Origin: Bdellovibrio sp. ArHS
GTDB lineage: Bacteria > Bdellovibrionota > Bdellovibrionia > Bdellovibrionales > Bdellovibrionaceae
Assembly (NCBI RefSeq): GCF_000786105.1
Contig: NZ_JTEV01000019.1
Span: 62,001-126,000 of the forward strand
Reading direction: 5' to 3'
Length of the DNA stretch: 64,000 nt
Made by a program: the position numbers and the translations under genes. Shown here in pieces: positions 1-64,000 of the stretch; position 1 is the stretch's first letter; the number at the start of each line of letters is the position of its first letter. Under the pieces are notes generated by a model. The model was not told where the DNA came from. It was given only the letters and a program-made list of their open reading frames with translations, and ran no database searches.

Positions 1-194
1 GATTTTGCATCTGGTGTTGAAATAGATGCCACCTGAGAAAGAGGAGATGGAGTGCCGTAGTAGTTCACGCGGATATTATCAAGCATAGATACTTGAGCGC
101 GACCGGTGCGGATCTTTTTAAGCTCTTCGCCCAAAGCCGCCAAAGTCTTTTCCATTTTTGCTTGAGCATTCTTTTTTACATCTGCGACTGACAT
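1..194 (-). CDS. frr: Ribosome recycling factor, N-terminal part (cut by window edge)
   Basis: Ribosome recycling factor releases ribosomes from mRNA after termination, together with EF-G. Only the first 64 codons are in the window. The visible N-terminus (ATG at 194) contains the family pattern AQAKMEKTLAALGEELKKIR followed by TGRAQVSMLDNI and YYGTPSPL, which are the conserved first helix and the hinge of RRF. It lies 29 bases downstream of pyrH in the usual order rpsB-tsf-pyrH-frr, so it is probably the last gene of that transcript. The stop codon and the rest of the protein lie outside the window. Confidence 0.95.
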   Translation of the reverse strand, partial: MSVADVKKNAQAKMEKTLAALGEELKKIRTGRAQVSMLDNIRVNYYGTPSPLSQVASISTPDAK

Positions 195-223
195 AGTTGT
201 CTCCTTTTTGCTCTATCGTTTGG

Positions 224-1865
<1,642 letters not shown>

Positions 1866-1950
1866 TAGGAGTCTCCTTACAATAGATTTTTAAACGAATC
1901 GATCAAACACGAAGAGCCGCGAAAGCCCGTTTATGGATGCGGCACTTATG

Positions 1951-1975
1951 AAAAAGGTGGCTAGGCCACCTTTTT
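1951..1975 (-). terminator. Hairpin terminator or attenuator between rpsB and tsf
   Basis: A perfect inverted repeat AAAAAGGTGGC-tag-GCCACCTTTTT lies just after the rpsB stop and before tsf. On the minus strand it ends in a T run, as an intrinsic terminator should. Because tsf, pyrH and frr follow on the same strand, it probably acts as a partial terminator that reduces read-through from rpsB, as known for rpsB-tsf in other bacteria, or separates two transcripts. Confidence 0.8.
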
Positions 1976-1994
1976 CATTTCAATTACAGGGGAA

Positions 1995-2930
1995 TTATTC
2001 CGCCGCTGTATCGTCTTCTTTGTTCTCAAGCTCAGCTTGGATTTCAACTTCTTCTGCTGTACCAGCAGCAACAAGTTTACGACCTTTAGTTGCTTTAACA
2101 ACTGTAGGACCTGCTGATTTCTTAGGAGCTTCTTTCGCGCCGACGCGAGGACCCGCACCACGACGTTTTGGAGCCTCTTCTTTACCTTCAGAAGCTTCTT
2201 TAGCAACGTCAGATTGTTTGTCTGTCATTGTGCGAAGTTTTTGTTCCCAAGTTTTAGCACCTTCTAGGTAAGCTTCAGCAACTAGGTTTGCGAACAATTT
2301 GATAGAGCGGATCGCATCGTCGTTACCAGGGATCGCGTATTCAACAGACTCTGGATCAGAGTTTGTATCAGCGATAGCAACAACAGGGATGCCCAAGCGT
2401 TTTGCTTCAGCAACAGCGATGTGTTCTTTAGGAAGATCTACTACGAACATAGCAGATGGCATTTCCTTCATGTCACGGATACCAGACAAGAACTCAGTCA
2501 AACGAAGATATTCTTTTTCAAGCTTCGCGCGTTCTTTCTTAGTCAGGTAGTTGAATTCGCCTTTTTCTTTCATTGTGTCGATTTTGCGAAGACGATCGAT
2601 AGAAGATTTGATCGTTTCGAAATTCGTCATCATACCACCCAACCAACGCTTAGTTACGTAGTACTGACCGCATTTTTGAGCTGCCTCTTGGATAGGCTCA
2701 ATAGCTTGCTTTTTTGTTCCAACGAAGATCAAACGACCACCGTTAGCAGCGATTTCTTTTACGAAGTCAGCAGCTTTGTTAGCGCGTACAACAGTCTTTT
2801 GAAGGTCAATGATATGAATGCCTCCGCGAGCTGTGTAAACATAAGGTTTCATTTTTGGGTTCCAACGCTGAGTTTGATGTCCGAAGTGGACGCCAGCGTC
2901 TAACATTTCTTTCATGGTCACTTGTGCCAT
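1995..2930 (-). CDS. rpsB: 30S ribosomal protein S2 with long C-terminal tail
   Basis: Ribosomal protein S2 of the small subunit. The 311-residue product contains the S2 signatures MLDAGVHFGHQTQRWNPKM at the start, IHIIDLQKT, LGGMMTNF and the IPVVAIADTNSDP motif. The conserved part ends near residue 240; the remaining 70 or so residues are a low-complexity extension rich in Lys, Ala, Glu and Pro that is absent from the roughly 240-residue E. coli S2. The ATG at 2930 is preceded by AAAGGAAG. First gene of the translation operon; the transcript leader runs from upstream on the minus strand. Confidence 0.96.
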   Translation of the reverse strand: MAQVTMKEMLDAGVHFGHQTQRWNPKMKPYVYTARGGIHIIDLQKTVVRANKAADFVKEIAANGGRLIFVGTKKQAIEPIQEAAQKCGQYYVTKRWLGGMMTNFETIKSSIDRLRKIDTMKEKGEFNYLTKKERAKLEKEYLRLTEFLSGIRDMKEMPSAMFVVDLPKEHIAVAEAKRLGIPVVAIADTNSDPESVEYAIPGNDDAIRSIKLFANLVAEAYLEGAKTWEQKLRTMTDKQSDVAKEASEGKEEAPKRRGAGPRVGAKEAPKKSAGPTVVKATKGRKLVAAGTAEEVEIQAELENKEDDTAAE

Positions 2931-3229
2931 GGCAGTACTTCCTTTCTGGTTATTCGTCCCCGCAGGTAGAGCCAGCTTATTTTGTTTCGCCGGAAGACCC
3001 CCTTTTTCAGTACTTTGGGGGACCAGTTAATGCCTACGAGTGCTTATTGTTTGGAGTTTGGGGATATCACAGGGTGGCATAGCACGCAAGCAGTCTTTCA
3101 AGGACTCTCCCTTTGAGACGCGAGGATTACATTCGAACTTAGCCACATTAAGAAATGTTTAGACGCGGCGAATTGGATCCGATAAATAGCTCAAGCAATC
3201 CCGTTATTTGTGAACGTAAGCGAGAGGGA
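2931..3229. other. Intergenic region between rpsB and histidine kinase gene
   Basis: No gene is convincing here. The two flanking genes are divergent, so promoters for both must lie inside. A short C5/G5 inverted repeat with a 14-base loop is present at 2998-3021 in the rpsB leader, which could be part of an S2 autoregulatory leader, but the stem is too short to claim this. I see no clear -35/-10 pair and no tRNA fold. Confidence 0.4.
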
Positions 3230-4567
3230 ATGAAAGTACAAGACGATCCAAGACTCCATCATGATGTGGAGAAAATCTTCAGTGATCAGACCGATGAGAT
3301 CTGCGCCCGCGTAGATCGCGGTTTTGCATATCTTATGGGATTTCAATGGCTTGGCTGCATTCTGCTGGGGGCCTTTGTGACCCCAAGTACATGGCTTGGG
3401 CAGTTAAGCGGATCAAAAGAAAATGCGTTAATTGGGCTCCTTTTTGGGGCTCTTTTTGCAATTCCCCCTATCTATGGGGCTTTGAAGCTTCCCGGAGAAA
3501 AGGTGACTCGCTATGTGGTCGCCCTAGGGCAAATGCTATTTTCGACCCTTATAATCTATCTTACTGGCGGACGAATCGAATCGCATTTCCATATCTTTGT
3601 CTCGTTGGCGGCGCTGGCTTTTTACATGGATGTGCCCGTGTTGTGGCTGGGGTCTTCCGTCGTGATTATCGATCATCTGCTTCGTGGATTTATGCTGCCG
3701 ATGTCGATCTATGGGGTGAGTGCGGGGATCGAATGGAGATGGATCGAACATACAGCCTGGATTGGTTTTGAAAACTTTGTCCTGATGCTTGGAATTCAGC
3801 GCCATCGTACGGAACTTCGCGATGTGGCGATTTCGAAGGTTCAGATGATACAGGCGCGTGAAGAAGCTTTGCGACTGGCTTCCGTAAAATCCAGCTTTCT
3901 CAGTAACGTCAGTCATGAAATCCGCACGCCACTGAATAGCATTATGGGATTTTCGGATATCTTAAGAGATACGTCCCTTGATGAAGAACAGCAAGAATAC
4001 GTAAACACCATTCATCGTTGCTCTGATTCCCTTCTGCATCTGGTGAATGACATTCTAGACGTCTCAAAAATTGAAAATGGTCTGCTGCAGGTGGACTCTC
4101 ATCTTTTTGATGTGAAGGAGCTGCACAGCGATATTCAGAAAATATTCTTTATCAAATGTCAGGAAAAGGGACTGAGTTTAGAGCTTCACATCGATGAAAA
4201 TATTCCGGCCCAAGCCGTGGGAGACTCGCACCGGTTGCGACAAGTTCTTATGAATCTTGTTGGGAACGCTGTGAAGTTCACAGAACGGGGGCGGGTGCGT
4301 ATTGAGGTGAAGAAAGACTGCATTGCAAAAACCTATTCGTGGCATATCAGCGATACGGGGCGCGGAATTAAACGGGAAAACCTCAAGAAGCTGTTTCGCA
4401 GTTTTTATCAGGAGGACCCTTCCATTGCGCGCAAATACGGCGGCACGGGTTTGGGTCTTATGATTTCAAAAAACTTGATCGAAATTATGGGCGGACAGAT
4501 TTCCGTTTCAAGCAACTACGGAGAAGGAACGACATTTTCCTTCTCATTGCCATTGGAAGACGCATAA
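3230..4567 (+). CDS. Membrane-bound sensor histidine kinase
   Basis: A two-component sensor kinase with an integral-membrane input domain. The N-terminal half has several hydrophobic segments, including a GGRIESHFHIFVSLAALAFY stretch typical of one class of membrane sensor kinases. A coiled linker leads to the HisKA domain with the phospho-acceptor His in NVSHEIRTPLNS (about residue 229), then the HATPase domain with the N box (RLRQVLMNLVGNAVKF), G1 box (DTGRGI) and G2 box (GGTGLGLMISKN). No receiver domain and no neighbouring regulator gene, so it is an orphan kinase. The start is uncertain: an in-frame ATG at 3155 would add 25 residues, and the Shine-Dalgarno-like GAGAGGG sits very close to the ATG at 3230. 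Signal unknown. Confidence 0.88.
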   Translation: MKVQDDPRLHHDVEKIFSDQTDEICARVDRGFAYLMGFQWLGCILLGAFVTPSTWLGQLSGSKENALIGLLFGALFAIPPIYGALKLPGEKVTRYVVALGQMLFSTLIIYLTGGRIESHFHIFVSLAALAFYMDVPVLWLGSSVVIIDHLLRGFMLPMSIYGVSAGIEWRWIEHTAWIGFENFVLMLGIQRHRTELRDVAISKVQMIQAREEALRLASVKSSFLSNVSHEIRTPLNSIMGFSDILRDTSLDEEQQEYVNTIHRCSDSLLHLVNDILDVSKIENGLLQVDSHLFDVKELHSDIQKIFFIKCQEKGLSLELHIDENIPAQAVGDSHRLRQVLMNLVGNAVKFTERGRVRIEVKKDCIAKTYSWHISDTGRGIKRENLKKLFRSFYQEDPSIARKYGGTGLGLMISKNLIEIMGGQISVSSNYGEGTTFSFSLPLEDA

Positions 4568-4569
4568 GA

Positions 4570-4606
4570 GGCTGGTTCCCTTCTTTAGAAAAGGAACCGT
4601 GCTTTT
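4570..4606 (+). terminator. Probable terminator of the histidine kinase gene
   Basis: GGTTCC and GGAACC arms form an imperfect hairpin about ten bases after the kinase stop codon, followed by GTGCTTTTT. The arrangement fits an intrinsic terminator for the plus strand. It abuts the 3' end of the convergent oxidoreductase gene. Confidence 0.5.
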
Positions 4607-5733
4607 TAGAGAGCTGCTTCTGTTGAAGAAGAAGTCTCGTCAAGAGTTTCCACTTTGAAGCCCAAAGAAGCGACAATCATTTCTGCCTGAAGCAAAGAGC
4701 CGACAAGATTCTTTTGTTCGTTGACAGTCGCTGAAGCAATCCAAAGATTTTCAAGTTCCGGAATAGTCATATTGGCGCTCAATTTGATATCACCGTTGCC
4801 AGCAATAATAGGCGCAACAAAAATTCTTTCCAACTTCAGATTATCCAATGCTTCTGGATATGCCCGCTTAATTTGGCGTTTGATTTTCTTCAAAGCCATA
4901 CCAACCACTTCGGAATCCTCGGTCACTTCTTGTTCAATGAAGGTCATCCACTGAGAAGCCTGCAAAGGTCCGTTTTCAGTTTCCACTGAAGGCAGGAAGC
5001 GACCTGCACAAGGCCCAATTTCATCCTGAGTCGTGCCGTTAAGGATGTGCATTGCTGTGGAATCCGTGACGGGTTTTGCATGGCAAAGATCCAGGCAAAG
5101 AGCCGTCCAATAAGTATTCTTTGCAAGCTTCGAGCGAGCACGAATAGAGATAGCATCTTCCGGTAGAAGAAGTGCCAGATCTTTCACGGTTCCCGCAAAG
5201 ATGAAGTTATGTGCGTGCAAGGTTTTTGACCCGTTGATCGTCACGTGAGTGACTTTTTCGCCCTCTTGATGAAACTTTGTGACGTACGAGCGGGGCATAA
5301 ATTCGCCCTGGAATTTTTCAAACAGGGCTTGAGTCCATTCGAAAGGCTCCATCGCCAAATCCAAACGCTTGCTGGAAGTGAAGTATGCAAGCTCTTCATA
5401 GAAAGCAGGCGGGTTGTCGCCAAAACCCAGGAATGTTTTAAAGCCGCCCGATTCGTAGGTGATCGGAGCTTCTTCTGAAGCGGTATCTACCACTTTCATG
5501 TTTAAAAGATTTTCTAAAAAGCGTAGTGCCTTTTCGGAAAGAACGGAGTCTGGAACAAAACGAAGACCGTTGTTCATGGGGCCGGTGGGAAAATTCACTT
5601 TCTTGTTCACACCGAATGGAACATCAGCACCTTCAAGAAGAGCGATGTTTTTCGTTTCGCGACTAAGTGCCGCTGCGATGCTAAGGCCAGTTAAACCGCT
5701 TCCAATAATTGCATAATCGTAGATATGAGCCAT
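4606..5733 (-). CDS. FAD-dependent oxidoreductase (amine oxidase-like fold)
   Basis: A 375-residue soluble flavoprotein. The N-terminus has a Rossmann dinucleotide-binding motif, YAIIGSGLTGLSIAAAL, followed by an acidic residue at the end of the second strand (ALLEGAD). The C-terminal LWIASATVNEQKNLVGSLLQA looks like the second FAD-contacting motif of NAD(P)/FAD amine-oxidase-like proteins. Substrate cannot be told. I prefer the ATG at 5733, preceded by AAGGGA at about 11 bases, over an upstream in-frame start at 5769, because the Rossmann strand then begins close to the N-terminus. It follows the CFI-box gene on the same strand by about 55 bases and may be cotranscribed with it. Confidence 0.75.
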   Translation of the reverse strand: MAHIYDYAIIGSGLTGLSIAAALSRETKNIALLEGADVPFGVNKKVNFPTGPMNNGLRFVPDSVLSEKALRFLENLLNMKVVDTASEEAPITYESGGFKTFLGFGDNPPAFYEELAYFTSSKRLDLAMEPFEWTQALFEKFQGEFMPRSYVTKFHQEGEKVTHVTINGSKTLHAHNFIFAGTVKDLALLLPEDAISIRARSKLAKNTYWTALCLDLCHAKPVTDSTAMHILNGTTQDEIGPCAGRFLPSVETENGPLQASQWMTFIEQEVTEDSEVVGMALKKIKRQIKRAYPEALDNLKLERIFVAPIIAGNGDIKLSANMTIPELENLWIASATVNEQKNLVGSLLQAEMIVASLGFKVETLDETSSSTEAAL

Positions 5734-5788
5734 GCAAATACATTCCCTTAAAAAGTGGCAGGTTTGCAAGCATCAAAGCGAAGGAATT

Positions 5789-6625
5789 CTAGCTAACGCA
5801 TTTAATCAAAAGTCGGAGAATTGCTCTGACTGCGGGTTTCAGATGCGGTTGCTTATCGAGTAAGCAAGCAATGTGAGGAGAGAACTTATAGTAAATGGCA
5901 ATAAATTTACGGCCCCATTTCGTGGGGCGAAGTGTGAAGTCACGGTAAGCTCGCAAAATCATGACTTCTGCGGACTGGGGATCTTCAAAAGCCGCTGTGG
6001 CAATAAAACAGCGAGGTCGCTCTTTGTCCGACATCTTCAAAAATTGTTTCACAATTTGAGGATTGCGCGCGGTTTTCTGAAAAGATTCAGCTTTGCGAAT
6101 GATGTCTGGATAAATTGGCGTGAACTGAATAAACATTGCCAGTTGTTTGGCGGCATTGCTCATGCGCTCTGCATATTTATCGTGCGTATCGTAGATTCGC
6201 ATCAAGTCCCAATACACCGAGGCGACCACTGTCAGTTCAGTCGTGCGCGCACTGTCTTTGAAAGCTTCGGGCTTAAGGCGTTCGCCTTTTTTTATGTCGA
6301 AGACGATGTCTAAAATTTTCAAATATTTTTCGTAGGCAACGGCCGCCTCTGAATAAAGCTTCTGACTCATGCACATGCGGGCCTTTTTAATCAGCATCAC
6401 GCGGCTTTTCCAAAGTTGTAAGCGGTGCTGTTCTTTGGCGCGCTCTTGCGCCATCAGAATTCCCCCACTGCTAGAGGCTACTGTTCTGCGCAAATCAGAA
6501 ATACATCCTGCGCAAACCTGTGGAGGCAAATTGCTTTCGCCGGCAGCCTGTAACTTCGTAATAAGTTCAGCATCTACCGGATGAAGTTCAGTAACTTGTA
6601 TTCCGCAGCGAGGACATTGGATCAT
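5789..6625 (-). CDS. Zinc-finger protein with CFI-box C-terminal domain
   Basis: A 278-residue protein of unknown function. The N-terminus carries two CxxC pairs (CPRCG at residue 4 and CAGC at about 38) that probably form a zinc ribbon. The middle is helical, with a stretch resembling tetratricopeptide-like helices (AVAYEKYLKILDIVF). The C-terminal 70 residues begin RCFIATAAFEDPQSAEV and continue with LRAYRDF and FIAIYYKFSPHIA, the pattern of the CFI-box-CTERM domain known from many bacterial proteins. No signal peptide or clear anchor is seen apart from the hydrophobic C-terminal helix. ATG at 6625 has AAGGAAG upstream. It follows priA on the same strand. Confidence 0.75.
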   Translation of the reverse strand: MIQCPRCGIQVTELHPVDAELITKLQAAGESNLPPQVCAGCISDLRRTVASSSGGILMAQERAKEQHRLQLWKSRVMLIKKARMCMSQKLYSEAAVAYEKYLKILDIVFDIKKGERLKPEAFKDSARTTELTVVASVYWDLMRIYDTHDKYAERMSNAAKQLAMFIQFTPIYPDIIRKAESFQKTARNPQIVKQFLKMSDKERPRCFIATAAFEDPQSAEVMILRAYRDFTLRPTKWGRKFIAIYYKFSPHIACLLDKQPHLKPAVRAILRLLIKCVS

Positions 6626-6669
6626 GAATCAAGACTTCCTTAACTTCCCATATTAGGAAAGTGTGGGAA

Positions 6670-8709
6670 TTAAAGCAAACTCATTGGGTCAATATCGATT
6701 AAAATTTTTACGCCGGAAGGAACCCATTCTTGGTCACCCAGAAGTTGTCTTGAAAAGGGATTTGCCGCCGCAACCTGAGTCGTTTTTATAAGGAGATGAA
6801 ATCGAAATTGTCCTCTTAACTTCGATAAGGGTGCTTCTGCAGGCCCTAAAACCTCGATGGAGTTGTACTGAGGAAACTGAGATTTCAAAGCATGCGCGCG
6901 CCTCGCTAAAAGTCCGGCTGTCTCTTCGACCTTTCCTAAATGAGTGCCTTGAATGCGGAAGCTCACCAAACGTCCAATCGGAGGATAGCTGAGTTGTCCG
7001 CGGATATTGAGTTCGTGTTGCGCAAAACCTTCGAAGTCATGGTTGCGAGCGAAAGTGATACTGTCATGTTCCGCATTGAAAGTTTGAATGATCACGAGTC
7101 CTGGAGCTTCACCTTCTTGAACGTGACGTCCCGCTCGGCCACTCATTTGCGTGATCAATTGGAAGCTTCTTTCTGTGGCGCGGAAGTCGGGCAGATTGAA
7201 GCCCACATCTGCCAAAACCAGTCCTACCAATTTCAGCTTTGGAAAGTCCAAACCCTTCGCGATCATTTGTGTGCCGACCAGAATATCGATGTCGCCAGTT
7301 TCCATTCTTTGTACTAAATCTTCCAGGTCAGCACGACTTTGAATTTCATCACGGTCCGCGCGGGCAATGATCTTTCCAGGGAACAAACGAGCAAGATCTG
7401 TTTCTACAAGTTCAGTTCCCAGTCCAATGGCTTCCAAATGTCCCTCTTTGCAATCCGGGCACTTTGTTTTGAAATTTTCGTGATAGTCACAATAGTGACA
7501 GATCAGATGGGAATGAGCATGTAAGGTCAAAGAAATATCGCAGTTCGGGCACTCGCGCGTGTGGCCGCAGGCGGGACAAACCACCATCTGTGCGATTCCC
7601 CGTCTATTCAGAAACAAAGCAGCTTGATCCCCACGATCCAGGACTTCATGCATTCGTTCATAAAGTTGTGGGCTTAACCAAAAGGGCAGGTGCGAATACT
7701 TTTCGATGATCTTCTTCTGCTGTTCGCTGTCGTCCTTCTGCTTTCTTAAGTCAATGACTTCGATATCTGGCAAAGCACGGTTGGCAACCCGGTTGCGAAG
7801 TGTGTGCAGATGGTATTTACCGTCTTGCGCGTTTTTCCAGGTTTCTAAACTTGGCGTGGCGGAACCCAAAACGACGGGACAATTCATCATTTTTCCCATC
7901 ATGACTGCGGCATCCCGGCCATTGTATTTCAACTTTTCGTCTTGCTTGAAGCTGGGTTCGTGCTCTTCATCGACGATAATCAGCCCTAGGTTATCAATCG
8001 GACAGAACAGAGCAGAGCGGGCGCCAATAAGTATGGATTTTCGTCCCTCCACGATATCCCACCACTGATTGGTGCGCTCACGATCGGTGAGTTGAGAATG
8101 CAGGGCCGCAATCTTGTCGCCAAATCTTCGCGCGAATCTTTGAATCAGTTGAGGGGTTAGTGAGATCTCAGGAACCAGCACCAGGCCTCTTTTGCCTTCG
8201 CTCAGCACTTTTTCCAGAAGTCTTAGATAGACTTCGGTTTTTCCCGAACCTGTGACGCCGAAAAGCAGGTGAGTAGAAAAATTCTGATGCTGAGAAATGC
8301 TTTCAAAACAGGTGCGCTGTTCATCGGTCAAATTTAAATTCGTATCGCTTTCCAACTGGGGAATGACCGGAGGGCGTTTGGATTGTCGCTGTTTTTCGGT
8401 TTTTTTTAGAGGAGGAAAAGCAGACTGCGCCACCTGCCCAATCGGATGGATATAGTATTGCGCCAGCCATTCAAGCCACTTCATAAAGGGCTCGGGAAGG
8501 GGCTTGTACTCTTCATCGATAGAATCGATGCTTTTAATTTCGAAATCAGGAACTTTATCCGTGGGCCCTAGAACAAGGCCTTTTACTTTGCGACGGCCAA
8601 GAGGCACGTTGACAAGCTGGCCGCGATTTAAGGGTTCAGCAAAGCTGTACGTCAAAGCCTCTGGAAGAGGAGCGTCGACAGCCACTCTCCACAGTTGGAC
8701 ATCACTCAT
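6670..8709 (-). CDS. priA: Primosomal protein N', replication restart helicase
   Basis: PriA recognises stalled forks and reloads the replicative helicase. The 679-residue protein shows the N-terminal DNA-binding domain, Walker A motif GVTGSGKTEVY, the DEEH box in VDEEHEPSFKQ, the paired zinc-binding cysteines (CPACGHTRECPNC, CHYC, CPDC) and helicase motifs V and VI (GTQMIAKGLDFP, QMSGRAGR). Length is slightly below the 730 residues of E. coli PriA. Its ATG overlaps the stop of the upstream secreted-protein gene by four bases, so the two are translationally coupled. Confidence 0.97.
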   Translation of the reverse strand: MSDVQLWRVAVDAPLPEALTYSFAEPLNRGQLVNVPLGRRKVKGLVLGPTDKVPDFEIKSIDSIDEEYKPLPEPFMKWLEWLAQYYIHPIGQVAQSAFPPLKKTEKQRQSKRPPVIPQLESDTNLNLTDEQRTCFESISQHQNFSTHLLFGVTGSGKTEVYLRLLEKVLSEGKRGLVLVPEISLTPQLIQRFARRFGDKIAALHSQLTDRERTNQWWDIVEGRKSILIGARSALFCPIDNLGLIIVDEEHEPSFKQDEKLKYNGRDAAVMMGKMMNCPVVLGSATPSLETWKNAQDGKYHLHTLRNRVANRALPDIEVIDLRKQKDDSEQQKKIIEKYSHLPFWLSPQLYERMHEVLDRGDQAALFLNRRGIAQMVVCPACGHTRECPNCDISLTLHAHSHLICHYCDYHENFKTKCPDCKEGHLEAIGLGTELVETDLARLFPGKIIARADRDEIQSRADLEDLVQRMETGDIDILVGTQMIAKGLDFPKLKLVGLVLADVGFNLPDFRATERSFQLITQMSGRAGRHVQEGEAPGLVIIQTFNAEHDSITFARNHDFEGFAQHELNIRGQLSYPPIGRLVSFRIQGTHLGKVEETAGLLARRAHALKSQFPQYNSIEVLGPAEAPLSKLRGQFRFHLLIKTTQVAAANPFSRQLLGDQEWVPSGVKILIDIDPMSLL

Positions 8710-9554
8710 CTAAACCTCGTGTAAAACTCCGTGACGACGTCTTTTGCGGGAAGACTGTCAATGCCGTCCCACTTCAGATTAGTATCCAAAGAGGAAGGCT
8801 GGAAGAGGCTGACCGCTGTTTGCGGGCGGGCGGAAGCACTGATTAGGCGAATAGTCACTGTGTTATTACCCCAGCGAATAGTGCGCGCGCGCGGGTAGGA
8901 AAGATTTTTTGCAAACTGATTGTAGTTGTCAGCACTCATTTCCACCTGGCTTGGCAGACGAAGTTTGCGAACGACAAATTGGTCTTGCTCAATCCACAAT
9001 CCTGGATAATTGATTTCCTTTTCAACAGGCGTCGGAATTCCCAGGGCGTAGTTGACCACGCCGCCAGTGCGTGAATAGCGAACCCAAGTTTCAGGTTCAT
9101 ACTTAATTTCCGCACCAGTGCGAGGCAGGGCCTTTTTGTTATAGGCCGTGGTCGGAATAATCTTAAAATGCGCCAAAGTATTTGCGAATATTTCTGGATT
9201 GCGGAAGTTCAAGTATCTTTCCAGAAAATCATCGGGAACTTTCTCGCTTTTACGAGTGTTTCCGATCATGCTCCACTTTTGTCCGCCGTTATAAAGGTAT
9301 TGCAGGCGGAAACTGTTTTGCAGATCTTTGCCACCGGTCACCGTTAAGCGCATTGTACGGTCACTGTCGATCAGCCAAGTCTCTTTGACCGACAAAGTTT
9401 CATCGCCATTGGAAAATTGCACTTCCTGCTCAATCGCATAAATACCACTGCCGGCGTTTTCCACGGTTTTTTGCAGAATTGTGCGCGTCGGGGGAATGTA
9501 GGCGAAGGCTGAGGTCGAAAGCAAAAAAGACAGTAAAAGAATTAATTTTTTCAT
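8706..9554 (-). CDS. Secreted protein of unknown function
   Basis: A 282-residue exported protein. It starts with a clear signal peptide (MKKLILLLSFLLSTSAFA, probable cleavage after AFA). The mature part is rich in beta-strand-like stretches with alternating charges, such as KETWLIDSDRTMRLTVTGG, and could fold like the LolA/LppX type of lipid-binding beta sheet, but that is only a guess from the pattern. It lies between galU (8 bases away) and priA (4-base overlap) on the same strand, so it is part of that operon. I do not recognise the family. Confidence 0.7.
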   Translation of the reverse strand: MKKLILLLSFLLSTSAFAYIPPTRTILQKTVENAGSGIYAIEQEVQFSNGDETLSVKETWLIDSDRTMRLTVTGGKDLQNSFRLQYLYNGGQKWSMIGNTRKSEKVPDDFLERYLNFRNPEIFANTLAHFKIIPTTAYNKKALPRTGAEIKYEPETWVRYSRTGGVVNYALGIPTPVEKEINYPGLWIEQDQFVVRKLRLPSQVEMSADNYNQFAKNLSYPRARTIRWGNNTVTIRLISASARPQTAVSLFQPSSLDTNLKWDGIDSLPAKDVVTEFYTRFR

Positions 9555-9562
9555 AGAAATTC

Positions 9563-10447
9563 CTAATTCAATTTTCGCGCAAGCTGTTGGATATAACTTT
9601 TCAACTCGGGTCCAAGCTCGGGATTTTGTAAAGCAAGCTCAATGTTGGCCTGCAGATAGCCCAGCTTGTCGCCGGCATCATAGCGTTCGGCGGTAAACGT
9701 CATCGCATTCAAGCCCTTTTCTTTACAAAGAACTTTCATGCTATCGGTTAACTGAATTTCTCCGTTCAGCGAAGGCTTGGCATTCTGAAGAATATCCATA
9801 ATGTGATTGTCGAAGACATAGCGGCCTGGCAAAGCCCAGCGACTTGTTGTTTCTGTGGGTTTTGGCTTTTCAGTCAAGGATGTTACTCGGAAGTAGCCCT
9901 TTTGGGTGTCTTCAACTTCGGCGACGCCATATTTAGAAACATCTTTATCAGAAACCTTCATCACGGAAATAGTGGATGTTCCTGTTTCCTCGAAAGACTG
10001 AACAAGCTGGGATGTGACATTCGGTTGCCCATGAAATCCCATGGTGATTTCGTCGCCAAGTAAAACGGCGAAAGGTTCTTTGCCAATGATAGGAAGACCG
10101 CAATGAACGGCATGTCCCAAGCCTAAAGCGTGCTTCTGACGTATACTGATAATATTGGCTTTGTCGCGAATCTTAACCACGCGTTCAAGCAATTTTTCTT
10201 TGCCGTCTTTTTGAAGTTTGTCTTCAAGCTCGTAAGAAGTATCAAAAAAATCCTCGATCGCATACTTGTAGCGACCGGCAATAAGCACGATATCTTCAAT
10301 ACCCGCCTGAACGGCCTCTTCAACCACGTACAGGATGATGGGAGCGTCCACGATCGTGAGCATCTCTTTAGGAACTGTCTTCGTTGCGGGAAGAAATCGT
10401 GTTCCAAGTCCTGCGGCGGGTATGATGGCTTTTTTTACTTTAGGCAT
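9563..10447 (-). CDS. galU: UTP-glucose-1-phosphate uridylyltransferase
   Basis: GalU makes UDP-glucose from UTP and glucose-1-phosphate for envelope polysaccharides and glycolipids. The 294-residue protein opens with KKAIIPAAGLGTRFLPATK, the nucleotide-binding signature, followed by VPKEMLTIVDAPIILYVVEE; FAVLLGDEI holds the metal-binding Asp, and SLTEKPKP is also conserved in the family. Length matches bacterial GalU. It is the first gene of a minus-strand series galU, secreted protein, priA. Confidence 0.96.
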   Translation of the reverse strand: MPKVKKAIIPAAGLGTRFLPATKTVPKEMLTIVDAPIILYVVEEAVQAGIEDIVLIAGRYKYAIEDFFDTSYELEDKLQKDGKEKLLERVVKIRDKANIISIRQKHALGLGHAVHCGLPIIGKEPFAVLLGDEITMGFHGQPNVTSQLVQSFEETGTSTISVMKVSDKDVSKYGVAEVEDTQKGYFRVTSLTEKPKPTETTSRWALPGRYVFDNHIMDILQNAKPSLNGEIQLTDSMKVLCKEKGLNAMTFTAERYDAGDKLGYLQANIELALQNPELGPELKSYIQQLARKLN

Positions 10448-10599
10448 GCTCTATTGATCTCAAACGTTTCACTTTAAGACAAGTCTTAACGAAGTCCGGC
10501 TTTATTAAAACAAGGCCCGTTTCAGAGTGAGAATCCTTGTTATTTTTAGTAAATCTACCGAAAAGTTGTGTGATAGCCTTGTATTTGGGGGAGTAATCC

Positions 10600-11859
10600 A
10601 TGAAAGTACGTTTGAATAAAACGGCATGGCGTGCAGCAGGAGGCATCCTAGCCTCGTTTGTGCTCGTAGTGTCGTTTCAAAACTGCGGCAAAGCGGGCTT
10701 TGATGCGGATCTAGATAGTACTCTGGACTCGGGTATGTCAGATGCTGCGTTAGCTGCAAAATATGGTGAATCCACGGCCGCCAAGGTCTCGGGGATTCCT
10801 TTCGCCTTTGAGTCGACGATCGACACCATTACTTATAATTCCTGCGCGGACACAAGCTTAAGAAGCAACACGGCCTTTACTTCCCTCAAGGTCGGTTCGT
10901 ACTCTTCCGGCGGAATCAAATTGAAAGATGAATTTTTTAGTTACGCAGATCAAAACTTTAAGCCTGTTTATCCTGAGCCCGCTTTGACTGAAAATCAGTA
11001 CAAAGAATATCTGGCGGATTCTCCTGCCAATAATGGTGCTGTTGCAAACATTGCCATCCGCGTGAAAAACAGCCTTACTGACGTCTATACAGCGACTAGC
11101 AACGTCGTCTTGTGGACGGACATTGTTCCTTTGGTTGGTAATCTGACCGACAGTTTGGTTATGGATGCTTTCGGAACGAAGGGTGTGACGGCAAATTATT
11201 TTCCGTTCTCTTCGGAATACCGCGTGATGGAAGCAGGTTTGAGTTTCAATGCCAGCGAAGAGTTGGCAGAAGAATATCGTAACATCTTCATGTCTTCGGG
11301 TGTGTTGGCACTCACTTATATGGCTGACAACGCCGAAATTTACAAAGTGCGCTCTTCAAGTACGGCATATCCTGTAAAATCCGCTTATGGGAAAGGGTAT
11401 TCACTTTCTTTTGTGCCGGGCTCGTCAGCGGCGGGTGTGCACTCCGGAAATCCTAAACGTGTATTAGCGTCAGTTCTTGAAACCGATCTTTCAGGTTCCG
11501 GTGTCGGAGCGAAAAATTGGAATTGCAACCGCGCGTATCGGGTTGTTCGCAAAGAAGATCGGGCGACTTATTGTCCAGAGCATACCTATAGTGATTTGGC
11601 CAACTCTTCAATTCGCCAAGAGTTGGCGGTTATGCGCCGCCATCTTCGCGCCGATCAGTGGGATGTGAATGTCACTTACCGCTGTGTTGTGCCTAAGGGC
11701 GGAGTGTCCTGCTATAAAGAAGAAAATATGGCGGCCAAGGGCTTCGCGGAAGTCGAATACGACACCACGAAAGAATGTTTTAGGACGAACGGTACCTATA
11801 CCGGCGCGATCCCAAGCAGTAAGTGTATGCACTATATCACTGTCTGCACACGCGACTAA
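10600..11859 (+). CDS. Probable lipoprotein with non-canonical lipobox
   Basis: A 419-residue exported protein of unknown function. The N-terminus has positive residues, a hydrophobic stretch (ILASFVLVVSFQN) and a Cys in FQNCGKAGF at residue 29. The position fits a lipidated cysteine, but QNC is not the usual [AS]-[GA]-C lipobox. The mature part has several cysteines towards the C-terminus (NWNCNRAYR, YCPEH, YRCVVPKGGVSCYKEE, ECF, CMHYITVCTRD), suggesting disulfides outside the cytoplasm. GGGGGAG precedes the ATG at 10600. Its stop overlaps the stop of the convergent M23 gene by four bases (CTAA). Family not recognised. Confidence 0.72.
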   Translation: MKVRLNKTAWRAAGGILASFVLVVSFQNCGKAGFDADLDSTLDSGMSDAALAAKYGESTAAKVSGIPFAFESTIDTITYNSCADTSLRSNTAFTSLKVGSYSSGGIKLKDEFFSYADQNFKPVYPEPALTENQYKEYLADSPANNGAVANIAIRVKNSLTDVYTATSNVVLWTDIVPLVGNLTDSLVMDAFGTKGVTANYFPFSSEYRVMEAGLSFNASEELAEEYRNIFMSSGVLALTYMADNAEIYKVRSSSTAYPVKSAYGKGYSLSFVPGSSAAGVHSGNPKRVLASVLETDLSGSGVGAKNWNCNRAYRVVRKEDRATYCPEHTYSDLANSSIRQELAVMRRHLRADQWDVNVTYRCVVPKGGVSCYKEENMAAKGFAEVEYDTTKECFRTNGTYTGAIPSSKCMHYITVCTRD

Positions 11860-12962
11860 TTTTTAGCGACGCGTGACTCTAAGAGCTCCTCCATTTGGGG
11901 CGGAAAAGGTTTAATGTATTTCACAGGGTCGACCATTCGACCCTTTTTCTTTACAGCAAAGTGCAAGTGGGCACGTGTGCAATAACCCGTACACCCCACT
12001 TCGCCGATCTTTTCGCCGGCCTTCACCGCCAGTCCGCGACGAATGCGTTTGTCGATGCGATGAAGATGGTTGTAGGCTGTTTCCATTCCGTTAGAGTGTA
12101 GAAGAATAATATAATTACCGGCCGCGTGATTGTGCCCGTAACGCACAACAATTCCTTTGCGTGGCGCATAGATTGGTTCGCCGACAGGAAGTTCGAAATC
12201 AATGCCTAGGTGAGGCTGCAAACGCCCCGTGATCGGATGAAGGCGGTTGGGTTTAAAGCGACTTGCCACTTTGATGTATTCAACCGGCGCGTAGAAGGGA
12301 CGGTCTTCCAGCAGATCCTGGGCATTGAAGAAAACGCCGCCGTCTTTGTAGCGAATGAATTTTTTCTGAACTGGAGCGCCATCGATATCCAAAGAAGTCT
12401 GCAGAACTTCTCCATATTTTATAAACTGCCCAGCTTCATATTTCTTCTCGACCGTGAACCAGAAGCGGGCGCCGCGGGCGACGTCGCGGGAGTTTTTCAT
12501 ATCAAAAACGTAGGCATCCATAAACCGAGTAGCCACCCAGTTCGAATCGATTTTGGCCAGGATGCTGCCCAAAAGTGATCCATACACACGACCTTCAATG
12601 CGGGTCAAAGTTGTTTTAAATTCGGGATTGTAAGAATCGGCGCTAACTTTTTGCGCTGACTTCTGAATACGGAAGGCTTGCGAGGTTTGGGAGTCGAACA
12701 TGCGCAGCTCGGTTTCGCCACCGGAGCGTCGAACCAAGTATCGTGTATCCAAGGTCAGAAAGAGGTTGCGAAGTCCTTTGTGTGCCGCAAGAACTTGTTC
12801 GCGCTCTTTTTCAGAAAATCCGTTTTGACGGAGTATAGAAAGTAGGTTGTCGCCAAGACGAACAGGTTTTGCAGTAAAAGTGTTGGCGGCGGCCTGGGCC
12901 GATTGATAGGATGTGAATGCTAAAATAAATGCACTCACGATGCTTGCGAGGTGAAAAATCAT
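11856..12962 (-). CDS. Secreted M23 murein endopeptidase
   Basis: A 368-residue exported peptidoglycan peptidase. A signal peptide covers about the first 24 residues (ending AQAA). Residues about 30-80 resemble the N-terminal inhibitory/LysM-like domain of OapA/Csd3-type enzymes (PVRLGDNLLSILRQNGFSEK). The C-terminal LytM domain keeps the zinc ligands: HLGIDF (H, D) and HLHFAV, with YNHLH also present, so it should be active, cutting peptide cross-links in murein. In a predator such enzymes may act on its own wall or on prey wall; the sequence does not say which. The ATG at 12962 overlaps the divergent ATG at 12961; AAAGGA is about ten bases upstream. Confidence 0.9.
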   Translation of the reverse strand: MIFHLASIVSAFILAFTSYQSAQAAANTFTAKPVRLGDNLLSILRQNGFSEKEREQVLAAHKGLRNLFLTLDTRYLVRRSGGETELRMFDSQTSQAFRIQKSAQKVSADSYNPEFKTTLTRIEGRVYGSLLGSILAKIDSNWVATRFMDAYVFDMKNSRDVARGARFWFTVEKKYEAGQFIKYGEVLQTSLDIDGAPVQKKFIRYKDGGVFFNAQDLLEDRPFYAPVEYIKVASRFKPNRLHPITGRLQPHLGIDFELPVGEPIYAPRKGIVVRYGHNHAAGNYIILLHSNGMETAYNHLHRIDKRIRRGLAVKAGEKIGEVGCTGYCTRAHLHFAVKKKGRMVDPVKYIKPFPPQMEELLESRVAKN

Positions 12963-13785
12963 GTTGCCCCATCCTTTGAGCTTAAAAAAACTTTCTGTTT
13001 TCTTGCTTGTCCAGTTTATCGCGAACCTGGCATTGGCCCAAGTTTATAATTCATCCATTTCCGCAGCGACGGGTGGAACTGGACGTGCGACGGTGGAGGT
13101 CGGTGATTCGACATTCTTGAATCCCGCAGCGCAAGTCCATCTTCGTGGGCAATACTTTTTTGCTTCCGGAGCTGAAGATGAATTTGCGATTACGTTAAGT
13201 GACAATACTGAAGAAAGTATGTTCCCGGCGACGTTGGGTTATGTGCAAAGAACGACGGATGTCACACAGGGAGAGATGAAACAAAGTGACATCATGTTGT
13301 CGCTTGCGGAATTCGTCGTAGATAAATGGGCCTTCGGAATTACTGGGCACTACATAGAACAAAAACTTCCCGAGTCCTCGTACCGCCAACCCAATGTGGA
13401 TATTGGAATTATGTATACGCCGAAGTCTTATATTGGTTGGGGACTTGTCGTTTACAATGCATTCGGGGAAAATAAAGACGCTCCCACAAATATCCGCTAC
13501 AAAACCACGGTGGGGGGAGGATTTAATTATATCTACAAAGAAGCCATGCGCTTCCGTCTGGACGCCACATCAGAGTCCTTTTTCGGGGCGGGGCTGGAAA
13601 CTTACGTGAATCGCTTTCTAATTACCCGCATCGGATATGCCAACGATACAGATGATGAAAGGGAGCTTTTAACGGCTGGAATGGGCTTTAAAGGCCCTAG
13701 ATTCGCTTTAAACTATGCTTATCAAGGAAACCAGAAATTCTCGGGAGATTATCGCCATTCGGTTGACTTGGAGATTCCATTTTGA
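12961..13785 (+). CDS. Outer-membrane beta-barrel protein
   Basis: A 274-residue exported protein with a signal peptide ending near ANLALAQ. The mature protein begins with a small-residue stretch, SAATGGTGRATVEVGDSTFL, followed by NPAAQ, like the N-terminal hatch region of FadL- or PorV-like barrels, and then shows alternating hydrophobic/polar strands with aromatic girdles, ending SVDLEIPF with terminal Phe, the usual sorting signal for barrel assembly. Ligand unknown. GAGGTG lies eight bases before the ATG. The start codon overlaps that of the divergent M23 peptidase by two bases, so each ribosome-binding site lies in the other gene. Confidence 0.75.
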   Translation: MLPHPLSLKKLSVFLLVQFIANLALAQVYNSSISAATGGTGRATVEVGDSTFLNPAAQVHLRGQYFFASGAEDEFAITLSDNTEESMFPATLGYVQRTTDVTQGEMKQSDIMLSLAEFVVDKWAFGITGHYIEQKLPESSYRQPNVDIGIMYTPKSYIGWGLVVYNAFGENKDAPTNIRYKTTVGGGFNYIYKEAMRFRLDATSESFFGAGLETYVNRFLITRIGYANDTDDERELLTAGMGFKGPRFALNYAYQGNQKFSGDYRHSVDLEIPF

Positions 13786-13821
13786 TAATTAACTCGTTCC
13801 GTTAAAAACGCAGGAGATACC

Positions 13822-13950
13822 ATGGCTTCTAAAACAAAACGTACTGAGTACATTCGCGAAAAGAAAAAAACGACAAGCGGCAAAAAGCGTAAGGCTTCTG
13901 TGCGCACTAAAGGTACGACAAAATCAGCTAAAGCTCTTTTCAAAGACTAG
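13822..13950 (+). CDS. 42-residue very basic small protein
   Basis: A short reading frame starting at ATG 13822 with a good AGGAG site eight bases upstream and ending at TAG 13950. The product is extremely basic: 15 of 42 residues are Lys or Arg, with motifs EKKKTTSGKKRKASVRTKG and TTKSAKALFKD. It has no hydrophobic segment, so it probably binds nucleic acid or ribosomes, by composition only. It follows the beta-barrel gene by 36 bases and is followed by a strong terminator at 13980. I do not recognise a named family; its good start signal and terminator argue that it is a real gene. Confidence 0.75.
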   Translation: MASKTKRTEYIREKKKTTSGKKRKASVRTKGTTKSAKALFKD

Positions 13951-13979
13951 TTTCTTAGTTATTTCAAGTATTTAGATTT

Positions 13980-14015
13980 AAGCCCTGAGGGAGTCCCAAA
14001 GGGCTTTTCGTTTTT
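13980..14015 (+). terminator. Terminator after the small basic protein gene
   Basis: AAGCCCT and AGGGCTT arms enclose a 14-base loop and are followed by TTCGTTTTT. It lies 30 bases after the stop of the 42-residue gene and fits an intrinsic terminator on the plus strand. Confidence 0.75.
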
Positions 14016-14033
14016 CTGCTGATTCTAAAAAAG

Positions 14034-14060
14034 AAAAAGGGCCTGTTGGGGCCCTTTTTT
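14034..14060 (-). terminator. Terminator of the TonB-like gene
   Basis: AAAAGGGCC and GGCCCTTTT arms with a six-base loop, flanked by A and T runs on both sides, lie just past the 3' end of the minus-strand TonB-like gene. The structure can work in both directions and would also back up the plus-strand terminator at 13980. Confidence 0.8.
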
Positions 14061-14071
14061 ATGATCTCTTC

Positions 14072-15448
14072 TTAGCGACGACTGACACTTCGGCGAAGCA
14101 ATCCACCATCTTCTTGCAGGCCACCTTTAAGATCCCAGCGGAAAGGCAGTTCGACCCAACCTTCCTGACCGGGATAAAAGCGCCATTTTTTAAGAGCGGC
14201 CAGAGTTTTTGTATCCAGATTTCTAAACCCGGTAGATTTCAGCATGCGGAATTGGGACACGTGACCTTGCTTATTGATATAAGCGACAAAAGCCACCTCG
14301 CCTTGATCGCCGCGGCGTCTTTCTTCGCGGTCGTATTGTGGCCGAGGATTGCCTGGCATTTGGCGAAGTTGATCAAGGCTGCGCACTCCAGAAGGTAAAC
14401 CTGCTATTTGCGATCCCGGTCCTGTGGAGCCAGAATTTCCGGCGCCATCGCCCTCTTTCATGCCCAGCCCGTTTCCATTTCCTCCAAGGCCGCCTTTTTT
14501 TGCTGCGGCTTCACGAGCAGCAGCTTGTCTAGCAGCGGCTGCGGCGGCCGCCGCTCTTTCCGCTGCTAAGGCGGAAGCAATGGACTTTGCATTTCTCTGT
14601 TTAAGAGAATCTTGTGCCGCTGCTAAGCGGTTCGCTTCCTCTTGGTTCGCATCGGCTAGGGCATTTAAACTTTCATCTTGTTCCGCTTCAAGTGCGGCCG
14701 CCATAGCATCCATAGACTGTTTTTCGTTATCAAGAACTGCTTTTTGAGAGCGATCGACTCTTTCGAAATCATCATTGAAATCTTCGTTGAGATGAGACGC
14801 CACGGCCACTTTCGCTAACTCGCCCTGATCCAACTCGGGGGCTTCGATATCATCGATGGTCATCGGAACGGCCTTAAAAGTTGTTTTAGGTGCGATACTG
14901 CGAGCCGCCTTTCCAGCAATAGCCGCCTTAGGGGCCTTTGTCGCTTTCGGAGCTGGAGCTTTGGTAATGGATTTCGCCGCAACCTTCGCCTTGGCCGCAG
15001 CAGCAGGTTTTGCGACGACGATATCACCAGGACTTCCCGCATCCTCGATTTTTTCAACGAGTGGGGTGTCTTGATGTACCGGAGTTCCACCCTGTGTTGG
15101 GGGAACGGGAACTCCACGAGGGGCCCTCATGCGAGGTGCGGGAACATCTTCGATCTCAATGGTGATAGTTTCTGTTTTCGCTGTTTCCACTAATGGAACA
15201 GTCATCATCGCAATAGCCAGAATGGCGGCCGCGTGCACCGCCGCAGAGAGGGTTACGAACTTAGGGGTTTTGCTAACCTCAGGCTCTTTATGCGCCAGCA
15301 TCCACATATCGAAATCGACAGCGGCATTGTCGTGGGAAGATTGTTTGGGAGTTTCGCCAACAAAGTCTGTCTTCGGCATTTGAAAGTCAAAAAGACTTAA
15401 CTGATTGTCAGCTTTGTTTGACATATCATTATCAAAGTTAAAACCCAT
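14072..15448 (-). CDS. TonB-family energy-transducing protein with long Ala-rich spacer
   Basis: A 458-residue inner-membrane-anchored, periplasm-spanning protein. After about 65 cytoplasmic residues a single membrane helix (LSAAVHAAAILAIAMMTVPL) leads to a Pro-rich stretch (VPAPRMRAPRGVPVPPTQGG), a long Ala/Lys-rich and then Ala/Arg/Glu-rich helical spacer, a Gly-rich linker, and a C-terminal TonB domain (GEVAFVAYINKQGHVSQFRM, LKKWRFYPG). TonB domains transmit proton-motive force to outer-membrane transporters; related AgmX-type proteins serve other envelope machines. No exbB/exbD or receptor gene is adjacent. The cytoplasmic N-terminal part is longer than in E. coli TonB. GGAG precedes the ATG at 15448. 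Confidence 0.82.
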   Translation of the reverse strand: MGFNFDNDMSNKADNQLSLFDFQMPKTDFVGETPKQSSHDNAAVDFDMWMLAHKEPEVSKTPKFVTLSAAVHAAAILAIAMMTVPLVETAKTETITIEIEDVPAPRMRAPRGVPVPPTQGGTPVHQDTPLVEKIEDAGSPGDIVVAKPAAAAKAKVAAKSITKAPAPKATKAPKAAIAGKAARSIAPKTTFKAVPMTIDDIEAPELDQGELAKVAVASHLNEDFNDDFERVDRSQKAVLDNEKQSMDAMAAALEAEQDESLNALADANQEEANRLAAAQDSLKQRNAKSIASALAAERAAAAAAAARQAAAREAAAKKGGLGGNGNGLGMKEGDGAGNSGSTGPGSQIAGLPSGVRSLDQLRQMPGNPRPQYDREERRRGDQGEVAFVAYINKQGHVSQFRMLKSTGFRNLDTKTLAALKKWRFYPGQEGWVELPFRWDLKGGLQEDGGLLRRSVSRR

Positions 15449-15485
15449 AAAAACTCCTGTGCTATCAAGGATTGCACTATCAATT

Positions 15486-15527
15486 CCCAGGCCACATTAG
15501 AACCATCTGGTTCTAGTTGGACCTGGG
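15486..15527 (-). other. Long imperfect hairpin upstream of the TonB-like gene
   Basis: Two 19-base arms pair at 16 positions, one of them a wobble (CCCAGG with CCTGGG at the base, TAGAACC with GGTTCTA at the top), around a four-base loop. There is no T run on either side, so a classical terminator is doubtful. It lies in the gap between the secreted Cys-rich gene and the TonB-like gene, about 40 bases before the latter's start, and may be a transcript leader structure. Confidence 0.5.
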
Positions 15528-15574
15528 TGATCAGGAATATTTTTCAGGGCTGTACGGGCGATTGTCAGGACTTC

Positions 15575-16057
15575 TTAGAACGACACCTGAGCCAGTCGCT
15601 TGAGAAATGCGAACACACCGTCGTCACTACAGCTGACAAGATTCTTCACGGAAATCTTCGAGGCATTTTTAATCAGACCAGAAACACAGGCCGCTTCGGT
15701 TTTGGTGTCTGCAAGACTCGCCGCTGTGAGCATATCCCCACTCTCAAACCCAACACTGACAACGGCGTTTATAGCCACAAGTGCTTCATCTGTTCTAATA
15801 TGGCCGCAAATGGCGATTTTGGTTCTCGAAATACTGTGGCCTTTTTGATTCAGAGCCTTCAAGCACTTCACCGCCTGATCAGTGCGGATATCTGAACAGC
15901 CAGCTAACAAGTCAGCATAACCACCATAGGTATCAGCAATGTGATCCTGGCACTTTTCAACAGGGGTGCGACGATCAAAAGGGGTGTTATCCAAAATCCC
16001 TGCAGACGCCGAAGACATTGCCAGCAAGGTCACCAAAGCTACCAAAATTGATTTCAT
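15575..16057 (-). CDS. Secreted Cys-pair-repeat protein (short)
   Basis: A 160-residue exported protein of unknown function. The ATG at 16057 has AGGAG six bases upstream and gives a clean signal peptide (MKSILVALVTLLAMSSASAG); a longer frame from 16102 lacks a start signal. The mature part repeats a unit of about 35-40 residues: CSDIRTDQAVKCLKAL, CGHIRTDEALVAINAV, then a weaker copy ending CSDDGVFAFLKRL. Spaced cysteines suggest disulfides in the periplasm or outside. The pattern resembles that in the divergent neighbour at 16354, so the two are likely related in fold. Confidence 0.75.
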   Translation of the reverse strand: MKSILVALVTLLAMSSASAGILDNTPFDRRTPVEKCQDHIADTYGGYADLLAGCSDIRTDQAVKCLKALNQKGHSISRTKIAICGHIRTDEALVAINAVVSVGFESGDMLTAASLADTKTEAACVSGLIKNASKISVKNLVSCSDDGVFAFLKRLAQVSF

Positions 16058-16353
16058 ATAAACTCCTAATAAATTGTTCAATGAAGAGTTCAGCAAAAAC
16101 AATTCCTGCGTGAAAGGCTACGTAATAGCTTCCCGGTGTAAAAGGTTTGTACTAAGTCGCTAGAAGGGCACTTCGGGTAAGCCGAAAAGACTCGTTTGCG
16201 GAATACTTAGACAGAACTTTAGTATGCTAAAGACTCTCTGGTGGGCCTAGGATAAATATCTGCCTCGGGAACGACTTTTGCTTCAAGAAAGTCATTGCGA
16301 TACCTGTACTCACGGAAAAATCGAAATCAACAAAATATAACTTTGGAGTGAGT
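16058..16353. other. Divergent promoter region of the Cys-repeat genes
   Basis: About 300 bases between two divergently transcribed secreted-protein genes. No gene is supported. It must hold both promoters, but I cannot point to a convincing -35/-10 pair on either strand. Confidence 0.4.
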
Positions 16354-17397
16354 ATGAGGTCCTGGTCTTCTGTGGTCCTAATGACGGCTATATTTTTTGC
16401 GGTTTCAACGAGTGCGTTTAATGAGGTCATTTATGACCTTCCAAATCCAGACGACTGGAGAGCTACTTTCCCAAACCCGGCTCAAGCATTTCATGAAAGA
16501 AACAGGTTGGACTCTTTCGAGCGGGAGTATGTATTTAGAACATCTCCCTCGACAGTTCCACAAACGATTCGTTCTTCAGATATCGTGGACATTTGCACGA
16601 CTTTATCAACATGGGAAACTGAACGAGGATGCTTTGAAAGTTACATCCATGTACTTGCAAACGACCACCTTTCGTTTGTCAGGGACATGTGCGCTTCAAA
16701 TAATGCTGAGTCTGCCGCGAGATGCTACCGAGACAGCTTCTCTCGCGAAAGACATTTTTCCTATGGGCGCAATAGATTCGAGGAAGTGACGATCGCTTCT
16801 TGCGGCGTCTCCTTTGTAAATGATGAGGCCGCCACAAAATGCTATCGGGTGACTTTACGCAGACTCCAAACGCCGGCGATGAGGGGTTTGATTAATATTG
16901 CGGATGTTTGCTCTTACGCATCCGCATGGGGACGTGAAAGAAGATGTTATGAAATGTATTTAAAAAATTCGCGCTCGCTTTCTGAGGTGCAATTAGCCCG
17001 AGCGGCAATCAGCGACGTCGGTGATAGTTATGATGATGTCGGTAGAGGAAAAATTGCCCGTGACGTCGTTGCCAAAATGTCGTCGCTGTACCCTTATTTG
17101 AAAAGAGGCACAGAGATGTGCCTTATGCTGAGCACCTGGCTCGCCGAAATTAGATGCCATGACAATCTTCTTTTCCGGGCGGACGATTTTTCTCATCATC
17201 CGGGGATGCGTGCGCAGGTCCTCACAGAGTCCTGCTCGTATCAGAATTTGGCCGAGGCCAGAGCCAAATGTCTGGGGCGCGCGGTTGAACTGTTTGTTCG
17301 CGGGGGAGAGTCTTACAAAGACATTTGTTCTAGCAAGACCTCGTGGCCCGACGAGGAAAAATGTTATAAAGCGGTCATTGACCGCTTTATAAGATAA
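16354..17397 (+). CDS. Secreted Cys-pair-repeat protein (long)
   Basis: A 347-residue exported protein of unknown function. The ATG at 16354 is preceded by GGAG at six bases and gives a signal peptide ending near AVSTSAF. The mature protein contains about seven copies of a 30-45 residue helical unit with two cysteines, for example DICTTLSTWETERGCF, MCASNNAESAARCY, SCGVSFVNDEAATKCY, DVCSYASAWGRERRCY, MCLMLSTWLAEIRCHD, SCSYQNLAEARAKCL and DICSSKTSWPDEEKCY. The Cys-x(8 to 12)-Cys spacing followed by Tyr or Phe suggests a disulfide-stapled solenoid. The last codons lie in a perfect inverted repeat (17364-17392). It is divergent from a shorter relative. Confidence 0.78.
   Translation: MRSWSSVVLMTAIFFAVSTSAFNEVIYDLPNPDDWRATFPNPAQAFHERNRLDSFEREYVFRTSPSTVPQTIRSSDIVDICTTLSTWETERGCFESYIHVLANDHLSFVRDMCASNNAESAARCYRDSFSRERHFSYGRNRFEEVTIASCGVSFVNDEAATKCYRVTLRRLQTPAMRGLINIADVCSYASAWGRERRCYEMYLKNSRSLSEVQLARAAISDVGDSYDDVGRGKIARDVVAKMSSLYPYLKRGTEMCLMLSTWLAEIRCHDNLLFRADDFSHHPGMRAQVLTESCSYQNLAEARAKCLGRAVELFVRGGESYKDICSSKTSWPDEEKCYKAVIDRFIR
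17364..17392 (-). terminator. Perfect palindrome, probable nagZ terminator inside the opposing gene
   Basis: TTATAAAGCGGTCA and TGACCGCTTTATAA form a perfect 14-base inverted repeat around a single base. On the minus strand it is followed by CATTTTT, which fits an intrinsic terminator for the NagZ gene ending at 17443. It lies within the last codons of the convergent plus-strand gene. Confidence 0.6.
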
Positions 17398-17442
17398 AGG
17401 ACCCCATTCGCAATATTTTAAGCTGAAACTTTAATTGCGAAA

Positions 17443-18558
17443 TTATTCTGGTAGAAGTCCTTCAGGCATCTGTCCGCTTGCAATAGCTTTCGCAATTTTT
17501 AAATGGTCGGGATGGCCGACAATATTAATCACTTCATTAAGTGGCAAAGGTTCCGGGTTGGGAATTTTTGCTTTTTTCAGATCCATGATACGACGGTAGC
17601 TTTCGTCAAGACGTGCTTTGGATAGGCTGCCTTGAGCTGTCGCCTCTAGAACGGCTTCAAAGGCCTGGGGCGGAACTTCAGGATCATTGCAATATAGAAG
17701 TAGATCCACGCCGGCTTGTAAAGCGCGGACTGGAACCTCGGTGATACCATAGTGTTTTGTCATGGCCTTCATGCCTAGGTCGTCGGTCACAATCAAGCCG
17801 CGATATCGACACTCATCACGAATAATCTTTTGCACAAAGATTTCGGATAAGGTCACAGGCCAATCCGGATCTATCTTCGGAAACTTAATATGAGACGTCA
17901 TGACCATGTCGACGCGGGCTTTGAAACTTTTCTTGAACGGAATAAGCTCACAGGCTTCAAGCCTTTCCAGATCCAGGTTTTCTACTGGAAGGTCTTCGTG
18001 GCTATCTACAATTGTGTTGCCATGGCCAGGAAAGTGTTTGGCGCAGGTGATAATCTCTGCCTTGATATAGCCACGAACCAAAGCAGAAACATGTTTGGCA
18101 ACCAGTTCGGGATCAGAGCCTATGGACCGATCTCCGATCACGGTGTTGGCTTGGTTGGTAAATATATCCACGCACGGAGCAAAATCCAGGTTGATACCGA
18201 CTGCTTTCATTTCTTGCCCCATGCGGTTGGCAAAATGGAACGAGACCGTGGGGGCATCAAGTTCACCCAATTTTCTTAAAGGTGGCCAGACTGTGAAGGG
18301 TGATTTGAGTCTGTGGACGCGACCGCCTTCCATATCGATGCCGATAAAAAGAGGCGCTTTTTCTTCTTGTCTATGACGCAAGGATTGAATTTCAGCGCAC
18401 AGCTCACGCACTTGCTTCGGATCGGCTACGTTTCGTCCGAAAAGGCAGACGCCGCCAATATTGTTCTCAACGATAAATTTCTTTTCTTCTGCAGTCAGAG
18501 CATGTCCGGAGATTCCAATAAAAAAGTGCTGACCGATTATATGACTGATACTGCTCAT
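17443..18558 (-). CDS. nagZ: Beta-N-acetylhexosaminidase, glycoside hydrolase family 3
   Basis: NagZ removes GlcNAc from GlcNAc-anhydroMurNAc-peptides during murein recycling, normally in the cytoplasm. The 371-residue protein shows the GH3 TIM-barrel signatures LFIGIDMEGGRVHRL, FAPCVDI, CAKHFPGHGNTIVDSHEDLP (catalytic His/Asp loop) and LIVTDDLGM with the nucleophile Asp. No signal peptide is visible, so it should be cytoplasmic. It is somewhat longer than E. coli NagZ (341), with a C-terminal extension. It follows the 18562 gene by three bases. Together with AmgK and MurU at 24.5-26.5 kb it points to anhydroMurNAc/MurNAc recycling. Confidence 0.92.
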   Translation of the reverse strand: MSSISHIIGQHFFIGISGHALTAEEKKFIVENNIGGVCLFGRNVADPKQVRELCAEIQSLRHRQEEKAPLFIGIDMEGGRVHRLKSPFTVWPPLRKLGELDAPTVSFHFANRMGQEMKAVGINLDFAPCVDIFTNQANTVIGDRSIGSDPELVAKHVSALVRGYIKAEIITCAKHFPGHGNTIVDSHEDLPVENLDLERLEACELIPFKKSFKARVDMVMTSHIKFPKIDPDWPVTLSEIFVQKIIRDECRYRGLIVTDDLGMKAMTKHYGITEVPVRALQAGVDLLLYCNDPEVPPQAFEAVLEATAQGSLSKARLDESYRRIMDLKKAKIPNPEPLPLNEVINIVGHPDHLKIAKAIASGQMPEGLLPE

Positions 18559-18561
18559 GAG

Positions 18562-19440
18562 CTAATTTCCTTTGTTATCCGCTTTCTCTGGCTGAGCTTT
18601 AATAATAATCCCTTGCCCCTGGGGAACTCCCATCTGTTTCGACGGTGCTGGAGCATTGGCCTCGGCTTCTTTCAATTTCAGAGATCTATAAACAACATTA
18701 GCCTGACCCGCAGGTATGTTGCCAAATAAAGTTTTCAACAACGTGGCGCTGTAGGGGAGATTCGCGGTTGCTTCCGAAGGATTTGCGACAAGCTCTGTAG
18801 TGATGCCTTGTCCCATGGCGTTTGTCCCTAAAACTTCTCCACGATCGTTGACGTAGCTTAAAAACTTCATGTCTTTGAAGGTATTTAAAATTTTGAATAC
18901 TTTAAATCCATTGTAGGTTTCTTCTTTTCCGACCAAAGCCTGTCCCTTGGTGATGGCTCCGTCTTCTTCGGCAATGGCCTGATATTCATAGTTGGTTTCT
19001 GACTTTAGGCCTTCTTTACTTTTCAGCATAAGGTAAACCAAGAAGGTCGAAAGAAAGGTCCCCTTAGGGATTTTCTTTTCTAATCGTTGCGTTTTCCCCC
19101 CGGAAATGATGACGCCGCTAAGAGTTCCATTCTTAAACTTAGCATCGATCGTTTTGCTCTCTTTGCCAGCCAGATTTGTGTATTCATAAGAAAGAGGACC
19201 GAGTTCTGCATCCGCGATGGCTTTTAGGCTTTCCGTTACTTCCGTTGGGCCTTTGCCGGTTTTTAAAAAATAGGTTGAAATAAAGTGCTTCTTCTTAGCG
19301 TCGAACTCATAGCGACTGATCACATAGCCAATGTGCTGATCGTTCGAAAGGATTTTTGAATACCCTTCAAATAGAATTTCTGCCTTGGCTGCTAGCGATA
19401 AAAAAGACACGCAGACTGCGAGGAGAATGGATTGGACCAT
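18562..19440 (-). CDS. Secreted protein of unknown function upstream of nagZ
   Basis: A 292-residue exported protein. The ATG at 19440, with GGAGGA eight bases upstream, gives a signal peptide ending AAKAE. The mature part looks beta-rich and resembles proteins with repeated strands that bind lipids or sugars (FEGYSKILSNDQHIGYVISR, YEYTNLAGKE), but I cannot assign a family. The C-terminal 30 residues are a polar, low-complexity tail. It is three bases upstream of nagZ and almost surely cotranscribed, which hints at a role linked to cell-wall turnover; that is inference only. Confidence 0.7.
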   Translation of the reverse strand: MVQSILLAVCVSFLSLAAKAEILFEGYSKILSNDQHIGYVISRYEFDAKKKHFISTYFLKTGKGPTEVTESLKAIADAELGPLSYEYTNLAGKESKTIDAKFKNGTLSGVIISGGKTQRLEKKIPKGTFLSTFLVYLMLKSKEGLKSETNYEYQAIAEEDGAITKGQALVGKEETYNGFKVFKILNTFKDMKFLSYVNDRGEVLGTNAMGQGITTELVANPSEATANLPYSATLLKTLFGNIPAGQANVVYRSLKLKEAEANAPAPSKQMGVPQGQGIIIKAQPEKADNKGN

Positions 19441-19560
19441 CGTCGAGTTCCTCCGTTGAACTATGTCCAAAAGTCTGTCATCTCACTATAGAACAAGTCA
19501 AAGTTTTAGAGGTCGAGTTATTGCTTCGTGAGACAGACTAAGAGACAATGTGTAAACACA

Positions 19561-21789
19561 ATGTTAAACAGACGAAGCACCTTCAATCAGAACTTAAAAA
19601 ATCGCAAAGGCCAGGTCGCCCTTTTCGTGGCTTTGATTTTTCAAATTCTGTTTCTATTCTTTGCGATGGTAATCAACGTCGGTCTTCTGGTTCATCATAA
19701 AATCAATCTGCAAAACTCTGTGGATCTTGCGGCTTATTACGCCGCCTCAAAACAAGCAGAGAACATGAACGCCATCGCCCACATGAATTATCAGATTCGT
19801 CAAAGCTGGAAACTGCTGGCGTGGCGCTATCGCATGTTAGGAAGTGCGGGGGAGTGGTACGAACATCCCTATGACAAGACAACAAGACAGCTGCGCCCGA
19901 ATCTGCTTGAAGACGTTGTGAATACATCGAATTCTATCGCCCGGGACTATCAAATAGCGCCGCCGTTTTGTATTACTTATATCCCGTTTAAGCCGATGCC
20001 ACCCGGAGAAAATACCTGCCGTAATATGGCCTCTCTGAAGGCCACGCGTCTTTGGAATGCTCCTGGCGTCATTGCATTTCACCAGGCCTTCTCGAAACAA
20101 ATTGATAAAACCAGTAATGTCCTAAAGAACAACGCAATTCAACGTTGCATGTATTTTGGTTCCTATAACTATCTGATGCTTGCGAAGTTTGTAGTTGGTT
20201 TCAATTTAGATCAAAACAATCGCATGGAAGCCATTAAACATCTTTCGCGCGCGACCAGTGGTACGAAATCTGACTTTTACGATATCGATGGGCAAAGTGT
20301 TAAGACTGGTGTTGAAAAAACGTTGGCTAATAATCTAACGGCGGCCAATCGTGCAACGGTTAAAATGGATATGTTCAACTCTTTAGGGGCAGATGGTTGT
20401 AACGCCGAAGGTTTGAATCAAGGAGCCCCAGCGAAATGGCTGACGCCTGTGCGTATTTATCCGGGCTTTAGATACATCGATACCATGTGCGGTGTTAACA
20501 ACGAAATTAAGATTATTCCTAAGGAACACTCCAACAACCCAGAAAGCTTTCCTTACCATAAAGCGAACACGGAAATGAGTTCGTCCATCGATAAAATGGC
20601 GGAGTGGATTGGGTATCGCGATAATCTTAATGACAACTTCAACTTTTCTATCGGTGTCGAAAAGAATCCGTGGTGCATGGCTTACACGGGGGTGTCAGCG
20701 ACCACACAACCAAAAATTCCATTTTCTCCTTTGGGTGCCATAACCCTAAAGGCCCGTGCATTTTACAAACCTTTCGGGGGAAGAATTGGGCCGTGGTACT
20801 ATAAAAACTGGAATCGTGGTTCAAATTGGTCTGAGGGAAACCCGAACGATAAGACGGATCCCAATATGGCTCCGCGTGTGACGGACACGGCAGCTCTTTC
20901 TACAATTAGTGAAAGTGCTGAAGGGACAGAGACTCGGGCCGCAAATTTCAGTCGTTTTGTAGGCGATAAATTTGGTTTGAAGACTTATAAGATGTTGGGT
21001 TATTACGGGAAAGCGATTTATGAATTAGATTCAGGCTGGAGAAACGGAACTGCTCCGAATGATTCTTCGAGTTCCAATTCGGTCTATGACGGTGTTGATG
21101 CACCCAACTTTGCTCACTGGGATGATCTGCCATTCGACTTTATCAATAAAGGCGGATCCGGTGATGTCATGGCGTTTGATCGTGTGAATAATCGTCCATC
21201 GCCGATGAGAATTTTGGAAACGGCAGCCATTCTGCCTGATACTTTCGATGCGGCTTACTATTCCATCGATCCGGACTACTACCATAACTATTATACCCGA
21301 TTGCGAGATGGCTTCTTTGCTGGTCCGGGGACTGCATTTAGTAGTACTCAAGATTTGCGCCCTGATCTTGGCTACCGTCGTGGCTATGTGCAAGGTGCAT
21401 ACGATTATGAAAAATTCAGTATCAAGGATCAATTTAAAGTGATTAATGATCCCGGTGATATGGTGAATACAAAGGGATTGGTCAAAGATCAATTTACATT
21501 CACGCTCAGCGATTGGAAGCATGTTTTAACTTCGTGGGCGCCGATAGGTTTGAATAATTACGCTCTGGATACCAATAAGTTTGGTAAATGTACTGATTTG
21601 CCCAAAGGGGCTGACAACAACGCGCCAAATCCTCCCGCCCCCGGAAATTGTGTTATGGGCGGAACCACGGGATACGCGGTAAAAATGGTATCTTCGGATT
21701 ATTTGCGTTCTGCTGATTTAAAGCTTGGCGGAGAATCAGCGGGCTCGGGCCCTTTGAAGAATCCCCCGCCGCCTGACGATGAATTCTAA
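19561..21789 (+). CDS. TadG/TadE-like membrane-anchored surface protein
   Basis: A 742-residue protein. Close to the N-terminus it has the TadE/TadG-like layout: RKGQVALFVALIFQILFLFF, a single membrane helix continuing to VINVGLLVHHK, then KINLQNSVDLAAYYAASK, as in the minor pilins of tight-adherence (Flp) pili. The remaining 680 residues are a large extracytoplasmic domain rich in Asn, Gly, Tyr and aromatic residues, of no family I recognise. ATG at 19561 is chosen because the helix then starts soon after a basic segment; a GTG at 19528 is also possible, and neither has a strong ribosome-binding site. No TadA ATPase, TadB/C or prepilin peptidase is adjacent. Likely first gene of a three-gene operon. 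Confidence 0.75.
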   Translation: MLNRRSTFNQNLKNRKGQVALFVALIFQILFLFFAMVINVGLLVHHKINLQNSVDLAAYYAASKQAENMNAIAHMNYQIRQSWKLLAWRYRMLGSAGEWYEHPYDKTTRQLRPNLLEDVVNTSNSIARDYQIAPPFCITYIPFKPMPPGENTCRNMASLKATRLWNAPGVIAFHQAFSKQIDKTSNVLKNNAIQRCMYFGSYNYLMLAKFVVGFNLDQNNRMEAIKHLSRATSGTKSDFYDIDGQSVKTGVEKTLANNLTAANRATVKMDMFNSLGADGCNAEGLNQGAPAKWLTPVRIYPGFRYIDTMCGVNNEIKIIPKEHSNNPESFPYHKANTEMSSSIDKMAEWIGYRDNLNDNFNFSIGVEKNPWCMAYTGVSATTQPKIPFSPLGAITLKARAFYKPFGGRIGPWYYKNWNRGSNWSEGNPNDKTDPNMAPRVTDTAALSTISESAEGTETRAANFSRFVGDKFGLKTYKMLGYYGKAIYELDSGWRNGTAPNDSSSSNSVYDGVDAPNFAHWDDLPFDFINKGGSGDVMAFDRVNNRPSPMRILETAAILPDTFDAAYYSIDPDYYHNYYTRLRDGFFAGPGTAFSSTQDLRPDLGYRRGYVQGAYDYEKFSIKDQFKVINDPGDMVNTKGLVKDQFTFTLSDWKHVLTSWAPIGLNNYALDTNKFGKCTDLPKGADNNAPNPPAPGNCVMGGTTGYAVKMVSSDYLRSADLKLGGESAGSGPLKNPPPPDDEF

Positions 21790-21882
21790 TTATTTCCGCT
21801 TAGAGCGTCTCATTTTGCAACACCAAGAAATTATTTAAGATCAATAGACCTTTGTCCGAAAAGTGAGACATAGGGGAATCTC

Positions 21883-23424
21883 ATGAAAAGTCTATTCATT
21901 GTACTTTTATTATTGGGCTCGATGAGTCTCTATACTCCTCATGCATTTGCTCAAAGTGGCGGGGCCAGTGCTCCAGCAGCCGGCGGTGGGGGAGGAGCTG
22001 GTGGTGGTGATTATTGTGCAGACACCGATGATGATAAGGCTAATGCCGCGGCACCAGGTACCGGACTGACCAACGGTGCAAGTGGAACGAATCCTGGGAA
22101 GGATGAAGCAGGAAAAGGGAAAATCGAAAGTTGCAACAAAATTAAATCCCTTATGGAAGGTATCTCTACCAACATTCAAACCTACAAACAAAAAGGAATG
22201 GTCAACGATCAGTTTGAAAAGATTAGAGAAGGCTTTGAGCAATATGCTGGTTGGCGACAATCTTGCTTAAGCAACCATTCTCGTGCCTCGACGGTCTGTC
22301 TGGAAGACTGGAGCCCCGATCTTGCTTCAACAGCTTCTAATATCAATATCCTTCTTTCTACTTTAGGAGGCATGGCGGTTAATGATTCATGTAGTGGCTT
22401 TGCAAAAGCCATGGACCTCGCAAAAGCGGGTTTGACAGCATATACGTCTGCCTGTGGTGTCATGAAGGCGGGCTGCGGGGTTTCTTGCGTAAAAGCTCGG
22501 TCGGGCTTGGAATCAATGCAAAAGTTTGCTGCGGCAGCGGCAAAGTCCACGCAGTGTGCGCCTTTGACAGGCCCGGATATGACTGCATGTGCTGAGGCGA
22601 AAGAAGCCTATGCGAAGGACCTTCAAAGAGTTGTCGATTATACCAAAGAAGAACAAGATAAGGCCGATAAGAAGTCCATATCGGGAAAAGTGAGTTTGTG
22701 CACGGGTAAATACGCTCAGCTTCTGGCTTCTGCCGGCACGGGAATTATGTCTTTGGCAAATTCAATGAAGCAAGGTCAAAAATGTGACGAAGATACTAGT
22801 GGTAGCTCGACCCCCACGACGACAGCTTCGACCGAAGAAAAATGTAAAGACTCCGCAAATGCGAATTTGCCAGAATGTATTTGTTTGGCAAATCCAAGAA
22901 CTCCAGGTTGTGCTAACAGTTATGAAAAGCCGGGTGAAAGTTCTACAATTTCGGGATTATCAACAGGATCAACTGATAAAACAAACGTAACAGGCGATCG
23001 CAGTGTTGCCGGTCTTGGCGGGGGCGGTATTCCTGGCCTTGATTCACCGACGGGCGGCAGCAGTGGTGGTGACAGTGGTTTGCCGGGCGCTCCTTCCGGC
23101 GGCAGCGCTGGTTTAGGCGGCGGTGGCGGCTTGAATAGTAGTGGTGGCGATAAACCGTCTGAAGCATCAGCAAAAGGCTTAGATACAAATATCCTTGGTG
23201 GTGCTGGCGGTGGCGGCGGCGGGGGGGGCTTCGGTAGTTTCGGTGGAGGTAGTGGTGATAAATATCGCGCTTATCTTCCCGGCGGAGCCAAAGATCCAAG
23301 TAAAGGTCTTGCGGGTCAGCAACAGGCTTGGAAAAACGAAGTGACCGGCCAAGGTGGCAAATCCAACTGGGAAAAAATTAAAGAACGCTACCGTGATAAT
23401 AAAAATACGTTGTTGAATAACTAG
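21883..23424 (+). CDS. Secreted Cys-rich protein with Gly-rich C-terminal half
   Basis: A 513-residue exported protein of unknown function. A signal peptide ends near HAFAQ; a short Gly/Ala linker (SGGASAPAAGGGGGAGGG) follows. Residues about 70-280 are helical with many cysteines in pairs (CNKIKSL, SCLSNHS, CLEDW, CSGF, ACGVMKAGCGVSC). A CxCxxxxxxxxxC unit (ECICLANPRTPGC) precedes a Gly/Ser-rich stretch of about 150 residues containing a coding G8 run. The C-terminus is basic and polar. Second gene of the TadG-like operon, 93 bases downstream of it, and nine bases before the third gene. Confidence 0.72.
   Translation: MKSLFIVLLLLGSMSLYTPHAFAQSGGASAPAAGGGGGAGGGDYCADTDDDKANAAAPGTGLTNGASGTNPGKDEAGKGKIESCNKIKSLMEGISTNIQTYKQKGMVNDQFEKIREGFEQYAGWRQSCLSNHSRASTVCLEDWSPDLASTASNINILLSTLGGMAVNDSCSGFAKAMDLAKAGLTAYTSACGVMKAGCGVSCVKARSGLESMQKFAAAAAKSTQCAPLTGPDMTACAEAKEAYAKDLQRVVDYTKEEQDKADKKSISGKVSLCTGKYAQLLASAGTGIMSLANSMKQGQKCDEDTSGSSTPTTTASTEEKCKDSANANLPECICLANPRTPGCANSYEKPGESSTISGLSTGSTDKTNVTGDRSVAGLGGGGIPGLDSPTGGSSGGDSGLPGAPSGGSAGLGGGGGLNSSGGDKPSEASAKGLDTNILGGAGGGGGGGGFGSFGGGSGDKYRAYLPGGAKDPSKGLAGQQQAWKNEVTGQGGKSNWEKIKERYRDNKNTLLNN
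23221..23228 (+). repeat. Homopolymeric G8 tract in coding sequence
   Basis: Eight consecutive G bases follow a GGC repeat inside the Gly-rich part of the 21883 gene. Such tracts can slip during replication and switch the frame; in this copy the frame is open. Confidence 0.8.
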
Positions 23425-23432
23425 GGGGCACA

Positions 23433-24461
23433 GTGACGAACACTTTTATCAAATACATTTGTGCATTAAGTTTGGCGTGCCCTTCTGTTGTATTGGCTGA
23501 GGCGACGACGGTGACGGCACCCGATGCGACACACAAGGCTCCGGGCACGGGTTCTGGCGCATCTAAGGGTATTGAGACTACAGGTGGTGGTCAGCCTTCC
23601 GTAAATGACTCTGCTGATAAAACCAATGATTCCAATAGTGATGGTAAAACAATGTCATTTTTGACGGGCGGTATGTTTATTGCGATGGGTACGAATGACA
23701 TTTCAACGGGAACAGCACCTTGCGGAACTCCGGCTGGATGTAATGTGCCCTTGATTGCCAAAGGCGTTTTCGAAGTTATGCTTGGAATGTTGTCAATGAA
23801 ACAGGGGGGCGCTCACGGTAAAACAGCCGGGATGGCAAACATCACGGGCCTCGATACAGATGGTTTGGGAAGTTTGAATACAGACAATACCACCTATGAC
23901 CCCAATGACCTGGGTGCCGCCGCAAAAGATCCTTACGCTGCTGCGGCCGCGAAGAATCTAAAGAAGCTTGAGAATATGGGCGTGATTAACGCGAAGGCTG
24001 GAACTGCTAAAGTGGGTGACAAAACCTATAAACTTTCAGACTTCGCCTCTAAGGAGTCGATGGCGGCAGCAGGAATTCCTTCGGGTGCCGTGGATGGTTT
24101 GATGTCTCTTGCGGGAGCTATTGAGAAAAAAGCGGCTGAAAAAATGGAAAAGTTGAAACTAGGAGCCAAGACTGCGGCCAACGGATTTGATGAAGGTGGC
24201 GGTAGTGGTGTCTCTGGCTCTGGACCATCAGGATATTCTGATGACAGCACAGATGGCTCAGGTGCTTATGCCGGAGCTGGCGGTGGTCGCGGCGCTCTTG
24301 ATCGCGATCCTTCAAGTCTTGCGGGTATGCAGAAGAACTACAATGGCGAGCCGATCGGTGTTGCCGCTGACAGTATATTTTTAATGATGACTCGAAGATA
24401 CAAAGTAAAAGAAAGCCAAGAGTCCTTCTTTACCGACGCAGAACTTGCATTGCAAAAGTAA
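23433..24461 (+). CDS. Secreted protein of the TadG-like operon, Ala/Gly-rich
   Basis: A 342-residue exported protein of unknown function, starting with GTG at 23433 behind a GGGGG site. A signal peptide ends near VVLAEA. Residues 40-70 are polar linker. A hydrophobic segment around residues 75-130 (FLTGGMFIAMGTNDISTG, GVFEVMLGMLSMKQGG) contains the cysteine pair CGTPAGC and could be a membrane-associated hairpin. The rest is Ala/Gly-rich with a Ser/Gly-rich tract, and the C-terminus (SIFLMMTRRYKVKE) is amphipathic. Third gene of the operon, nine bases after the previous stop, followed by a terminator at 24484. Confidence 0.7.
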   Translation: MTNTFIKYICALSLACPSVVLAEATTVTAPDATHKAPGTGSGASKGIETTGGGQPSVNDSADKTNDSNSDGKTMSFLTGGMFIAMGTNDISTGTAPCGTPAGCNVPLIAKGVFEVMLGMLSMKQGGAHGKTAGMANITGLDTDGLGSLNTDNTTYDPNDLGAAAKDPYAAAAAKNLKKLENMGVINAKAGTAKVGDKTYKLSDFASKESMAAAGIPSGAVDGLMSLAGAIEKKAAEKMEKLKLGAKTAANGFDEGGGSGVSGSGPSGYSDDSTDGSGAYAGAGGGRGALDRDPSSLAGMQKNYNGEPIGVAADSIFLMMTRRYKVKESQESFFTDAELALQK

Positions 24462-24483
24462 CAGAAAAATAAATGTCACGAGG

Positions 24484-24512
24484 AAAACGGTGTTGGTTCA
24501 ACACCGTTTTTT
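24484..24512. terminator. Bidirectional terminator between convergent genes
   Basis: AAAACGGTGTT and AACACCGTTTT arms form a perfect 11-base stem with a five-base loop, followed by T runs on both strands. It lies between the 23433 gene and the MurU-like gene and can end both transcripts. Confidence 0.88.
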
Positions 24513-24515
24513 ATT

Positions 24516-25520
24516 TTATACGTCTTCCAGAAAGAACGTGTTACTAGCTTTGGTGCCTGCGCTGACCTGAACGCCATCGCCGACAATTACATTTTCAAGA
24601 TGACAACCAGAGGCCACAGAGCTGCCGGAGCCGATACAAAAAAATCCCTCGATATGCGAAGATATATCGATCTTGGCCCCATCCGAAATCATGCGCTGTC
24701 CACCAAACTCAAGCGTGATATGCACGGGCTTTGGCGCATACTCTTGAATATTCGCCGTTAAAGCGCGCTTTTGAAAAGAATCTTCAGTAGAGGCTAGATA
24801 AGAAAAGCACTTTTTGCTGGCCTCTAAAAAATCACCGGGATTGCCTGTTTCAAACCAGCTGCACTGAAATGGAAATGCCTTTACCGTAAACCCTTTTTGA
24901 ATCGCGACAGTCAAAGCATCATACAAAATATTAGATTCGCCTGCCAACGGAATGAAAGAAAAGACTTCTTCAGACAAAATTTGCACACCAACAAAATGCC
25001 AAGCTTTTGCACTTCCGGGAATGGGTTGTTTGCCAAATCCCAGAACATTGTTCTGGGCATCCGTCCACACACCGCCGAACTGACTTCCGACACCGGGGTG
25101 ATCCATCACCAGCAAAGTGCCCAAGGCCTTGGTCTGCGAATGAAGATCGATAGCTTTCGCCAAGACGGAAGGATCCTGCGGAAGAATGACTTCATCCGCG
25201 TTCATCATAATGAAGTCACCGCCGTTTTGAAAATGTGCTCGAGCCTGTCCCAGCCCGCCACCACTTCCCAAAATAGCACCTGTTTCATTCGAGAAATGTA
25301 GGCTTTCGGCTTTGTGAGGAAGTCTGTGGAAAAGTTCGTGGATTTTCTTTGGTAAGTGAAAGGTGTTGACCACCAATTTTTCGATTTTAATTTCTCGTAA
25401 AAAGCCTAAAGCATGTGCGGCCAGGGGGATTGTTAAAAAAGGGATCGCAGGTTTAGGTAACACTGTTGTGTAGGGGCGAAGACGGGTGCCTTCGCCCGCA
25501 GCAAGCAACATCACATTCAT
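24516..25520 (-). CDS. MurU-like nucleotidyltransferase (MurNAc-1-phosphate uridylyltransferase)
   Basis: A 334-residue sugar-1-phosphate nucleotidyltransferase. The N-terminus has MLLAAGEGTRLRPYTTVLPK, the nucleotide-binding signature, with the metal-binding Asp in FIMMNADEVILP. In Pseudomonas, MurU converts MurNAc-1-phosphate to UDP-MurNAc and is made together with AmgK. Here it overlaps the AmgK-like gene by four bases (ATGA), which is the main reason for the MurU call rather than mannose-1-phosphate guanylyltransferase. It is about 110 residues longer than MurU of Pseudomonas, with a C-terminal left-handed-helix-like tail (FFCIGSGSSVASGCHLENVI). Catalytic substrate is inferred from context. 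Confidence 0.72.
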   Translation of the reverse strand: MNVMLLAAGEGTRLRPYTTVLPKPAIPFLTIPLAAHALGFLREIKIEKLVVNTFHLPKKIHELFHRLPHKAESLHFSNETGAILGSGGGLGQARAHFQNGGDFIMMNADEVILPQDPSVLAKAIDLHSQTKALGTLLVMDHPGVGSQFGGVWTDAQNNVLGFGKQPIPGSAKAWHFVGVQILSEEVFSFIPLAGESNILYDALTVAIQKGFTVKAFPFQCSWFETGNPGDFLEASKKCFSYLASTEDSFQKRALTANIQEYAPKPVHITLEFGGQRMISDGAKIDISSHIEGFFCIGSGSSVASGCHLENVIVGDGVQVSAGTKASNTFFLEDV

Positions 25521-26536
25521 AGTGATTCGTACTTTCTTTCAAGGGCACCGGAGTCGATCAGGACATCCGCAAAAGTTTTGTATTCAGGGAACTCGTTAAT
25601 AGCCTTCATAACACGTCGAAGTGTTCCCGACAGATACTTCAGATAACGGCGGTCTTGACGCAAGTGAAAGAAACTTGCGAAGCTGCCACAGGCCTTGAAG
25701 CAACGCTGAATGGATTGCAGTTCGTAAATACGGTCGAAGTGTTCTCTAGAAAAATCTTTGGGCAGGTACTGTTTGGATTTTTCCAAATAATATTCCAAAA
25801 GTTTATTGGCCATATCGTCGGTCATGTCTACGTAGGAATCCCGCATCAGACTGACGAGGTCGTACTGAATGGGACCCAAGCGCGCATCTTGGAAATCAAT
25901 AACGCTCATCTGATCAAGTTTGATCATGAGGTTTCGCGAATGATAATCTCGGTGGGCGATACGTTTGGGCTCTTTATCCAAACGTGTGCAAACATCTAAG
26001 AATATATCGCCGATCTCTTTCTGTAGCTTTTCATTAAATTGAAATTTGAGAACGCCGTGAATCAGGTTGTCTTTTCCATAATTCATTTCCCACAGAAACT
26101 TTTCGGTATTGAATTCGATTTTGAAAGCGGTGCAGTCTGATTTGTTCAAAGTAGCGGGATGGTGAATTTTCACAACCTCGTCTATCGCCATCTGATAGAA
26201 ATCCATCGCCGCTTCCTGATTTTGGCTTTCCCAGAATTTTCTTTCTAAGGTCAGATCACCAAGATCTTCAAGCAGAACCAGGCCCTCTTCCGGTGACATC
26301 GCAATGACTTCAGGAACGTGTACGCCGTTTTTTGCAAAATGATTAAGAACGCTTAAAAAAGGATAGTTGTCAGGTTGAAAGGGTTCCCATCGCATCAACA
26401 CCCATGACTGATGATCCAAGACCACTCGATAATAACGGCGGTTTGAAGCGTCGCCAGCCAAGGAAAAGACTTTATAAGAGTCGCTTTTCAGCGAGCGCGA
26501 AAGAAATGGGATTAAATATTCATCATGAGTGACCAT
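25517..26536 (-). CDS. AmgK-like sugar kinase (aminoglycoside phosphotransferase fold)
   Basis: A 339-residue kinase of the aminoglycoside phosphotransferase fold. Conserved features are SLAGDASNRRYYRV (nucleotide loop), LVLLEDLGDLTLER, the catalytic loop HRDYHSRNLMI and metal-binding VIDFQDARLGPIQYDLVSL. This set, especially DYHSRNLM with FQDA and GPIxYDLVSL, matches AmgK, the N-acetylmuramate/GlcNAc anomeric kinase of the Pseudomonas recycling route. It overlaps the MurU-like gene by four bases. Start uncertain: ATG at 26536 is chosen, but an upstream GTG at 26557 is also in frame. Role in MurNAc salvage is inferred from family and pairing. Confidence 0.8.
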   Translation of the reverse strand: MVTHDEYLIPFLSRSLKSDSYKVFSLAGDASNRRYYRVVLDHQSWVLMRWEPFQPDNYPFLSVLNHFAKNGVHVPEVIAMSPEEGLVLLEDLGDLTLERKFWESQNQEAAMDFYQMAIDEVVKIHHPATLNKSDCTAFKIEFNTEKFLWEMNYGKDNLIHGVLKFQFNEKLQKEIGDIFLDVCTRLDKEPKRIAHRDYHSRNLMIKLDQMSVIDFQDARLGPIQYDLVSLMRDSYVDMTDDMANKLLEYYLEKSKQYLPKDFSREHFDRIYELQSIQRCFKACGSFASFFHLRQDRRYLKYLSGTLRRVMKAINEFPEYKTFADVLIDSGALERKYESL

Positions 26537-26583
26537 AAGAAAAATTCTCACAGACACTCAGATGATTATCAAGGAATAAACTT

Positions 26584-27453
26584 TTAGGCGTCGATCTGGG
26601 AGTCTCTCATAAAAAAGAGCTCCAGGACCTCCTTAAGGCCTTGAGTTGTCAAGGGTGCGCGATCTACCTCAAAGCAATTTACGGAAAGTTCATCGATGAG
26701 GTTCGAGGCCAAATCAGAACGGGTCAATTCATCCAAAGAGACCGAAGAACTTGTGATTATCAAAGGCTCTTCAGACGTGCGCTCTTCTGCAATATAGTCC
26801 ATCAAAAGCTCTTGTTCCGAAGTATTCAGCTTTTCCACGTTCTCTACGAAAATTGTCATAGCGCCCATCTTGGCGATATCCTGCTCTGAATGAAGTTGTC
26901 CCTTAATGTCATCAAAGGGAACAAAAGCCCAACGGCCGGTGATTTCATGTAACTGCAAGGCTACTTTCTTATTAGTATTTTCGGAACGTCCTTCCAGATG
27001 AATTAAATGAGAGATCAATTCCGGAGCCAGACCTTCGTTTAGATCCAGATCGGGCTCGCTCAGTATTTCATCAATAGAAAGTAGCGGCTCATCGCCAAAC
27101 AAGGCCACATTATCCAAAGTCAGATTGGCCTTACTGAGCTCCAGAAGGTTTGATTCCTTTTGGTCGAGATACCATTTGTACATGGCAGGCTCTAGCACCA
27201 TGCGAACCAGTTGAGCCACCCCTTGGCGTTTTTCGCTATTGAGATCATCTGCGGACGGGACGACCGCTGTTCCTAAAACAGCGCCGTTCACCCGAATTGG
27301 GATGTGAAGATCACGCCCTCGCGTGAACATATCCTCGGTCCCCAGTTCTGCCAGATCCATCAGTTGACGAATCTGTAAACCCTTCCCATAGCGGCTTGCT
27401 AGAATTTGCTTCAATCGATTTACGAAAGAGCTATCCAATGTTGAGTTCTGCAT
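26584..27453 (-). CDS. Degenerate sigma-54 activator-like protein
   Basis: A 289-residue cytoplasmic protein. The N-terminal part (about residues 8-110) looks like a GAF-type sensory domain. The C-terminal half resembles the last part of a sigma-54 AAA+ domain: AMTIFVENVEKLNTSEQELL aligns by position with the Walker B region of activators, and PLIITSSSVSLDELTRSDL with the sensor I region, ending before an HTH. It has no Walker A, no GAFTGA loop and no DNA-binding domain, so it cannot be a working activator. It lies next to an intact sigma-54 activator gene; it may be a regulator of it. ATG at 27453 has AAGGGGA at eight bases; a GTG at 27459 is possible. Confidence 0.6.
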   Translation of the reverse strand: MQNSTLDSSFVNRLKQILASRYGKGLQIRQLMDLAELGTEDMFTRGRDLHIPIRVNGAVLGTAVVPSADDLNSEKRQGVAQLVRMVLEPAMYKWYLDQKESNLLELSKANLTLDNVALFGDEPLLSIDEILSEPDLDLNEGLAPELISHLIHLEGRSENTNKKVALQLHEITGRWAFVPFDDIKGQLHSEQDIAKMGAMTIFVENVEKLNTSEQELLMDYIAEERTSEEPLIITSSSVSLDELTRSDLASNLIDELSVNCFEVDRAPLTTQGLKEVLELFFMRDSQIDA

Positions 27454-27485
27454 ACCCACGTCCCCTTACACTCAAACCTCTTCAT

Positions 27486-27501
27486 TACAAGACTGATGCC
27501 A
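27486..27501 (-). promoter_or_regulatory. Possible sigma-54 promoter
   Basis: On the minus strand TGGCATCAGTCTTGTA lies about 33 bases before the 26584 gene start. The GG and the following G are ten bases apart as in sigma-54 promoters (TGGCAC-N5-TTGC), but the last C of the -12 element is T here. Neighbouring gene content (sigma-54 activator) supports it. Weak evidence. Confidence 0.3.
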
Positions 27502-27675
27502 AAACTTGTGTCATTGGAAATATCTTCGATATGACGAGCACTTAGGTCTTCGGGGTGTTTAAAGAATGTGCGCCCCAAAGGGATTCTAAAACCCGCTAAG
27601 TTTCGATCATATCGGTAAAATATTTAGGGTAGGTGCAGGAAGTGTCACCGTAAGATAGTCATGTCTTCCAAAATA

Positions 27676-27706
27676 AAAAGCCCCGGCTTTACCCGGGGCT
27701 TTTTAA
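27676..27706 (-). terminator. Terminator of the sigma-54 activator gene
   Basis: AAAAAGCCCCGG and CCGGGGCTTTTT arms form a 12-base stem with a five-base loop and T runs on both strands, just past the 3' end of the minus-strand activator gene at 27726. Confidence 0.9.
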
Positions 27707-27725
27707 TTGAGAATGTGACTTTTAA

Positions 27726-29282
27726 TTAGCGAGCCAGCTTACGCTTATCAAGGCCGTATTTTTCGACTTTCATGATAAGACCGGCGCGGCTGATGCCCAG
27801 CTCTTTGGCAAGTTTGGATTTGTTCCAACCCGTGCGGCGAAGTCCTTCACGGATCATTTCGCGTTCTAAGTCTTCCAAGGCGTCCTTCAACTTACCTTGC
27901 AAACGAGATCCTTGAACTTTGTTCTTTTCGCCTGCTTCCAAAACCTTTGGAGAAAGCAATTCTGCCATTAGCTTCGTTTCGTCGCCGGAAAGAACGCAAA
28001 GTCGTTCGATTTCATTTTGCAGCTCACGCACGTTACCTGGCCATGGATAGTCATACAATTTTTCCAAGGCGCGTTTTGTGATCTGACGTTTTGGTCCACC
28101 TTGCTGGTCGTGGATTTTATTCAAGAAGAAATCCACAAGGAATGGAATATCTTCCTTTCTTTCACGAAGAGGCGGAACGCGGATGTTGATAACATTCAAG
28201 CGGTAGTACAAGTCTTCACGGAAAGTACCTTGTTCAACCATTTCTTTTAAGTTACGGTTTGTCGCCGCAACGATGCGTACATCCACTTTTCTTTGTTCTG
28301 TCGCGCCGACCGGAGTGAAAGTGCCTTCTTGCAACACGCGCAGAAGCTTAACCTGCATTTGTGGCGAAGTATCACCGATTTCATCCAGGAAGAAAGTCCC
28401 TTTGTCCGCCATTTCGAAAAGACCTTTTTTATCTTTAAGAGCGCCCGTGAAGGACCCTTTCACGTGACCGAAAAGTTCAGACTCCAAAAGGTTGTCATTG
28501 AATGCGGAACAGTTCTGGATAATGAACGGTTTGTCTTTGCGGTTCGAGTTGTAGTGGATTGATTTTGCAATCAACTCTTTACCCGTACCGTTTTCACCTT
28601 GCACTAACACTGTCGAATCCGCACCTTTGATTTTATCAAGAAGTGCATACAGTGATTGCATGGGCTTGGATTTGCCGATCATGTTGTCATATTTAAAGCG
28701 GTTGCCAAGTTCCTTATTTAACTCCTTGATGCGGTCTTCGCGAGAAGAAATTTCAAGGTGAAGGGTGACAATCTCTTGTGCAACCAATTCGCAAAGCTCG
28801 CTGAAGTGAGCACGATCCTGATCGTCCAGGAATTTTAATTTGCCCAAACATTTTTCGATCACTTCGCCAGACATGCCGAAAGCGGCAAGGCGTTCACGAA
28901 TTTCAGTCAGGCGGTCGGTGTAGTTAGAGTCACGGAAGAATCCCATCGCAACAACGGTGCCCACACAATCATTATCGATCATGATCGGAAAAACACCGAC
29001 ATCAAAGCCAACCATGTCCCACTTGCGCAGGCTGTAGCGATTTTGCGAAGTTCTTAGATCATCCAAAGATTTTGTAACCAGCTCTGCAATGCTGGATTGA
29101 CCGGCTTCTTTTTTAACAAGAGCATTGATCGCTGGATTGTTGAAGGTGACTTTATCAGAGTCATAACCTTTCAAAGCGCCGCGCTCATCAGTGAAAACCA
29201 CGTCAATGTTCCACCAAGCGCTGAGAATCTGTTTGAGCTTGTTAATCACATGTATATGTTCAAACTCATCCCAATTAATCAT
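27726..29282 (-). CDS. Sigma-54-dependent transcriptional activator, Fis family
   Basis: A 518-residue enhancer-binding protein. The N-terminal 200 residues form a sensory domain (a GAF or PocR-like fold; a Cys in NDCVGTVVAMGFF may matter) and a coiled linker. The central AAA+ domain has Walker A (GENGTGKE), the GSFTGA loop that contacts sigma-54, Walker B (GTFFLDEIG) and the arginine-finger region; the C-terminus has a Fis HTH (LAKELGISRAGLIMKVEKYG). It is the intact partner beside the degenerate 26584 protein. The ATG at 29282 with AAGGA nine bases upstream is preferred over an upstream start at 29336. Targets unknown. Confidence 0.93.
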   Translation of the reverse strand: MINWDEFEHIHVINKLKQILSAWWNIDVVFTDERGALKGYDSDKVTFNNPAINALVKKEAGQSSIAELVTKSLDDLRTSQNRYSLRKWDMVGFDVGVFPIMIDNDCVGTVVAMGFFRDSNYTDRLTEIRERLAAFGMSGEVIEKCLGKLKFLDDQDRAHFSELCELVAQEIVTLHLEISSREDRIKELNKELGNRFKYDNMIGKSKPMQSLYALLDKIKGADSTVLVQGENGTGKELIAKSIHYNSNRKDKPFIIQNCSAFNDNLLESELFGHVKGSFTGALKDKKGLFEMADKGTFFLDEIGDTSPQMQVKLLRVLQEGTFTPVGATEQRKVDVRIVAATNRNLKEMVEQGTFREDLYYRLNVINIRVPPLRERKEDIPFLVDFFLNKIHDQQGGPKRQITKRALEKLYDYPWPGNVRELQNEIERLCVLSGDETKLMAELLSPKVLEAGEKNKVQGSRLQGKLKDALEDLEREMIREGLRRTGWNKSKLAKELGISRAGLIMKVEKYGLDKRKLAR

Positions 29283-29420
29283 AAGTCCGTTCCTTTCAGT
29301 CAGTGACGAAAAAAGTGTCAAATCTTTTATCGTCAAGAAAGTAGACGAACTTTAGGTGGGACTGTCTAAAATGAGTGCGAATCCTGCAAAAGCTTGGATC
29401 GAGTGTCTCAATCTGAGAAA

Positions 29421-31139
29421 TTAAGTATGTTGGAGGCTGTGAAAGCGGAAATATTCGCCCTGCTGGCCTAAAAGATGACTATGATTCCCAACTTCGACGA
29501 TCTCACCGTTCTTTAAAACGACAATCTTGTCAGCTTTTTGGATAGTGGATAGGCGGTGAGCAATCACCAGGGCCGTACGGCCTTCCATCAAATGATCCAG
29601 GCCTTTTTGCACTTCGATCTCGCTGGCCGTGTCTAGGGCGCTAGTCGCCTCATCTAGAATAAGCAACGGAGCATCTTTAAACATTGCCCGGGCGATGCTG
29701 ATACGTTGTTTTTCACCACCTGAAAGCAGATTGCCGCGGTCGCCGACCCGGCTTTCATATCCTTTGGGCATTTTCATAATGAAGTCGTGGGCGTTAGCTA
29801 ATTTCGCCATTTGCACTACGTCAGTGCGGCTTCTATTGTAATCTCCGGCCCAAATGTTCTTTTCGATGGTGTCGCTGAAAAGGAAGACATCTTGAGTAAC
29901 CAGAGCGACGTTGCGACGCAGATCCTGAAGATTTAGATCCAGGATGTTTGTGTCGTCTATCAAGATTTCGCCTGAAGTGGCGTCAAAGAATCTTTCTAGT
30001 AAATTTACAATTGTGGACTTACCGCTGCCGCTGGCTCCGACCAAAGCGACGACTTCACCGCGATTGATCTCAAGATTGATGTTCTTAAGAATCATGTCTT
30101 TGCCATAAGAAAAGCTGACGTTGCGGTAAGTGATCTTCTTCCAGTTTTTAGGAAAAGGTTTGTTGGCAGGACTTTGTGGAACTTCAGAGGGATCCTCGAT
30201 AATTGAAAAAATACGCTGCACGGAAATAGTGACTTCCTGAATGCGTACGTAAGCTTCCTGAACTCGCTTGATGGGTTGATTGATCATTAAAAGCGAAGTC
30301 AAAAATCCAATGAAAGTTCCTGGCGTTGCTCTGCCCGCGGCCACTTCAAAGCTCGTGTAAAGAAGGACGCCCAAAAGAATGAAGGTCGCAATAAGCTCAG
30401 TCGCGGGGCCAGCGGCTTCCTGGCGTTTGTAAATCGTTTTGCGGATATCCAAATACTTATTGGAATCATCGATCAGACGTTTCGCCATGTCCTTTTCAAG
30501 ATTGAATGACTGGATAATGCGTACGCCATCCAAACTTTCTTTGATTGTCGACGTCATATACTCTAAGGCATCTCGTTCCTGAGGAATATATTTTCTCATA
30601 CTGCGAGAGATGGATTTTAGAATCCCTGCAATGAACGGAACGGCAATCATCGTGCCCAGCGTAAGTTTCCAGTCAATGCGGAAAAGGTTCGTGACCAGAG
30701 CGATAAGCAATAAAGGATGCAGGAAAATATCCGCAACAACGCGCAAGCCGTCTTGAATGGTTCGAATATCATTTAAGATACGACTGATCAGACCGCCAGA
30801 GCCCGCGTGATAATTATTGTGGAAAGAAAGATTCAAGCTCATGAATTTCTGTTGCAACTTCTGACGGATGTTTTGCACCACGCACTCGGCAACATAGTTC
30901 ATAAGATAAATATGATAGTAGCGACCAACTGCCATCACTAGCGCAAGTCCCAACGCCAAGGGAACTAGGTTCAAGATTTCCTGGTGATTGGAAGCCGAAA
31001 GTGCATCGAACAAAGATTTCGTCATGAAAGCAAACTTAGCAGCCGCCAAGGCGTAGGCGACTCCGGCCACCGCGACAATAGCGATCGTTTTTTTGTATGG
31101 TTTGAGTTCGACGACTAACTTTTTGATCTCAGGTAACAT
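29421..31139 (-). CDS. MsbA-like ABC exporter
   Basis: A 572-residue half-size ABC exporter with an N-terminal six-helix membrane domain and a C-terminal ATPase: Walker A ASGSGKSTIVNLLERFF, signature LLSGGEKQRISIARAMF, Walker B PLLILDEATSALD, and H-loop IAHRLSTI. Such proteins move lipid A-core or other lipids/peptides outward; substrate cannot be fixed from the sequence. It follows uvrA by 13 bases on the same strand and is the last gene of the PBP1A-UvrA-exporter series. Confidence 0.87.
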   Translation of the reverse strand: MLPEIKKLVVELKPYKKTIAIVAVAGVAYALAAAKFAFMTKSLFDALSASNHQEILNLVPLALGLALVMAVGRYYHIYLMNYVAECVVQNIRQKLQQKFMSLNLSFHNNYHAGSGGLISRILNDIRTIQDGLRVVADIFLHPLLLIALVTNLFRIDWKLTLGTMIAVPFIAGILKSISRSMRKYIPQERDALEYMTSTIKESLDGVRIIQSFNLEKDMAKRLIDDSNKYLDIRKTIYKRQEAAGPATELIATFILLGVLLYTSFEVAAGRATPGTFIGFLTSLLMINQPIKRVQEAYVRIQEVTISVQRIFSIIEDPSEVPQSPANKPFPKNWKKITYRNVSFSYGKDMILKNINLEINRGEVVALVGASGSGKSTIVNLLERFFDATSGEILIDDTNILDLNLQDLRRNVALVTQDVFLFSDTIEKNIWAGDYNRSRTDVVQMAKLANAHDFIMKMPKGYESRVGDRGNLLSGGEKQRISIARAMFKDAPLLILDEATSALDTASEIEVQKGLDHLMEGRTALVIAHRLSTIQKADKIVVLKNGEIVEVGNHSHLLGQQGEYFRFHSLQHT

Positions 31140-31152
31140 CTTTTTCCAAACT

Positions 31153-34098
31153 TTAAGGACCTTTTTGGTCTTCTAAATAGCGCTTCAAATACTGGCCCGT
31201 CAGACTTTTTTTGGTCTTCATGATGTCTTCAGGAGACCCCACGGCCACTATGTTTCCGCCTTTTTTACCCGCTTCAGGCCCCAGGTCAATGACATAATCA
31301 GAGCCGCGAATAACATCCAAATTGTGTTCAACAACCACGACACTGCCACCAGTTTCAATCAGTTTGTTTAAAACCTTCATGAGCAGGTCCACTTCGCGAA
31401 AATGCAGGCCAGTGGTGGGCTCATCTAGGATATAAAGCGTAGCCTTCTGATTCACCTGAGAAAGCTCTTTAGCCACTTTCAGGCGCTGGGATTCCCCACC
31501 GCTGAGCGAATTGGCTGGCTGACCCAGTTGCAGGTAATCCAGACCCACTTCCTTGAGGACGCTCAAAGGCTTGCGGATATTCGGGTGAGCCACAAAGAAG
31601 TTCATGGCCTCATTCACGGTCATCGACAAGATTTCATGAATATTTTTATTCTTGTATTGGATCTCTAAAATCTCGGGCCGATATTTTTTGCTGTCACAGA
31701 CGTCACAGGGAATAACCACGTTATCCATGAACATCATGTCGATTTCTTCGTACCCCGTGCCCTTACAGGCCGGGCAACGTCCGCCATCCACATTCAAGCT
31801 GAAAGTGCCGGGAGTATATCCGCGAGACTGAGCCTCGGGTGTGCTCGCCATGATAGTACGAATAGCATCAAAGGCCTTTAAATAAGTGATCGGTGAACTT
31901 CGCGCAGACTTACCAATCGGAGATTGATCTATCAAAAGCACGTTTTTGATATGCTCTGTGCCTTCAAGGCCGGCGTAATCTTGTGCTGGAAGATATTCCA
32001 GATCCAGGGCGCGGGCCAAAGCAGGGTAAAGTGTTTTGGTAATGAGGGTCGACTTGCCCGAGCCACTCACGCCCGTGACCGTGACTAAACGATTCAAGGG
32101 AATGGTCACATCCAGATTTTTTAAGTTGTGACCTTTGGCGCCTTTTAGTTCCAGCTTCACTTTGTACGAGTCTACATCCACGGGACGGGACACGCGCAAA
32201 GGGGCTTTATTCTTATTTGGTTTTAAATAGGGAACGGTGTTTGATTTTTCAAAATCATAGAAATCGTCTGTTGGCCCCGAGTAAACCACTTCTCCGCCCA
32301 AATATCCAGAACCAGGACCCATCTCGATGATGTGTTCGCTGGATTTGATGACGTCATGGTCATGCTCAACAATGACCAGCGTGTTGCCCAGTTCTTTAAG
32401 GTCTTTAAGAATGGAAATCAGTCGATCATTGTCGCGGGGGTGAAGGCCTACGGTGGGCTCATCAAGTACATACAAAGCTTGCGATAGTCCCATGCCCAGT
32501 TGATTGGCCAGAATCAAGCGTTGATATTCTCCGCCAGAAAGTGTGCGAGTCTCACGACTCAGAGACAAATAGTGAACTCCGACGCGCATAAGAAATTCCA
32601 AGCGCGAACGGATTTGCTTCAGGATTTCTCCTGCAAGCTCCTGATGATGTGGAGTCACTTCTAGCTTTTGAAAGAATTGATGCAAATCTTCGATCGTCAT
32701 GGTCGACAGATCATTGATATTGGCATTTGCCACCAAAACATTATTAGCTTCAGGGCGAAGACGGGCTCCCTTGCAAGTCGGGCAAAGGAACGGACTGCGA
32801 AAGCGCGAGATGAACACGCGCACGTGCATCTTGTATTTTATCTGATCTAGGTATTCAAAAAGACCGCGAACACCAAAGAACTCTTTGTTGCCATTCCAGA
32901 TGTCTTCGCGTTGTGCCTTAGGCAGATCTTTCCAAGGTGTGTGGACATCGATCTTCGCTTTTTTGCAGTAGCTTAAAAGCTGTTTCTTTTCATGAGCGGC
33001 GCTGGGCATCCAAAAAGGACTCAAAGCGCCTTGGGCAAGACTCATGTTTGGATTTGGAATGACTTTGCCTTCGTCAATATCCAGCGTGTTGCCAAAACCT
33101 TTACAAGTCGGGCAAGCCCCAATAGGAGAATTAAAACTGAATAGTCGAGAACTCAGCGGTGGGGGAGTATAACCACAAACCGGACACGACGCTTCTTCAC
33201 TGACTTGAAGGCGCTGACCTTCCGTCGTTAGAATCGTGGCTCGACGAGTGATGTTCGTCGTATTGTACTTAATGCTGGCTTCATAGGCCTGAGTCAGTGA
33301 ATCGGCAATACGGCCGCGCTCATCTTCGTTGAAGCTCATGCGGTCGATAACCAGATAGAAGGTCTCTTTGGGAAGACCTTTCTTTATTGCAGCGGCATCA
33401 CCGATTTCAACGACGGTACCCATTTCTTCGTGAGTCAAACCACTCGGAACGACAGGTGCGGCAGGAACGAATTCTGGTGTGGCTCGTTTTGAGGCTTTTT
33501 TCGCAGTCTTCTTTTTGGCGGCTTTTTCCGGAGCGGGCTTGGTGTCAGTTCCCTTTGGGATATAGATACGCAGATAGCCGTCTTGCAAAAGTAAAGAGTG
33601 AAGTTTCTTGCCTTGAGCGACGCGACCTTCTTCGCTGATTTCTACCAGGATGTAGCCGCGTTTTCCGGAAAACTCTTTGATGGTTTTTTCCGTGGCTTCA
33701 GTGACACTTTCTTTTTCCGTTGGACAATGATGTGTCGGGCAGTAGGACTTTCCGATTTTTTCGTAAAGTAAACGAAGATAGTCGATGATTTCAGTCGTCG
33801 TACCGACTGTCGAGCGGGAGCTTTTAACCGTGTTCTTTTGTTCGATGGAAATAGCTGGAGGAATATTGCTAATGCCCTCGATGTCAGGTTTGGGAGCCTT
33901 GTTTAAAAACTGCCGTGCGTAGTTCGACATGCTTTCGATAAAGCGTCGTTGGCCTTCGGCAAAAAGAGTCTCGAAGGCAAGTGAAGACTTTCCTGAACCA
34001 CTGGGGCCACAAATCACCGTCATTGAACCGACCGGAATTTTGACCTCAATGTTTTTTAGATTGTTTTGTTTCACCCCCCAGAGGTGAATATCTTTCAT
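31153..34098 (-). CDS. uvrA: Excinuclease ABC subunit A with Lys/Ala-rich insertion
   Basis: UvrA recognises DNA damage with UvrB in nucleotide excision repair. The 981-residue protein has both ABC ATPase modules (GPSGSGKSSLAFETLF, LSGGEYQRLILANQLG, GVSGSGKSTLITKTL, LSGGESQRLKVAKELS) and zinc modules (CPVCGYTPPP with CPTC; CPACKGTGYEE with CDVC). In the UvrB-binding region the usual first cysteines are altered (CPTHHCPTEKESV) and an insertion rich in Lys, Ala and Pro follows about residue 190 (EKAAKKKTAKKASKRATPEF). It could be a UvrA paralogue rather than the main UvrA. It overlaps the PBP1A gene by four bases. Confidence 0.9.
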   Translation of the reverse strand: MKDIHLWGVKQNNLKNIEVKIPVGSMTVICGPSGSGKSSLAFETLFAEGQRRFIESMSNYARQFLNKAPKPDIEGISNIPPAISIEQKNTVKSSRSTVGTTTEIIDYLRLLYEKIGKSYCPTHHCPTEKESVTEATEKTIKEFSGKRGYILVEISEEGRVAQGKKLHSLLLQDGYLRIYIPKGTDTKPAPEKAAKKKTAKKASKRATPEFVPAAPVVPSGLTHEEMGTVVEIGDAAAIKKGLPKETFYLVIDRMSFNEDERGRIADSLTQAYEASIKYNTTNITRRATILTTEGQRLQVSEEASCPVCGYTPPPLSSRLFSFNSPIGACPTCKGFGNTLDIDEGKVIPNPNMSLAQGALSPFWMPSAAHEKKQLLSYCKKAKIDVHTPWKDLPKAQREDIWNGNKEFFGVRGLFEYLDQIKYKMHVRVFISRFRSPFLCPTCKGARLRPEANNVLVANANINDLSTMTIEDLHQFFQKLEVTPHHQELAGEILKQIRSRLEFLMRVGVHYLSLSRETRTLSGGEYQRLILANQLGMGLSQALYVLDEPTVGLHPRDNDRLISILKDLKELGNTLVIVEHDHDVIKSSEHIIEMGPGSGYLGGEVVYSGPTDDFYDFEKSNTVPYLKPNKNKAPLRVSRPVDVDSYKVKLELKGAKGHNLKNLDVTIPLNRLVTVTGVSGSGKSTLITKTLYPALARALDLEYLPAQDYAGLEGTEHIKNVLLIDQSPIGKSARSSPITYLKAFDAIRTIMASTPEAQSRGYTPGTFSLNVDGGRCPACKGTGYEEIDMMFMDNVVIPCDVCDSKKYRPEILEIQYKNKNIHEILSMTVNEAMNFFVAHPNIRKPLSVLKEVGLDYLQLGQPANSLSGGESQRLKVAKELSQVNQKATLYILDEPTTGLHFREVDLLMKVLNKLIETGGSVVVVEHNLDVIRGSDYVIDLGPEAGKKGGNIVAVGSPEDIMKTKKSLTGQYLKRYLEDQKGP

Positions 34099-36779
34099 TC
34101 AGAGAGATCCTGTTTGTAAAAGTCCGTGGCTTCTTCCGCTTTGCTTGAAGAAAGAGTGGGTTCCGTTCCTTCAACAAAGGCCTGACGAATAATTTTTTTA
34201 GTCTGAGCCGAAGCCAGTTTTCCTGTGTCAGCATCAATATTTGCAAACACAATACCTTCAGGAATCGGGAAAGTCATCTGAGGAAGTCCTTCGTGAGCGG
34301 CTTTCATGTAATCTACCCATATAGGTAACGCCGCACGTCCACCAACCTCGCCTTTGCCAATGCTCTTCTCTTTGTCAAAGCCCACCCAAACGCCTGTTGC
34401 GATTTGTGGGCTGTAGCCGATAAACCACGCGTCAAAGTAGTTGTTGGTGGAACCAGTTTTTCCAGCGACTTCGCGACCCACAGCGCGCGCTCTTCCACCA
34501 GTTCCGCCAGCGTCTTCAACCACCCCTTTGAGAAGTGTTGTCATAACGTAAGCTGTTGTCGGGCGAATCAGTTGATCTGGATCCTGGAAGAAAATACTTT
34601 CATCAATCTTTGCATGCTTAGGATCTTTTTTCTTAAGTTCTTCCAGTTTCGCAGGGTCGTTGACGATTTCCAGAAAAGCTTTGCGACGATTTTCAAATTC
34701 GTCGTTGATAGCTTTGAGCTCTTTTTCAAAGCGTGTGTCCAGACTCATAACTTTAAGTAAGGATTTACCTTGAGCGTCTTCCACCTTGTGAATCAGCAAA
34801 GGCGAAAGTCGTTTTCCCAGGCGGCCAAACTCGGCAAAAACTTTGGTCATTTCATACAACGTCACGCTGCTGGAACCCAGGGCCAACGTGAAGTCCGGAT
34901 TCAAAGGTGAATAAATACCCAGGCGCTTTGCATAGTCCGTAGCCCATGGCACGCCCACGTCCTCGATGATTTTCACCGTGGGAATATTTAATGATTTAAC
35001 CAATGCATTTCGGAAAAGGATGTCACCACCAAAGCTTTTTGAGTGATTGGACGGTTTCCAAACTTTTGGATCACCTTGTCCCTCAGAATCGTCTGCCGAA
35101 CCGCCTTCTTCGAAGACAATCGGCGCATCCATAATGGGCGTCGCTGGTGTGTACCCTTTGTCTAAAGCAGAAGCGTAAACGATGGCTTTGAATGCAGACC
35201 CGGTTTGACGGGGAGCTTGAATCGCACGATTAAATTCGCTTTTGGCAAAGCTGGAGCCGCCGACCATGGCCACCACATCCTGTGAGTCCTGATCGAAAGA
35301 AATCAAGGCGCCTTCTACCAAGGGTTCCTGATCCAGTTCTAGTGCGACAAATTTTGTGAAATCAGGAAGGTTTGCCGGTTTTTTCTTCGCGTTAGTGATG
35401 CGGTTAGAAGAAAATTTTTCTGCAACCACTTTCACTAAAATGACGTCGCCCTTCTTCAAGGCTTGGGATGGCTTTTTAATAACTCCTAAGTCGTAGCGCA
35501 CCTCTGTGTCTGGCTGGCGCGCCCAAGTCATTGTGTCAATATCAATAAGCCCCAGAGCTTCCGGAAGTTTTACCGTGACCAATCCAGTATCATCATTCAC
35601 CTCTTGCACAATGCCCTGAACCGAGTCTCTCAGTTTGATATAGGGCGGAAGAAGAGACACCTCTGATTTGGTGTCTTTCGCAGGAACGATATCTGCAAAT
35701 TTACCTTCGGGCAGAATGGTTCTTTCTGGTGTAAAATCTGAGATCAGTTTCTTCTGAGTTTCTTTTAGAAACTCTTCCATATCTTCTTCGTCAGAAATAT
35801 TTTTGATTGGCCCGCGATAGCCCTGGCGTTTGTCCAAGCCTTTCAAGCCCGCAAGAACAGCGTCTTGAGCCGCCAACTGTTTTTCCAGATCAAGGCTTGT
35901 ATGAATGCGCAGCCCTTTATCTAAAACCATGTCCTCGCCCAACTGGGTGACCAAGAGCTGACGGACAGTTTCCAGGAAGAAGGGGGCGTATTCTTCATAG
36001 TTTTCGCGCACAAAAACTTTGACGGGCTCTTTAATCGCCGCTTCCGCTTCGTCCTTCTTAACATAGCCGACGTCAGCCATGCGACGAAGCACGTAAATCT
36101 GACGTTCTTTTGCACGCGAAGGGTTGCGAACCGGACTATAGGCGCTGGGTGCTTTGGGAAGTCCGGCAAGAATCGCTGTTTCAGATAAAGTTAATTTACT
36201 CGCAGGCTTACGGAAGTAGGTCTGGGCTGCTTGTTCAATGCCGTAGGCGCCCTGACCGAAGTAAATTTGGTTTAAGTAAAGGAACAAAATGTCTTCTTTA
36301 CTTAGGTTCTTTTCCATTTCGATAGCCAGCAGAATATCACGAACTTTCCGAGTCAAAGTTTTTTCATCAGTCAACAGAAGTGTTTTGGCCACTTGTTGCG
36401 TGATCGTCGATCCCCCTTGAACAGAACGACCTGCGCGTAAGTTGGCTAAAGCGGCCCGGAAAATCGCTTGCGGGTTGATGCCCTTGTGTTCGAAGAACTG
36501 GTCGTCTTCCGCTGCCAGAAAGGAATTCACGACGTGCTTAGGAATTTTTTCGTAAGGAATTAACGTTCTTCTTTCGCGGAAGAACTCACCGATCTTTTTT
36601 CCGTGACGGTCATAAACCTGACTAACTAGAAGAGGCTGGTAGTCTTTAACAGTGATTAGTTGCGGTAAACCCGACTGAACAGACTTGATAATAAGGTAGG
36701 CGCTGAGGATGCCAATAAGTCCAAGGGCGACAATAAACAGTACAATCTTTTTTAACACGAGTGGGGGCTCCTTTAACAA
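34095..36779 (-). CDS. Penicillin-binding protein 1A, bifunctional murein synthase
   Basis: An 894-residue class A PBP that polymerises and cross-links murein at the inner membrane. One N-terminal membrane helix is followed by the GT51 glycosyltransferase (AAEDDQFFEHKGINPQAIF, GGSTITQQVAKTLLL) and, after a beta-rich inserted domain, the transpeptidase with its motifs SAFK (QTGSAFKAIVYASALDKG), SLN and KTGS (VAGKTGSTNNYFDAWFIGY). Length is close to E. coli PBP1A (850). A run of charged residues around 670-720 is an addition to the transpeptidase. Its stop overlaps the uvrA start (ATGA), so uvrA translation is coupled to it. Confidence 0.95.
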   Translation of the reverse strand: MLKEPPLVLKKIVLFIVALGLIGILSAYLIIKSVQSGLPQLITVKDYQPLLVSQVYDRHGKKIGEFFRERRTLIPYEKIPKHVVNSFLAAEDDQFFEHKGINPQAIFRAALANLRAGRSVQGGSTITQQVAKTLLLTDEKTLTRKVRDILLAIEMEKNLSKEDILFLYLNQIYFGQGAYGIEQAAQTYFRKPASKLTLSETAILAGLPKAPSAYSPVRNPSRAKERQIYVLRRMADVGYVKKDEAEAAIKEPVKVFVRENYEEYAPFFLETVRQLLVTQLGEDMVLDKGLRIHTSLDLEKQLAAQDAVLAGLKGLDKRQGYRGPIKNISDEEDMEEFLKETQKKLISDFTPERTILPEGKFADIVPAKDTKSEVSLLPPYIKLRDSVQGIVQEVNDDTGLVTVKLPEALGLIDIDTMTWARQPDTEVRYDLGVIKKPSQALKKGDVILVKVVAEKFSSNRITNAKKKPANLPDFTKFVALELDQEPLVEGALISFDQDSQDVVAMVGGSSFAKSEFNRAIQAPRQTGSAFKAIVYASALDKGYTPATPIMDAPIVFEEGGSADDSEGQGDPKVWKPSNHSKSFGGDILFRNALVKSLNIPTVKIIEDVGVPWATDYAKRLGIYSPLNPDFTLALGSSSVTLYEMTKVFAEFGRLGKRLSPLLIHKVEDAQGKSLLKVMSLDTRFEKELKAINDEFENRRKAFLEIVNDPAKLEELKKKDPKHAKIDESIFFQDPDQLIRPTTAYVMTTLLKGVVEDAGGTGGRARAVGREVAGKTGSTNNYFDAWFIGYSPQIATGVWVGFDKEKSIGKGEVGGRAALPIWVDYMKAAHEGLPQMTFPIPEGIVFANIDADTGKLASAQTKKIIRQAFVEGTEPTLSSSKAEEATDFYKQDLSE

Positions 36780-36841
36780 GCCCCCATTCTAACAGTGTGA
36801 TGGGTATGGGTCCAGGGATACTAGACTAGTCGGAAGACGGG

Positions 36842-38278
36842 TTACTTTACACCCAGGCTTTTTAGCTTTTCTTTAGCCGTAGCGACTTCGTTCGTACAAG
36901 AAGGGAAGTTTCTTTGGATGCTCGAAATAATATTAATTTGGGATGAAATCTCACTGGACGCCTCATCCGCAGTATCTTCCGCCCCACGCTTTGGTGCAGG
37001 CCCCAATGTCATTAAAGATTGGTTGGCGCGATTCAAAGCCGCCTGCAGACTTGCTTGTTTGGAGGCCAGTGTTTTCAAGTTTTCCTGCATCTTAGTATAG
37101 GCAGTTTGCATTTGTGTCTGAGAGCGCGTGCCTAAATCAATAACACTTTGAAGGGCATCTGATTTTTCTTTAACAGACGCCTGCTTCATTTCTTCCAGTT
37201 GCGAAGAAGCCAAATTCAAGCTGTTTTGAATCTCATCAAAGCTTGATTGAATATCCGCAATTTGTTTAGTCAATTCGTCTTGTTCTTGCTTTTTGGATTC
37301 ATTCAAAGCGACACGTTGTTGGTCAAAGGCATCCATACAATCGTTGTAAATATTAATAAGCTCCTGACGCTTTTTCTTCGCTTGAGCAATGTGATTTGCA
37401 CTAGTGGCGGAAGAAACACTGTCATAAGATTTTTTCGCGTCGTTAACGGCTTTCATGCAGGCGCGCTTACCAGAAGCCTCTGTCATAGCAATCATTTTCA
37501 ACGCTTTATCACGTTGTGATTGAACCAATTGGCCACGCAGCTTTAAGATGTCAGATCCCTTTTTGCGCATTTCTTCCTTAGCTTGATTTTGGCTTGAGTT
37601 GAAATCAGCGATGCGCTCGCGCTCTTTTGTGTCAATTTCAAGGGATTTTGCCTTGTAGTCCTCTTGTGCTTTGGTCAGAGTCTCTTGGATTTTATCCATC
37701 TCTTTTTGATAGTCTTCCTGAATCTGAGCTTTGTCGTCGTTCAGCTCCGCCAGTTCTTTTTCAGTGTCTTTGATCTCTTTTTGAATATTGTTTTTTTCTG
37801 TAAAGTAATCGCGGCCGTTCATTTGTGGGCAAGCGTTGCTGATATTTTGTAAGCCTGTCGCCGCTGTTGAAGACATTCCAAGGACCGTGGCGAAAGCGGC
37901 CGTTGTGTCGAAAGAATCTTCGCCAGAAGCTGTCGCACAAGACTTGGCTTTGGAAATACAGTCTTTTGCGGACCCAAGTCCCGCTTTCTTACAAGCCTCA
38001 CCGATTTTTTCTTCGGCTCTGTCCATTTTATCACGAGCGTCGCGGCACTCATTATAAGTAGGCGCAGCGTAGGGATAGGTCGTGATCGTAGGGACCGTTG
38101 AAGCTTGCGGTTGCTGCTGCTGTTGTCCTGAGGTGTTGTTTTGAGTCGTCGGACTGCCGTTTCCAGAAGCTCCCGAGCCCTGAGCTAATGCTATAGAGGA
38201 AAACAACGATGTGGCGGTAATAAAGTTGATAAAGATTTTGACAACTGTTCTGTCCGTTGTGCGTGAAATCTTATTCAT
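36842..38278 (-). CDS. Secreted coiled-coil protein
   Basis: A 478-residue exported protein of unknown function. The ATG at 38278 is preceded by GGGAGGA and gives a signal peptide ending near SIALAQ. A Gly/Ser/Asn/Gln-rich linker follows (GSGASGNGSPTTQNNTSG, QQQQQPQ), then a cysteine-bearing helical segment (ACKKAGLGSAKDCISKAKSC) and about 250 residues of charged heptad-like coiled coil (KDTEKELAELNDDKAQIQED and similar). It has the same general build (signal peptide, low-complexity linker, Cys-rich helices) as the 21883 protein. An elongated periplasmic or surface protein is likely. No close neighbour in an operon. Confidence 0.72.
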   Translation of the reverse strand: MNKISRTTDRTVVKIFINFITATSLFSSIALAQGSGASGNGSPTTQNNTSGQQQQQPQASTVPTITTYPYAAPTYNECRDARDKMDRAEEKIGEACKKAGLGSAKDCISKAKSCATASGEDSFDTTAAFATVLGMSSTAATGLQNISNACPQMNGRDYFTEKNNIQKEIKDTEKELAELNDDKAQIQEDYQKEMDKIQETLTKAQEDYKAKSLEIDTKERERIADFNSSQNQAKEEMRKKGSDILKLRGQLVQSQRDKALKMIAMTEASGKRACMKAVNDAKKSYDSVSSATSANHIAQAKKKRQELINIYNDCMDAFDQQRVALNESKKQEQDELTKQIADIQSSFDEIQNSLNLASSQLEEMKQASVKEKSDALQSVIDLGTRSQTQMQTAYTKMQENLKTLASKQASLQAALNRANQSLMTLGPAPKRGAEDTADEASSEISSQINIISSIQRNFPSCTNEVATAKEKLKSLGVK

Positions 38279-38397
38279 TTGATTCCTCCCCGATGAAAAT
38301 AGGTGATGCAATACCAGTACCAATTATCGGCAGGGATGAACAAAAGGTTTACGTATCAAAATGAGAAAGTGGGTGAAGTATGCTGCGATCTTCAAAT

Positions 38398-38432
38398 ATA
38401 AAGAGCGATGAAATAGTCTCGTCGCTCTTTAT
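38398..38432 (-). terminator. Probable terminator of mscL
   Basis: ATAAAGAGCGA and TCGCTCTTTAT form an 11-base perfect stem with a 13-base loop, about 50 bases past the mscL stop on the minus strand. The following T run is weak (TTTATATTTG). Confidence 0.5.
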
Positions 38433-38479
38433 GGCAGAAACCCCTTATTCTTCTACGGATGACCCTTTTGGGCTGCAGC

Positions 38480-38914
38480 TTATGCAGCCTGGGGACTTCC
38501 GCAGTGAGCACACTTGCGAGCTTTCGAGGGAATAGTTGAAAGACATTCGGGGCATTCTTTACTATTCGGCGGCGGAGGAACTTCTTCCTTTTTCATTCTG
38601 TTCGCAATGCGAACAATCAGAAAGATCGCAAAGGCCACGATCAAAAAATCCAAGACAACATTCATGAATAGTCCGTAATTAATAGTAGCGACTCCCGCTT
38701 TTTTTGCTTCTTCAAGAGTTGCGTAGTGCTCACCATTAAGCGCCAGGAATAAGTTTGAAAAATCCACTTTGCCTGCGCCAATGCTAATCACCGGAGTCAG
38801 AATGTCAGAAACAAAGGAAGAAACGATTTTGCCGAAGGCGGCGCCGATAATAATACCGACTGCCAGATCTAAAACGTTTCCTCTCATTATAAAGGCTTTG
38901 AATTCCTTAAACAT
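38480..38914 (-). CDS. mscL: Large-conductance mechanosensitive channel with zinc ribbon tail
   Basis: MscL is the inner-membrane safety valve that opens on hypo-osmotic shock. The 144-residue protein has the N-terminal helix (FKEFKAFIMRGNVLDLAVGI), the pore helix with IIGAAFGKIVSSFV, the periplasmic loop and the second helix (NVVLDFLIVAFAIFLIV). After the cytoplasmic helix a C-terminal CPEC...CAHC unit (ECPECLSTIPSKARKCAHCG) forms a likely zinc ribbon, found in a subset of MscL proteins. Its ATG has GGAC sequence upstream. The neighbouring DUF481 gene is on the same strand 16 bases upstream. Confidence 0.95.
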   Translation of the reverse strand: MFKEFKAFIMRGNVLDLAVGIIIGAAFGKIVSSFVSDILTPVISIGAGKVDFSNLFLALNGEHYATLEEAKKAGVATINYGLFMNVVLDFLIVAFAIFLIVRIANRMKKEEVPPPPNSKECPECLSTIPSKARKCAHCGSPQAA

Positions 38915-38930
38915 GGGGGGTGTCCTTTCC

Positions 38931-39656
38931 CTAAAATTTCGCCACCAGATTCATTGTTGTTGTGGTTGTCGTGTATTTGCCACTGACAGAAGGAACATTT
39001 TGATATTGTAAAAGATAAGCGAGCTTCAAAGAGAAAATCGAATTTAACATAATGTTCAAAGAGGCTTCGGTGTTTGCAAGGTAAGCATCAGGTTCTGTGA
39101 AGTTTGGCAAATACTCAGCCCAATACTTGAACGACAAGGTTTTATCCAGAGTTCTGTTGTATTCCGAATAGACACGGCCAAGGTTGTCATGAAGAGTTCC
39201 GCCCGCAGTGGGCAGGGTTTTTTGATAGCGATAACCGGCCTCGAGTGTCCATTTTGTTTCATCAGTTTTAACAAGGAAGTATTTAAGACCCGCGTCCGTA
39301 GAGTCCCTTTGTAAATAGCCGTTGAAGATATCACTTTCCGCTTTTTGACCTACGTAAACACTTAAATAATCGGCAAGTTGATGCTCGTAGCGGACACCGA
39401 TTTCCCAATTGCGCGCACTTTCGACACCCAAAGAATTTGTCTTAAGATATCGACCGAAAGCAGCATAAAGATTCTTTTCAATAGTGTATTCTGTTTTTGC
39501 CTTTGCGTTGTACGATTCAGAATCGTTGTTTCCGCTAACAATGATGGCGCCGGCCTCTGCCTCGCCTTTCCAAGGTGGTGGCGGATTTTCTTGTGCCATC
39601 GTCGCAAGAGAAAATAGAAATGCTAAAGCTATCAGCGTGAAACGTACTGCTCTCAT
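38931..39656 (-). CDS. DUF481-type outer-membrane protein
   Basis: A 241-residue exported protein with a signal peptide ending near ATMAQE. The mature part fits the DUF481/YdiY family of putative outer-membrane barrels: GEAEAGAIIVSGNNDSESYN near the start, then alternating strands with WxxGVRYEHQL and EAGYRYQKT, and a C-terminal Phe (LVAKF). Family members are induced by salt in some bacteria, and mscL follows by 16 bases, so an osmotic-stress link is possible. Function not known. Starting ATG at 39656. Confidence 0.78.
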   Translation of the reverse strand: MRAVRFTLIALAFLFSLATMAQENPPPPWKGEAEAGAIIVSGNNDSESYNAKAKTEYTIEKNLYAAFGRYLKTNSLGVESARNWEIGVRYEHQLADYLSVYVGQKAESDIFNGYLQRDSTDAGLKYFLVKTDETKWTLEAGYRYQKTLPTAGGTLHDNLGRVYSEYNRTLDKTLSFKYWAEYLPNFTEPDAYLANTEASLNIMLNSIFSLKLAYLLQYQNVPSVSGKYTTTTTTMNLVAKF

Positions 39657-39771
39657 CGTAAAGCCCCTTCAATTTATGTAACCACTTTAGTTTCAATTCA
39701 CAATGGGACCAAGAAAAAATTGATGAGAACGGGAAGAATTTCTGTTAGCTTCTTTTGCGAGGTTTGTAGAA

Positions 39772-40026
39772 GTGCAAAAAGGTTTCAATTCAGATATCAC
39801 CGTACGCGGACAGAAATATCATGTACAAACAGAGGACTGGGGTTTACAAAATCCTTTCTTAGTCAGTCGTATATTCTGTAATGGTGCCGTGATGAAGACA
39901 ATTAAAACACCTTACGACTCTGTTTTAAGAATGGGGTCCAACCGGACTGAAGAGGCCATCAAATTGGCCTTGCGCCGACAACACTCGACGATCATTGATA
40001 CCCTGATGGCGGGGGGGATGCCCTAA
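39772..40026 (+). CDS. Small conserved protein upstream of ftsEX
   Basis: An 84-residue protein starting with GTG at 39772 behind GAGG. It contains FNSDITVRGQKYHVQTEDWG, NPFLVSRIFCNGAV and KTPYDSV, a compact pattern that I associate with conserved hypothetical proteins of delta-group bacteria. No signal peptide or membrane helix, so it should be cytoplasmic. Fold and function unknown. It precedes ftsE by 83 bases in the same direction, so cotranscription is possible but not shown. The last codons contain a G7 run. Confidence 0.72.
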   Translation: MQKGFNSDITVRGQKYHVQTEDWGLQNPFLVSRIFCNGAVMKTIKTPYDSVLRMGSNRTEEAIKLALRRQHSTIIDTLMAGGMP

Positions 40027-40109
40027 CCGGGGCGAAAAGTTTCATTTCAATACAAAACCTCGACTTCCGGCGAGTATTCATCCCTGCGAGTCTTTCATAA
40101 GATAAAGGG

Positions 40110-40772
40110 ATGATTGAATTCTCTCACGTCTATAAGACTTATCCCGGCCCGGTTCACGCATTAAAAAATGTTGATTTGCGCATCGACAAGGGCGAATTCG
40201 TTTTTCTAACGGGACCCAGTGGTGCCGGGAAGACAACGCTTTTCAAAATGATTTCCGCGTATGACATCGCCACTTCGGGTGATGTGAAAGTAGCGGGGCA
40301 TGATCTTATTTCAATCAAAGACGGACAAATTCCCTTATTCCGCCGGAAAATTGGCGTCGTCTTTCAGGATTTCAAGCTCTTAAAAGATCGAACAATCTTT
40401 GAAAACGTGGCTTTGCCCTTAGTCGTTCGTGGCGATAAACCCCCAGCAATTGCCCGTCGTGTGTCTGAAGTTCTGGAACAAGTGGGACTGTCTCACAAGC
40501 ACGATCAATATCCCGATTATATTTCTGGCGGCGAACAGCAGCGAACCGCGATCGCGCGCGCGATTATTCATCAACCCGGCGTTTTGATTGCCGACGAACC
40601 TACGGGCAATCTTGATCCGCGTTTAAGCGAAGAAATCATGGATCTGTTAGAGCGTGTTTGTGCCCAAGGAACCACAGTCTTTGTCGCCACCCATGACCAC
40701 GAAATGGTGAAGCGTAGGAACAAACGCACATTAGAGCTTCGTGATGGAATGATTGTCGGGGATAAAAAATGA
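40110..40772 (+). CDS. ftsE: Cell division ATP-binding protein FtsE
   Basis: FtsE is the ATPase of the FtsEX complex at the division septum, which couples ATP hydrolysis to murein hydrolase activation. The 220-residue protein has Walker A (GPSGAGKTTLFKMIS), Q-loop (VFQDFKLL), signature (YISGGEQQRTAIARAI) and Walker B (VLIADEPTGNLDP). It opens with MIEFSHVYKTYPG, as usual for FtsE. Start ATG at 40110 has a weak AAGGG site. Stop overlaps ftsX by four bases (ATGA). Confidence 0.96.
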   Translation: MIEFSHVYKTYPGPVHALKNVDLRIDKGEFVFLTGPSGAGKTTLFKMISAYDIATSGDVKVAGHDLISIKDGQIPLFRRKIGVVFQDFKLLKDRTIFENVALPLVVRGDKPPAIARRVSEVLEQVGLSHKHDQYPDYISGGEQQRTAIARAIIHQPGVLIADEPTGNLDPRLSEEIMDLLERVCAQGTTVFVATHDHEMVKRRNKRTLELRDGMIVGDKK

Positions 40773-41662
40773 GGTCTTCACAAAAAAACCTTGCCCTAAA
40801 AATATCTACGCTGGTTGTTGTTACTGCTTGTTTTGCGGTGATGGCTTCGGGCCTTCTGATTTCGCAAAATTTTAAAAATATTCTGACCCTGTGGGGAGAA
40901 GACGTACAAATGACCGTCTATCTTTCCCAAGATCTTTCTGAGCAGGGCCGGCTGTTTATCGAAAAGAAGCTAAAAGAGTCCGGCAAAATTGGCGCCATCC
41001 AACTTGTTAATCAAGAGAAAGCTCTTAGCGACTTTCGTGCGCAGATGGCAAGTTATGCCCCGGATATTTCACAGGATGAAGAGCTTTTAAGACTAATTCC
41101 TGCCAGCTTGCAAGTCAGCCTTGCTGCCGATGTCAGTCCTGCTGAACAAATTCAGGTTCTGCGATCACTTGCCAGTGAGGTCAAGGGACTGGAGGGAGTT
41201 GATGAAGTCAGCTACGGCCAGGATTGGGTTGAAAAATACTCCTCGTTGGTAACAACGATCGAAGCGACATTCAGTCTTTTGGGCTTTGTGATTTTGGCCG
41301 CCGCACTCTTTGTCATATCAAATGCCATTAGAGCTTCGATTCAGAATAGAAAAGAAGAAATTGTGGTTCTTGAGATGATCGGAGCCACTCCTAGCATGAT
41401 TCGCAAGCCATTTATGGTTGAAGGTGCTGTGCTTGGATTCAGCTCTTCGGTGCTCGGGTTGATTTTTTGTCTTTTGTTATTTACGGCCCTCAAGAGCTTT
41501 TTAACAACTCGGCTCAGCTTCCTTCAGCTGGGTGAGCATATTCACTTTATCAGCCTTTCTTCTTTGTTCTTTTTTATCGTTGCGGGAACCAGCCTGGGTT
41601 CTTTGGCTTCCTATCTGTGTGTACGCCGTCTTAATGACGGCTATGCGGGAAGTCGGGTGTGA
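40769..41662 (+). CDS. ftsX: Cell division protein FtsX
   Basis: FtsX is the membrane partner of FtsE and contacts the murein hydrolase activator in the periplasm. The 297-residue protein has one N-terminal helix (TLVVVTACFAVMASGLLI), a periplasmic domain of about 130 residues (VQMTVYLSQDLSEQGRLFIE), then three further helices with the family stretch NRKEEIVVLEMIGATPSMIR between the second and third helix. Length is typical. It overlaps both ftsE and the next gene by four bases, so all three are translationally coupled. Confidence 0.94.
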   Translation: MRSSQKNLALKISTLVVVTACFAVMASGLLISQNFKNILTLWGEDVQMTVYLSQDLSEQGRLFIEKKLKESGKIGAIQLVNQEKALSDFRAQMASYAPDISQDEELLRLIPASLQVSLAADVSPAEQIQVLRSLASEVKGLEGVDEVSYGQDWVEKYSSLVTTIEATFSLLGFVILAAALFVISNAIRASIQNRKEEIVVLEMIGATPSMIRKPFMVEGAVLGFSSSVLGLIFCLLLFTALKSFLTTRLSFLQLGEHIHFISLSSLFFFIVAGTSLGSLASYLCVRRLNDGYAGSRV

Positions 41663-42780
41663 CTTTGGCGCTGACGCGAATTCTTGTGGCAATATGTTTC
41701 CTTGCGACGGTGACGACAGAATCTATGGCGTCGACGGCAGCGGATACTATTGCCAAAGACTTTGAGGCTCAGAAGAAGAATATTGAGGACGCAGAACTTA
41801 AACAGCGCCAGGTTCTTTCAGCTCTTTACCAATTGAACAAAAAAATTAAAAAGATTGTCACCGAGAAAGGCGACCTATCCCAGCAGCGCGCGTTTCTTGA
41901 GGTGAATATTCGCAACCTCACGCAAAAAGTCGAGGAACTTGATCAGCGTTCGCGATCGCAGAAGGCTCTTTTGGCTGAAAGGCTACGAGCTATCTATAAG
42001 CTGGGCGGCCCTTCAGTGGCTCGATTTCTATTTTCTTCAGACAGCTCAGCCTCTTTGGAAAGAAATTTGAAAATCTTGGGGATCGTGGCGGCGCGGGATC
42101 TGGATCTTATCAAAAATTATGGTCGGGATCTTAAAGAGCTACAGAATAAAAAACAAATGCTGGCCCAGCGATTAGACAGTTTAAGAGCGATTGAAAATAA
42201 AATCCTGGCTCAGGAAAAACAGTTTCGCAAAGAACAGGATCTGAAAGGGCGCCTTCTTGACGGCATTCGCAAGAACAAACTTTTTGCGATCAATAAAATC
42301 AATGGTCTTCGGGAAAAGTCCTTGCAGTACAATATTGACGACGCTGGACTTTTTGATCTTCTTTTTAAACCATCATTCGCCGATCACAAAGGAGCTTTGC
42401 CTCAACCTCTTTCCGGCGTCGTGACACAAAAATTTGGACTTATGAAAGGGGAAGATCACCCCTATACTATATCGCACAAAGGAATTTTTATTTCTGCGGC
42501 AAAAGGCAGTCCTATTAAATCAGTTTTTGAAGGACGTATTTCATATGTTGGCGAACTGCCCGGCTTCGGCAAGACGGTGATCGTGGATCATGGCGACCAT
42601 TATTACACCGTCTATGCGCATGCCGAAGAAGTGAAGGTGAATTTGGGTGATGAAATCACTCAGTCACAAGTGCTCGCACAGGTGGGTGAAGCTGCCCGCG
42701 AAGGCAACCCTGGATTGTATTTCGAAATTAGACATTTTTCCGAACCCTACGACCCGCAGCAGTGGATGAAAGGACTCTAA
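41659..42780 (+). CDS. envC: EnvC-like murein hydrolase activator (degenerate LytM)
   Basis: A 373-residue exported protein, beginning with GTG at 41659 inside the ftsX stop. A signal peptide is followed by about 220 residues of coiled coil and a C-terminal LytM/M23 domain. The metal ligands are changed: HKGIFIS where active enzymes have HxGxD, and LYFEI where HLHF is usual, so it should not cleave murein itself. This matches EnvC, which is held by FtsEX and activates amidases at the septum. No amidase gene lies in the window; the target enzyme is elsewhere. Confidence 0.9.
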   Translation: MTLALTRILVAICFLATVTTESMASTAADTIAKDFEAQKKNIEDAELKQRQVLSALYQLNKKIKKIVTEKGDLSQQRAFLEVNIRNLTQKVEELDQRSRSQKALLAERLRAIYKLGGPSVARFLFSSDSSASLERNLKILGIVAARDLDLIKNYGRDLKELQNKKQMLAQRLDSLRAIENKILAQEKQFRKEQDLKGRLLDGIRKNKLFAINKINGLREKSLQYNIDDAGLFDLLFKPSFADHKGALPQPLSGVVTQKFGLMKGEDHPYTISHKGIFISAAKGSPIKSVFEGRISYVGELPGFGKTVIVDHGDHYYTVYAHAEEVKVNLGDEITQSQVLAQVGEAAREGNPGLYFEIRHFSEPYDPQQWMKGL

Positions 42781-42786
42781 AACACT

Positions 42787-44166
42787 ATGCAATCATTGAA
42801 ACGCTACTGGAAAACCTACATCCTGGGATTCGCTCTTTTGCTGACTCTCTTTATAATGGCCGAGACGGGCTTTCAGATTCGAGCCTTCGCACAAGAGCGA
42901 TACGCTGATCTTCAGAATTTCTCGAAGGTTCTTAATCTGATCCAACAGTACTACGTCGAGCCCGTTGATACCAAGAAGCTGGTTTATGGCGCTATTAAAG
43001 GAATGTTGCGAGAGTTGGATCCGCATACGAACTTCATGCCTCCGGATATTTTCAAAGACTTTGAAACCGAGACCAGCGGTGAATTCGGTGGTCTAGGAAT
43101 TGAGATCTCTATTCAGAACGGTGTTTTGACAATTATTTCACCCATTGAAGACGCTCCTGCTTGGGAAGCCGGTATCAAAGCGGGTGATAAAGTCATAGCA
43201 GTCGATGGTCATAGCACGAAAGGTGTGAGCCTGGTCGAAGCCTCGCAATTAATGCGCGGCAAACGGGGCAGTAAAGTCATCCTTCGTGTCGTTCGTGATG
43301 GCGAAGATAAACCACGCGATATCACTGTGACGCGAGGAAGTGTTAAAATCAAATCTGTAAAATACACAGATTTAGGCGATGGTTTTGCTTATGTGAAAAT
43401 CACGAGCTTTATTGAGAACACCGCGAAGGATCTGCAAAAAGCGATTGAAAAGCACATGAAAGAAAACAATGGAAACACGGCGGGCCTTTTGATTGACCTG
43501 CGCAGAAATCCTGGCGGTCTTTTGGATCAAGCCGTTAAAGTTAGCGATATGTTTCTTAAAGAAGGAACGATCGTTAGTACGATCGGACGCAATAAAAACG
43601 ATAAAGAGGTGGCTGTCGCAACTCGCCGCGGACAATACACAAACTTCCCGGTTGTGATTCTTGTGAATGAATACACGGCCAGTGCGAGTGAAATTGTTTC
43701 GGGGGCTTTACAAGACAACAAGCGAGCATTGATCGTCGGTCAAAGAACGTTTGGCAAAGGTTCTGTTCAGTCTGTGATTAAGCTTGGCGATGGCAGCGGC
43801 TTGAAGTTGACGGTAGCACGTTACTACACTCCAAGTGGTATTTCCATTCAGGCAGAGGGCATTCATCCTGATATTGAAATCGATGACGTCGATCCGGAAG
43901 CATTTTCCAAAGCGGTCGTAAAATCTCCAACGACACGTGAAGGAGATATCGCGGGACACTTGAAAGGTGATCGAGAAAAAGCGGCTGAAAAACTTGACAC
44001 AAAACAAAGTGCTGAAGAAGGCGCATTGGCTTGGTGGAAAGATGTAGGTTCAAAGAAGGAAGAAAAGTTGTCGCCACGCGAACAAATTTTCAAAAGAGAT
44101 TATCAAGCATATCAGGCATTTAGCTATCTTAAAGCATGGGGCACATTGAAGGCCTTGACGCGCTAG
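42787..44166 (+). CDS. C-terminal processing protease (S41 family)
   Basis: A 459-residue periplasmic protease with an N-terminal membrane helix (LGFALLLTLFIMAETGF), PDZ domain (GLGIEISIQNGVLTIISPIE, AGDKVIAVDG) and S41 catalytic core. Catalytic Ser is in TASASEIVSGAL and the Lys in GQRTFGKGSVQSV, both present. Such proteases trim or degrade periplasmic proteins with hydrophobic tails, often murein hydrolases, and are commonly found after envC. It follows the EnvC gene by six bases. The C-terminal 70 residues are charged and helical. Confidence 0.93.
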   Translation: MQSLKRYWKTYILGFALLLTLFIMAETGFQIRAFAQERYADLQNFSKVLNLIQQYYVEPVDTKKLVYGAIKGMLRELDPHTNFMPPDIFKDFETETSGEFGGLGIEISIQNGVLTIISPIEDAPAWEAGIKAGDKVIAVDGHSTKGVSLVEASQLMRGKRGSKVILRVVRDGEDKPRDITVTRGSVKIKSVKYTDLGDGFAYVKITSFIENTAKDLQKAIEKHMKENNGNTAGLLIDLRRNPGGLLDQAVKVSDMFLKEGTIVSTIGRNKNDKEVAVATRRGQYTNFPVVILVNEYTASASEIVSGALQDNKRALIVGQRTFGKGSVQSVIKLGDGSGLKLTVARYYTPSGISIQAEGIHPDIEIDDVDPEAFSKAVVKSPTTREGDIAGHLKGDREKAAEKLDTKQSAEEGALAWWKDVGSKKEEKLSPREQIFKRDYQAYQAFSYLKAWGTLKALTR

Positions 44167-44186
44167 TTATTGCTTCTGATGTTTAG

Positions 44187-44234
44187 AGGCCCTACTCTAC
44201 GCCCACAGCAAAATGTGGCAGGCAGAGGGGGCCT
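44187..44234 (+). promoter_or_regulatory. Hairpin covering the ribosome-binding site of the 44238 gene
   Basis: AGGCCC(ta)CTCT(ac)GCC.ACA pairs with TGT.GC(a..)AGAG(g)GGGCCT to form a long bulged hairpin. The 3' arm holds AGAGGGGG, the only Shine-Dalgarno candidate for ATG 44238. It could act as translational control or as a weak terminator for the protease gene; a T run is almost absent. Confidence 0.5.
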
Positions 44235-44237
44235 TTC

Positions 44238-44801
44238 ATGTTGAAGGTGATGACTTCAATTCTATTATTTACTTCCATAGCATCTGCAGAATACGTGGGT
44301 TTCTCGCGTGGAAACGAACTGTCAGCGACGCCTATTTCTGGCACCGTGCGAGTTATTTGCAGCGGTTTTAATGGCAGCGGCTCGGCAGTTTACACTTGTC
44401 GTGACACAGCTTTGAATCCCGCAGCTTATGATTATTTCGTCGGACCTCAAGACTCCAGAACCGATCGAGTCGAACTAACAGCAACGCATGCCGACGGCTC
44501 GACACGCTCTAAAACTATGGAATACGATGGTTACCGAGGAAAAAGCAAAGAGGCTTTCAATCTTTGGATCTCTACTATTTTTCAGAAGCCGCTCTTGGAG
44601 ACCGGAAGAAATACAATTCGGTTCCGCGTATTTAGTCGAAATATTCAGCCAATGGCAGAAGGCACATTCATCGCTACAGTTAAACGAGATGCCGCCCGCC
44701 AATGTCCCACGGCTCAGTATACATCTTCTGATATTAATGACTGCAGCTCGCAGTATTCTATCTGTCAAAGATACTTTGAAGAGTACAATAACTGTCAATA
44801 G
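44238..44801 (+). CDS. Secreted protein of unknown function, Cys-rich C-terminus
   Basis: A 187-residue exported protein. The signal peptide (MLKVMTSILLFTSIASAEY) is clear. The mature part looks beta-rich, with an immunoglobulin-like strand pattern (GTVRVICSGFNGSGSAVYTC, RDTALNPAAYDYFVG, RFRVFSRNIQPMAEGTF). The tail has four closely spaced cysteines (QCPTAQY, DCSSQYSICQ, NNCQ). Family not recognised. The ribosome-binding site lies in a hairpin (44187-44234) and the stop codon lies in another (44790-44819). It is 71 bases after the protease gene. Confidence 0.7.
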   Translation: MLKVMTSILLFTSIASAEYVGFSRGNELSATPISGTVRVICSGFNGSGSAVYTCRDTALNPAAYDYFVGPQDSRTDRVELTATHADGSTRSKTMEYDGYRGKSKEAFNLWISTIFQKPLLETGRNTIRFRVFSRNIQPMAEGTFIATVKRDAARQCPTAQYTSSDINDCSSQYSICQRYFEEYNNCQ

Positions 44802-44819
44802 ATTCAACTATTGGCAGTT
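44790..44819 (+). terminator. Hairpin over the stop codon of the 44238 gene
   Basis: AACTGTCAATAG and CTATTGGCAGTT form a 12-base stem with one wobble pair and a six-base loop, followed by TATTG. The stop codon of the 44238 gene is within it. Its T run is short. Confidence 0.5.
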
Positions 44820-45011
44820 TATTGAAAGCTCAGTTCCCGCAATTTCGATGTAAGTATTCATAACTTCACTTTCGGTGAAGAAGCTCTGTCCATCGGACTC
44901 GCTCAATCGAAATTCTTTTAAGCTCACCAAGAAGGCGACGATTTCAACATCTTCAACTGTGGCGCAGTTTTTATTGCCGACGATTGCTGTCGAGGCAGGG
45001 GAGGGACGCTT
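44808..45011 (-). pseudogene. Open reading frame without a start signal, possible gene remnant
   Basis: On the minus strand a frame of 68 codons is open from AAG at 45011 (just after a TAG) to TAG at 44808. Its translation (KNCATVEDVEIVAFLVSL, KEFRLSESDGQSFFTESEV, ending AGTELSINCQ) looks like real protein, but there is no ATG with a ribosome-binding site near its beginning; the only starts are internal TTG, GTG or ATG codons. It could be the 3' remnant of a decayed gene or a chance open frame. Low confidence. Confidence 0.3.
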
Positions 45012-45034
45012 CTAAATATCTTATCGGGAAAATA

Positions 45035-45063
45035 AAAAAGGCCCCCTTGTGGGAGCCTTTTTG
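45035..45063 (-). terminator. Terminator of tig
   Basis: AAAAAGGCCCCC and GGGAGCCTTTTT pair with one mismatch around a four-base loop, 22 bases past the tig stop on the minus strand, with T and A runs on both sides. Confidence 0.85.
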
Positions 45064-45084
45064 CCTTTAAGAAAGGTGGGAAGC

Positions 45085-46398
45085 TTAGTTGCCTTCTTCT
45101 TTCAAAGAACCAGCTGGAACTTCCTTGATTTTTACAGTCTTTTTCAAGAAATCGATCACTTTTTCTTCAGTGATCATGTAAGTCAAACGGCTTGCTTGCT
45201 CTGGACGACCGTAGAATTCACGGATGCGTGATTCTTCGATATTCGTTTGTTGAGCGTATTCCTGAAATTTCGCATCAAGATCTTCTTTTTTCGCGAACAA
45301 GTCATGCTTCTTAGCGATCGCATCCACTAGGAAAGAAGACTGAATCATTTCCGCCGCTGTTTTTTCGAAGTCGCTGTCCCATTTATCAACATAAGAAGCG
45401 AAATCGTTAGGGCCCATGCCTTGTTCAGTCATGCGCTTTTTGAAGTCTTCAACCAAAGAAGCCTTTTGTTCTTTAAGCAAAGAAGGAGGAACTTCCACTG
45501 GATTTTCTTTAACAAGCTTTTTCAACATACGATTTTTGAAAGCGTCGTCGATACGTTTTTGTTCAGTTTGCTCTAAGTCCTCAGTGATCGTCTTTTTCAA
45601 AGCAGCCAAATCACTTGGGCCGCCCAAAGATTTAATGAATTCGTCATTGAGCTCAGGCAAAACTTTCGCTTTGATCTCGTTCAAAGTCACTTTGAACTCA
45701 ACCGGCTTACCAGCAAGATCTGCGGAGTGGTATGGATCTGGGAATTTCAAAGAAAGAGTTTTAGTTTCTCCTGCTTTCATTCCGACGATACCTTCTTCAA
45801 AACCTTCAATGAATTGTTTTGCGCCCAATTCAAGGTGGTGGTTTGTTCCAGAACCGTTTTCCAAAGGTGCGCCGCCCATGAAGCCTTCGAAATTGATAAC
45901 GGCGATATCGCCCATTTTTACGGCGCGACCTTCAGTAACAGTTTCGAAAGTAGCACGTGAAGAACGGATGTTTTCTAAAACCTGATCAACCTTAGAGTTA
46001 TCAAGTTCGAACTTTTCCTTTTCAACTTCCAAACCTTCGTATTTTTTCAAGTTGATCTCGGGGCGCACGTCAAAGTTTGCAGAGAAAGAAAAATCTTTGT
46101 TTTCAGTTGGGTCGGCAAATTCAAACTCAGGGTAGCTGATGGGCTCAAGCTTGTGTTCGTCCAAAGCCATCGCGTAGTGTTTTTGGACAAGTTCTTGAAC
46201 GACGTCTTGTTTAACACGGTCGCCATAGATGCTTTTGATTGTTGCCAAAGGTGCTTTACCTTTGCGGAATCCCTTGATCGTTACGTCCTTTTGGATGCCA
46301 GAGTAAATTTTATTGAAAGCTGATGCCACGGCAGCCGCAGGCACTTCGATGCTCAATTTGCGGGAAAGATTAGAGACTTTTTCTACATTCGATTTCAT
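45085..46398 (-). CDS. tig: Trigger factor chaperone
   Basis: Trigger factor binds the ribosome exit tunnel and folds nascent chains. The 437-residue protein has the N-terminal ribosome-binding domain with the signature GFRKGKAPLATIKSIYG, a PPIase (FKBP-like) domain around residues 160-240 (MGDIAVINFEGFMGG, FEEGIVGMKAGETKTLSLKF) and a long helical C-terminal domain. Length is normal. The gene stands alone; the divergent ArsA-like genes start at 46513. Confidence 0.96.
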   Translation of the reverse strand: MKSNVEKVSNLSRKLSIEVPAAAVASAFNKIYSGIQKDVTIKGFRKGKAPLATIKSIYGDRVKQDVVQELVQKHYAMALDEHKLEPISYPEFEFADPTENKDFSFSANFDVRPEINLKKYEGLEVEKEKFELDNSKVDQVLENIRSSRATFETVTEGRAVKMGDIAVINFEGFMGGAPLENGSGTNHHLELGAKQFIEGFEEGIVGMKAGETKTLSLKFPDPYHSADLAGKPVEFKVTLNEIKAKVLPELNDEFIKSLGGPSDLAALKKTITEDLEQTEQKRIDDAFKNRMLKKLVKENPVEVPPSLLKEQKASLVEDFKKRMTEQGMGPNDFASYVDKWDSDFEKTAAEMIQSSFLVDAIAKKHDLFAKKEDLDAKFQEYAQQTNIEESRIREFYGRPEQASRLTYMITEEKVIDFLKKTVKIKEVPAGSLKEEGN

Positions 46399-46512
46399 GT
46401 CTTTTTCTCCTAATATAAAACCGATGGATATTAGAAGAGTCCCTGACTGAAGGCAACGCTATCGCGCCGCGTAATGCCTATATTTCCGAGGTCAGCGACA
46501 CTCTTAGAACGT

Positions 46513-47379
46513 ATGAAGCAAGAGATTCACTTTGTGACCGGAAAAGGGGGCGTGGGAAAGTCCGTTATCGCCGCGGCCCTGGCTCTTAAGAAAAGTCGAG
46601 AAGGCAAGAAGGTCCTTTTAGTGGAGCTGGGGGATCAAAGTTTTTACAAAGACTTTTTTGACCTTGCCGAGATCACCTTTAAGCCGACTGAAATCAAAAA
46701 GAATTTGTCTGTCGCACTGTGGACCGGAGAAGCCTGTTTGCAGGAATACGCGCGCCACCTTATCAAGGTCGAGAGCCTGGCAAAATTATTCTTCGAAAAT
46801 GCCGTTATGAGGGCTTTCATCAATGTGGCTCCCGGTCTTCCCGAGTTGGCCATTTTGGGTAAGGTCACTAGCAGTCCTCGCCAGCACGGCCCGCCTTTGC
46901 CCTATGATGTTTTGGTTGTTGATGCTTTCGCAACAGGCCACTTTCTGGCGCTTTTGGAAGCTCCCAAGGGAATGGCGCAGGCAGTGCAGTTCGGTCCCAT
47001 GGGCGAACAAAGTCGCAGCATCGATGCGTGTTTACGAAACCAGGATCTTTGCAAGTATCATATCGTCACGCTGCCTGAGGAACTTCCCGTAAAGGAAGCC
47101 ACAGAGCTTATGCAAAGACTTCAGGCAGAGTTTTCAATCGCCGCCAATCTAATTGTAAATAAGATGATTCAAACTTCAGTATCTGATGAAGAGTTGAAGG
47201 CCACGCAAAACGAAAATTCTGACTTAGCAAAATTCGCTGAATATCTAGAGCATCAAATCGTGCATCAAAGAGATATGTGGAACAAGGCCCAAGAAAAAGC
47301 CACTACGATGAAAGCGATTCCGCTGTACTTTGAAACAGATGCTTGGGCGTTGGTTGAAAAAGTGGGAGACGTTTTATGA
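46513..47379 (+). CDS. ArsA/GET3-like ATPase, first of a pair
   Basis: A 288-residue cytoplasmic P-loop ATPase of the ArsA/GET3 family. It has the deviant Walker A GKGGVGKSVIAAALALKK, a switch-like stretch VVDAFATGHFLALLEAPKGM (family consensus DTAPTGHTLRLL) and the terminal VNKM. No metalloid-binding Cys cluster is seen. In delta-group bacteria such proteins often come in pairs, as here with the next gene (4-base ATGA overlap), suggesting a heterodimer. I chose ATG at 46513; an upstream in-frame ATG at 46474 is possible. Role unknown; a link to membrane or tail-anchored protein handling is speculation. Confidence 0.82.
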   Translation: MKQEIHFVTGKGGVGKSVIAAALALKKSREGKKVLLVELGDQSFYKDFFDLAEITFKPTEIKKNLSVALWTGEACLQEYARHLIKVESLAKLFFENAVMRAFINVAPGLPELAILGKVTSSPRQHGPPLPYDVLVVDAFATGHFLALLEAPKGMAQAVQFGPMGEQSRSIDACLRNQDLCKYHIVTLPEELPVKEATELMQRLQAEFSIAANLIVNKMIQTSVSDEELKATQNENSDLAKFAEYLEHQIVHQRDMWNKAQEKATTMKAIPLYFETDAWALVEKVGDVL

Positions 47380-48455
47380 GTCTCGATATTTTCAATAACA
47401 CGCAAGTTTTGATTTGTGTCGGCAGTGGAGGCGTAGGAAAAACGACCGTTGCGGCTTCGTTGGCCGTGATCGCCGCGAAAGAAGGAAAAAAGGTTTTAGT
47501 CCTGACCATCGATCCGGCTAAGCGGTTGGCGCAGACTCTAGGTATTGAAGGCACCAAAGACATCACACGCGTGCCTAACCAAAACTTCAAGGGGGAAATC
47601 TATGCCTCCGTCATCGATCACAAAAAAACTTTTGATGACTTTGTCGCCCGCGCGGCAAAAAGAAGCGAAGCTGTTCAGAAGATTTATAAGAATCGACTGT
47701 ATCAACAGCTTTCAACCAACTTAAGTGGTTCACAAGAATTTACCGCTCTGGAAAAATTGTATTCCGTCTATGAATCAAAAGAATTTGATCTGATCATCTT
47801 GGACACACCTCCGACGAAACACGCCATTGATTTTCTTCAGGCGCCGCAGAAGTTGTCAGCGCTTTTCCACGAAGGCGTGGCGAAATGGTTCCGCGATCCC
47901 GAAGGAAAAAAATCAGGTTTCTTGGGCCAGCTTTTGCAAACGGGCACTCGACAGGTTTTAAAGATACTTGAAACCCTTACAGGCTCAAATTTCATTCGCG
48001 AGTTGGGCGACTTCTTTCTGAATATAGAACAATGGCAGGGCCAGCTACTGAAGCGCACCGTAGATGTGCATCGCATGCTGGTCTCGCCAACCACGCACTT
48101 CTGTCTGGTGACGGCCTTTGATCAGGCAAAGCTGAAAGAAGCAGAGTATTTTTCACGAGAGATAAAAAAAGGCGGATATCACCTGACCACCGTTGTGTTA
48201 AATCGGGTCTTTCCATATTGGCTGGACCTCCGTTCGGCACAGCAGGATCAAAAAGGTCATGAAGAACTCCTGCGCTTGTACTCGCAAATGCGAAGCTACT
48301 ACAATCAGAAAGAAGTTCTTTATTCGAAGTTCGAAGCAACTATCAAAAAGGACGCACGAGTTTTTCGCATTCCAGATCTGGTCAAGGATATATCTGACCT
48401 GACGGGGCTGGAAGAACTCAGCACGTTGATCGTCGAAGGGGAAAAGAAGCCATGA
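47376..48455 (+). CDS. ArsA/GET3-like ATPase, second of a pair
   Basis: A 359-residue P-loop ATPase of the ArsA/GET3 family. Signatures are VGSGGVGKTTVAASLAVIAA, VLTIDPAKRLAQTLG (switch I) and LIILDTPPTKHAIDFLQAP (switch II). It is more canonical than its upstream partner. No Cys cluster for arsenite. The start overlaps the partner's stop, and its own stop overlaps the following lipoprotein gene (ATGA), so three products are made in coupled fashion, suggesting a complex or shared process at the membrane. Confidence 0.85.
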   Translation: MSLDIFNNTQVLICVGSGGVGKTTVAASLAVIAAKEGKKVLVLTIDPAKRLAQTLGIEGTKDITRVPNQNFKGEIYASVIDHKKTFDDFVARAAKRSEAVQKIYKNRLYQQLSTNLSGSQEFTALEKLYSVYESKEFDLIILDTPPTKHAIDFLQAPQKLSALFHEGVAKWFRDPEGKKSGFLGQLLQTGTRQVLKILETLTGSNFIRELGDFFLNIEQWQGQLLKRTVDVHRMLVSPTTHFCLVTAFDQAKLKEAEYFSREIKKGGYHLTTVVLNRVFPYWLDLRSAQQDQKGHEELLRLYSQMRSYYNQKEVLYSKFEATIKKDARVFRIPDLVKDISDLTGLEELSTLIVEGEKKP

Positions 48456-49576
48456 AAAAGTATTTGATCCTTTTGCCAATCGTCCTTGGTGGTTGCGCCA
48501 CTTTGCTCGGACAGCGTCCGGCGACTGAGGCAGAACAAGCCGCGCTCCTTGCAAAAAAAGCCGCAGAGGAAGCGGAAATTAAGAACGCGGAAAAAGTTTT
48601 GGAAATAGGCCGCTTTAAAGAAGCGCAAATTCTTTTTAAGGATTTCTACGGACGTCATCAACAATCATCATATTATCAAGCAGCTCGTCTTGGTGAAGCC
48701 GATGCTCTGCATGGCATGGAAGAGTACCAAAAAGCGGCGGCCTTGTACCGCGACATTTATCTGCGGACGATTCAAGAACAACCCGATATTGCCGCTTTAG
48801 CTCTTTATAAAATGTCTTTTACGTATGAGGCTTTGGGCGAAGATGACAAAACAATTGCCGCCCTTCTCGATGCAAAAAAATTAAGTGACCAACTGCCTGT
48901 CGAAGTTGCTGAGGCGGAAATTCCGGCCCGCTTGGCAGCCATTTACGGTCGTCAGGGACGCGAGCAAGAAGCTGTAGATTATTTGGGACAAGCAGATAAG
49001 GGTGTTGCGAAGGTGATGCAGCAACAACGCACACAGGTTCAGCCAGGGTGGTTAGCGAAAACCTATTTCCAAATGGGATTGGTTTCGACAAATCAACTTT
49101 CGGAACAGAATTTTTCTGACTTTGCGCAAGGGCAAAGATGGATTCAAGTGTATTTGTTCAAAGCGATGAAACAGGATGACGAAACGTGGTCAGCCCGCGC
49201 CCAGGAAGAGCTCCAAAAAATCTATCGCGATCTTTTTACTCAAGTTGAGTCATCGCAGAATCGTGACATGCAAAGTCGCATGGGTGGGGACCTTTTGGAT
49301 CTGATGGATCAGGCAGAACTCTACAAACCCATTCTTGGCCAAAAAGAAACTTCATATGAGAAAAGCTTCTTTTCGTATCTAGTGGAAGTTAGAAAGAAAT
49401 TAGACAAGGTCTTATATGGCAGCGGTGAAACAATGTCGTTGACCGAAGAGTCGCAACGTCTGAACAGCATTAAGCGGGCCGGCCGAGTCAAAGCGGACTC
49501 GCTCTTGCCAGAGGAGAAGAAGTCGCCTATACCTCTTCCTCCCAAAGTTGTCCCCGAAGAAGATCCCAATCTGTAG
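48452..49576 (+). CDS. Lipoprotein with TPR-like repeats
   Basis: A 374-residue exported lipoprotein. The lipobox is clear: LPIVLGGCATLLG (Cys at residue 15). A helical mature part contains tetratricopeptide-like units (AEKVLEIGRFKEAQILFKDF-type pattern, EYQKAAALYRDIYLRT, DKTIAALLDAKKLSD), which usually bind partner proteins. The C-terminus is Pro-rich and charged. It is translationally coupled to the two ArsA-like ATPases upstream. It probably sits on a membrane facing the periplasm; the inner or outer leaflet cannot be told. Function unknown. Confidence 0.75.
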   Translation: MKKYLILLPIVLGGCATLLGQRPATEAEQAALLAKKAAEEAEIKNAEKVLEIGRFKEAQILFKDFYGRHQQSSYYQAARLGEADALHGMEEYQKAAALYRDIYLRTIQEQPDIAALALYKMSFTYEALGEDDKTIAALLDAKKLSDQLPVEVAEAEIPARLAAIYGRQGREQEAVDYLGQADKGVAKVMQQQRTQVQPGWLAKTYFQMGLVSTNQLSEQNFSDFAQGQRWIQVYLFKAMKQDDETWSARAQEELQKIYRDLFTQVESSQNRDMQSRMGGDLLDLMDQAELYKPILGQKETSYEKSFFSYLVEVRKKLDKVLYGSGETMSLTEESQRLNSIKRAGRVKADSLLPEEKKSPIPLPPKVVPEEDPNL

Positions 49577-49598
49577 GAATAAGATCGAAGGAGAATCC

Positions 49599-50864
49599 AT
49601 GGCGAAACTAACGCTACACAAACAAACTCTCGCCAATATGAATGAAATTTGCGCGTGGTTTTCATCTAAGACCTCGAATCTTTCATACCCTATTTATTCA
49701 AGTTATGACATTCGTGATTCGGGCTACAAAGTATCCAATGTCGACGCGAACATTTTTCCGGCTGGTTTCAATAACATTTGCCCCACGGACAAAGAGACCT
49801 CGATTGGTTTGATGAATAAATACATCGTCAAACACTATGGCGCCGACGTAAAAAACATTCTGCTCGTGACAGAGGAGCACACCAACAACGCTTTTTACTG
49901 GGAAAACGTTCACACGATTCGCAATCTTATTGAGGCCAGCGGTCGTACAGTCAAGGTTGCGATTCCCCGAGAGCTGCCGGAACCCTTAAAGCTAACAAGT
50001 TCTGCGGGCAACGAAGTGACGGTTCATTCCGCTTTGAAAGAAGGCGAACTTTTAAAAACCTTCAAGCCGGATCTTATCATCAGCAACAATGACTTTTCTG
50101 AAGCCTATGAAGATTGGGCGAAGACGGTCACTGACTTTCCGATGAACCCACCGCGCGAGTTGGGTTGGTATCAGCGCAAAAAAAGCACGTACTTTAAATA
50201 CTACAACGAGCTTGTGAATGAGTTTGCCGCGATCACAAAAATTGACCCATTTCTTTTGAGAGTCGAAACGGAATTGTTTGAACACTTCGATATTGGCGAT
50301 GAGAAAAGCCGGGAAGAGTTGGCCGCGCGGGTGGATGCCATGTTGGCGCACTTAAAAGCGGAATATCAAAAACGCGGCATCAATCAAGAGCCCTTCGTTT
50401 TTGTGAAGAACAACGCCGGAACCTATGGCTTGGCGGTCATTCGGGTCGGCTCTGGCGCCGAAGTGAAAGAATGGTCTTATAAGTCTCGCAAAAAGATGAA
50501 AGCGGCCAAGGGCGGCCGTGATGTGGAAGAAGTCATTATCCAAGAGGGCATTCCCTCGGTGGTTCAGGCAGATGGCGCCAGCGCGGAACCTGTCATTTAC
50601 ATGATCGGCAGCGAGTTGGCCGGCGGGTTCTTGCGCACTCACGCGGAAAAAAGCTCTACCGACAGCCTCAACAGCCCAGGGGCAGTTTATAAAAGATTGT
50701 GTGTTTCCGATTTGGCGATCAACACGCCAGGCTGTCCGCAAGAAAACGTCTACGGTTGGACTGCAAAGTTAGGTTTGTTGGCGATTGCTCACGAAGCTCA
50801 AGAACTGAATGCCGTTTTCAAAGGATATCAGCCCTCGAGCATGTGTGACAAAAAGGACATCTAA
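49599..50864 (+). CDS. gshA: Glutamate-cysteine ligase, ATP-grasp type
   Basis: The 421-residue protein resembles the gshA family first seen in Acidithiobacillus (TIGR02049), which makes gamma-glutamylcysteine for glutathione. Features are the ISNNDFSEAYEDW stretch, LGWYQRKKSTYFKYYNEL and FVFVKNNAGTYGLAVIRVGS, the ATP-grasp-like nucleotide region. It is unrelated in sequence to E. coli GshA. The ATG at 49599 has AAGGAG eight bases upstream; the frame opens earlier but the longer form overlaps the lipoprotein gene. Its stop overlaps the convergent 50861 gene (CTAA). I base the family name on memory, not a search. Confidence 0.7.
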   Translation: MAKLTLHKQTLANMNEICAWFSSKTSNLSYPIYSSYDIRDSGYKVSNVDANIFPAGFNNICPTDKETSIGLMNKYIVKHYGADVKNILLVTEEHTNNAFYWENVHTIRNLIEASGRTVKVAIPRELPEPLKLTSSAGNEVTVHSALKEGELLKTFKPDLIISNNDFSEAYEDWAKTVTDFPMNPPRELGWYQRKKSTYFKYYNELVNEFAAITKIDPFLLRVETELFEHFDIGDEKSREELAARVDAMLAHLKAEYQKRGINQEPFVFVKNNAGTYGLAVIRVGSGAEVKEWSYKSRKKMKAAKGGRDVEEVIIQEGIPSVVQADGASAEPVIYMIGSELAGGFLRTHAEKSSTDSLNSPGAVYKRLCVSDLAINTPGCPQENVYGWTAKLGLLAIAHEAQELNAVFKGYQPSSMCDKKDI

Positions 50865-52114
50865 AAACACGCGGGAAGTTCTGTGTCCAGTCGTCCCGTT
50901 TCCCCTATCGAGACTATCGTGTCGGTTCCGTAGGGTTGTGGAATGAACTGGACTGAATTATTGAGGGGATTGCGACAGGCGGAGCCGCCCAAACCCAAAG
51001 CACGCAAATTCAGCTGTTCATCAAATTCAAAATAACTTTCACCAAAGGTCTGCGCGAAGGGATTCCAGTAGGAAGCGTAATTCACTTCGCCATATTTGAA
51101 CTGCATCGGGGTTGACGGACTGACGGCGCCTCGGATGGTCACAAGATGACCGTTTTGATGAAAGACCCAATCCGTGCCCGTCACAGTAAAGCGGCCCTTT
51201 TCTGTAGCGTATTCCATAAATGGCAGCGCACACTCAGATTGTCTTGCAAATTCAGGCGCAACACGAAGAGTTTTAAATTTTCCTGAAGATTGAAAAGTCA
51301 CGACGCCCAAGTCCCTTTCATCCGACAGGCAAACAAACTTCACATTGTCGAACTCGAAAGCCTGTTTCCCGGCTAAGACAGCGGCTGCGATAAAGTCGGA
51401 TTTTTCAAAATAAAGCGCATTGGATTGCCAATAGCCCGCGGCATCTGCGGCGCCTAATGAAAGAACCAAACCGTTATAGGTATAGGTCGTGAAATGCAGC
51501 TCTTGCAGAATTTGGATATAGTCAGAAAGCGACAGGCCTTCAAATCCGTGCAAATGGACAAGTCCATTGAACATGCGGATTCTTTCTGAAGTCATTTCGC
51601 TGGTTCGAGCCGTCATGAATTCCCGATAAACGATTTCATGCAAAACCAAAGCGGCTTGTTGATTGATATCAAGCTGATTCCATAAAGCAGTGTCTATGAT
51701 ATAGCGATGCTGGTTTAGAGCCGATGGATTTCTTTGGAAGATGACCTGCTTAAGCTGACAATTTGCAGGCAGGGATACGTAGCCCAAATCAGGTGTTTGA
51801 ACCAGCTCTGTAGAAGGGGTCAGAGCGGTGGATTCTAAGAAAAAATTCTGCGCCCAGGAGTGATAAAGTGAGGCGCGCTGGGCATCTACTTTTTCCAGGC
51901 GCGCAATCAGATCATGAACCTTTTCAATGACGTCGAATTGCTGAGAATAAATAAGAGCTCGACCGCTACGTTGACGGGCTTCGTGAATATCCAAAACCAC
52001 AGGAGCTTGTCCTTCGCAAAAAAGGACAAAACCCGCATTCCCACGATCATACCAGTTGTTTGCCCATGCCGAGGTGCTCGCCAAAAAAAAGAAAGTAAGC
52101 AGCCAGATTTTCAT
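50861..52114 (-). CDS. Secreted protein coupled to a TIGR02147 regulator
   Basis: A 417-residue exported protein of unknown function, with a signal peptide ending near STSAWA. The mature part shows VALDIHEARQRSG-like and LVLHEIVYREFMTARTSEM segments; the HEIVYRE helix resembles an HExxH-like helix but lacks the second His, so a protease call is not justified. C-terminal half looks beta-rich, with two or three cysteines. Its start codon shares one base with the stop of the upstream TIGR02147 gene (TAATG), so the two are coupled. Such regulator-plus-secreted-protein pairs are a recurrent layout in Bdellovibrio-type genomes, as far as I recall. Confidence 0.7.
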   Translation of the reverse strand: MKIWLLTFFFLASTSAWANNWYDRGNAGFVLFCEGQAPVVLDIHEARQRSGRALIYSQQFDVIEKVHDLIARLEKVDAQRASLYHSWAQNFFLESTALTPSTELVQTPDLGYVSLPANCQLKQVIFQRNPSALNQHRYIIDTALWNQLDINQQAALVLHEIVYREFMTARTSEMTSERIRMFNGLVHLHGFEGLSLSDYIQILQELHFTTYTYNGLVLSLGAADAAGYWQSNALYFEKSDFIAAAVLAGKQAFEFDNVKFVCLSDERDLGVVTFQSSGKFKTLRVAPEFARQSECALPFMEYATEKGRFTVTGTDWVFHQNGHLVTIRGAVSPSTPMQFKYGEVNYASYWNPFAQTFGESYFEFDEQLNLRALGLGGSACRNPLNNSVQFIPQPYGTDTIVSIGETGRLDTELPACF

Positions 52115-52863
52115 TATTTGCCCACCTTCGTGACTGGGAAAAGCTGTACGTTCAAATTATAGACGTCTGTTTTTGGTCCTTGAGTCATCAAGGTGGCCAT
52201 CTTGCGGCGGAAATTTCTGATCAGTCTTTTCGCTTCGGGAATCTTTTTTCGATTCATGGGGAAAGTGATGGAGGTCACATCTCGCAGATCCAGTGGCACG
52301 CGATCCATATTGTCCAGAACTTGAGTGATGGATTGTTTGTGGGACCGTCGCAAGGACTCTGAAGGAATATTGTGAGTTGTTTCTAGCTGCTTCTTTGTGA
52401 CGATGAATTTTCCGTTTTCAACGGATAGAAGCCCTAGGCGGCGAAGACGATCAATGGCGGCATGGGCTACCTCAACGGGTATATTCAAACGATCCGCTAT
52501 CCAACCCGCGTGAGGTTGGAAGGTTTTGACGGGAACCAGAGCAAGTATTGCGAAGTGATACCAATCGCAGATAACGCCGAATTCGTCTTCTTTCAACTGC
52601 CCTTCTGGTAAAAGGGTTTTTATCTTTTGTTTATCGAATTCGATCAGATTTTTCAGATGTTCAAAATCCGCCTCGGTCATCCCCAGGCCTTTGATGATTT
52701 GTCGTCCTGCGGTTTGTGTCATGATTCTACGTCCATTGATATAATCGCTAAGACGACTTGAAGGAATGCCCAGAATTTTTGCGAACTGCGCATTGGTCAG
52801 CGCGGGAGAAATAGATCTGCGGCGTTGATATTCATTCAATAGAAATTCAGAGGTCTTGTTCAT
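52114..52863 (-). CDS. TIGR02147-type transcriptional regulator
   Basis: A 249-residue cytoplasmic protein. The N-terminus is a Cro/C1-type HTH (LTNAQFAKILGIPSSRLSDY, INGRRIMTQTAGRQIIKGL), and the rest fits the DUF4423/TIGR02147 fold: WYHFAILALVPVKTFQPHAG, then a winged-helix-like IPVEVAHAAIDRLRRLGLL, and RDVTSITFPMNRKKIPEAKR. These proteins are abundant in Fibrobacter and Bdellovibrio and are presumed regulators. The next gene is translationally coupled to it, so it may control its own operon; no operator was identified. Confidence 0.85.
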   Translation of the reverse strand: MNKTSEFLLNEYQRRRSISPALTNAQFAKILGIPSSRLSDYINGRRIMTQTAGRQIIKGLGMTEADFEHLKNLIEFDKQKIKTLLPEGQLKEDEFGVICDWYHFAILALVPVKTFQPHAGWIADRLNIPVEVAHAAIDRLRRLGLLSVENGKFIVTKKQLETTHNIPSESLRRSHKQSITQVLDNMDRVPLDLRDVTSITFPMNRKKIPEAKRLIRNFRRKMATLMTQGPKTDVYNLNVQLFPVTKVGK

Positions 52864-53108
52864 GGTCTAGGTTTAATACCAGGACCGAAGAGCCAGTCAA
52901 AGGTGAAATAGGTCAAAGGAAGCTGAGCCTTTATCGCACTGGTAATTACCGCCTTTTAAGAGAATTTCAGCAGGACCTGGCATCTTAGAAGAAAAATTTT
53001 CACAGTGTTCAAGTCTCATTTCGGCCCGACTATAGACCAGAGGCGGAAGAATTCCCAAGACCTGAGAGGGCTGCATGCTATCCTACAAGAAAGAGGGACA
53101 GCAAATTT

Positions 53109-53741
53109 ATGAGAAAGTTTTATGGTATTTTTGCGCTGTTTGTTCTGTGCTTTGTATTTGGGTACGGACACATGCATTTCAATACAGATAAACCCCCAAT
53201 ATACAGGGACCCTGCCGCGATCAGAAACAATTTCGACTTCTCTCATCTTCGTGGAGACAAGTTGAACGAAGCCGTAAAGCAACGTCTTCTGACGGGTATG
53301 GAGTTTCGTAAGACACCAACCGGGGCGGGAATTGGCCTGGGACACTTTGTCTTTGTAAACGAGAATGGTGAAAAACGTTTAGCGTGTCAGGAATTCGGAA
53401 CGGTTTCCATCAGTTTTGAGGCCGAAGGCGTTTCGGTTGCCGGTGATAAACCATTGATGGAAGTGGAAGGCCGTTGTGAGTTCTCTCCCGACATGTCTAA
53501 GATCAACCCATTGAATATTCCCATTGCGAAGATTGTCGGCGAGCGCCCTGGGGACGGCGAATTTCAATTCAACGAGGGCTCGATGATCACTGTTCGATTT
53601 ACGAATCTTCCTGAAGAATGGCCGCGCACATGGCTTCTTAAATCTGTGAAGCTTGTGAATGAAAAGCAGTCTGAAGCACTTGTGATCGAAAGTGACGAGG
53701 TCGCCAGATACTTGGGACACCCTATGGTGTTTAGCTGGTAA
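53109..53741 (+). CDS. Membrane-anchored protein of unknown function
   Basis: A 210-residue protein with one N-terminal hydrophobic segment (FYGIFALFVLCFVFGYG), either a signal anchor or a signal peptide without clear cleavage site. The rest is a periplasmic domain with a beta-like pattern (GHFVFVNENGEKRLACQEFG, TVSISFEAEGVSVAGDKP, GRCEFSPDMSKI) and one cysteine pair that might be oxidised. No family recognised. It stands alone, between the regulator operon and a bidirectional terminator. Confidence 0.7.
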   Translation: MRKFYGIFALFVLCFVFGYGHMHFNTDKPPIYRDPAAIRNNFDFSHLRGDKLNEAVKQRLLTGMEFRKTPTGAGIGLGHFVFVNENGEKRLACQEFGTVSISFEAEGVSVAGDKPLMEVEGRCEFSPDMSKINPLNIPIAKIVGERPGDGEFQFNEGSMITVRFTNLPEEWPRTWLLKSVKLVNEKQSEALVIESDEVARYLGHPMVFSW

Positions 53742-53760
53742 CAATCAGTTTTGAAAAATA

Positions 53761-53795
53761 AAAAACCCCTCTTGAGATCTTCAAGAGGGGTTTTT
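53761..53795. terminator. Bidirectional terminator
   Basis: AAAAACCCCTCTTGA and TCAAGAGGGGTTTTT form a perfect 15-base stem with a five-base loop. T runs occur at the end of each strand. It separates the convergent 53109 gene and pepA. Confidence 0.95.
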
Positions 53796-53813
53796 CGTTT
53801 CTGTCATCTAATC

Positions 53814-55310
53814 TTAGATATGTGCTTTCGCAATTTCTACGAAAGTACGAACCATGACACCTGAAGCGCCCTTTTTAGGGCAGTAAGGAAGGCGGTTGCC
53901 AACAGCCCAACCTGTGCCCGCGATATCAAAGTGAGCCCAAGGGATACCTTCGCCTACGAACTGCTCAAGGAATGCCGCCGCAGTTGCTGAACCAGCTCCT
54001 TTGCCCGCAGAAATATTTGAAAGATCTGCGTAAGTGCCTTTCATGTCTTTTACATGGAAGTCTGTCAAAGGCATGTTCCATACCCATTCACCGGATTGAA
54101 CAGCGGCTTTTTCAATTTTACCTTTCAATCCACCGTTGCGAGTGAAGTAACCAGTGTGCGTGTTACCCAAAGCGACAACCATCGCACCCGTCAAAGTCGC
54201 GGCATCAACGATAACTTGCGGTTCAAGCTCTGTGGCGTAAGAAAGTGCATCCGCCAAGATCAAACGACCTTCTGCGTCCGTATTGTTCACTTCGAATGTT
54301 TTTCCGTTGCGAGCTGTATGTACATCGCCTGGCTTTGTTGCCGCAGGACCGACAAGGTTTTCTGTTGAAGCCACCAAACCAACGGCATTGATCTTAAGTT
54401 TCAATTTCGCGATGGCTAGCATTGTCCCGATGACGTTAGCGCCACCGCACATGTCGAACTTCATTTCTTCCATTCCCGCAGACGGCTTAATAGAAATACC
54501 ACCGCAATCGAATGTTAGACCTTTACCAACGAAGCAAACGGGCTTTTTGGAAGCAGCCGTTCCACGATATTCCATGATGATGAAGCGAGGCTCTTGTGCT
54601 GAGCCATTGGAAACGCCCAGAAGTCCGCCCATTTTTTCTTTTTTAATGCGGGCTTTGTCCCAAACAGTGACTTTCACGCCGGTGCCTTTAGCGGCTTCAA
54701 CCGTTGTGTCCGCCAAAATTGTCGGAGTCATCAAGTTGCCAGGCATATCACCCAGGCGGCGAGAGAAATTCACGCAAGAGCCCAGGATAATACCTTCGGC
54801 AAAAGCGGCTTTCATGGCTTTGTCGTTCACTTTAGTAACGACGTGAACATCCAATTCTTTTTCTTCTTTTTTTCCAGACATTAATTCGTTGAAAACATAA
54901 GAAGTCAGCATCAAACCTTCTGCCGTAGCCTTGGCAAAGTCAGCAGCATCTTTTTTTCCAGTCGCGACGCCATCGAAGTGGATCGCAGCTTCTTTCACGC
55001 CTAGAGCTTTGATGGCTTCATAGGCTGCTGCCATAGATTGGCGAACATTTTCGTGAGTTTGTTGGTTGTCTTTGCCCAGACCCACCACAACCACATGACG
55101 GAAGCCTTTGTAGTTCAATTCACGGAAAAGAACCACTTCCTGGTGCTTGCCGGTAATTGCTTTATCGTCCAAAGATGCGGCCAATTTTTTGTGAAGCTCA
55201 GAATGAGTCACCTTTGGTGGTTTATCTTTTTGAGAAGAAGCCTTTGAAAACACGACCAAAGCCGGGCAAGTCAAAGTTTCGATGTCTTTATTTAACAAGT
55301 TGAAAGCCAT
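53814..55310 (-). CDS. pepA: Leucyl aminopeptidase (M17 family)
   Basis: A 498-residue cytoplasmic aminopeptidase that removes N-terminal residues from peptides. The dimetal site motif NNTDAEGRLILADALSYA (about residue 340) is present, with the Lys in VGKGLTFDCGGISIKPS and GGANVIGTMLAI upstream. C-terminal region is normal. The 160-residue N-terminal domain is longer than the catalytic requirement, as in E. coli PepA (503). Starts at ATG 55310 with a weak AAGGGG site. Monocistronic, ended by the terminator at 53761. Confidence 0.95.
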   Translation of the reverse strand: MAFNLLNKDIETLTCPALVVFSKASSQKDKPPKVTHSELHKKLAASLDDKAITGKHQEVVLFRELNYKGFRHVVVVGLGKDNQQTHENVRQSMAAAYEAIKALGVKEAAIHFDGVATGKKDAADFAKATAEGLMLTSYVFNELMSGKKEEKELDVHVVTKVNDKAMKAAFAEGIILGSCVNFSRRLGDMPGNLMTPTILADTTVEAAKGTGVKVTVWDKARIKKEKMGGLLGVSNGSAQEPRFIIMEYRGTAASKKPVCFVGKGLTFDCGGISIKPSAGMEEMKFDMCGGANVIGTMLAIAKLKLKINAVGLVASTENLVGPAATKPGDVHTARNGKTFEVNNTDAEGRLILADALSYATELEPQVIVDAATLTGAMVVALGNTHTGYFTRNGGLKGKIEKAAVQSGEWVWNMPLTDFHVKDMKGTYADLSNISAGKGAGSATAAAFLEQFVGEGIPWAHFDIAGTGWAVGNRLPYCPKKGASGVMVRTFVEIAKAHI

Positions 55311-55462
55311 ATGAACCCCTTAGAATGATTCGGTTTTATGCTGATCAACTAGATGTAGCACAGCAGTTTTACGGGTCAAAGGCTTTTTGATAAAGTCTTG
55401 CCTGAGTATTCCGATAGGTAGCACAGTATGACACCTCAATCACAACCACAGGAGACAGCAGA

Positions 55463-56068
55463 GTGGCACTCATTCCATACGTCATAGAGCAGACATCTAA
55501 GGGTGAAAGATCTTACGATATTTACTCCCGCTTATTGAAAGACCGTATCGTGATTCTCGGCACCCAAGTGACGGACGAAATCGCTAACGCGATCATAGCG
55601 CAATTCCTGTTTCTTGAGGTCGATAACCCTGAAAAGCCGATCCATTTGTACATCAATTCTCCAGGCGGCAGCGTGTCTGCGGGCTTGGCTATTTACGATA
55701 TTATGCAATTCGTAAAGTGTGATGTGGCAACCTACTGCATGGGCATGGCGGCAAGCATGGGTTCATTGCTTCTCACGGCGGGTACGAAGGGAATGCGTTA
55801 TAGCCTTCCGAACACTCGTATTATGATCCATCAGCCTCTTCTTGCAGGAGGCGGGTTGTCAGGACAAGTCACGGATATTGAAATTCATGCGCGTGAGTTG
55901 ATTAAAACTAAAGAGAAACTCACTCGTATTTATGAAACGCACACGGGCAAACCATACGAATTCTTGAGAGAACAAATGGAAAGGGATAACTTTATGGATC
56001 CTTACCAGGCGAAAGAATTCGGCTTGATTGATCATGTCGTTGAATCTCGTAAAGTGAAAAAAGGATAA
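55463..56068 (+). CDS. clpP: ATP-dependent Clp protease proteolytic subunit
   Basis: ClpP is the barrel-shaped serine protease that works with ClpX. The 201-residue protein has the catalytic triad: Ser in [12 protein letters not shown], His in RIMIHQPLL, and Asp in [14 protein letters not shown]. It starts with GTG at 55463, with CAGGAGA eight bases upstream. The next gene clpX follows after six bases, as usual. Confidence 0.97.
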
Positions 56069-56074
56069 GAGCAG

Positions 56075-57367
56075 ATGACCACGAAAGACACGAACGGCGC
56101 ACTAAGATGCAGCTTCTGCGGCAAAGGCCAAAAAGAAGTTAAAAAGCTCATTGCCGGCCCTGGCGTTTACATTTGTGATGAATGTATTGATCTTTGCAAT
56201 GATATCATTGACGAGGAAAAAGAGCGCGAGACCGCGGTCAAAGGAACCTTTAAAGTTCCCAAACCATCAGATATCAAAACATATCTTGATGACTACGTGA
56301 TCGGTCAGGTGCAAGCGAAGAAAACGTTGGCGGTGGCGGTTCACAATCACTATAAACGTGTCAACGCGATGTCGAATGGTAAAAAATCTGCGGACGTAGA
56401 AATGCAGAAATCCAACATTCTTCTTATCGGCCCTACGGGTTCGGGTAAGACGTTGTTGGCTCAGACCATCGCGAAAATTTTGAATGTGCCTTTTGCAATG
56501 GCCGATGCCACGACCTTGACGGAAGCTGGCTACGTCGGTGAAGACGTTGAAAACGTGGTTTTGAATCTGCTTCAGGCCTCTGATTACGACGTGGAAAAAG
56601 CTCAGCGTGGCGTTATCTATGTGGACGAGATCGATAAGATCTCTCGTAAATCAGAAAACCCCTCCATCACTCGCGACGTGAGTGGTGAGGGTGTTCAGCA
56701 GGCATTGTTGAAAATTCTTGAGGGCACCGTGGCGAATTTGCCTCCTAAGGGCGGTCGTAAACATCCTCAACAAGAGTTCATCCAAGTGGATACGACGAAC
56801 ATCTTATTCATCGTGGGTGGCGCTTTCGTAGGTCTTGATAAGATCATTGAAAACCGCACATCCAATAAAACGATGGGTATCGCCGCTGATATTCGCACTT
56901 CTGACGAAGTGGAAAAGTCTTCGAACCTACTAGCGAAAGTAGAGCCCGATGACTTGTCGAAATTCGGTTTGATCCCAGAGTTCATCGGTCGTCTTCCGGC
57001 GATCGCAGTTCTTGCTCCTCTGGACGAAGAGGCCTTGATGGATATTTTGGTTCGCCCTAAAAATGCGATCACCAAACAATACCAAAGACTTTTCAGCTTC
57101 GAAGGTGTGGAACTGAAGTTCACTGACAAAGCTCTTCGTGCCGTGGCCCAACTTGCCCTCAAACGCAAAACTGGAGCCCGCGGTCTGCGTGGCGTACTTG
57201 AAACCGCCATGTTGGATATTATGTACGACATTCCTTCCAAAAATAATGTGAAGGAAGTCATCATCGACGAAAACGTGATCAACGAAGGCGCTCAGCCAAT
57301 GTTGGTCTACAAAACCGATGAAGAAATCCAAGCCGAAGAAGAAGCAAAAAAGAAAAGCTCCGCTTAG
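56075..57367 (+). CDS. clpX: ATP-dependent Clp protease ATP-binding subunit
   Basis: ClpX unfolds substrates and feeds them to ClpP. The 430-residue protein has the N-terminal zinc domain (CSFCGK, CDEC), Walker A ([12 protein letters not shown]), Walker B ([10 protein letters not shown]), the GYVGEDVEN pore loop and sensor 2. C-terminus is acidic and Lys-rich. Followed by a strong terminator at 57407. Confidence 0.97.
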
Positions 57368-57406
57368 TAAAAGGTGCCAGGGGACTTTTTACAACCGGCA
57401 CGCGTC

Positions 57407-57437
57407 AAAAACCCAAGGTCTTTGCCTTGGGTTTTTT
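57407..57437 (+). terminator. Terminator after clpX
   Basis: AAAAACCCAAGG and CCTTGGGTTTTTT with a six-base loop, 40 bases past clpX. Plus-strand T run is strong. Confidence 0.92.
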
Positions 57438-57597
57438 ATTTTCCTTTTTTCAGCAGAAACTGTTTTCTCACAGAGACATCTCTCACAACTCTGATTTACC
57501 ACAGGTAAAAATTTATTGAATTCTTGAAGCCCCGCTCTCCGCGCTATTTTGAAGTATAACTCAAAATACACGACCCACATCGCACAGAGAGGTTTTT

Positions 57598-59886
57598 GTG
57601 TCCCATAAAAGGCTTTGGATACTTTTTTCGTTGGTGATTGTCCTGTCCTTCGCAACGCTCCTTTATTATGGGGCGGAAATTTACCGAGAGGCTCCGCCGT
57701 GGCCACAACAGGTTGTCACCGAAAATGGCACGGTGATTTTTTTGGGAGATGACGTCAAAAACGGCATGAATGTTTGGCAATCGATTGGAGGACAGCAACT
57801 GGGGTCGGTGTGGGGGCATGGTGCTTATGTGGCTCCCGACTGGAGCGCGGACTGGCTGCATCGTGAAGCCACATTCATGCTTTATGAGATGGCCAAGTCT
57901 CGATATCAAAAAGAACTCGCCTCGTTAAGTGATGCGGAAAAAGCAGGGCTGCAAGAGGATCTAAAAAAAGAGCTTCGGCGTAACACCTATGACCCGGCTT
58001 CAGGTGCCATCCGGATCAGCGAATTGCGGGCCCGGGCCATAGCCGAAAACATGCGACACTATTCAAGTCTTTTTATGAATGGGGAGGACACCGCCGGGCT
58101 TCGCGAAGATTACGCCATACCCGCCAACACGATCAAAGATCCTGAGCGAATGAAGATGATGAACGCATTTTTCTTTTGGTCATCGTGGGCCTGTGTGACG
58201 GAGCGCCCGGGGCAGAAAATCACGTATACCAATAATTGGCCTCCGGATAAGTTGGTGGGAAACGAACCAACCGGAGCGCTGATTTTGTGGACGGGCTTTA
58301 GCGTGGTTCTTCTTTTGGCGGGGATTGCTCTTTTGGCATTTTACTATGCCGTCAATCATGGCGAAGAAATAGATAACGAAAAGCTTCCAAAGTTGGATCC
58401 GTTGCTGGGATTGCAACCAACTCCTTCAATGAAAGCCACTTTGAAATATTTCTGGGTGGTGTGTGCTTTGATGGTCGTACAGGTAATTTTGGGAGCCGTG
58501 ACGGCCCATTACGGCGTCGAAGGTGGCGCATTTTACGGATTTCCGTTGGCCGAGTGGCTTCCTTATTCTGTCACCCGGACCTGGCATGTTCAGCTAGGCA
58601 TTTTCTGGATCGCAACTTCTTGGCTGGCGACGGGACTATTTATTGCGCCGGCGGTCTCTGAATACGAACCCAAATATCAGGCGGCGGGAGTTCATTTTCT
58701 ATTTATCGCGCTTTTGATTATTGTCGTGGGCTCTTTGGCCGGACAGTGGATGGGAGTCATGCAGAAATTGGGCTTTGAAGCGAACTTCTGGTTTGGCCAT
58801 CAAGGTTACGAGTATGTCGACCTTGGCAGATTCTGGCAGTCGTTTTTGTTGATAGGTCTGTTTCTTTGGTTGTTTCTTATGGCCCGAGCGATTTGGCCCG
58901 CATTTAAAAAACAACGAGAAAATCGTCACCTGCTATCCATGTTTATGATCGCCTCCGCAGCTATCGCAATATTTTATGGAGCGGGTTTCATGTGGGGGCG
59001 TCACACGAATCTAGCCATTGCCGAGTATTGGAGATGGTGGGTCGTGCATCTATGGGTCGAAGGCTTTTTCGAAGTCTTTGCAACAGTTGTGATCGCGTTC
59101 CTCTTTACTCGAATGGGACTTATCAATACGAAGGTGGCAACCTTAAGTGTGCTGTTTTCCACAATCGTTTTTTTGGCGGGTGGTATCCTAGGAACTTTTC
59201 ATCACTTGTATTTCACCGGCACACCCACAGCGGTCCTGGCCTTGGGCGCGACATTCAGTGCTCTTGAAGTTGTACCGTTGGTTTTGTTGGGTTTTGAAGG
59301 ATACAGTCACTTCAAAGTCAGCAAAGCTGCGAAGTGGTTGCAGGCTTATAAGTGGCCTATTTACTTCTTTATCTCCGTCGCATTCTGGAATTTGCTAGGC
59401 GCGGGAATTTTTGGATTTCTTATCAATCCACCCATTGCTTTGTATTACATGCAGGGATTGAACACGACGCCCGTTCATGGGCACACGGCGCTTTTTGGTG
59501 TTTATGGAATGCTTGGAATCGGACTGATGTTATTTGTCTTAAAAGGAATGGCCTCACGACATCTATGGAAAGATGGAGTGATCTCGTTTGCTTTCTGGAC
59601 CATCAATATCGGATTGGCTTTGATGGTCTTTATTAGCGTTTTACCTATCGGCTTCTTACAAACGCTCGCGAGCGTTGAGCATGGGTTTTGGTACGCTCGC
59701 TCTGCCGAATTTATGCAGCAACCGGGAATGGATACTTTGCGATGGCTTCGAGTTATAGGGGATACCATATTTTCAATTGGCATTCTTGCCCTGGGATATT
59801 ACGTTATAGGTCTAAAGCTAGGTTATTCAGTTAAAGAAACAGTCGATCTTTCAGAGGGAAATCACCCATCAGGGTCGCAGGATTAG
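57598..59886 (+). CDS. norB: Quinol-dependent nitric oxide reductase (qNOR)
   Basis: qNOR reduces two NO to N2O with quinol electrons in the inner membrane. The 762-residue protein, started by GTG at 57598, has the N-terminal cytochrome c-like domain typical of the quinol type (WQSIGGQQLGSVWGHGAYVA) and 14 or so helices with heme and FeB ligands: RTWHVQLGIFW, HLWVEGFFEVFA, GTFHHLYFTGT and PVHGHTALFGVYG. Next genes are nirK, nirV and sco, so this is a nitrite and NO reduction module. In a predator it may detoxify host-derived NO or support anaerobic respiration; both are inference. Confidence 0.95.
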   Translation: MSHKRLWILFSLVIVLSFATLLYYGAEIYREAPPWPQQVVTENGTVIFLGDDVKNGMNVWQSIGGQQLGSVWGHGAYVAPDWSADWLHREATFMLYEMAKSRYQKELASLSDAEKAGLQEDLKKELRRNTYDPASGAIRISELRARAIAENMRHYSSLFMNGEDTAGLREDYAIPANTIKDPERMKMMNAFFFWSSWACVTERPGQKITYTNNWPPDKLVGNEPTGALILWTGFSVVLLLAGIALLAFYYAVNHGEEIDNEKLPKLDPLLGLQPTPSMKATLKYFWVVCALMVVQVILGAVTAHYGVEGGAFYGFPLAEWLPYSVTRTWHVQLGIFWIATSWLATGLFIAPAVSEYEPKYQAAGVHFLFIALLIIVVGSLAGQWMGVMQKLGFEANFWFGHQGYEYVDLGRFWQSFLLIGLFLWLFLMARAIWPAFKKQRENRHLLSMFMIASAAIAIFYGAGFMWGRHTNLAIAEYWRWWVVHLWVEGFFEVFATVVIAFLFTRMGLINTKVATLSVLFSTIVFLAGGILGTFHHLYFTGTPTAVLALGATFSALEVVPLVLLGFEGYSHFKVSKAAKWLQAYKWPIYFFISVAFWNLLGAGIFGFLINPPIALYYMQGLNTTPVHGHTALFGVYGMLGIGLMLFVLKGMASRHLWKDGVISFAFWTINIGLALMVFISVLPIGFLQTLASVEHGFWYARSAEFMQQPGMDTLRWLRVIGDTIFSIGILALGYYVIGLKLGYSVKETVDLSEGNHPSGSQD

Positions 59887-59913
59887 AACATGATGTTCGG
59901 AAGGAGGTTCTTT

Positions 59914-61410
59914 GTGAATTTTCAATATAGGAAACCTTGGATTTACGGTGCAGTTGCCTTAGCCGCCGCCTTGGTCGTGGGTGTAACAAGCTGCACTCGA
60001 AAAGAGTCTGATGGTGACAGTTCAGATAAATGGGAAGCGCCATCTGCGAAAATTGCCGAGGACAATGTCGACATTGAAAAGTTACCCGTCGAAGAATTTA
60101 AAGCTCTTCCACCTCCTCAGGTTCCGCCACCGATTTCGCGAAAAGACCCTGCCCGGGTTAAAATTCATCTCGAAGTCCGTGAACAAGTCGGAAAACTGGC
60201 TGACGGTGTTGAGTACACCTTCTGGACCTTTGGCGGAACAGTCCCAGGTCCTATGATTCGCATTAAAGAGGGCGACTATGTCGACTTTACCCTTTCCAAT
60301 CATCCGGACAGCAAACTTCCCCATAATATTGACCTTCACGCGGTCACAGGAGCAGGCGGAGGAGCTGAAGGATCATTCACAGCACCTGGACATTCGTCTA
60401 CATTTTCTTTCCGCGCTCTGAACGCCGGTCTTTACATTTATCACTGCGCGACGGCTCCGGTTGGGATGCATATCGCCAATGGAATGTATGGTCTGATCTA
60501 TGTTGAACCAAAACATGGTCTGCCGAAAGTGGACAAAGAATTTTACGTAGTGCAAGGGGACTTCTACACCAAAGGAAAATTTGGCGAGCGAGGTTTGCAA
60601 GCTTTTGACATGGAAAAAGCAATTAAAGAGCAACCCGATTACGTGGTCTTTAACGGAGCTGTCGGAGCACTGACTGACAACAATGCTTTGATGGCTAATC
60701 AAGGTGAAACTGTTCGACTTTTTGTAGGTAATGGAGGTCCGAATCTTTCGTCTTCTTTCCACGTCATTGGCGAAATCTTTGACCATGTCTATCAAGAAGG
60801 CGGAACAAAAGTTTCGCAGAAAAATGTTCAGACCACTATGATTCCCGCCGGAGGCGCCGCTATTGTCGACTTCCGAATGGATACACCAGGTAACTTTATC
60901 TTGGTGGATCACGCGATTTTCCGTGCCTTCAATAAAGGTGCTTTGGGCATGCTGAAGGTTCCGGGAGAGCATAATAGCAAGGTTTATACTGGTAAAACTA
61001 AAGACGCCGTTTACTTGCCAGAGGGGCAAAACATCGTCCCTATTTCGCAAGAACAAAGGAAAGAACCACCTGCGGGAGATTCTTTGGAAGCTCGTATGCG
61101 CGCCGGTGAAATCGTTTACAAGCAGAACTGTTTGGCCTGTCATCAGGCGGGTGGCGAAGGAGTTCCGAATGCCTTTCCTCCTTTGGCAAAATCAGACTTC
61201 TTGATGGCGGACAAAAAACGAGCGATTCAGACAGTCGCCAATGGTCTTCAGGGCCAGATCACTGTGAATGGAAAAAGCTATAACAGTATCATGCCGGCAT
61301 TGGGACTTTCCGATGACGATATTGCCAACGTTCTTACCTATGTTCGCAATAGCTTTGGCAATAAAGGGGATCTCGTTACTTTAGACGAGGTTAAAAGAGC
61401 GAAAAAATGA
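59914..61410 (+). CDS. nirK: Copper nitrite reductase, lipoprotein fused to cytochrome c
   Basis: NirK reduces nitrite to NO in the periplasm. A GTG at 59914 is preceded by a near perfect AAGGAGG at six bases and gives a 498-residue protein with a lipobox (VVGVTSC), so I reject the ATG at 59890. Two cupredoxin domains carry the type 1 and type 2 copper ligands: [19 protein letters not shown], and SFHVIG; the region [17 protein letters not shown] is the second type 2 side. A C-terminal cytochrome c domain follows with CLACH and IMPALG (axial Met), so electrons may arrive by a fused heme. Its stop overlaps nirV (ATGA). Confidence 0.94.
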
Positions 61411-62138
61411 AATCAGTGATTTGGCTGGCTCTGTTTTTCTGGGGTTCAGTCGCCATCAGTGCCGAGGGAACGAACGATGTGATCGTTCCTTCTGGCACTT
61501 TTCAACTTTTGTTTCAGGATAAAGGCGAATCCGCAAGCCGCATTGGGCGTCTTAAAGTCAATCGGACGCCGGTGACGAATGCTCAGTTCTTGGCGTTTGT
61601 GAAAGCGCAGCCTGAGTGGTCTCGGTCCAAGGTGAAACCCTTGTACGCCGATGGTTCCTATTTGAAAAAGTGGAATGGCGATTTGAGTTTTGATTCAAAA
61701 TTTGCAAATTTCCCAGTGGTGAATATTTCTTGGTTTGCAGCCAGGGCATATTGCAAGTCGCGCGGACAGCGGTTGCCGACGATCGCAGAATGGGAATATT
61801 TTAGTGATGCGCAAAATCCTCAAGCCGAAGCGGAAACTTTGCGATGGTACGCAAAAGGTCAAGAGGATCTGCGTGGAGTGGGTTTGGGAAAACCAAATAA
61901 ATTCGGCTTGCACGACACCGCTGGACTAGTGTGGGAGTGGGTCGAGGACTTTTCTTCCGCGATTATGCCCGGGGATTCTCGGGAAGGTCCCGCACGCGAT
62001 ATGTTCTGCGGGGGGGCTGCTTTGAATGCCAAGAACCCGAAACAATATGCCGCTTTTATGCGTTATGCTTTACGATCCAGTTTACGCGCACAGTATACGA
62101 CATCTTCTTTGGGATTCAGATGTGTGCAAGATTTTTAG
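61407..62138 (+). CDS. nirV: NirV-like FGE-fold protein
   Basis: A 243-residue exported protein of the formylglycine-generating-enzyme (sulfatase-modifying factor) fold, commonly found next to nirK and called nirV. A signal peptide ends near VAISAE. The fold motifs are [57 protein letters not shown] and SSLGFRCVQ. It has no proven catalysis; the family role in nitrite reductase maturation is proposed only. A G7 run lies near 62010. Four-base overlap with nirK; AGGAGG for the next gene overlaps its stop. Confidence 0.85.
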
Positions 62139-62148
62139 GAGGTTTTTA

Positions 62149-62736
62149 ATGAAGACATTAATTTTTATAATTCTATTTTTCTCTCTACCATTGTTGGCTC
62201 ACGAAGCACATCATCACCACGAAGATGCGGAGATGAGCGCAGGCACGCCAGTTCCCGGGGCGTCCATTTATCAACTGGAAGGTTCCTGGACGAAGATGAA
62301 TGGCGAGAAGATGAAGTTAAGCTCTCTCCGCGGGGAACCTCGCCTGGTGGCTATGCTGTACACTCGTTGCCAAACGGCTTGTCCTTTGTTGGTAGACGAT
62401 ATTCAGGCGATCTTTAAAAAAATTCCTGAAACTAAAAAGAACATGCCTGTGACCCTGTTCTCGTTTGATTCGGACCACGAGACTTCGGAAACAATGCAAC
62501 AGTTTCTTAGTAAAAGAAAGTTGGGAAAGAATTGGTCGGTGATGAAAAGCGATGCCTCGACAGTGACTGAGCTGGCGGCTGCTTTGGGAGTGAGATTTAA
62601 GAAGCTTCCTAACGGTGAATATATTCATTCAAACTCAGTGTTCTTGTTGGATGGTGAAGGTGTCGTGATTGCCCAGAAGGATGGTCTGAATACTAAAGAT
62701 CAAAAATTTGTCGACGAGATTAAGAAGTTGAAATAG
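62149..62736 (+). CDS. SCO1/SenC-family copper chaperone
   Basis: A 195-residue periplasmic thioredoxin-like protein. A signal peptide ends near LPLLAH and is followed by a His-rich stretch (HEAHHHHEDAE). The copper-binding CxxxC (YTRCQTACPLL) and the distal His (YIHSNSVFLLDGEG) are present. SCO proteins deliver copper to oxidases; here, next to nirK, delivery to the nitrite reductase is a reasonable guess. The ATG at 62149 has AGGAGG at six bases; the frame opens earlier but overlaps nirV without start signal. Confidence 0.92.
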   Translation: MKTLIFIILFFSLPLLAHEAHHHHEDAEMSAGTPVPGASIYQLEGSWTKMNGEKMKLSSLRGEPRLVAMLYTRCQTACPLLVDDIQAIFKKIPETKKNMPVTLFSFDSDHETSETMQQFLSKRKLGKNWSVMKSDASTVTELAAALGVRFKKLPNGEYIHSNSVFLLDGEGVVIAQKDGLNTKDQKFVDEIKKLK

Positions 62737-62854
62737 AGCAGGAACTGCTTCAAAAGAGAGATTCCTTTCCTCTAAAAATTGCAGCGGCGTCATGTTTTTA
62801 AGACTCTGTTTGTATAAAGACACGACGTCCGCTTTCTTATTTATAGTCTGAAAA

Positions 62855-62884
62855 CCCTTTTCTAAGATCTATTTCGGAAAAGGG
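62855..62884 (+). promoter_or_regulatory. Hairpin overlapping the ribosome-binding site of the 62891 gene
   Basis: CCCTTTTC and GAAAAGGG form an eight-base stem with a 14-base loop. The 3' arm overlaps AAAGGGGGA, the Shine-Dalgarno of ATG 62891. It could reduce translation unless opened. No downstream T run. Confidence 0.4.
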
Positions 62885-62890
62885 GGATAT

Positions 62891-63220
62891 ATGAAGGAGC
62901 AAGTCATTGCTGGCATGCTCACTCTGTCCTTAGCTCTGGGATTTATTTTTTCCATCGAAGTATTAGCACAAAACAATCGATCACTTTTGGATCCGTGTGT
63001 GTCGGAACTTCAAAAGTTTTGCCAGAATGCTGAGCCAGGCGGAGGAGCTTTTTTAACTTGTTTGGATGAAAACAGCGAGAAACTTTCTGAGGACTGTCGT
63101 ACTAGGCGCGTGGTTAAATGTTTGCGTGATCATACGACGGATCTTTCCAACGCCTGCAAGGTGGGTTTGGATAATTCCCTGCAAAACAAAAAAAATCAGC
63201 TACAAAGTCAATGGCCATAA
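62891..63220 (+). CDS. Secreted protein with cysteine-rich (GLG1-type) repeat
   Basis: A 109-residue exported protein. A signal peptide ends near IEVLAQ. The mature part carries the pattern CVSELQKFCQNAEPGGGAF, TCLDENSEKLSEDCR and KCLRDHTTDLSNACK, which matches the cysteine-rich repeat known from GLG1/FGF-receptor-type domains and found in many bacterial periplasmic proteins. Six or so cysteines likely pair. Function unknown. It follows the sco gene by 154 bases but has its own leader hairpin. Confidence 0.8.
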   Translation: MKEQVIAGMLTLSLALGFIFSIEVLAQNNRSLLDPCVSELQKFCQNAEPGGGAFLTCLDENSEKLSEDCRTRRVVKCLRDHTTDLSNACKVGLDNSLQNKKNQLQSQWP

Positions 63221-63269
63221 AGGACGGGCGGTTCCTCCGCTCGTTTTCCACAAAATTTTCCACGGGCAT

Positions 63270-63662
63270 TTAAGAAGGAAGAGCTGTCAGATCTTTGCGA
63301 AGCATTTCAACAAGAAGATGGAAGTCCACGGGCTTGCTTAGAAAGCGCGAAGCCCCCAGGCTATCCGCTTTAATGCGATACTCAGGGGATTCATAAGCGC
63401 TCACCATATACACCGGAATGCTGCTATTGAATTCATGAACTTTCTGCAGAAGTTCAAATCCATCCATGCCGGGCATATTGATATCTGAAAGTATAAGATC
63501 AACCCGGGGAATGTCTTTTCGGTGCAAATAGTCCAGGCACTCTTGCGCGCTCAAAAAGGACACCAGATTTAGCTCGCCCAAAGTGGGAATGAGTTTTTTG
63601 AATTTCAGTTTATAGAGAAGATGCGTATCCGCCTCGTCATCTACAATCACAATATGAATCAT
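63270..63662 (-). CDS. Single-domain response regulator
   Basis: A 130-residue receiver-only protein. The acidic pair is in IVIVDDEADTH, the phospho-Asp in LILSDINMPGMDGF, the Thr/Ser in VYMVSAYES and the Lys in RFLSKPVDF. No output domain. Its ATG shares one base with the stop of the upstream histidine kinase gene (TAATG), so they are an operon and a likely cognate pair. It would act through protein contacts. Confidence 0.93.
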   Translation of the reverse strand: MIHIVIVDDEADTHLLYKLKFKKLIPTLGELNLVSFLSAQECLDYLHRKDIPRVDLILSDINMPGMDGFELLQKVHEFNSSIPVYMVSAYESPEYRIKADSLGASRFLSKPVDFHLLVEMLRKDLTALPS

Positions 63663-64000
63663 TACGTCAGTCTTTCATGTACAAGAGGAATGGCCAAAAC
63701 GAACTCTGTCCATTGGCCAAACTCACTCGTATATCTTAGGGTTCCTCCATGTTTTTGAGCAATATTAAATGCAACAGTCAAACCCAAACCCGCGCCTTCG
63801 CCTGCGGACTTTGTTGTCAAAAAAGGATCGAAAATTTTTTCACCTAAAATTGCGGGAATCCCGACGCCGTTATCGCGGATAATAATTTCGACCATGTCCC
63901 CACGCACGACAGTTGCTAATGTGAGTTCGGGCTCGAAATTTTTATTGATAAGAACTTTCTTTTCCAAGGCGTGGATAGCGTTGTCGATGACGTTGGTTAG
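63662..64000 (-). CDS. Histidine kinase, C-terminal ATPase domain (cut by window edge)
   Basis: The visible 112 residues are the HATPase domain of a sensor kinase: N box LTNVIDNAIHAL, G1 box IIRDNGVGIP, F box IFDPFLTTK, G2 box GEGAGLGLTVAFNIAQKHGG. The frame is open to the end of the window, so the N-terminal input and HisKA parts lie beyond it. Coupled to the receiver gene downstream. Confidence 0.92.
   Translation of the reverse strand, partial: LTNVIDNAIHALEKKVLINKNFEPELTLATVVRGDMVEIIIRDNGVGIPAILGEKIFDPFLTTKSAGEGAGLGLTVAFNIAQKHGGTLRYTSEFGQWTEFVLAIPLVHERLT

Follow-up and report, generated by a model that had tools for sequence, protein, structure and literature searches.

Three adjacent genes of Bdellovibrio sp. 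ArHS encode a TadG-like protein and two exported partners, here called GLY2 and GLY3. The best explanation of the locus as a whole, to which we assign a probability of roughly one half, places the TadG-like protein and its secreted partners at the tip of a pilus that contacts prey. Within this explanation, the TadG-like protein is probably the TadG/KilN-type tip pilin of a dispersed Kil-like Tad pilus, and docking of GLY2 and GLY3 to the pilus or to its port is at best an even proposition. In the mechanism we propose, the window (the whole 64,000-nucleotide stretch of DNA that was analysed) would supply the TadG/KilN-type minor pilin absent from this genome's dispersed machine. Where the Flp filament ends, the N-terminal helix of this pilin would join those of the two E5-type minor pilins encoded in the tad operon in a bundle, and its large ectodomain, which contains disulfides, would point outward as the tip. 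The Sec-exported proteins GLY2 and GLY3, produced during attack phase under a FliA promoter, would each dock to one receptor via a common C-terminal module, the proposed receptor being either the complex at the tip or the port of the Tad system in the outer membrane. GLY2 would display its helical head, stapled by Cys, on a flexible Gly-rich tether, and tip and partners would make the prey contact required before invasion. From the evidence below we infer the tip position, the docking, the receptor and the adhesive role of these three proteins.

The locus bears on the question of how Bdellovibrio recognises its prey and becomes committed to invading it. It would provide the TadG subunit absent from the described Tad loci of Bdellovibrio, and GLY2 and GLY3 would define an exported family whose common C-terminal module is a docking candidate. 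Large, variable TadG/KilN pilins at the tips of Tad pili are already known. Within the literature available, the orphan TadG as the missing subunit of a Bdellovibrio machine appears to be new, as do the GLY family, its Cys framework, its common C-terminal module and its tie to bd0149/bd0150.

A TadG-like protein and a Tad machine encoded elsewhere

The three open reading frames lie where the sequence-only reading had placed them, and the terminator that it took to close the set was found as well (Table 1). Terminator-like sites are as frequent in this region as in shuffled sequence, the one at the end of the set being the strongest by far.

Table 1. Coordinates of the three genes and of their main features, as positions in the window.
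Feature	Position	Strand	Details
TadG-like ORF	19561-21789	+	742 aa from ATG
PF13400 Tad N-terminal segment	19609..19749	+	invariant Gly17, then hydrophobic helix
TadG ectodomain	19846..21786	+	second long helix 172-232, beta scaffold, conserved Cys 137/153/196/677/697
Sigma-28 (FliA)-type promoter	21836..21862	+	TAAG-N15-TCCGAAAA, 48 nt upstream of GLY2 start
GLY2 (secreted partner 1) ORF	21883-23424	+	513 aa
GLY2 signal-peptide-like N-terminus	21883..21954	+	MKSLFIVLLLLGSMSLYTPHAFAQ; sequence reading
GLY2 helical head	22120..22911	+	12 nearly invariant Cys: C-x10-C ... C-x6-C-x3-C ... C-x-C-x8-C
GLY2 Gly-rich tether, disordered	22921..23256	+	residues 347-458, pLDDT 30-45
GLY2 C-terminal module	23308..23412	+	LAG...VTG.GGKSNWEKI..RY; common to GLY3 and related proteins elsewhere
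GLY3 (secreted partner 2) ORF	23433-24461	+	342 aa
GLY3 C-terminal module	24318..24428	+	LAGMQKNYNGEPIGVAADSIFLMMTRRYK; module profile E 6.5e-18
Intrinsic terminator at end of three-gene set	24482-24512	+	14-pair stem and T run

A profile search bore out the TadE/TadG-like N-terminus that had been read from the sequence of the first protein: the Pfam family PF13400 ("Tad") matched residues 17-63 (E 1.8e-8, 35 bits against a cut-off of 22.3), and PF07811 gave a sub-threshold match only. When PF13400 was searched genome-wide, the TadG-like protein (40 bits) was the only one above the cut-off in the whole genome. Two other candidates were set aside, the second-ranked match of the TadG search on contig C21 being part of a general-secretion pseudopilin cluster and the cluster on contig C4 being of a type IVa-like pseudopilin kind. 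Gly17 is the candidate prepilin cleavage site, and the residue at +5 after it is a nearly invariant Phe, not Glu. Since the tip pseudopilin GspK of type II secretion likewise lacks Glu5, a Phe at this position suits a terminal place in the filament.

The ectodomain is as large and unfamiliar as had been claimed. An AlphaFold2 model, computed from 51 window and locus sequences (pLDDT 89, pTM 0.90), comprises a helix at residues 4-95, a second at 172-232, a beta scaffold and small helices, with a well-folded exported C-terminal region of ~645 residues beyond the helix. Comparison of this model with the PDB (Foldseek, VIA-align 2) returned no match at E <= 0.001, which does not establish a new fold, and the sequence profile likewise had no match in the PDB; the best structural comparison, with STAT cores (Z 4.0), is unrelated. 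The von Willebrand A domain seen in some TadG proteins had no Pfam match here.

All 60 of the relatives searched within the order have the TadG-like protein, as do 265 of 291 Bdellovibrionota genomes, which makes its gene a phylum-wide core gene. Homologues are full length within the order, the matches listed for other classes span mainly the first ~220 residues, and similarity over the full-length ectodomain was found only within Bdellovibrionia. As far as sequence tells, the filament-facing part of TadG is thus retained across the phylum while the ectodomain diverges.

No Tad core gene was found in the 64-kb window, as the sequence-only reading had stated for the neighbourhood, and the nearest Tad-like candidate is a weak TadB/TadC-like pair ~13 kb to the left of it. 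The same genome encodes a Tad machine at two other loci, which fits the suggestion that the set borrows an apparatus encoded elsewhere. Contig C15 carries, in order, a Flp pilin, two short minor-pilin-like proteins, CpaB/RcpC, a secretin, a TadZ-TadA fusion and TadB; contig C11 carries TadC, then a DUF192 protein, then three FHA-domain proteins. The two minor pilins on C15 (locus L059, 2751-3395 with G^LISAEF and 3386-3865 with G^MAVFE) have prepilin signatures by reading and no TadE match in Pfam. TadG is absent from both loci. The three genes and the tad loci lie on different contigs, at least ~139 kb apart by contig geometry. One relative, which we take to be HD100, arranges its tad operon as published for bd0109-bd0119; there, 25.6 kb separate the TadG gene from the TAD operon. 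The C15 and C11 loci are counterparts of HD100 bd0109-bd0119 and bd0470-bd0474 (PMC5430801, PMC6561027).

It is very improbable that the TadG-like protein is instead a membrane-anchored envelope protein that has just retained a Tad N-terminus and takes no part in a pilus. Such a role would agree with the position of its gene outside the tad clusters, in a wall-recycling neighbourhood, and with the Phe at +5, but the genome has no other TadG candidate, and the invariant Gly-Gln and the hydrophobic helix persist phylum-wide while the ectodomain diverges. TadZ-TadA and the TadG-like protein also co-occur through the phylum; TadZ-TadA relatives were detected in 33 of 33 genomes tested, including 20 with no TadG match, many of them incomplete assemblies.

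GLY2 and GLY3, an exported family with a common C-terminal module

The two partners had been described as exported, Cys-rich and of no recognisable family. Export is consistent with signal-peptide-like N-termini, read from the sequence of GLY3 as well as of GLY2, and no lipobox was found in the window proteins. Richness in Cys applies to GLY2, with 16 Cys in all, but not to GLY3, which has four (two beyond the signal peptide). No Pfam or NCBIfam family matched either protein, so that the third claim stands as far as databases go, yet both are conserved across the class Bdellovibrionia. The head of GLY2 is modelled with high confidence (about residues 80-336), and a C-terminal helix follows the tether. 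Weak helical-bundle matches of the GLY2 model in the PDB, including ClyA, were taken as composition, not homology; profile matches to scFv linkers are Gly-Ser artefacts. Weak matches to DUF5630, DUF4473 and DUF885 in the domain searches lay below cut-offs and were disregarded.

Compared one against one, the C-terminal modules of GLY2 and GLY3 matched in a profile-profile search with a probability of 77% (E 2.3e-6). A joint module profile retrieved, from the same genome, two tandem genes on contig C3 (E 0.002 and 0.035) and one on contig C13 (E 0.12), and, from HD100, three tandem genes (E 0.009-0.015). All six encode proteins of similar length with a similar signal peptide, Cys spacing as in GLY2 and the module as the C-terminal-most element, features that make the weak C13 match credible. 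Up to five module-bearing proteins thus occur per genome, and GLY2 relatives are found at loci without TadG. The GLY2 features (signal peptide, Cys framework, Gly tether and an SNWEKI..RY or IWxKIQNRY module) recur in the 42 homologues adjoining TadG and in the C3, C13 and HD100 members, and a search outside Bdellovibrionia gave marginal matches only. On these sequence criteria, GLY2 and GLY3 are an undescribed, Bdellovibrionia-centred family of exported proteins.

The three genes co-occur in the same order across Bdellovibrionales, as expected if they form a set, and their adjacency persists in families in which other neighbours differ. The wider order nagZ, DUF3108-position gene, TadG, GLY2, GLY3, nucleotidyltransferase is kept family-wide and in much of the order ("DUF3108" is our own reading of a protein with no Pfam match), and nagZ and the DUF3108-position gene are as syntenic with TadG as the partners are, which weakens our explanation.

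Upstream of GLY2, genus relatives carry a FliA-type motif at the same distance as in the window, and a family relative (L044) carries TAAG-N15-GCCGATAA. A motif score of at least 9/12 was reached by 29 of 42 GLY2 genes, compared with 5 of 52 TadG genes, 10 of 84 random stretches and, within the window, 6% of 120-base pieces drawn at random; no conserved FliA-type promoter was found before GLY3. The motif resembles the consensus of FliA, which also drives the TAD operon. The GLY2-GLY3 pair seems, from its sequence, to form a transcription unit separate from TadG. Between TadG and GLY2 there is also a TGTCTCA-n3-TGAGACA palindrome, but its copy in the window is degenerate and we do not count it among our main claims.

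Published HD100 mutants and the role of the partners

Three published observations allow the partners to be mapped to HD100 locus tags. Both sequenced biofilm-forming host-independent strains carry Bd0149 c.767G>T, G256V (PMC11323537), and codon 256 of HD100 GLY2, counted from the first start, is GGT (Gly). The bd0149 promoter is listed among FliA-motif promoters with attack-phase activity (PMC12622784), and among TadG, GLY2 and GLY3 only GLY2 has such a motif. Finally, Bd0152 has been named a muramidase (PMC11656739), which fits the NamZ gene 3' of GLY3. Taken together, these points make it very probable that Bd0149 is GLY2 and that Bd0150 falls within the GLY2-GLY3 pair, most likely as GLY3; the HD100 counterpart of the TadG-like gene is most likely Bd0148. 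Other assignments of Bd0149 were rejected: codon 256 of TadG is AAC and no alternative start yields Gly256, GLY3 could give G256 from an internal start but has no conserved FliA-type promoter, and NamZ could give it too but fits the published Bd0152.

This mapping gives concrete context to bd0150. In a 2019 report, the Bd0150::tn mutant falls into class I, with no attachment to, killing or rounding of prey and with its function unexplained, and the tadC mutant Bd0470::tn is in the same class (PMC6561027). Published flp1/2/4 mutants retain prey attachment (PMC5430801, PMC6561027); since the Bd0150::tn mutant does not attach, the pair may bring about attachment independently of the pilus filament. 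The attack-phase promoter activity of bd0149 and the loss of attachment, killing and rounding in bd0150::tn are data of others, joined to the locus via the locus-tag mapping.

The sequence-only reading had envisaged an adhesive or pilus-like apparatus. The TadG domain agrees with this, and literature mapping ties the pair to prey attachment and attack-phase expression; the physical link between GLY2/GLY3 and the pilus is one that we infer, and the pair's own promoter and the relatives away from TadG speak against it. The position of the genes outside the tad cluster weakens our explanation in the same way.

The main rival, which we regard as unlikely, is that TadG is a pilus tip and GLY2 and GLY3 are independent surface adhesins whose module docks to another component of the envelope. 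The separate FliA-type promoter, the relatives at loci without TadG, the near-restriction of the partners to Bdellovibrionia next to a phylum-wide TadG, and the attachment of flp mutants as opposed to bd0150::tn would all be expected of such adhesins, but order and adjacency with TadG persist where other neighbours differ, and the tadC and bd0150 mutants share one phenotype class.

That shared class would also be expected if GLY2 and GLY3 served the Tad port as accessory components in the outer membrane or periplasm and replaced the TadD pilotin and RcpB, with the module binding the secretin. We consider this improbable: the Kil system is stated to be without TadD, RcpB and TadG (PMC8460266), and a common C-terminal binding segment on exported proteins would suit such a role, but the window proteins have no lipobox, the Gly tether and Cys head of GLY2 look surface-exposed, and up to five module-bearing proteins per genome are too many for port parts. 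Quite improbable, too, is secretion of GLY2, GLY3 and their relatives through the Tad/Kil port upon prey contact, with the module as secretion signal. The attack-phase promoter would agree with this, as would the fact that secreted proteins which otherwise differ all end in one common segment, but no toxin or enzyme domain was found in GLY2 or GLY3 in Pfam or NCBIfam, the comparison of GLY2 with the PDB gave weak helical-bundle matches only, and loss, as in bd0150::tn, abolishes attachment, an early step.

A more general, though doubtful, proposal is that Bdellovibrionia carry a family of exchangeable secreted heads, Cys-stapled and helical, each on a Gly tether and all with the same C-terminal docking module, at the Tad/Kil tip or port. 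If this were true, it would be by exchanging secreted heads, not pilins, that the predator changes the surface with which it meets prey.

Comparison with known systems

The TadG-like protein resembles classical TadG/CpaP in its PF13400 N-terminus, its large exported C-terminal region and its minor-pilin-like helix. It differs in that its gene lies outside the tad cluster, without tadE or tadF neighbours (usual, though not required), and in having no von Willebrand domain (not required of the family) and full-length ectodomain similarity only within Bdellovibrionia. The Bdellovibrio loci bd0109-bd0119 and bd0470-bd0474 (PMC5430801, PMC6561027) belong to the same organism group and are counterparts of the C15 and C11 loci, and FliA-type promoters lie upstream of both the TAD operon and GLY2; unlike the window locus, they include no TadG and no GLY family protein. 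As a comparison of working only, PilY1 at the type IVa pilus tip is likewise a secreted non-pilin partner, proposed to sit on minor pilins for adhesion. GLY2 and GLY3 differ from it in being far smaller and in having a C-terminal docking-like module, and no sequence or domain relation to it was found.

The closest likeness is to the Kil apparatus and its Tip. The Kil Tip of Myxococcus xanthus (KilL-KilM-KilN; PMC12075869) differs in that the Bdellovibrio TadG gene stands apart from the genes of its two minor pilins and has behind it the genes of two Sec-exported partners, a pair sharing one C-terminal module that the available text on Kil does not describe. A Kil-type apparatus has its Tad core split over loci and FHA proteins over-represented; here, likewise, the core is on one contig (C15), with tadC and three FHA proteins on another (C11). 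The Myxococcus tip pilin KilN4 is described as TadG-related and as built of a pair of long helices with a large beta scaffold, for which the PDB has no relatives (PMC12075869). At the level of wording, our TadG model agrees with that published description. The same study further describes a Tip resembling KilN in B. bacteriovorus, identified through a search by structure (PMC12075869), and may thus already have proposed such a role for the same TadG-like protein. In a predator, too, the Bdellovibrio set resembles the Kil Tip as described there in having a large pilin homologous to TadG, two smaller minor pilins and machine genes spread over several loci; the C-terminal part of that pilin, as modelled, appears likewise to consist of two long helices and a beta scaffold and found no relatives in the PDB.

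GLY2-family genes beside and away from TadG

Beyond the window, genes for GLY2-family proteins, exported proteins with a Cys framework, a Gly tether and a C-terminal module, were found at three loci (L167, L168 and L170) lacking a nearby gene for the TadG-like minor pilin, with a tandem arrangement in two cases (see table). Their products contain 20-24 Cys and are near-identical across the last 52 residues. Beside TadG, GLY2 or its neighbour GLY3 is duplicated in some relatives (L117, L119, L105), as if the head repertoire had expanded.

Several species carry a near-TGTCTCA-n3-TGAGACA palindrome between TadG and GLY2 (e.g. L039 6126, L043 9594), whose window counterpart (21806-21870) is degenerate. 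Similar copies lie upstream of other genes (window 29404, L168 5976, L170 3473), and the motif is possibly a regulator site.

Tad-related genes and an apparent cell-wall recycling neighbourhood

The tad core locus (L059) encodes TadZ and TadA as a single fusion protein with relatives throughout the phylum. A second, weak TadB/TadC-like pair lies ~13 kb to the left of the window. The TadG-GLY2-GLY3 set looks embedded in a MurNAc recycling neighbourhood made up of NagZ, a MurU-like nucleotidyltransferase and an AmgK-like kinase-like protein (see table), and in relatives GLY3 is also adjoined by AnmK (L041) or NamZ (L035).

Locations of features within and beyond the window
Feature	Location	Remark
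GLY2-family gene	L167 6321-7880 (G000, window's genome, C3)	no TadG nearby
GLY2-family gene	L167 7949-9469 (G000 C3)	no TadG nearby
GLY2-family gene	L170 3556-5037 (G000 C13)	no TadG nearby
GLY2-family genes	L168 6114-10574 (HD100-like G006)	no TadG nearby
TadZ-TadA fusion	L059 6404-8620	738 aa; ParA/MinD domain + T2SSE
TadB/TadC-like pair	L061 7440-8602 (G000 C19:47.9-49.1 kb)	245 + 155 aa
NagZ	window 17443-18558	
Nucleotidyltransferase	window 24516-25520	MurU-like
Kinase-like protein	window 25517-26557	AmgK-like

A split TadG and a doubtful contig label

In one complete Bdellovibrio genome (G023), TadG is divided between two ORFs (L038 6309-8572), reflecting either a frameshift or a sequencing error. 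A Bdellovibrionales TadG locus is also present on a contig labelled as a Streptomyces griseus MAG (L118), a bin either mislabelled or mixed.
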